In this document: piece after piece, positions 1 to 22,887 of the stretch
Layout of the letters: each line of letters begins with the position of its first letter
Position numbering within the stretch: position 1 is the first letter of the stretch
Assembly (NCBI GenBank): GCA_028692515.1
Contig: JAQUXG010000002.1
Location: forward strand, 1-22,887
Direction: 5' to 3'
DNA length: 22,887 nucleotides
From: Kiritimatiellales bacterium
Lineage (GTDB): Bacteria > Verrucomicrobiota > Kiritimatiellia > Kiritimatiellales > Tichowtungiaceae
Translations under genes and position numbers: made by a program
The notes under the pieces: model-generated
What the model was told of the DNA's origin: nothing
What the model saw: the letters and a program-made list of their open reading frames with translations, nothing else
The model's database searches: none

Positions 1-372
1 CCGGAGCCGCCGCCTCCGGAACCTCAGCAGAGGGTAGAAACTCCGGCGCAGGTTACGCAGGAAGCGTCCGCGCCAGCGGCTCCGCCGGTCGATCGCAACG
101 TTCTGCTCGACTGGGTGCGGGAACAGATTGAGAAGGAAAAATATTATCCGCCCGCCGCGCGCAACGCCGGCTTTGAAGGAAAATTTGTCCTGTCGGTCAA
201 AATCGGGATGGATGGAAAAATTTCAGAAGCTTTGGTGGTGGACGGGAAGGGCCATCCGATGCTGCGTCGGTCGCTGGAAAAAATCATGGCCGGTTTGATT
301 GGCCGCGATTCCGGGCGGATGATTTATGAATCGGTCGAACTGCCGTTCGAATTCGAATTCAAGCTGAACTAG
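1..372 (+). CDS. TonB-family C-terminal domain protein (5'-truncated)
   Basis: The reading frame is open from the first base and ends at TAG 370-372, so only the last 123 residues are present. They start with a proline/glutamate/alanine-rich stretch (PEPPPPEPQQ...) typical of the periplasm-spanning linker of TonB proteins. A compact domain follows with the TonB C-terminal signature: YYPPAARNAGFEGKF, then an alternating beta pattern (VLSVKIGMDGKI) and a helix (HPMLRRSLEKIM). In this family the domain contacts the TonB box of outer-membrane transporters and passes on energy from ExbB/ExbD. The membrane anchor and the ExbBD genes would lie to the left, outside the window. It could instead be a TonB-like energy transducer in another envelope system. 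The family is fairly sure; the partner is unknown. Confidence 0.8.
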   Translation, partial: PEPPPPEPQQRVETPAQVTQEASAPAAPPVDRNVLLDWVREQIEKEKYYPPAARNAGFEGKFVLSVKIGMDGKISEALVVDGKGHPMLRRSLEKIMAGLIGRDSGRMIYESVELPFEFEFKLN

Positions 373-493
373 GCAACTGCGTTGCGGCACAGCGCTTCGC
401 GGCGCAAGGGGGGAAGAACTCTCCGAGCATTGGAAAAGTGTTGGCCACGAAAAACACAAAAAGCCACCAAAGGTTACCCCGCCAGCAGCGGGG

Positions 494-508
494 TTCCGAA
501 TATTGGAA
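494..508. repeat. Imperfect TTCC/GGAA palindrome, copy 1
   Basis: TTCCGAATATTGGAA is a 15-nt imperfect inverted repeat of the family that recurs at 545-561, 5325-5339 and 21454-21491. It lies in the non-coding gap left of the lexA-like gene. Confidence 0.5.
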
Positions 509-544
509 GAATCTTCAACACGGAAAACACAGACCACACGGAAA

Positions 545-561
545 TTTCCAATGATTGGAAA
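545..561. repeat. Perfect TTTCCAAT-G-ATTGGAAA palindrome, copy 2
   Basis: Two 8-nt arms pair perfectly around a single central G. It is the best-preserved member of the intergenic palindrome family in this window. It sits between two other dispersed-repeat fragments (519-545 and 567-584). Confidence 0.65.
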
Positions 562-720
562 GTTTTACCGCAGATGAACGCGGAGGGGTAACGCTGGCCG
601 TGAATAAATTCCAAACATCATGTCGCGCCGAAGCCCAGCGAAGGCGGATGGAAAGTTGCTAGATTGCGGGATCCCGTCTCGTAGGCTCGATTCTGGAAAC
701 AAAGATGCCTTGCCCTTATC

Positions 721-749
721 TTGACATCAGCTGAAATACTATTTATATA
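721..749 (+). promoter_or_regulatory. Sigma70-type promoter of the lexA-like/R-M operon
   Basis: A consensus -35 box TTGACA (721-726) and a -10 box TATATA (744-749) are separated by exactly 17 nt. The predicted start is near 756, about 29 nt before the ATG at 785. The match is close enough that transcription should be strong unless repressed. Confidence 0.75.
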
Positions 750-752
750 AAC

Positions 753-770
753 ACTGTTTTTTATAACAGT
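753..770. promoter_or_regulatory. Predicted LexA operator (SOS box, CTGT-N8-ACAG)
   Basis: ACTGTT-N6-AACAGT is a perfect inverted repeat. It contains CTGT-N8-ACAG (754-769), the half-site arrangement and spacing of the E. coli SOS box, with an A/T-only core. It begins 4 nt after the -10 box and covers the predicted transcription start, so a bound repressor would block initiation. The adjacent gene encodes a LexA-type protein, so autoregulation is the natural reading. Confidence 0.75.
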
Positions 771-784
771 ATATAAAGTAGGCA

Positions 785-1426
785 ATGAAAGAACTGACCG
801 CCAGACAGGCTGAAATCCATGACTTCATGGTTTGTTGGCAACGGGATAATGGCTTCCCTCCATCACAGGAAGAAATTCGTGACCATTTTGGGTTTGCGAG
901 TCCTAATGCCGTCCGAAGCCATCTGGCACTGATAGCAAAGAAGGGTCTTATCTGCCTGAACGCAGGCAAAGCACGTGGTATTCAGCTGAAAACCTCGACA
1001 CTGAGCGAGATGGGATCGAGTGACAAATCAATTCCAATCGTTGGAACCATCGCTGCCGGGGAACCGATTTTAGCAGAGCAAAATATCGAGAATCTATTGC
1101 CCATTCCCCGCGCTTTGTTTGGCGGAGGCGAACTGTTCGCCCTTCATGTAAAAGGCGACAGCATGGTACAGGCAGGCATTTTGAATGGCGACGTGGCGAT
1201 TATCCGCAAGCAAAGCCATGTTGAAAACGGGGAGATTGGTGCGGTGCTTCTAGGGCAAGATGCCACGTTAAAGCGGGTTTTTCTGACCTCCGGTTCCTTG
1301 CGGTTGAAAGCGGAAAACCCGACCTGCGATGATCTCGTTTACAATGAATCGAGTATTGAAAGCCCTCGCGTGATCGGTCGCTATCAGGGTATTGTTCGAA
1401 CCTCTGGATTAGGAAGTGTTTTGTGA
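785..1426 (+). CDS. lexA: LexA-type self-cleaving transcriptional repressor (S24 family)
   Basis: The 213-residue protein matches LexA over its whole length. An N-terminal winged-helix domain (about 1-70) begins LTARQAEIHDF, as in LexA. A hinge with the Ala91-Gly92 cleavage bond (GTIAAGEP) leads to a C-terminal peptidase domain with catalytic Ser126 (KGDSM) and Lys163 (ATLKR). LexA represses SOS genes until RecA filaments trigger cleavage at the Ala-Gly bond. Every residue needed for cleavage is present, so the protein should be DNA-damage responsive. The only operator seen lies on its own promoter. The gene overlaps the methyltransferase start by 4 nt (GTGA), which ties the repressor to a restriction-modification pair. 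Whether it is the main lexA of the host or a dedicated cassette repressor cannot be told from this window. Confidence 0.9.
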   Translation: MKELTARQAEIHDFMVCWQRDNGFPPSQEEIRDHFGFASPNAVRSHLALIAKKGLICLNAGKARGIQLKTSTLSEMGSSDKSIPIVGTIAAGEPILAEQNIENLLPIPRALFGGGELFALHVKGDSMVQAGILNGDVAIIRKQSHVENGEIGAVLLGQDATLKRVFLTSGSLRLKAENPTCDDLVYNESSIESPRVIGRYQGIVRTSGLGSVL

Positions 1427-4400
1427 ATATCGTCAATACAGCAAAAAATTACGGGTGTACTGATGTCGTCGATTTGGTGTGCGAGCCTACGCCAAGACAT
1501 TTAGACTATCTCGACCTTGTAGGAAGAACTCCAAAGAAACAGTTAAGGGTCGAGGCCGTCGCTGAATTTCAGTCCAGACCCTTGCTATATCTGGTGTCGG
1601 AATCCCAAGCCAAAACCCATGGCGGCGATGCAATTCTAGAACTCCAGCAAATATTGGCAAATCGCGGAGAAAGAGCCTACTTGGGAATCCTGAGTCCCGG
1701 CGAATTGAATGTTTATCCCGTCAATTTGGATCGCACCGCATTGGACGTAGCAACAGGATATAAAATCGGTAAGAATGATCCCGCCGCCTGTCAGTTTTTC
1801 CAAGACATTGCCTGTGGGACATTCATCTTGGAAGGGCAGCCCACGACTGCAGATTATGTCTTTAAGACCATTCATGATCTGATGACGGAGTCGTCCAAGC
1901 GTTTGATCGGAAAGTTCGAATTGAATCCACTGGATGTATTATCGTTCCTTGGTCGTGCGCTGTTCTTCCGGTTCCTATGGGATCGAAGGATTGTTCGTCT
2001 ACGGGAACTAGAGGACATTTGTCCCGGTGCCGCCGCGCCGAGCGACTGCTTCAGGAACGTGAAGAGTTGCGTGGCAACCTGCAAGTGGTTGGATGAAACC
2101 TTTAACGGCGACCTGCTGCCCTTGTCCGATACATATCAGAAGGTTTTTTCGGAAGCTGGTGACCAGACGGAACGGGAGTTGTTTCGGCATTTGCAGGCGA
2201 TTATCGAGGGATGGGAGCATATTGGACAGGGGTCGTTCCAGCCGCAACTACCCATTGACTGGGGGGACTTCGATTTTTCCCATATTCCAATTGGTGTCTT
2301 GAGTCAGGTCTATGAAAATTTCAGTCGGGCGTGGGATGGAGAACAGGCCGTGGCAACAAGCGTTTTCTATACCCCGAAGAACATTGCGAGCTATTTGGTC
2401 GATGATGCATTCGAAGGTGTTTCGGAAAAGAGCTCTGCCAAAATATTAGATCCAAGTTGCGGCGCAGGCATCTTTCTAATTTTGGGATTCAGGAAGCTTG
2501 TCGCGGCACGTTGGGAGATAGAGGGAAAAAGACCCGATACAACAACAATACAATCAATCCTCTATAATCAAGTTCGGGGTTTTGACGTTAGCGAATCCGC
2601 TTTGCGTTTAGCGGCACTATCGCTCTACATCACCGCAATCGAACTGAATGACTCTCCCCGGCCTCCTAAAAAACTAAAGTTTCCCGACCCGCTCAAAAAC
2701 CGGGTACTCTTCAATCATCGCAAATCGGAAGAGAAGGATTCTAAGCAATTTGTTCTAGGTAGTCTTCGCCCCGACCTTTCCTCCGATTTTAATGGCCAAT
2801 TCGATCTGGTGATTGGAAATCCTCCATGGAGTCGCTTGAAGAGTGACAAGACCATTGAAAAGGCCGAAGCAAAAAAAATCAACCAAACGCACAACTCCGC
2901 ATTCACGAAAATCACACGAGAGGCCTTGGTTGATCGTGGTTTTTCCGATGTGGCAAAAAACTATACAAATCCTGACAACAATCCTGACCTTCCGTTTTTA
3001 TGGGCGGCTACAAGGTGGGCAAAGCCAAAAGCCATTATTGCCATGACATTGCCAAGTCGCATTTTTCTAAAGCAGACGAAGCCGGGCATTCAGGCTTCAA
3101 ATGCCATTTTGCGCGGTATTGAAATCACAGGAATCCTGAATGGTTCAAATCTTTCCGACACCGAAGTTTGGCCAAAGATGAATCAGCCTTTCATGCTGTT
3201 CTTTGCTCGGAACTCTGTGCCACAGAAAGACCATCGGTTTTATTTTTCCACCCCACACCTCGAGCAACAATTGAACGAAAAAGGGCGTATTAGAATCGAC
3301 TATAGCTCCGCCAAGCCAGTTTCAGCTGATCAGATCGTTAAGCAACCATGGCTGCTTAAAACTCTGGCCACAGGTACTGCGTTAGACGCCGATGTTATGC
3401 GTAAACTGGAGGAATTGAAATGGCCAACGGTTAGGTCATTCTGGGATGACAATAATCTTTATTCTGGATTGGGCTATAACAGGTCTTCGGGGTTGAAACA
3501 GGAGCCTGCTGACTTCATGCTGGGTCTTCACGACTTTGTTCCTCCTGTGGACAACGGGTTTTCCGTGGATAACGAACGGTTTGCTGAGTTTGAGCCGAAC
3601 TGGACGTCAGGAGCGCCTACATTACACCTTCCGCGAAGTTCTAGATTATACGCACCTCCTTTATTGATTATTCCCCAGTCTCCGGGAGAGTCCCGCAAAT
3701 CGCCTAAATCATGGATTGTCAGACAACCTATTGCGTTTGACCAAAGCTATTACGGTTTTTCCGGACATGGGTTAAAATCTTCGACGCCTCCGATTGCATT
3801 ATTGCATTTAATAACTCACTCCGACCTGTTTGCTTATCATGTGCTGATGACTAGTTCTAGAATGGGTGCTGAAAGAAGAACTTTTGTAAAAGATAATGTG
3901 GAGTGCTTCCCGTTCGCCAATACGGGAGAGCTATCGGAGAACCAACGAACGCGTCTGGTCGACCTGTCTCATCAGTTGGAACGGGCAGAAAAGAAGCCCT
4001 GGAAGGGAATAAACGATTTTATTTTCGATCTTTACGAACTGGATCAATATGACCGTCAGGTGGTTAAGGATACCTTGGAAGTTTCTGCGCCATACAAGAA
4101 ATCGCGCAACCGAGCCAACGCTTCGCCCAAAAAGAGCGAGCGGGAAAAATTCTATGCCGAACTACAGAGGTTGCTTGCGCCATCTTTTGACGTAACCGGA
4201 GAAAAAGTCACTATCTGTGGAATCAGCCAGAATGCATCTATTGCACGATCTCCCTGGCAGTTATTCTGGGTGTCCTCATCAAGAAATACATCCACCCTTC
4301 AACAAGATTTACAGGGCCTGCTTCCACAAGTTTTGGAAAATGCCAACAAGCACGGATGTAGCCGCATGGTCGTCCATGGCGAGAACTGTTTGCTGGTGGG

Positions 4401-4503
4401 GATTCTTAGCCAATATCGCTACTGGACTCCTAGCCGAGCTCGTTTGTGTGCTTTGGATATTTTGCGGAACCATATGGATACATTTCCGGTGGAGAACGGC
4501 TGA
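1423..4503 (+). CDS. Large N6-adenine DNA methyltransferase (type II / IIG-like)
   Basis: This 1026-residue protein is a class I SAM-dependent DNA methyltransferase. SAM-binding motif I is DPSCGAG (343-349). Catalytic motif IV is NPPW (466-469), with a preceding FDLVIG strand. The order I then IV and the size match the Eco57I/PglX-like branch of N6-adenine methylases. About 340 N-terminal residues precede the catalytic domain, and a C-terminal half (roughly 600-1026) would hold target recognition; its segment near residue 863 (NDFIFDLYELDQYDRQ) resembles the C-terminal helical region of that branch. I see no clear PD-(D/E)xK site in the N-terminal part, so cleavage probably belongs to the next gene. 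The GTG start overlaps the lexA-like stop by 4 nt, and the stop shares one base with the next ATG (TGATG), so the three genes look translationally coupled. The target site cannot be read from sequence. Confidence 0.88.
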   Translation: MNIVNTAKNYGCTDVVDLVCEPTPRHLDYLDLVGRTPKKQLRVEAVAEFQSRPLLYLVSESQAKTHGGDAILELQQILANRGERAYLGILSPGELNVYPVNLDRTALDVATGYKIGKNDPAACQFFQDIACGTFILEGQPTTADYVFKTIHDLMTESSKRLIGKFELNPLDVLSFLGRALFFRFLWDRRIVRLRELEDICPGAAAPSDCFRNVKSCVATCKWLDETFNGDLLPLSDTYQKVFSEAGDQTERELFRHLQAIIEGWEHIGQGSFQPQLPIDWGDFDFSHIPIGVLSQVYENFSRAWDGEQAVATSVFYTPKNIASYLVDDAFEGVSEKSSAKILDPSCGAGIFLILGFRKLVAARWEIEGKRPDTTTIQSILYNQVRGFDVSESALRLAALSLYITAIELNDSPRPPKKLKFPDPLKNRVLFNHRKSEEKDSKQFVLGSLRPDLSSDFNGQFDLVIGNPPWSRLKSDKTIEKAEAKKINQTHNSAFTKITREALVDRGFSDVAKNYTNPDNNPDLPFLWAATRWAKPKAIIAMTLPSRIFLKQTKPGIQASNAILRGIEITGILNGSNLSDTEVWPKMNQPFMLFFARNSVPQKDHRFYFSTPHLEQQLNEKGRIRIDYSSAKPVSADQIVKQPWLLKTLATGTALDADVMRKLEELKWPTVRSFWDDNNLYSGLGYNRSSGLKQEPADFMLGLHDFVPPVDNGFSVDNERFAEFEPNWTSGAPTLHLPRSSRLYAPPLLIIPQSPGESRKSPKSWIVRQPIAFDQSYYGFSGHGLKSSTPPIALLHLITHSDLFAYHVLMTSSRMGAERRTFVKDNVECFPFANTGELSENQRTRLVDLSHQLERAEKKPWKGINDFIFDLYELDQYDRQVVKDTLEVSAPYKKSRNRANASPKKSEREKFYAELQRLLAPSFDVTGEKVTICGISQNASIARSPWQLFWVSSSRNTSTLQQDLQGLLPQVLENANKHGCSRMVVHGENCLLVGILSQYRYWTPSRARLCALDILRNHMDTFPVENG

Positions 4504-5198
4504 TGTCAATTGGCTTTTTCACAAAAGGAATCGACTTCGAACTGCCACATCCGCCGATCGATGTCAGGGTGGTTTTGCTAATTTGCAGGGTATTCCAAGA
4601 AGCATGGCTACTACTGAAAAAATATCCTCCGACCAACTTTAATATTCAAACGGCAGGTGAAGACACGATAACGGAAGTTCTGGTTGGAATTATTGAGAGT
4701 CGTCTGCGAATTTCCGGCGAGGTAGAGGGGTTCAGTAGTGCATTGTTTGGCAAGGTCATACGAGACTGTAAGATCACGAATTTCAACAAAGCAGCTCCCG
4801 ACAAAATGCCAGATATTTTTTTCGATCTTCGCCGGGAACATTTGTCGGTTTTATCTGAACAGGACGGACTTTTTGTTGAGTGCAAGCCTGTCGATTTCGA
4901 ACATCCTGTTTATTCTTGCTACTGCAAAAAAGGACTAATTCGCTTCGTGAATGGCGATTATGCATGGGCAATGCAGCAGGCGCTAATGGTTGGATATGTA
5001 AAGCATCCATACTCGTACACAAACCTCTCTACAGCCCTTGACCTTGAGGGTCATAAAATTGACCTAAATACAATAAGCCACTGTACGGGTGCTGGAGGAG
5101 TCCTGTATCAATCAGTGCATGATAGAACCTTTCAGTGGCTGGAAGATCGGGGCGTGGCCTGCTCAATAGAGGTTTCTCACCAATGGCTTCCCTTATAG
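4503..5198 (+). CDS. Predicted PD-(D/E)xK restriction endonuclease
   Basis: I chose the ATG at 4503, which shares a base with the methyltransferase stop (TGATG) and follows a GGTGGAG-like ribosome site; an in-frame ATG at 4446 lies inside the methyltransferase. The product has 231 residues. It shows a PD-(D/E)xK nuclease pattern: an early acidic helix (AGEDTITEVL, 51-60), Pro103-Asp104 (MPDIFFDL), then a hydrophobic strand ending in Glu126-Cys-Lys128 (GLFVECKP). A conserved-looking stretch GLIRFVNGDYAW and ALMVGYV follows (about 134-156). These metal-binding residues are typical of type II restriction enzymes. Its position directly after a DNA methyltransferase supports the role. I do not recognise a named family, so specificity is unknown. 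It is the last gene of the cassette; repeat debris begins immediately after its stop. Confidence 0.75.
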   Translation: MSIGFFTKGIDFELPHPPIDVRVVLLICRVFQEAWLLLKKYPPTNFNIQTAGEDTITEVLVGIIESRLRISGEVEGFSSALFGKVIRDCKITNFNKAAPDKMPDIFFDLRREHLSVLSEQDGLFVECKPVDFEHPVYSCYCKKGLIRFVNGDYAWAMQQALMVGYVKHPYSYTNLSTALDLEGHKIDLNTISHCTGAGGVLYQSVHDRTFQWLEDRGVACSIEVSHQWLPL

Positions 5199-5324
5199 TG
5201 GTGCCGGTGCCGGGGTCAGGCCGATAATTTAATAATCCGGATTCCGATGTTTAGAAACCATTCGCGTAAATTGGCGTTGATTCGCGGTTCAGCTTTCAGG
5301 GTTCGGAAAAAACGCCGGGCAGAC
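5199..5324. repeat. Dispersed-repeat debris downstream of the R-M cassette
   Basis: A tandem GTGCCG-GTGCCG (5201-5212) runs into GGGGTCAGGCC (5212-5222) just after the nuclease stop. From memory this resembles termini seen near REP-associated (Y1) transposases, but no transposase is present. At 5257-5290 there is a TTCGCG/GGCGTTGATTCGCGGT-type repeat. Reverse-complemented, 5271-5288 agrees with the fragment at 567-584 left of the cassette at 13 of 18 positions. Confidence 0.45.
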
Positions 5325-5339
5325 TTCCAAACATTGGAA
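5325..5339. repeat. TTCCAA-ACA-TTGGAA palindrome, copy 3
   Basis: Perfect 6-nt arms flank a 3-nt centre. It lies 7 nt before the ATG of a small ORF, so its right arm (GGAA) overlaps the place where a ribosome site would be. The first ten bases also occur at 609-618, left of the R-M cassette. Confidence 0.6.
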
Positions 5340-5346
5340 AAAATAA

Positions 5347-5520
5347 ATGAATTGGAATGTGATCAGAGTGTGGGCGGCAATTCTGTTGTTGCTGGACGGG
5401 GCGTTCGGCTTGTGGAATCACCAGAAGGTTGAGGAGGTTGCGCCGAAGCTGAATATTCCGCGCATCGCACTGTTCGAGGCTCTGGCCGCACTGGTTCTGA
5501 TTCTGATCGGGCTCCTATAA
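5347..5520 (+). CDS. Small hypothetical two-helix membrane protein (57 aa)
   Basis: An ATG at 5347 opens a 57-codon frame ending with TAA at 5518-5520. The product has a hydrophobic segment at about 5-20 (VIRVWAAILLLLDGAF), a short polar stretch with QKVEEVAPK, and a second hydrophobic segment at about 40-57 ending IGLL. This two-helix layout with a polar loop is unlikely to arise by chance in such a short frame. The ribosome site is weak (GGAAA, 6 nt upstream) and overlaps the palindrome at 5325-5339. The last 6 nt overlap the end of convergent opgH. I do not recognise the family. It may be a small inner-membrane protein; expression is uncertain. Confidence 0.5.
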   Translation: MNWNVIRVWAAILLLLDGAFGLWNHQKVEEVAPKLNIPRIALFEALAALVLILIGLL

Positions 5521-7653
5521 GTAGAGTGCGGTCTGCGGTTTGCTTTCGATGACGTTGTACTGCCGCATGGCCATTCTCCACCACGAGGCGAGTTTTTCGG
5601 GCGGGAGTTTCCAGATCTGTTCGTGGAGCCACGCCATACATTCCGGGTTCATGAGCAGGGCCATCTGTTCGCGGCGGCTGAGGACGTCCGGCCCTTCTGC
5701 GATGACACGGTTCTGCAATGCAGAGAAGTAGGCGCTGTCGAGGCGGCGTTTGTTGTGCCGGCGCAGCAGGGCGATGTGGATGGCGTTGACGTAGGGGTCA
5801 ATGACGACCTGCATGAAGCCGTAGTTTTTGCGCAGCGGTTCGAGCGGCGGCACGTGCTGGTCGCATACGTCGAGACTGACTTTGAGTTCGGCCAGTTCGA
5901 CCGGCGGGTTGCTTTCCTGCGGGGTGATGAAGAGTTTCATCCGGCGCAGGGTGGTTCCGATGGAGACTTTGCTGAGCAGCAGAGAGACCGGAATGGCGGC
6001 GACGAGGCCGATGAAAATGGGACTCATCCACCAGAAGAAGGCCGGATTGATTTTCCACGCGAGCAGGCCCCAGAGAACGCCGATGAGGGTGTGTCCGCCG
6101 TAGGCTTCAAGTGCTTCGCCCCAGTCGATGCCGTCTTTGCCGCCGCGTCGTTGCGGCCCCCAGCCGACTTCCTGTCCGGCCATGACGCCTAGGACGAAGC
6201 GGGAGTGGAAGAGCATGAGGATGGGAGTGATGAGCATGGAGAAGAGATGTTCCAGAAAAACGCTGAGGGTGGCGCGCAGGCGTCCGCCGAACGGACGGGC
6301 GGTTTCTTTATGGCGGAGAACCAACAGCAGGCTGAGCAGTTTGGGGAGGAAGAGCAGGAAGATGGTGACGGCGAAGAGGGTGATGGCGAGCTGGTTGCCG
6401 CCGATGTCGAGCAGGGAGGAGAGGCCGACGTCGGAATCGAAGCTTCGGACAGGAAAGCGCGAGACGATCCAGAACTGGAACGTGCCGAGAATCATGAAGA
6501 TGAGCCAGAGCGGCGAGGAGAGATAGCTCATGATGCCGAGGGCGAGGTGCAGGCGGTTGATGGGGCGGACGTGCGGGGAGAGGACGAGCCAGCTGTGCTG
6601 AAAATTTCCTCGGCACCAGCGGCGGTCGCGTTTGGCCATGTCGAGGAGGGTGGGCGGGCCGCCTTCGTAGCTGCCGCCGAGTCCGTAGGCGAGCCAGACT
6701 TCGTAGCCGGCGCGGCGCATGAGGGCGGCTTCGACGTAGTCGTGGCTCATGAATTTGGCGCGCGGGGTTTTGCTGGCGGGCAGGTCGGGCAGGGCGCAGT
6801 GTTCGATGAAGGGGGCGAGGCGGATGATGGCGTTGTGGCCCCAGTAGTTTCCTTCGTCGGCCTGCCAGTAGTTGAGGCCGGCCTGGAAGAGCGGGCCGTA
6901 GAGCGATCCGGCGAACTGCATGCCGCGTCCGAAGAAGCTTTCGCTGAGTGCCTGAACGGGCGCGGCCTGTATGATGCCGGACTGCGGGTTGAGTTCCATG
7001 AGCTGTGCGAGTTTGACGAGGCAGTCGCCGCTCATGACGCTGTCGGCGTCGAGGATGACCATGTAGCGGTATTTGCTGCCCCAGCGGCGGCAGAAGTCGC
7101 TGATGTTTCCGCTTTTGCGGTTGAGGGCGGTTTTGCGTTTACGGTAGAAGATGCGGCCGAAGCCTTTGACCTGCTTGCAGAGTTCCGCCCAGGCCATTTC
7201 TTCTTCGATCCATTTGTTGGGATCGTTGGAGTCGCTGAGGATGAAGAAGTCGAAGTGGGTGAGTTGTCCGGTTTGTTCAACGGAGCGGTAGATGGCGCGG
7301 AGGCCTTCATAGACGCGGCTGACATCTTCGTTGAAGATCGGAAGGACGACCGCTGTGACGGGCAGCTCCGGCAGCTGTTCGGTCTGTTCGAGACGGTTGA
7401 GCAGGCGGGCCGGATCGCGGTTTCGCCAGAGAATGAAGAATCCGGTCAGCGCCTGGATGACTCCGAGAGAGACCGGGGTGAAGAGGATGGTGAAGAGAAT
7501 GAGGATGGCGATTTCACAACTGTTCATGTCGCCGCGCCAGAGGAGGTCGGCCATGACCCAGGTGGCCAGCGTGATGAGCAGGAAGACCAGCGAAAAGAAA
7601 AAGATCCGCCGTTGTACTTTGCGCGCGCCTGATAGGAGTTTTACAGCCGTCAT
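5515..7653 (-). CDS. opgH: Glucans biosynthesis glucosyltransferase OpgH (MdoH)
   Basis: This inner-membrane family 2 glycosyltransferase polymerises UDP-glucose into the backbone of osmoregulated periplasmic glucans. The 712 residues align closely in my memory with E. coli OpgH, for example SGNISDFCRRWGSKY and the segment around LDADSVMSGD. Catalytic landmarks are DAD (202-204), SHD (303-305) and the processivity motif RDRRW (342-346). Two membrane segments lie before the catalytic domain (about 16-37 and 46-76) and several after it. The E. coli enzyme has about 847 residues; the missing part is the N-terminal cytoplasmic domain before the first helix, the part reported to bind FtsZ. The ATG overlaps the stop of the preceding gene by 4 nt (ATGA), so translation is coupled to the opgG operon. 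Confidence 0.93.
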   Translation of the reverse strand: MTAVKLLSGARKVQRRIFFFSLVFLLITLATWVMADLLWRGDMNSCEIAILILFTILFTPVSLGVIQALTGFFILWRNRDPARLLNRLEQTEQLPELPVTAVVLPIFNEDVSRVYEGLRAIYRSVEQTGQLTHFDFFILSDSNDPNKWIEEEMAWAELCKQVKGFGRIFYRKRKTALNRKSGNISDFCRRWGSKYRYMVILDADSVMSGDCLVKLAQLMELNPQSGIIQAAPVQALSESFFGRGMQFAGSLYGPLFQAGLNYWQADEGNYWGHNAIIRLAPFIEHCALPDLPASKTPRAKFMSHDYVEAALMRRAGYEVWLAYGLGGSYEGGPPTLLDMAKRDRRWCRGNFQHSWLVLSPHVRPINRLHLALGIMSYLSSPLWLIFMILGTFQFWIVSRFPVRSFDSDVGLSSLLDIGGNQLAITLFAVTIFLLFLPKLLSLLLVLRHKETARPFGGRLRATLSVFLEHLFSMLITPILMLFHSRFVLGVMAGQEVGWGPQRRGGKDGIDWGEALEAYGGHTLIGVLWGLLAWKINPAFFWWMSPIFIGLVAAIPVSLLLSKVSIGTTLRRMKLFITPQESNPPVELAELKVSLDVCDQHVPPLEPLRKNYGFMQVVIDPYVNAIHIALLRRHNKRRLDSAYFSALQNRVIAEGPDVLSRREQMALLMNPECMAWLHEQIWKLPPEKLASWWRMAMRQYNVIESKPQTALYL

Positions 7654-8249
7654 GGGTTTCGTGTTTTCCAGAATAGAACGGTTAGAATAGCTAGAAAGAT
7701 CAGCCAGCCGACCAGTGCTTTGATGAGCGGCATGCGGTTGAGCGCATCCAGAGTGTCGTCGGCGAGTTCCGGAAGCAGACCGAGGTCGATCGGGCGCGGC
7801 ACCATGTTGCTGATTTGCAGTTCGGGACCGGCACGCATGAGGCTTTTGGACATGGCGGCTTTAAAGTCCTCGGGGATCTGGCGCGGCTCAAGAAAAGCAT
7901 ACGGCCAGCGCAGCGGGGCGTCGCAGAGGAAGAGCGCGACGCGGCCGTCGGCGGCGGTGAAGTTGGAGCTGCTTCCGGCGGGCAGTTCCATGATGCGGGA
8001 AAACCATTCGTCGAGTAGCCGGTTGGTTTCTTCGATCACGAGAGTGGAGAGCGGCGCAGGCGGGGGCTGGTTTTCCCAGCGGCGGCTGACGCGGCGCAGA
8101 ATCATGGTGATGAGATGTGCCCGGTGCAGATTGCTGTCCACCTCGTGAGCCCGCAGGTAGCTCTCGAGTTTTTCATAGGCGCTGTTCCATTCCTCCGGCG
8201 CGCCCCATGTGGGAACGAAGGGTTCTATGGCTTCCAGTAATAGGTCCAT
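7650..8249 (-). CDS. Hypothetical membrane-anchored protein between opgG and opgH
   Basis: I do not recognise this 199-residue protein. It is mostly soluble, with charged helices at about 20-60 (WNSAYEKLESYLRAHEVD) and a mixed central region. It has one C-terminal hydrophobic segment (about 173-194, LIKALVGWLIFLAILTVLFW) followed by a short basic end (KTRNP). This predicts a tail-anchored inner-membrane protein facing the cytoplasm. It overlaps opgG by 25 nt upstream and opgH by 4 nt downstream, so it is very likely made together with the glucan enzymes. One possibility is that it substitutes in trans for the N-terminal domain missing from OpgH; this rests on position and topology only, as no sequence similarity was established. 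Confidence 0.75.
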   Translation of the reverse strand: MDLLLEAIEPFVPTWGAPEEWNSAYEKLESYLRAHEVDSNLHRAHLITMILRRVSRRWENQPPPAPLSTLVIEETNRLLDEWFSRIMELPAGSSSNFTAADGRVALFLCDAPLRWPYAFLEPRQIPEDFKAAMSKSLMRAGPELQISNMVPRPIDLGLLPELADDTLDALNRMPLIKALVGWLIFLAILTVLFWKTRNP

Positions 8250-9724
8250 GTTTCGCTCCGCGGCAGTCCGTCCGACTGCAGAAAACAGCGCATTTCAACG
8301 GGCTGGGCAGGGTCAACCGGTTCCACATCAAAAAAGACGCGCCACGCATTGCCCAGATCGTTCCGCTGAAGATGCTTGCCCTTGAGGTTTCCGTTGGTGA
8401 GGGTGATGATCGGTTTTACGCTGTCCGGGTTGTTACGATCCATTCCCGGAGCGTTGCTGAAATCGAGCACAAACTTTTTGGAGCCGGGGTATTCGGCGGC
8501 ATCGCCGATCCGGGTGGACAGTGTTTTTGCCAGCGGCGGCAGAGCGGGATCATCTCTGAACCAGTGCAGACGATAGGAAAATTCAATCGGCTGTTCCGGA
8601 AGAAGCGGTTCGGCGGGCATCCAGAACGCGACGATGTTATCGGCGTATTCCATATTCGTCGGAAGTTCGACAAGACGGATTTCTCCGTTGCCGAATCCTT
8701 CGCCGGGCTCCACCCAGGTGCTGGGACGGTTCTGGTAGAAGGTTTCGAGGTCTTCGTAGTTGGAGTAGTTCCGGTCGCGCTGGAGCAGGCCGAACCCGAG
8801 CGGTTTTTCGTTGGCGAAGCAGGAGACTTTGATGCCGCCTTCGTTGGAGAGCGGACGCCACAGCCATTCATCTGCACTGGTGTGAACCAGCAGACCGTCG
8901 GAGTCGTGCACTTCAGGGCGGAAATCGCCGAACCGGGATTTGGAGAATTCTCCGAACCAGAACATGCTGGTGAGGGGCGCGAGGCCAAGGCCTACGACCG
9001 GCTGGCGGGCGAAGAGCGCCGCTTTGATTTCCATGACCGTGTCGACGCCGGGGATGACTTCCATTTCATAAGCACCCGCCAGGCTGGGGCTGTTCAGCAG
9101 GGCATAAATTTTGATGCGATCGGCGCGGCTGTCCGGTTTTTCGACCCAGAAGTCGGTGAATTCGGGGAATTCCTCGGGTGTTTTCCCAACGACATTAATG
9201 GCTAGGCCGCGGGCGGAGAGGCCGTAATGAAGTCCTTTGCCGAGTGCCCGGAAGTAGGACGCCCCCTGGAAGACGATGACTTCGTCGAGATATTCCATGG
9301 AGTTGAGCGGATAGTGAATGCGGAAGCCGTTGAACCCGAGGTCGTCGGGGAGGCGACCGTTGATTTTGACCTGCGAGTAGTTAAACAGGCTTTTTGAGAA
9401 AGGAATTGGTTCCTCCCGTCCGTCTTCGATGGAATTTACCGTGATATGGCCGTTTTGAGGGCCGCCGCGATGAACGAACTGGAGCTGGAAGGGGAGCCGT
9501 TCCATGCGCCAGATGGCCGACTTGGGATCAAAGCGGACATTGCGCATATCGTCATAATTGAAATTCTGCAATGCCTCAGGCAGGGAGCGGTCTGACGGCT
9601 GATAGGGCGCGGCGGCCAGATTCTGCGCCCGGTTTTTGAGCACATTGAAATCAAAACGATCCTGTGCAGCACCTGTAAGCGTCGCACACAACAACACGGC
9701 CGGAACCCAAGAGTATTTATTCAC
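8225..9724 (-). CDS. opgG: Periplasmic glucans biosynthesis protein OpgG (MdoG)
   Basis: The 499-residue product is close to the usual length of OpgG (511 in E. coli). It acts in the periplasm in building or branching osmoregulated periplasmic glucans. An N-terminal signal peptide (MNKYSWVPAVLLCATLTGAA, cleavage likely near residue 20) precedes the family start FDFNVLKNRAQNLAAAPY. Further family features are LPEALQNFNYDDMRNVRF and WRMERLPFQLQFVHRG, and a large beta-sandwich pattern follows. The start is GTG at 9724; no strong ribosome site is visible, but the signal peptide begins there. The gene leads the three-gene operon opgG-hypothetical-opgH. Its stop lies 25 nt inside the next gene. OpgD is a paralogue, but pairing with OpgH favours OpgG. 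Confidence 0.92.
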   Translation of the reverse strand: MNKYSWVPAVLLCATLTGAAQDRFDFNVLKNRAQNLAAAPYQPSDRSLPEALQNFNYDDMRNVRFDPKSAIWRMERLPFQLQFVHRGGPQNGHITVNSIEDGREEPIPFSKSLFNYSQVKINGRLPDDLGFNGFRIHYPLNSMEYLDEVIVFQGASYFRALGKGLHYGLSARGLAINVVGKTPEEFPEFTDFWVEKPDSRADRIKIYALLNSPSLAGAYEMEVIPGVDTVMEIKAALFARQPVVGLGLAPLTSMFWFGEFSKSRFGDFRPEVHDSDGLLVHTSADEWLWRPLSNEGGIKVSCFANEKPLGFGLLQRDRNYSNYEDLETFYQNRPSTWVEPGEGFGNGEIRLVELPTNMEYADNIVAFWMPAEPLLPEQPIEFSYRLHWFRDDPALPPLAKTLSTRIGDAAEYPGSKKFVLDFSNAPGMDRNNPDSVKPIITLTNGNLKGKHLQRNDLGNAWRVFFDVEPVDPAQPVEMRCFLQSDGLPRSETWTYYWKP

Positions 9725-9826
9725 GTGCGAAGAATATTCAAAGCGGGTTGAAATGCACTAAAAAAGATTGTTGGACTGGAAAAATCAGCTTCGGAAGCGG
9801 TCAGATTTTCTCGTTCCCGTTTTAAT

Positions 9827-9855
9827 TTGACAACGATGGGGGGTCTTTTTATGGT
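9827..9855 (+). promoter_or_regulatory. Candidate sigma70 promoter upstream of tRNA-Gln
   Basis: TTGACA (9827-9832) and TATGGT (9850-9855) are separated by 17 nt, giving a predicted start near 9862. It is the only good promoter-like pair I see before the tRNA-Gln/prs block. The predicted start coincides with a terminator-like hairpin at 9862-9891, which makes the arrangement odd. Confidence 0.5.
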
Positions 9856-9861
9856 TCCACG

Positions 9862-9891
9862 CTTCTCTCGGGGGAGAGAGGTGTTTTTTTT
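9862..9891 (+). terminator. Terminator-like hairpin between promoter and tRNA-Gln
   Basis: CTTCTCTC (9862-9869) pairs with GAGAGAGG (9874-9881) around a GGGG loop, including one G-T pair. TG and eight T residues (9884-9891) follow. The form is that of an intrinsic terminator on the + strand. No + strand gene lies upstream to be terminated; the nearest gene, opgG, runs the other way. Confidence 0.55.
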
Positions 9892-9904
9892 GGCATAAAA
9901 TGGC

Positions 9905-9975
9905 TGCCCGATAGTGTAATGGTAGCACACAAGATTTTGATTCTTGGCGTCCAGGTTCGAGCCCTGGTCGGGCAA
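9905..9975 (+). tRNA. tRNA-Gln (anticodon UUG)
   Basis: The sequence folds as a tRNA. The acceptor TGCCCGA (9905-9911) pairs with TCGGGCA (9968-9974), with discriminator A9975. The D-arm contains AGTGTAATGGTAGCAC. The anticodon stem is CAAGA/TCTTG with loop TTTTGAT, giving anticodon TTG. The T-arm is CCAGGTTCGAGCCCTGG. The 3' CCA is not encoded directly (AAT follows). tRNA-Gln ahead of prs-rplY-pth is an arrangement also known in Proteobacteria. No T-tract terminator separates it from prs, so it may be processed from a shared transcript. Confidence 0.96.
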
Positions 9976-10035
9976 ATCCACCGGGGCGGATAGCCCGGTC
10001 AAAAAAACACGGCTTATATAAGAGGAATAGAAATT

Positions 10036-10965
10036 GTGAAAATTTTAGCAGGGACAGCCCATCGGGATCTGGCGGAGAGAATCGCGGCGAAAGCCGGCGA
10101 AAAGCTCTGTGCTGTGGAAATCAGTCGGTTTCCGGACGGCGAAATTTTCGTGAAAATCGCCGAGAATGTTCGCGGTCGCGATGTGTACATTATCCAGCCG
10201 ACCTCCTACCCGCCGAACGAAACGATTATGGAGCTGCTGATCATGATTGATGCCGCCAGGCGCGCATCGGCCAAGCGGATTACCGCAGTTCTTCCGTTTT
10301 ACGGCTATGCCCGGCAGGATCGCAAGGATCAGCCGCGCGTCCCGATTACCGCGAAGCTGGTGGCTAATCTGCTGGTTGCGGCCGGCACCAACCGTCTTTT
10401 GACCATGGATCTGCATGCCCAGCAGATTCAGGGATTTTTTGATATTCCGGTGGATCATCTCTACGCTGCGCCGGTGTTTGTGAAGCATCTGCGCGAGCAG
10501 AAGCTGGATAATCTGGTGGTTGTAGCGCCGGATACCGGCGGCATGAAGCTGGCGGCGACCTATGCCGATATGCTTGATGCCGGAGTAGCCGTGGTCGGCA
10601 AAGAACGCAAGAGTGCCGAACATGTTTCGGCAACCCATCTGGTGGGTGACGTCAAGGGTTGCAATGCGGTTCTGGTGGATGACATGACCTCCACCGCCGG
10701 TACGCTGGTCGCGGCGGCCGAACTTCTGCAAAAAGCCGGTGCGGCATCCATTCGTGCGATGGTGAGTCACTCCCTGCTGAACACCAAAGGGGTCGAACGA
10801 CTGAATGCGTCGCCGATTATCGAGCTGGTTACTACCGACAGTGTGCCGGCCCGCTGCGATGTTGGCAGCAAGGTGAAAGTGCTTTCCGTGGCGGAGTTGC
10901 TGGCCGAGGCAATCAGCCGTATTCATGACAACAATTCGGTGACATCACTTTTTAGAATAACTTGA
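10036..10965 (+). CDS. prs: Ribose-phosphate pyrophosphokinase
   Basis: This cytoplasmic enzyme makes PRPP from ribose 5-phosphate and ATP, feeding purine, pyrimidine, histidine, tryptophan and NAD synthesis. The 309 residues match class I Prs in length and sequence. Features are SRFPDGEIFVKI near the N-terminus, RQDRKDQPRVPITAKLVA (ATP and regulatory contacts), MDLHAQQIQGFF with His127, and the PRPP-binding loop VDDMTSTAGT (about 214-223). The start is GTG at 10036, 6-7 nt after a GAGG ribosome site. rplY follows 13 nt after the stop. No frameshift or oddity is seen. Confidence 0.97.
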   Translation: MKILAGTAHRDLAERIAAKAGEKLCAVEISRFPDGEIFVKIAENVRGRDVYIIQPTSYPPNETIMELLIMIDAARRASAKRITAVLPFYGYARQDRKDQPRVPITAKLVANLLVAAGTNRLLTMDLHAQQIQGFFDIPVDHLYAAPVFVKHLREQKLDNLVVVAPDTGGMKLAATYADMLDAGVAVVGKERKSAEHVSATHLVGDVKGCNAVLVDDMTSTAGTLVAAAELLQKAGAASIRAMVSHSLLNTKGVERLNASPIIELVTTDSVPARCDVGSKVKVLSVAELLAEAISRIHDNNSVTSLFRIT

Positions 10966-10978
10966 GGAGAAAAAAGCT

Positions 10979-11626
10979 ATGGACGCAAAAATTACAGTGA
11001 AGAGCAGAGAAACACAGGGTTCCGCCAATGCGCGCCGGTTGCGCCGTGAAGGCTGGATTCCGGGCGTGATTTACCGTGACGGCGCAGCCGCCCGTTCCGT
11101 TTCATTGCCGAAACATGAATTCGAACAGATCCTGCGTCATCACACCAGTGAGCACGTGATGATCCTGATTCAAATCGAAGGCAAAGAAGAATCCGTGCTC
11201 CTGAAGGAAATTCAGCACGATCCAATGACCGGCGGTGTGGAGCATGTCGATTTGCAGGAAGTGGACATGAACAAGAAACTTCACGTAGAAGTTCCGGTAG
11301 AGCTCGTCGGTGAAGCCGAAGGGGTTAAAAACCAAGGCGGCGTTCTGGATCATCTGCTGCATGAAATCGAAATTTCCTGTCTCCCATCCAATATTCCCGA
11401 GTCGATCCGGGTGGATGTCAGCGCGATGAAACTGGGCGATATTCTGACCATTAAAGATATCCCGGTTGATGCTTCCAAAATCACGATTTTGATGGATGCA
11501 GACCTCGGTGTGGCCGCTGTTTCTGAGCCGAAGGTCGCTGAAGAGCCGGTGGCTGAAGAAGGCACTGCCGTTGCGGGTGAACCGGAAGTGATCAGCGAGA
11601 AGAAAGCGGAAGAAGAAACGAAATAA
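10979..11626 (+). CDS. rplY: 50S ribosomal protein L25 (Ctc/TL5 long form)
   Basis: L25 binds 5S rRNA in the large subunit. This is the long Ctc/TL5 type of 215 residues. An N-terminal 5S-binding domain (about 1-95) includes ANARRLRREGWIPGVIY and LLKEIQHDPMTGGVEHVDL. A C-terminal beta domain (about 96-185) includes VPVELVGEAEGVKNQGGVL. The last 35 or so residues are a low-complexity Glu/Ala/Val tail. The ATG at 10979 follows a GGAG ribosome site. The gene lies 13 nt after prs and 26 nt before pth, a neighbourhood shared with many bacteria. The acidic tail is longer than in the short enterobacterial protein but usual for this form. Confidence 0.96.
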   Translation: MDAKITVKSRETQGSANARRLRREGWIPGVIYRDGAAARSVSLPKHEFEQILRHHTSEHVMILIQIEGKEESVLLKEIQHDPMTGGVEHVDLQEVDMNKKLHVEVPVELVGEAEGVKNQGGVLDHLLHEIEISCLPSNIPESIRVDVSAMKLGDILTIKDIPVDASKITILMDADLGVAAVSEPKVAEEPVAEEGTAVAGEPEVISEKKAEEETK

Positions 11627-11652
11627 ATTTATTATCTGTGGAGATCGTCTGA

Positions 11653-12219
11653 GTGAAGGTAATTGTCGGACTGGGGAATCCCGGGCAGGAGTATAAGCTG
11701 ACCCGCCACAACGTCGGATTTCTAGTACTTGATGAACTGGCCCGCCGCTCAGCATCTCCGTTTCGTAAAAACTGGTGGATTCCCGTACAGACGGCCAAAG
11801 GGATGATCGGGCAGAACCCGGTGCGGCTGGTGAAGCCGCAGACCTTTATGAACCGCAGCGGGCGGGCCGTTGAGCCGGTGCTCCGCAAGGCGGGCGGCAA
11901 GACGGACGATTTGCTGGTGATTTTTGATGATGTGGCACTCGGTTGGGGTCAGTTGCGTGTGCGGGCTCAAGGCTCGGCAGGCGGGCACAACGGAGTGCAG
12001 TCGGTAATGGATGCGCTGGGAGACGGCGCTTTCGGCAGGATTCGGATTGGCATCGGCCCGAAACCTGATAGTGTGTCGCTCTCAGATTATGTCCTCGGCC
12101 CGTTTTCGGAGGCTGAGAGGCAGGATTTGGAGAATGTGGTTTGCCGTGCCGCGGATGCGGTGGAGAAAGTCTGCACTGCAGGGATTGAGCAGGCCATGAA
12201 CTGCTTTAATAGAGGATAG
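11653..12219 (+). CDS. pth: Peptidyl-tRNA hydrolase
   Basis: This enzyme cleaves the ester between peptide and tRNA on prematurely released peptidyl-tRNAs, recycling the tRNA. The 188 residues have all the family markers: VGLGNPGQEY at the N-terminus, the catalytic His19 in TRHNVGF, Asn67 in TFMNRSG, Asp92 in FDDVALGWGQLRVR, and GSAGGHNGVQS with Asn113. These correspond, shifted by one, to the E. coli active-site residues. The start is GTG at 11653, preceded by a GGAG ribosome site. The gene follows rplY by 26 nt and precedes rpsF by 16 nt. Confidence 0.97.
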   Translation: MKVIVGLGNPGQEYKLTRHNVGFLVLDELARRSASPFRKNWWIPVQTAKGMIGQNPVRLVKPQTFMNRSGRAVEPVLRKAGGKTDDLLVIFDDVALGWGQLRVRAQGSAGGHNGVQSVMDALGDGAFGRIRIGIGPKPDSVSLSDYVLGPFSEAERQDLENVVCRAADAVEKVCTAGIEQAMNCFNRG

Positions 12220-12235
12220 GACAAGGAGAGAGAAA

Positions 12236-12547
12236 TTGAAAACACTGTACGAGGGGCTGTTTATTTTCCCCGAAATATTGGACGATGCGCAGCTGGATCA
12301 GGCACTTGAAGCCGTTAAGGTCGAGCTGGAAAAACTGGATGGTACGCTGGAGAGCTCGACTCGTCTGGGCAAGCGCACGTTTGCGCGTCCGATGAAGAAG
12401 AAAAAAGGCGGCATTTATGTGGTGATCATGTTCCGTCTCGACGGCGGACAGATTGATGCACTCAAGCGTCGTCTGAAACTGGCCACGAATGTATTTCGCG
12501 CACAATTTATGCAGAAAGATGAGGCTGTCGTAGCTCAGGAGGCGTAA
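12236..12547 (+). CDS. rpsF: 30S ribosomal protein S6
   Basis: S6 joins S18 on the platform of the small subunit. The 103-residue product has the family pattern: YEGLFIFPEILDD, a helix to LEKLDG, GKRTFARPMKKKKGGIYVVIMF, and a C-terminal helix with LKRRLKLATNVFRAQF. The start is TTG at 12236, set by a strong AAGGAG ribosome site (12223-12228) at 7-nt spacing; no in-frame ATG lies nearby. The gene begins the classical rpsF-ssb-rpsR-rplI-dnaB order. The 16-nt gap before it leaves no room for an S6:S18-binding leader RNA. Confidence 0.95.
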   Translation: MKTLYEGLFIFPEILDDAQLDQALEAVKVELEKLDGTLESSTRLGKRTFARPMKKKKGGIYVVIMFRLDGGQIDALKRRLKLATNVFRAQFMQKDEAVVAQEA

Positions 12548-12548
12548 A

Positions 12549-12977
12549 ATGTCGACCCTGAATCGAGTGTTCCTGATGGGCAACCTGACCCGCGATCCGG
12601 AGGTGCGTTATACACCGACGGGAACAGCAGTCGGGGATCTCGGTCTGGCCATCAACGAAAACTACAAAAACAAAGCCGGTGAAACGGTTGAGAGTACTGT
12701 TTTTGTGGATGTAGAAGTATGGGCCCGGCAGGCGGAGACCTGTGCGGAATACCTTTATAAAGGGTCGCCCGTTTTCGTCGAAGGCCGCTTAAAGCTCGAT
12801 CAGTGGACGAATCAGCAAGGTGAAAAGCGCAGCAAGTTGAGAGTGCGTGCGGAGCGGGTGCAGTTTCTCGGATCACCCAAGCGCGGCGCCGATACGGCGG
12901 ATGCGCCTCAGCACAGCATGCCGCCGCCGGCGGATTTCGAGGCTCCGGCTGCGGATGAGGACGACGTTCCGTTTTGA
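12549..12977 (+). CDS. ssb: Single-stranded DNA-binding protein
   Basis: SSB coats single-stranded DNA in replication, repair and recombination. The 142-residue product has an N-terminal OB-fold (about 1-108: LNRVFLMGNLTRDPEVRYTP, then VFVDVEVWARQAETCAEYL and GSPVFVEGRLKLDQW). A Pro/Ala-rich linker follows, and the acidic partner-binding tip DEDDVPF is at the C-terminus. The ATG lies 1 nt after the rpsF stop, consistent with coupled translation. No SOS box is seen near it. Placement between rpsF and rpsR is the standard bacterial order. Confidence 0.97.
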   Translation: MSTLNRVFLMGNLTRDPEVRYTPTGTAVGDLGLAINENYKNKAGETVESTVFVDVEVWARQAETCAEYLYKGSPVFVEGRLKLDQWTNQQGEKRSKLRVRAERVQFLGSPKRGADTADAPQHSMPPPADFEAPAADEDDVPF

Positions 12978-12997
12978 TAAGGAAAGGATTATAGAAC

Positions 12998-13201
12998 ATG
13001 GCATATGAAAAAGAGGAAAAAGGCGGCCGGCTTCTGGAAGGCGTGACCGAAATTGACTACAAGGATGCGGAGCTGCTCCGTAAATTTATGACCGAGCGCG
13101 GCAAAATTCTTTCGCGCCGTTATACCGGTGTAACATCCAAGCAGCAGCGTCAGGTGAAGCGGGCAATCCGTCAGGCGCGTGTAATGGGACTTTTGCGCTA
13201 A
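12998..13201 (+). CDS. rpsR: 30S ribosomal protein S18
   Basis: S18 is the partner of S6 on the small-subunit platform. The 67-residue protein has the family core: [19 protein letters not shown], then [19 protein letters not shown] and RQARVMGLL. There are no cysteines, so it is the zinc-independent form. It follows ssb by 20 nt with an AAGGA ribosome site and precedes rplI by 23 nt. Confidence 0.96.
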
Positions 13202-13224
13202 GACGCGCATAGAGGAGAATCGAA

Positions 13225-13674
13225 ATGGCTGTAGAAGTTTTATTGATGGATGCGGTGCCCGGACTCGGCATTGAAGGTGATGTGGTTCGCGTAGCCGACG
13301 GCTATGCACGGAACTATCTTTTTCCAAGAGGCATGGCTTCGGAAGTAACCGAAGGCAAAAAACGCCAGATTGAGAAAAAACGCATTGAACGCCTTGAGCT
13401 GATGCGCAAGGAACAGACCGCCGCTGAAGAGCTGGCGAAAAAGTATGAGAGCCTCTCCTGCACAATTGCGGTGAAGACCTCCGAAAACGACAAACTGTTC
13501 GGCTCGGTTACGGCTGCACAGATTATTGAAAAGATGGCCGAGCAGGGCATCACATTGGAACGCACTCAGGTCAAGCTGGATGCACCGCTGCATGAGCTGG
13601 GCGTTTTTGATGTAACGATTGTTCTCCATCCTGAAGTTAACGCTGTGCTGAAGGTATGGATCGTTGAAGAATGA
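13225..13674 (+). CDS. rplI: 50S ribosomal protein L9
   Basis: L9 binds 23S rRNA at the base of the L1 stalk. The 149-residue protein has the usual two-domain layout. The N-terminal rRNA-binding domain includes GIEGDVVRVADGYARNYLFPRG. A long charged connecting helix (about 50-80) follows, and then a C-terminal domain with KTSENDKLFGSVTAAQI and LDAPLHELGVFDVTIVLHPEV. The ATG follows a GAGGAG ribosome site. The stop overlaps the dnaB start by 4 nt (ATGA). Confidence 0.97.
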   Translation: MAVEVLLMDAVPGLGIEGDVVRVADGYARNYLFPRGMASEVTEGKKRQIEKKRIERLELMRKEQTAAEELAKKYESLSCTIAVKTSENDKLFGSVTAAQIIEKMAEQGITLERTQVKLDAPLHELGVFDVTIVLHPEVNAVLKVWIVEE

Positions 13675-15047
13675 GTTTGATCGATCAGAGCGGGCGTCGT
13701 CTTCCGCCCTGCAGTGAGGAAGCCGAACGAGGCGTTCTCGGCTCCGCTCTGATCGAATCTACTCGGGTTATTGAACTCTGCTCCATGAAGTCGGTTTCGG
13801 CCGACTCATTTTATATTCCCGCTCATCGCCTGCTCTACGAGCAGCTGATGGAAATGTATCAAAGCGCGAAAGCGATCGACCTGCTGACGGTCGGGGAACA
13901 CCTCAAAAACAGCGGCAAACTCGATCAGGCGGGAAACTACGCGTTCCTCGAAGGGCTGATCGACAGCACGCCGACCTCGGCGCACGCCGAATTCTATATT
14001 GATATCATTCAGCAGAAGCATCTGCTGCGGCGCATCATCACGCAGGCGGCTGAAACCATCGATAGCTGCTACAGCCCCGATGAAGAGGCGGAAGAACTGC
14101 TCAGCCGCACCGAGGAAGCTTTCTTTGAATTAGGGGATAAAAAGACCTCCTCCACCGAAGGCTGGAAGGACATGGTCTATAAGACCACCGGCAAGATTAT
14201 CGACGGCAACATTCTCGACAGCGGGGTTCCGACCGGCTTCGCGGATCTCGATAAACAGCTTCGTGGACTCCACAAGTCGGACATGATTGTTCTCGCCGCG
14301 CGGCCTTCGATGGGAAAAACCTCGCTGGCGATGAATATTGCGGAGCACGCCGCGCTGGGCCGCAGCGGCGGAAAGAAACATTCCGTGGGTGTGTTCAGTC
14401 TTGAAATGGCTCAAGAACAGCTCGTCCGCCGTATGCTTTTCAGCCGGGCGAAAGTGGGTGCGTGGAAAACCATGTTTTCTGCGGATGACCGCGCAAGAAT
14501 CGGCTCCGCTTCGGATCAGCTGGGCGCCGCTTCGATTATCGTCGATGATTCCTCCGGGCTCGATGTGATGGATCTGCGCGCCCGCGCGCGCCGCATGAAA
14601 CGGATTTACGGGGTTGACCTGATCGTCATCGACTATTTGCAGTTGCTGGCAGACAAACGCCGCGCACGTGACGGCCGCCAGCAGGAAACGGCCTCAATTT
14701 CAAACAGCATCAAAGCCATGGCCAAAGAACTGAACATCCCCGTTCTTATTTTGAGTCAGCTCAGCCGCGCGACAGAACAGAGCGGCCGCGACAATAAACC
14801 GCGGCTTTCTGATCTACGCGATTCCGGGGCCATTGAGCAGGATGCCGACGTTGTGTTGTTGCTTCAGCGGCCATCCTATTATAACAAAGAGTTCGAACCT
14901 GGATCCGTTGAGGATACATTGGCGGTGGTGGATATCGCCAAGCACCGTAACGGGCCGGTCGGTGAGGTAAAGCTGAACTTCTTTAAAGACATCACCCGGT
15001 TTGAAGATCGCGATTCCCGACACGAAGCTGACGGTATGGTGGAGTAA
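13671..15047 (+). CDS. dnaB: Replicative DNA helicase DnaB
   Basis: DnaB is the hexameric 5'-3' helicase that unwinds the fork ahead of the replisome. The 458-residue protein is close to E. coli DnaB in length (471). The N-terminal primase-interacting domain includes LPPCSEEAERGVLGSALIES. The RecA-like domain has Walker A ARPSMGKT (about 210-217), Walker B in LIVIDYLQLLAD, and the downstream LSQLSRATEQ and LRDSGAIEQDADVVLLLQRP motifs. The Walker A region is uninterrupted, so there is no intein. The start overlaps rplI by 4 nt. Being followed 5 nt later by bamA is a less usual neighbourhood. Confidence 0.97.
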   Translation: MSLIDQSGRRLPPCSEEAERGVLGSALIESTRVIELCSMKSVSADSFYIPAHRLLYEQLMEMYQSAKAIDLLTVGEHLKNSGKLDQAGNYAFLEGLIDSTPTSAHAEFYIDIIQQKHLLRRIITQAAETIDSCYSPDEEAEELLSRTEEAFFELGDKKTSSTEGWKDMVYKTTGKIIDGNILDSGVPTGFADLDKQLRGLHKSDMIVLAARPSMGKTSLAMNIAEHAALGRSGGKKHSVGVFSLEMAQEQLVRRMLFSRAKVGAWKTMFSADDRARIGSASDQLGAASIIVDDSSGLDVMDLRARARRMKRIYGVDLIVIDYLQLLADKRRARDGRQQETASISNSIKAMAKELNIPVLILSQLSRATEQSGRDNKPRLSDLRDSGAIEQDADVVLLLQRPSYYNKEFEPGSVEDTLAVVDIAKHRNGPVGEVKLNFFKDITRFEDRDSRHEADGMVE

Positions 15048-15052
15048 ACGAC

Positions 15053-17422
15053 ATGATGAAAAAAACGAAAAAATTTCTGCACCTATTCATGCTGACCGCC
15101 GGACTGGCCGCAGCGGGATTTTCTGCTCTGGTACTGAACGACATCCGCATTGAGAATGTGGACACCACCACTCTGGATGAATCATTTGTTCGCGCCTACA
15201 CTTCGCTGAGAGCCGGGCAGGAGATCGAAAGCGAATTTGAACTGAACGCGGCCGTTGCCCATGACGTCGACAATCTGCGTCGTTCCGGACGGTTTGCCTA
15301 TGTGCGTGCGCTGGTGGAGCAGGACGGCGACAAATACACACTGGTTTACAAAGTTGCCGCGCGGTTGCGTCTGCGGAAGATTGATATCATCGGTGCGGAC
15401 GGGATTGGCAACCGCAAAATCAACACCGAACTGGGATTGGCGCTTGGCGATTATGTGGATGAGGCTCTTGTCGGAGAAAAAGCACGCGCGGTCGAAGCGT
15501 ATTGCCGCAAAAATAAATATCCGGATGCTTCCGTTGTCTGGACGCTGACGCCGGACGAAAAAAACGGTACGGCCGCATTACAGCTGACGGTGGCTGAAGG
15601 GGAAAAGCTGCGGGTCAAACGGATCCGTTTTGAGGGGGAACGTCTTTCCGGCGATAGTTTCTGGCGGCGTCTGGTGCCCGACATCTTTCCTTCCCAAAGG
15701 ACGGCATCCCGCTATGAAGCGAAAGACCTGCGCAAGTTGATGCAGCAGAAGCAAACCTGGTGGATCACGCCGTGGTTTGGTGCGTACAAGCCGGAAATGA
15801 AAGAAGCGGATCTGGCGACCCTCCGTAAATTTTATCAGGATCGTGGTTTTCTCGATGTGAAGATTGATGGCCCCGAACTGAAACCACTGGGCGGCGGCAA
15901 ACTCGAATTGGTTTATCGCATCCAGGAAGGGGTTAAATATCAAATCGGCGCAGTCGGATTTGATGGAAATACTTTATATGCGGACAGTGAGCTTTCAAAA
16001 CAGATCCAATTGCAGTCCGGAGCTGTGGCCTCCCGTACGGCAATCGATATGGCAGCCGGTTCAGTGAATCGTTATTATGGCAACCGCGGATATATTCAAA
16101 ATGACGTGCGGCCGGTTATCGATACCGATGCCTCCGCCGGAACGGCAGCCGTTCGTTTCAGTGTTCGGGAGGGCGCTCAGGCCAACATCAATGAGATCGA
16201 CATCCGCGGGAATGAAAAAACCCGCGATGAAGTCATGCGCCGGGAGCTGGCGGTTTATCCCGGCGAGCTGTTCAATCAGCAGAAGGTGGAAACCAGCGAA
16301 AGCCGTCTGAAAAATCTGGGTTATTTTGAAACCGTCAGCAGCTCATACGCCCCGACCTCTGTGACCAACTGGTACGACCTTGCCTTCAAGGTGAAGGAAA
16401 AGGCCATGGGAAGTTTTCTGATCGGAGCAGGGTTCTCCAGTGTGGATAGTTTGGTTGGATTTGCCGAGTTGTCGCACGGCAACTTTGATATCAAACGCTG
16501 GCCGCCGGTCGGCGACGGGCAAAAGATGAAAATTCGCGTGCAGGCCGGTACGCAACGCAACGATCTGGAAGTATCCTTTGTTGAACCGTGGTTCCGGGAT
16601 CGCAAGCTGGCATTGGGTGTGGATGGTTATTATCGTACGGCCGGGTACTACAGCGATATGTTTGATCTTCAGACTCTCGGGAGTAAAGTATCGCTGACCA
16701 AGCCGATTTTCGATCCCTTCACTCGCGGAACCGTAAGCTACTCCCTTGAACAATTCAGTGTGGATAATCTCACGACCAATGCCCCGTCGGAGATTGCGGC
16801 GGATGAAGGCGCGCACATTAAATCCACAGTGGGTCTTAGCATTTCGCGAGACACCCGCGATCAGTTTTTCATCCCGACGCGCGGCAACTACAGTTCTGCC
16901 GGGGTCGAAGTGTCCGGGTTCGGCGGAGATGAAGAGATCTATATGCTTGAAGCCAAAACCTCGCAATTCTGGCCGGTTTTTGAAGATCACGTGTTCAACC
17001 TTAAGGGCGAAGTCCGTACGGTCGAAAGCTGGGGCAGCGGGAGCGTGCCGATCTACGACAGACTGTTCCTTGGCGGACCCCGTACCATTCGCGGGTTTCA
17101 ATATCGCGATGTCAGCCCTCGTTCTAATGATCCCGGATCTACCGAACCGATCGGCGGACTCAGCAGCTGGTACGCCACGGCGGAATACACCGTTCCGCTC
17201 TGGAGCAAAATCCGCGGCGCGGCGTTCTATGACATCGGCGCGGTTTCCTCGACCTCGTTTGACTTTTTCGCCGCGGATATTAACTCCAGCTACGGGCTCG
17301 GCGTACGCATTGATCTGCCGATGTTTCCACTGCGGTTGGACTATGCGATTCCGCACATTACCGATGCGAACAACACCGGCGGCGGCGGGCGGTTCAGTTT
17401 CCTGCTGGGATATTCGTTCTAG
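15053..17422 (+). CDS. bamA: Outer membrane protein assembly factor BamA
   Basis: BamA is the Omp85 pore that folds beta-barrel proteins into the outer membrane. The 789-residue product has an N-terminal signal peptide (MKKTKKFLHLF...). A periplasmic part of about 400 residues has POTRA-like repeats (for example LRKIDIIGADGI, YQIGAVGFDGNTLY, INEIDIRGNEKTRDEVMRRELAVYPGE). The C-terminal barrel carries the conserved loop motif GGPRTIRGF (IRGF at 679-682; VRGF/Y is usual) and ends in phenylalanine, as barrel proteins do. Two adjacent ATGs (15053 and 15056) are possible starts after a GGTGGAG ribosome site. The order bamA-skp-lpxD matches many Gram-negative genomes. Confidence 0.96.
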   Translation: MMKKTKKFLHLFMLTAGLAAAGFSALVLNDIRIENVDTTTLDESFVRAYTSLRAGQEIESEFELNAAVAHDVDNLRRSGRFAYVRALVEQDGDKYTLVYKVAARLRLRKIDIIGADGIGNRKINTELGLALGDYVDEALVGEKARAVEAYCRKNKYPDASVVWTLTPDEKNGTAALQLTVAEGEKLRVKRIRFEGERLSGDSFWRRLVPDIFPSQRTASRYEAKDLRKLMQQKQTWWITPWFGAYKPEMKEADLATLRKFYQDRGFLDVKIDGPELKPLGGGKLELVYRIQEGVKYQIGAVGFDGNTLYADSELSKQIQLQSGAVASRTAIDMAAGSVNRYYGNRGYIQNDVRPVIDTDASAGTAAVRFSVREGAQANINEIDIRGNEKTRDEVMRRELAVYPGELFNQQKVETSESRLKNLGYFETVSSSYAPTSVTNWYDLAFKVKEKAMGSFLIGAGFSSVDSLVGFAELSHGNFDIKRWPPVGDGQKMKIRVQAGTQRNDLEVSFVEPWFRDRKLALGVDGYYRTAGYYSDMFDLQTLGSKVSLTKPIFDPFTRGTVSYSLEQFSVDNLTTNAPSEIAADEGAHIKSTVGLSISRDTRDQFFIPTRGNYSSAGVEVSGFGGDEEIYMLEAKTSQFWPVFEDHVFNLKGEVRTVESWGSGSVPIYDRLFLGGPRTIRGFQYRDVSPRSNDPGSTEPIGGLSSWYATAEYTVPLWSKIRGAAFYDIGAVSSTSFDFFAADINSSYGLGVRIDLPMFPLRLDYAIPHITDANNTGGGGRFSFLLGYSF

Positions 17423-17443
17423 TTAAGAAAGGCACGGGGGATT

Positions 17444-18070
17444 ATGAAAAAACTTATACTGTTGAGCGTCGCGGTTCTGGCGCTGACCGGATCATCTTTT
17501 GCCGCCGAAAAAATTGTTTTTATCGATCTTGAGCGGACGTTCAACGAGTTCTACAAGACGCAGCTGGCCAAATCGAAAGTGGAGGTTCAGCAGAAGGACA
17601 TTGAGGCTGAGCGGAAAATCATGGTGGATGAAATGACCGTCATAACGGATCGGATCGATGTACTCCGGAAAGATGCCCGGGACACGACACTGTCCGATGA
17701 AATTCGTGACAGCAAGCGCTTGCAGTATGAGGAGCAGTTGCTGAATCTGCGCGCCAAACAGAAGGAATTGGACGACTTTACAACCCGGCGGCAGCAGCAG
17801 CTTCAGGCGCAGGTCGCCCGGATGAGCCAGACGGTCATGGATGAGATCCGGCAGGTGATTGTTGAATATGCTAAAAAAGAAGGGATCACCGCGGTCATCG
17901 ATAACTCGACGCGGCGTGCCGCGATCGGAGTCTTTATTTATACTCACCCGGATGCGGAAATCACCGATGCAATTCTGACGGTCTTGAACAGCAAGCGGCC
18001 AGACACGATGGATCTTTTATTAGAAGACAGCTCGGAAACAAACAGCCCGGCGGCGGGTGGAACATTATGA
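17444..18070 (+). CDS. skp: Periplasmic chaperone OmpH/Skp family
   Basis: Skp-family chaperones hold unfolded outer-membrane proteins in the periplasm on their way to BamA. The 208-residue product has a clear signal peptide (MKKLILLSVAVLALTGSSFA), the family start KIVFIDLERTFNEFYKT, a long charged coiled-coil stretch (about 45-130), and a C-terminal core with VIVEYAKKEGITAVIDNS. This matches the OmpH layout, somewhat longer than E. coli Skp (161). It lies 21 nt after bamA and overlaps lpxD by 4 nt, the classic bamA-skp-lpxD arrangement. Confidence 0.93.
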   Translation: MKKLILLSVAVLALTGSSFAAEKIVFIDLERTFNEFYKTQLAKSKVEVQQKDIEAERKIMVDEMTVITDRIDVLRKDARDTTLSDEIRDSKRLQYEEQLLNLRAKQKELDDFTTRRQQQLQAQVARMSQTVMDEIRQVIVEYAKKEGITAVIDNSTRRAAIGVFIYTHPDAEITDAILTVLNSKRPDTMDLLLEDSSETNSPAAGGTL

Positions 18071-19098
18071 AGCTGGCAGAACTGGCGATGCAGATTGGAG
18101 CCTCCTTCGATGGCGATGAAAGCATCGAGATTTCCGGCGTTGCCGGTATTCGCGAAGCGGAGCGGGGCGATGTGTCGTTTATAGCCAATCCGCGTTATGC
18201 AACGGAGGCCTCCTCAACCAAGGCATCGGCGGTCATTGTTGCAGAAGATTGGACGGCGGACTGTCCGGCAGTATTGCTTCGCGCGAAGAATCCGGATGCA
18301 GCCTTTGCTCAGGCGGCCGTGCTGTTTTATACCCCGGCACCGGCACCCGCCGCAGGAGTTCACCCCACTGCGGTTGTGGCGAGCGATGTTGAGCTGGGTG
18401 AAGGGGTCTCTATCGGCCCGTTGTGTGTGGTCGAGTCCGGCGTGAAAATCGGGGCCGGGGCAGTTATCTCGGCGCAGTGCTATGTTGGATTCAGCTCTGT
18501 GATCGGAGAAAAGAGCTTTCTTTATCCGCAGGTTTCTCTGCGTGAATTCACAAAAATTGGAACCCGGGTGATCGTTCACAACGGAACTGTGATCGGTAGC
18601 GATGGGTTTGGATACTCTGTTGATGCGGAGGGTATTCGCACAAAAATTCCTCAGATCGGTTGTGTCGAAATCGGAGATGATGTCGAAATCGGTGCCAATG
18701 TGACTATTGACCGTGCGCGGTTCGGTAAAACGAAAATCGGCAACGGCGTCAAAATCGACAATCTGGTTCAGATTGCCCACAACGTGGTGATTGGCGATCA
18801 TGCGGTTCTGGTGGCGCAAGTCGCTATCGCAGGCAGCACATCCATTGGCGAAAAAACAATTTTTGCAGGGCAGTCGGGTGCCGCAGGGCATCTTAAAATC
18901 GGGTCGCACGTGATTGTTTTGGCGGGCTCCGGAGTTATCAAGGATATTCCTGACGGGGCTTGTGTTATGGGTATGCCTGCCATTCCGGCAGCAAAACAGA
19001 AAAAGGCTCATGCCGGCATTATGCTGCTTCCAAAACTGAAAGAGCGTGTTACCGCGCTTGAGGAGAAAATCCGCAAACTGACGGATTCGTCCGTCTGA
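18067..19098 (+). CDS. lpxD: UDP-3-O-acyl-glucosamine N-acyltransferase LpxD
   Basis: LpxD adds the N-linked acyl chain in the third step of lipid A synthesis, in the cytoplasm. The 343-residue product matches E. coli LpxD in length (341). An N-terminal uridine-binding domain includes ISGVAGIREAERGDVSFIANPRY. A left-handed beta helix of hexapeptide repeats follows (VKIGAGAVISAQ, VEIGDDVEIGANVTID), with catalytic His238 in VQIAHNVVIGDH, and a C-terminal helix. The ATG overlaps the skp stop (ATGA). It closes the block that begins with tRNA-Gln; I see no convincing terminator just after it. Confidence 0.96.
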   Translation: MKLAELAMQIGASFDGDESIEISGVAGIREAERGDVSFIANPRYATEASSTKASAVIVAEDWTADCPAVLLRAKNPDAAFAQAAVLFYTPAPAPAAGVHPTAVVASDVELGEGVSIGPLCVVESGVKIGAGAVISAQCYVGFSSVIGEKSFLYPQVSLREFTKIGTRVIVHNGTVIGSDGFGYSVDAEGIRTKIPQIGCVEIGDDVEIGANVTIDRARFGKTKIGNGVKIDNLVQIAHNVVIGDHAVLVAQVAIAGSTSIGEKTIFAGQSGAAGHLKIGSHVIVLAGSGVIKDIPDGACVMGMPAIPAAKQKKAHAGIMLLPKLKERVTALEEKIRKLTDSSV

Positions 19099-19186
19099 AT
19101 ATTTTGATACGTTATTGTGATTTTTATTTAGCATCAGCTTCATTTTTGTATGACCAGACGTGTCGGTGATATTTTTGACACATGAT

Positions 19187-19219
19187 TACATTTATTCTAA
19201 ATCATTAATCATAAATGTA
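19187..19219. promoter_or_regulatory. Inverted repeat upstream of the glnN promoter
   Basis: TACATTTAT (19187-19195) and ATAAATGTA (19211-19219) are perfect 9-nt inverted arms with a 15-nt spacer. The centre is about 75 nt upstream of the start predicted from the sigma54 site, a position suited to an activator. A second, shorter inverted repeat lies at 19160-19181. The binding protein is unknown. Confidence 0.45.
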
Positions 19220-19252
19220 TTGAGAGGTTGATTCATCAGGAACAGCGTTCAA

Positions 19253-19266
19253 GGCATACTCATTGC
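19253..19266 (+). promoter_or_regulatory. Candidate sigma54 (-24/-12) promoter of glnN
   Basis: GGCA-N6-TTGC has the invariant GG and GC exactly 10 nt apart and extends to TTGCT, close to the consensus TGGCAC-N5-TTGC. The predicted start is near 19278, leaving a 73-nt leader before the ATG. Sigma54 control of glutamine synthetase is well established in enteric bacteria (glnA). Confidence 0.55.
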
Positions 19267-19350
19267 TAGAATGTAATTCGGAGTCGAGTCAACCGGAGAA
19301 CAGGTTGAGAATTTAAAGGCTTAAGGGAACGTATTATAAAGGAGAAAACA

Positions 19351-21399
19351 ATGGCTAATCCGACAGAACTGTTTGGTGAAAACGTATTCAGCATGCGCGT
19401 CATGCGCGAGCATCTTTCCGAGAAAACCGTCAAATCGCTTGAAGCGACCATTAAGACCGGAAAGAGTCTTGATGCCGGCATCGCCGATGAAGTCGCCGAG
19501 GCCATGAAAGAATGGGCCGTTGCGAAAGGCGCAACACACTTCACCCATTGGTTCCAACCACTGACCGGCTCCACTGCCGAAAAACATGACTCCTTTATCG
19601 TTCCGGACGGACAAGGCTCTGTCGTTTGCAAATTCTCCGGCGCAGAGCTCATTCAGGGCGAACCCGATGCCTCCAGCTTCCCGTCCGGCGGCCTGCGCGC
19701 CACCTTCGAAGCCCGCGGTTATACCGGCTGGGATCCCAGCAGCCCCGCCTTCATCAAAGACAATACCCTCTGCATCCCGACCGTATTCTGCGGTTATCAC
19801 GGGGAAGCGCTTGATAAAAAAACTCCGCTCCTGCGCTCCGGCAAAGCTCTCGGTGTTCAGGCCGAACGTTTGGCCAAACTGTTCAAAGTTCCGTGTAAGC
19901 AGCAGACCTATTCGACTCTCGGCGCCGAACAGGAATATTTCCTGATCGACGAAGAGATCTACAACGCCCGTTTGGACCTCCAGCAGACCGGTCGTACGCT
20001 CTTCGGTAGCAAACCGGCCAAGCATCAGCAGATGGAAGACCACTACTTCGGCGCCATCAAAACCCGCGTAATGGCCTTTATGGAAGATCTGGACTCCGAA
20101 CTTTGGAGACTGGGCGTTCCGTCTAAAACCCGCCACAACGAAGTGGCTCCCGGCCAGTTCGAAATGGCGCCCATTTTCGAAAGCCTCAATCTGGCGGTTG
20201 ACCACAACATGATCACCATGGAAGTAATCCGCAAAACGGCCGAACAGCATGGGTTCGTCTGCCTGTTGCACGAAAAACCCTATGCGGGCGTCAACGGATC
20301 CGGCAAACACAACAACTGGGCCCTCAGTGGACCGGATGGTAAAAACTGGCTCTCGCCCGGCGACAACCCGCACGAAAATGCCAAGTTTATGACCATGATC
20401 TGCGCCCTGATGAAAGCGGTCGATACACACGCCGACATTTTGCGCGCTACCGTTGCAACCGCCGGCAACGATCACCGTTTGGGTGCCAACGAAGCGCCGC
20501 CCGCTATCATTTCCATCTTCCTCGGTGATCAGCTCACCGACATCATCGAGCAGATTGAAAAAGGCGGAGCCAAGAGCTCCAAGTCCGGAGGACAAATTAA
20601 CCTCGGCGTGGACACTCTGCCGGCTCTGCCGCGCGGCAACACCGACCGGAACCGCACCTCACCGTTTGCCTTCACCGGCAACAAGTTCGAGTTCCGCGCC
20701 GTTGGATCCAACCAGAGCTGTGCCGGTTCCAACGTAGCGATCAACACGATCGTTGCCGAAGCACTCGACGAAATCTGCACCAAGCTCGAAGCCGATGTGA
20801 AAGCCGGTAAGAAATTCAACGAGGCTCTGCAGACTCTTCTGGCCGGCCTCATCAAGAAGCACAAGAAGATTCTCTTCAACGGCGACAACTACACCGAAGC
20901 CTGGGCCAAAGAAGCGGCCAGGCGCGGTCTGCCGAACGTCAAGAAGACGCCAGATGCTCTCAAGGCGTTTAACACGCCCAAAGCGAAGAAGCTCTTCGAA
21001 AAATACGGCGTACTCTCCGAGAAGGAACTGCACTCCCGCTTCGAAATCTACAATGAAACCTACGAGAAGATCATTGAGATTGAAGCCGGTGTCACGCTGA
21101 ACATGGCTAAAACCATGATTCTGCCGGCTGCCATGACGGCTCAGGCTGAGTTGGCCGCCTCCATCAAGGCGATTGGAACGGGCGGCGTAGTCACCGGAGC
21201 CAAAGCGCAACTCAAAGCCATGTGCACAGAGACTGAGAAGCTCTACAAGGCGGTTGCTGCGCTCGAAAAGGCGCATGGTGCTGAGAAGCTGATCGCTGCC
21301 ATGGGCAAAGTTCGCGCTTCGGCTGACGCACTCGAAACCATGGTCCCGGATGATATCTGGCCGCTTCCGACCTATGCCGAAATGCTGTTCATGATGTAA
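19351..21399 (+). CDS. glnN: Glutamine synthetase type III (GSIII)
   Basis: It makes glutamine from glutamate, ammonia and ATP, the entry point for nitrogen. The 682 residues are far longer than GSI (about 470) and fit GSIII (about 700). GSIII features include THFTHWFQPLTGSTAEKHDSF (start near residue 60), GAEQEYFLID (191-200, metal-binding Glu), HNEVAPGQFEMAPIF, VNGSGKHNNWALS (about 314-326), RLGANEAPPAIISIFLG and NRTSPFAFTGNKFEFRAVGS (about 434-453). A GSIII-specific helical C-terminal extension follows. The ATG is 7 nt after an AAAGGAG site. It is flanked by a candidate sigma54 promoter and a strong terminator, so it is probably monocistronic and nitrogen-regulated. Confidence 0.95.
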   Translation: MANPTELFGENVFSMRVMREHLSEKTVKSLEATIKTGKSLDAGIADEVAEAMKEWAVAKGATHFTHWFQPLTGSTAEKHDSFIVPDGQGSVVCKFSGAELIQGEPDASSFPSGGLRATFEARGYTGWDPSSPAFIKDNTLCIPTVFCGYHGEALDKKTPLLRSGKALGVQAERLAKLFKVPCKQQTYSTLGAEQEYFLIDEEIYNARLDLQQTGRTLFGSKPAKHQQMEDHYFGAIKTRVMAFMEDLDSELWRLGVPSKTRHNEVAPGQFEMAPIFESLNLAVDHNMITMEVIRKTAEQHGFVCLLHEKPYAGVNGSGKHNNWALSGPDGKNWLSPGDNPHENAKFMTMICALMKAVDTHADILRATVATAGNDHRLGANEAPPAIISIFLGDQLTDIIEQIEKGGAKSSKSGGQINLGVDTLPALPRGNTDRNRTSPFAFTGNKFEFRAVGSNQSCAGSNVAINTIVAEALDEICTKLEADVKAGKKFNEALQTLLAGLIKKHKKILFNGDNYTEAWAKEAARRGLPNVKKTPDALKAFNTPKAKKLFEKYGVLSEKELHSRFEIYNETYEKIIEIEAGVTLNMAKTMILPAAMTAQAELAASIKAIGTGGVVTGAKAQLKAMCTETEKLYKAVAALEKAHGAEKLIAAMGKVRASADALETMVPDDIWPLPTYAEMLFMM

Positions 21400-21420
21400 T
21401 CATCAGTTCGGTAAAGCGGA

Positions 21421-21455
21421 AAAGGCTCCCTGTACGGGGAGCCTTTTTCTTTTTT
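21421..21455 (+). terminator. Intrinsic terminator of glnN
   Basis: AAAGGCTCCC (21421-21430) pairs with GGGAGCCTTT (21437-21446) in a 10-bp stem with a 6-nt loop, followed by a T-rich run to 21455. The reverse strand also reads as a hairpin followed by TTTT, so it may act weakly on the convergent response-regulator transcript. Confidence 0.9.
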
Positions 21456-21491
21456 CCAATGGTCGGAAAAAAACGGTTCCGACCATTGGAA
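21454..21491. repeat. Paired TTCC/GGAA palindromes forming a long inverted repeat
   Basis: TTCCAATGGTCGGAA (21454-21468) and TTCCGACCATTGGAA (21477-21491) are exact reverse complements separated by 8 nt. Each is itself an imperfect palindrome of the family seen at 494-508, 545-561 and 5325-5339. The 15-bp stem lies between the convergent ends of glnN and the response-regulator gene, adjoining the glnN terminator. It has no T-tract of its own on the - strand. Confidence 0.7.
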
Positions 21492-21501
21492 CCCGCAGGA
21501 A

Positions 21502-22170
21502 TCAGCGGCTCAGGAGATGGCTGCCGTGGAAAATATCGATTCCCAGATAACTCTTCACAAAATAGATAATCAGCATAATACAGATTCCGACGCTCAGCGC
21601 CAGAACGCCCAGCGCCAGCATCAGGGCCAGAATGTTGCCGAACAGCGGGGCGCCGTAGCGGAAAGACTGCTGGGAAATCGTTTTCAGCCGGTAGAGCCAG
21701 TAGGGCGCGCTGTAAACCTGCTTATCAATGTCCTTCTGATTCAGCACCAGCTGTTGCTGCAACGATTCAATATCATATTGGCGCACCGCTTCGCGGACGG
21801 CCTGTTGAATATCGGCTGGTGATGCGGGCTTTTTGATAAACCGGAAAATCTGTCCATGGTTGATTGCTTTAATAAACAGATCGGTCTCCAGCGCCGCACT
21901 GAAGAGCACACTCTTAATCTGAGCGTTACGCTGCTTCAGCGTAACCAGGAAATCGAGACCGGTCTGTCCCGGAAGAATGTGGTCGCAAAGGATCGCTTTA
22001 ATGCTCCGTCCGCGGAGCACTTCAATGGCTTCCTCCGCCGATCCGGCCTGAAAAATGATATATTCCTTCTGCAAAACCTTGTAGAGAACCTTCAGCATGA
22101 AGGCATCATCATCGACCACCAGAATGGCGTCTTTTTCTTTAGCGGCGAGTTCTTGAGGTTTTTCAGTCAC
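21502..22170 (-). CDS. CheY-like response regulator with C-terminal membrane segment
   Basis: The receiver domain (about residues 14-130) has the acidic pocket VVDDD (18-22), phosphoacceptor Asp63 (LCDHILPGQTG), Ser91 (LFSA) and Lys114 (FIKKP). A helical linker follows (IESLQQQLVLNQKDIDKQ). In place of a DNA-binding or enzymatic output domain there is a strongly hydrophobic stretch (about 168-197, GNILALMLALGVLALSVGIC...). I chose GTG 22170 because the AAGGAG site (22181-22186) lies 10 nt upstream; a TTG at 22179 would be only 1 nt from it and adds three residues. It overlaps the upstream phosphodiesterase gene by 8 nt. The output is unknown; it may act at the membrane by protein contact. Confidence 0.85.
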   Translation of the reverse strand: MTEKPQELAAKEKDAILVVDDDAFMLKVLYKVLQKEYIIFQAGSAEEAIEVLRGRSIKAILCDHILPGQTGLDFLVTLKQRNAQIKSVLFSAALETDLFIKAINHGQIFRFIKKPASPADIQQAVREAVRQYDIESLQQQLVLNQKDIDKQVYSAPYWLYRLKTISQQSFRYGAPLFGNILALMLALGVLALSVGICIMLIIYFVKSYLGIDIFHGSHLLSR

Positions 22171-22887
22171 GAAAGCCAAGCTCCTTCTGCATTAGATGAT
22201 AGATTTGATGGATCTTTGTCAAGCCTGCCGGCAGTTCGCGGTTGGAACAGATCGACGCGGCGGAGTCGGCCTCCTGCGGATGATAGCCGTGCAACCCCTT
22301 GATTTGCTTAACGCCCATGAAGCTTGGCACCATTTGAATTCCAGGATTCAGCAGAAAAATAAACTCGCCGTACATGCCGTCCTCAAACCAGACCCCCTCG
22401 TTCTTCAGCTCATCGGCGGAAAGAATCCGACCCTTTGGATGTTCCGTGAGTGCGGCGGAGATCGTTTGCCGCGCGGTGTCGTTGAAAAACCAGAAGCGCG
22501 CCATCGTCGAATCATAGAAGGCGGCATAATCCTTGTTCCAGCGCAGGCCGGTCTTCTCAATATCGGCGATCAGATTATATCCTTCGGTCACATCATGCAT
22601 ACCGTGGTCGGTAAAGACATACCACGCCACCTCTTTATAATGTTCTTCTGCGGTCGCAATCAGCCGGCGGACTTGCCGGTCATACCAGTGGATCAGATCC
22701 GTTACCTTGGGATCCTGTGTGCCGACGGCGTGCATCAGCGCATCGAGCTTGCCGAGCGAACAGTAGGCAAAATCAATCCGCTGTGATTCGATATCTGCCG
22801 TCAGGCGCGCCAGTTTGGTTTCATCGCTCACCGCGCTGTCGTGTACATAGTGCGGAATGCCGTGCCGCGCCAGCTCATCGAAAATCG
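22163..22887 (-). CDS. Alkaline-phosphatase-superfamily phosphodiesterase (5'-truncated)
   Basis: The frame is open to the right window edge, so the N-terminus is missing; about 240 residues are present. The segment VAWYVFTDHGMHDV carries the DHGM metal-binding motif of type I phosphodiesterases/nucleotide pyrophosphatases. Near the C-terminus, GLHGYHPQEADSAA carries the later metal-binding histidine typical of the family. FDELARHGIPHYVHDSAVSD and LDALMHAVGTQDPKVTDLIHWYDRQV fit the same fold. The nucleophile motif would lie in the missing part. Members hydrolyse phosphodiester or phosphonate bonds in nucleotides or lipids; the substrate here is unknown. Its stop overlaps the response-regulator start, suggesting one operon. 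Confidence 0.85.
   Translation of the reverse strand, partial: IFDELARHGIPHYVHDSAVSDETKLARLTADIESQRIDFAYCSLGKLDALMHAVGTQDPKVTDLIHWYDRQVRRLIATAEEHYKEVAWYVFTDHGMHDVTEGYNLIADIEKTGLRWNKDYAAFYDSTMARFWFFNDTARQTISAALTEHPKGRILSADELKNEGVWFEDGMYGEFIFLLNPGIQMVPSFMGVKQIKGLHGYHPQEADSAASICSNRELPAGLTKIHQIYHLMQKELGFRD

Follow-up and report, generated by a model that had tools for sequence, protein, structure and literature searches.

The window, i.e., the whole stretch of 22,887 nucleotides of Kiritimatiellales DNA analysed here, carries a three-gene locus, lexA-M-R, that is likely to be a type II-like restriction-modification (R-M) cassette, self-contained, spread horizontally and provided with a private SOS switch. 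The reading frames of lexA and M and those of M and R overlap, in the layout of a single operon (Table 1). The coordinates agree with an earlier note on this DNA, according to which lexA overlaps the methylase gene and the latter shares one base with R. These overlaps would couple the translation of the three genes. The interpretation proposed in that note, an R-M cassette controlled by LexA, is supported by the analyses below.

Table 1. Positions of the regulatory elements and genes of the cassette in the window
Feature	Position	Strand	Remarks
-35 element	721..726	+	TTGACA; a comparable position holds TTGCTT, TTGCCT or TTGCCA-type hexamers in several core-clade relatives
Degenerate second operator O1	738..755	+	ACTAT-N8-ACACT, two mismatches; 15 bp upstream of O2, overlaps the -10 element
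-10 element	744..749	+	TATATA; 17-bp spacer from the -35 element
Operator O2	753..770	+	ACTGTTTTTTATAACAGT; exact motif match; three bases past the -10 element
lexA	785..1426	+	Dedicated LexA-type repressor gene, 213 aa; Ala91-Gly92 bond, Ser126, Lys163
M	1423..4503	+	N6-adenine DNA methyltransferase gene, 1026 aa; DPSCGAG and NPPW motifs
R	4503..5198	+	Putative PD-(D/E)xK nuclease-type protein gene, 231 aa; PD at 103-104, ExK at 126-128

We scanned the M alignment against one genome per species and obtained 58 loci. A lexA gene of the same clade lies directly 5' of M in 37 of them, and the pairing is thus not unique to this strain. The role of LexA as leader of the M-R pair, as previously proposed, holds at those loci but is not obligatory, given that 15 loci have no lexA and three have only wrecks of it (L027, L031 and L041). 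One more locus (L056) has a host-type lexA, and at two the contig starts inside M. R follows M at 53 of the 58 loci; at the remaining five (L044, L045, L066, L081 and L084) the contig stops at M or shortly past it. The isolates Malonomonas rubra DSM 5091 (L047) and Rhodoferax sp. U11-2br (L070) are among the carriers. The lexA-bearing loci span seven phyla, as taken from record titles (some 'Deltaproteobacteria' titles were read as Myxococcota by the tree tool), namely Thermodesulfobacteriota, Verrucomicrobiota, Acidobacteriota, Pseudomonadota, Bdellovibrionota, Nitrospinota and Lentisphaerota. The cassette is rare in the sampled genomes. Among 387 genomes of the phylum to which the window belongs, five, including that of the window, had M at E<=1e-100; among 395 of a second phylum, three had it, all of them already-known carriers. 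Among the four other carriers in the window's phylum, three have a LexA match ahead of M and one has none.

More distant relatives occur on plasmids, where the R relatives were confirmed by profile (104-171 bits). On two rhizobial plasmids, M and a confirmed R relative are preceded by a gene annotated as XRE family, an annotation for which Pfam support is below cut-off or absent, and on a Pseudomonas plasmid they are preceded by a 151-aa unknown protein. Two observations weigh against the mechanism proposed below: some members of the family have a broken LexA or none, and other genes occupy its slot on plasmids. Damage control would thus most likely be one of several ways of regulating this M-R pair. 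A phage origin was considered and rejected: no relative of R or M could be confirmed in viral contigs, nor any of M in phage records.

The cassette LexA has the DNA-binding and S24 domains of the family (PF01726, 63.1 bits; PF00717, 92.5 bits) and scores 173.3 bits against TIGR00498, whose cut-off is 110.95. Some of the solved LexA structures that it matched are presumably E. coli LexA chains, and it shares with E. coli LexA both domains and the cleavage chemistry. The intact Ala91-Gly92 bond and Ser/Lys dyad described in the earlier note were confirmed, and the Ala-Gly bond, the Ser and the Lys are kept at the aligned columns in 39 of 39 LexAs, including all 38 cassette LexAs. In a quick tree, the latter (the window and 37 loci) formed one clade (SH-aLRT 96) apart from 33 host LexAs and the L056 protein, with members as low as approximately 38% identical to the window's LexA. 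A profile of cassette LexAs scored 267-328 bits against the 26 cassette copies that it re-found and at most 193 bits against other LexAs; the LexA ahead of M in one further genome (L186) was intermediate, at 205 bits. Pairwise distances among the three proteins were strongly correlated (33 rows; Mantel r of 0.94 for LexA-M, 0.97 for R-M and 0.93 for LexA-R).

One promoter was seen ahead of the operon, 5' of lexA. As had been described, a CTGT-N8-ACAG operator lies at its start; O2 is a perfect ACTGT-N8-ACAGT palindrome. Ten of 17 core-clade relatives have two operators spaced in the same way (15 bp), neither with more than one mismatch. A motif test was used in place of a motif-free best-palindrome score that was uninformative for many loci. 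Of 39 sequences, 38 had the motif ACYGY-N8-RCRGT within 100 bp upstream of lexA, 28 of them exactly and 10 with one mismatch; the only exception was L056, whose lexA is of the host type. Shuffled versions of the 39 upstream regions gave on average 0.03 exact matches and 0.74 with one mismatch, and among 34 host lexA genes none had an exact match and one had a match with one mismatch. O2 is near chance level as a palindrome in this genome alone, but not across loci. The "SOS box" of the earlier note is the cassette's own type of operator and not the SOS site of the host. A GTTC-N4-GAAC box, which we take to be the LexA motif of Verrucomicrobia, precedes 5 of the 34 host lexA genes, indicating that cassette and host use different operator codes there.

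The operator half-sites vary symmetrically and fall into three classes, ACTGT, ACTGC and ACCGT. Residue 41 of LexA is Ser or Thr in eight of eight cassettes with ACCGT operators versus 2 of 30 others; this pairing corresponds to two independent switches on the tree, both concordant, which are too few for a test. A companion pairing of Ser42 with C at base 5 is weaker. The family would offer a series of naturally occurring LexA/operator pairs that differ in specificity. A Geobacter genome (G051) harbors two cassettes of different classes, L040 (ACTGC, one mismatch) and L072 (ACCGT), and encodes two other LexAs in addition.

The window's genome, which is 86% complete, yielded a single LexA, that of the cassette, and the second lexA whose presence elsewhere had been in question was not found. 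LexA_DNA_bind matches above cut-off were absent from all 13 congeners (66-98% complete), two of which gave 20-bit sub-cut-off matches, and no S24 peptidase was found in any of the 13; in the sister family, 13 of 26 genomes have S24 genes. The exact operator is present in one place in the window's genome, and therefore no regulon was seen. Places with at most one mismatch numbered 24, versus 23 in the reversed control. A set of operons sharing the box, as expected of an SOS master regulator, was thus not found in this genome. Of seven TACTGC-class genomes searched, six contain a single copy of the palindrome, that of the cassette, and the seventh contains two. For the ACCGT class, ACCGT-N8-ACGGTA was found at the cassette only in three of eight genomes (G072, G075 and G081), at the cassette and elsewhere in two (G051 and G070), and only elsewhere in three whose cassette operators are mismatched (G068, G071 and G074), with control counts of similar size to those observed. 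A further LexA of another clade is present in 23 of the 32 lexA-cassette genomes searched.

Because of its recurrence, its own clade and operator type, the one exact operator, the lack of a second LexA and the congeners without LexA above cut-off, the cassette LexA is a dedicated controller and not the host SOS regulator. The protein is a LexA by homology but not an SOS master regulator by the regulon test. The objection raised in the earlier note, that this might be the only lexA of the genome with its normal regulon, did not hold: it is the sole LexA found, but no regulon was seen for it and the congeners have no LexA above cut-off.

The G+C content of the cassette is 0.45-0.49, versus 0.55-0.64 for its flanks. 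To judge from the sequence, the cassette is foreign to its host and sits on a native contig. Misbinning was ruled out by the MdoH-like gene next to the cassette, which shares 86-89% identity with its counterpart in five congeners. No clean empty site was found in the congeners, two of which hold sequence similar to positions 5343-5513 of the window at approximately 2.6 kb from the MdoH-like gene. The window's genome has a RecA gene, so that an arriving LexA would have its trigger.

M matches the N6_Mtase family (44.2 bits), and 21 M relatives have DPSCGAG, with a nearly invariant Pro, and NPPW, the SAM and catalytic motifs expected of the methyltransferase in a type II R-M system. The PADLOC models for type IIG match M over its methylase part. 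Among solved chains, the M profile matched DrdV alone (7lo5; E 3.6e-5, positions 290-351), and the structure model of M was too poor for its N-terminal part to be interpreted. DrdV is a type IIG enzyme with the nuclease in the same chain as the methylase, unlike the cassette, in which R is a separate gene.

Reading the LexA cycle from conserved LexA chemistry, we infer operator binding, cleavage, induction by damage and restriction activity as follows. A LexA dimer would bind ACTGT-N8-ACAGT over the promoter start and repress lexA, M and R together. RecA filaments would form on chromosome damage, or on ends or single strands of restricted or incoming DNA, and would prompt LexA self-cleavage at Ala91-Gly92, releasing the operon so that M and R would rise together. 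Fresh LexA would then reset the system and shut the operon down. In a new host without cassette LexA, expression would begin at full strength, with M produced before R, until autorepression settled it. LexA probably holds the cassette down until DNA damage or invasion. A self-cleaving LexA as R-M controller would tie restriction directly to RecA activity, and the cassette would carry its private SOS switch into hosts without LexA.

Restriction might also listen to its own cutting, an extension that we put forward tentatively. Ends made by R in incoming or under-methylated host DNA would load RecA, leading to LexA cleavage and to an increase of M and R. In this scheme, the two cassettes of the Geobacter genome would have drifted to different operators, each keeping a private line. 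Such a loop would arm the defence in infection, rescue an under-methylated host and work without a host SOS repressor. The family makes it testable whether restriction is induced by DNA ends of its own making.

LexA could instead serve mainly as a timer in place of a C protein, giving a burst of expression on entry and then low, steady levels of M and R by autorepression, with self-cleavage playing a minor part. The exchangeability of the regulator slot on the rhizobial and Pseudomonas plasmids would fit such a role, as would the one promoter ahead of lexA and the essentially single target in the window's genome and in six of the seven TACTGC-class genomes. We nevertheless regard it as rather unlikely, because a pure autorepressor would not need the cleavage bond and catalytic residues that are conserved throughout the clade, down to its most divergent members. 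An SOS-triggered self-killing role appears improbable. In that scenario, an abortive or addiction device, released R would attack the host with M as the antidote; the joint rise of M and R once LexA senses damage would be compatible with it, and toxin-antitoxin genes occur near two distant plasmid relatives, but M is encoded ahead of R in one transcript and its level would go up along with that of R, and full-length M and R matches persist at two loci with wrecked lexA. Finally, that an ordinary host lexA merely lies beside an R-M system is hardly tenable even though no other LexA was found in this genome, in view of the 13 congeners without LexA above cut-off or S24, the same gene order at 37 loci, the coexistence with LexAs of another clade and the single exact operator; short of an experimentally found SOS regulon, these results already count as a refutation of a host master lexA.

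Returning to the cassette with its dedicated LexA, we compared it with described systems. The CapH/CapP pair of CBASS frees an anti-phage operon when a repressor is cleaved in response to damage; there, an HTH repressor is cut by a separate protease, whereas the cassette has one self-cleaving LexA. C proteins are small and have no self-cleaving domain, unlike the 213-aa LexA of the cassette. According to a 2025 review, R-M systems are controlled through methylation of promoters, methylase repressor domains, antisense RNA and C proteins, the last of which activate and then repress in type II systems such as PvuII and BamHI (PMC12707154). As in the cassette, the regulator gene is inside the locus and autoregulates its own promoter in the C-protein systems covered there; the word LexA occurs zero times in the main text of that review. 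RptR, from a defence island with type I R-M and DarTG2, is likewise a dedicated repressor with a palindromic site conserved with it, but it is a small protein with a TAGCTA site (PMC12255303); the words SOS, RecA and S24 occur zero times in that paper. In the lexA2-imuA-imuB-imuC operon of Pseudomonas putida, a second LexA, whose regulon is distinct from that of LexA1, is encoded first in the operon that it controls, but the payload is a mutagenesis polymerase set and not an R-M system (PMC3901139). The E. coli LexA operator is given as CTGT-N8-ACAG in PMC8565304. E. coli LexA is a global regulator, whereas the cassette LexA has essentially one target and its boxes vary between cassettes. A LexA heading its own operon (lexA2-imuABC) and dedicated R-M regulators (C proteins, RptR) were thus known already. 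In agreement with the earlier note, which knew of no described lexA-mod-res operon, none was found by title or abstract start in a search of the open literature.

We also surveyed the neighbourhood at other loci, using 20 selected proteins from nine loci; several of the proteins had no match. Defence or mobile genes are among the neighbours, in keeping with a horizontally moving cassette. Gabija genes were found at L036, a type IIG enzyme at L072, a type IV CRISPR-like DinG helicase at L040 and a TniQ gene at L047, with a weak TniQ match at L070.

At three loci (L027, L031 and L041), a decayed lexA remnant lies 5′ of the methylase gene M, and in L027 and L031 it is followed by full-length matches to both M and the nuclease-type gene R. 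These two loci are natural, putatively unrepressed versions of the cassette.

The regulator of the M-R pair appears to be exchangeable, since lexA is replaced in distant plasmid-borne relatives: the gene in its slot is annotated as XRE family on two rhizobial plasmids, and an unknown 151-aa protein occupies it in one relative. One Geobacter genome (G051) carries two lexA-M-R cassettes, at L040 and L072, as well as two other LexAs. The two cassettes differ in operator class and in the recognition helices of their repressors and constitute a naturally occurring pair of putative private switches. Another genome, G073, has seven matches to LexA_DNA_bind, counting the cassette LexA; some of the seven are weak.

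The genus of the window seems to lack an SOS repressor, because none of 13 congeners (G001 to G013) had an S24 peptidase or a LexA_DNA_bind match above the cut-off; only G003 and G011 gave weak matches below it. Some other genes of the window are listed below.

Coordinates of plasmid relatives and of other genes in the window
Feature	Location	Remark
M-R relative	L187:3543-7749	distant, plasmid
M-R relative	L188:3671-7713	distant, plasmid
M-R relative	L189:3515-7578	distant, plasmid
Putative MdoH-like glucosyltransferase gene and MdoG (PF04349)	window 5515-9724	adjoining the cassette
Omp85, OmpH-like and LpxD genes	window 15053-19098	consecutive
Type III glutamine synthetase	window 19351-21399
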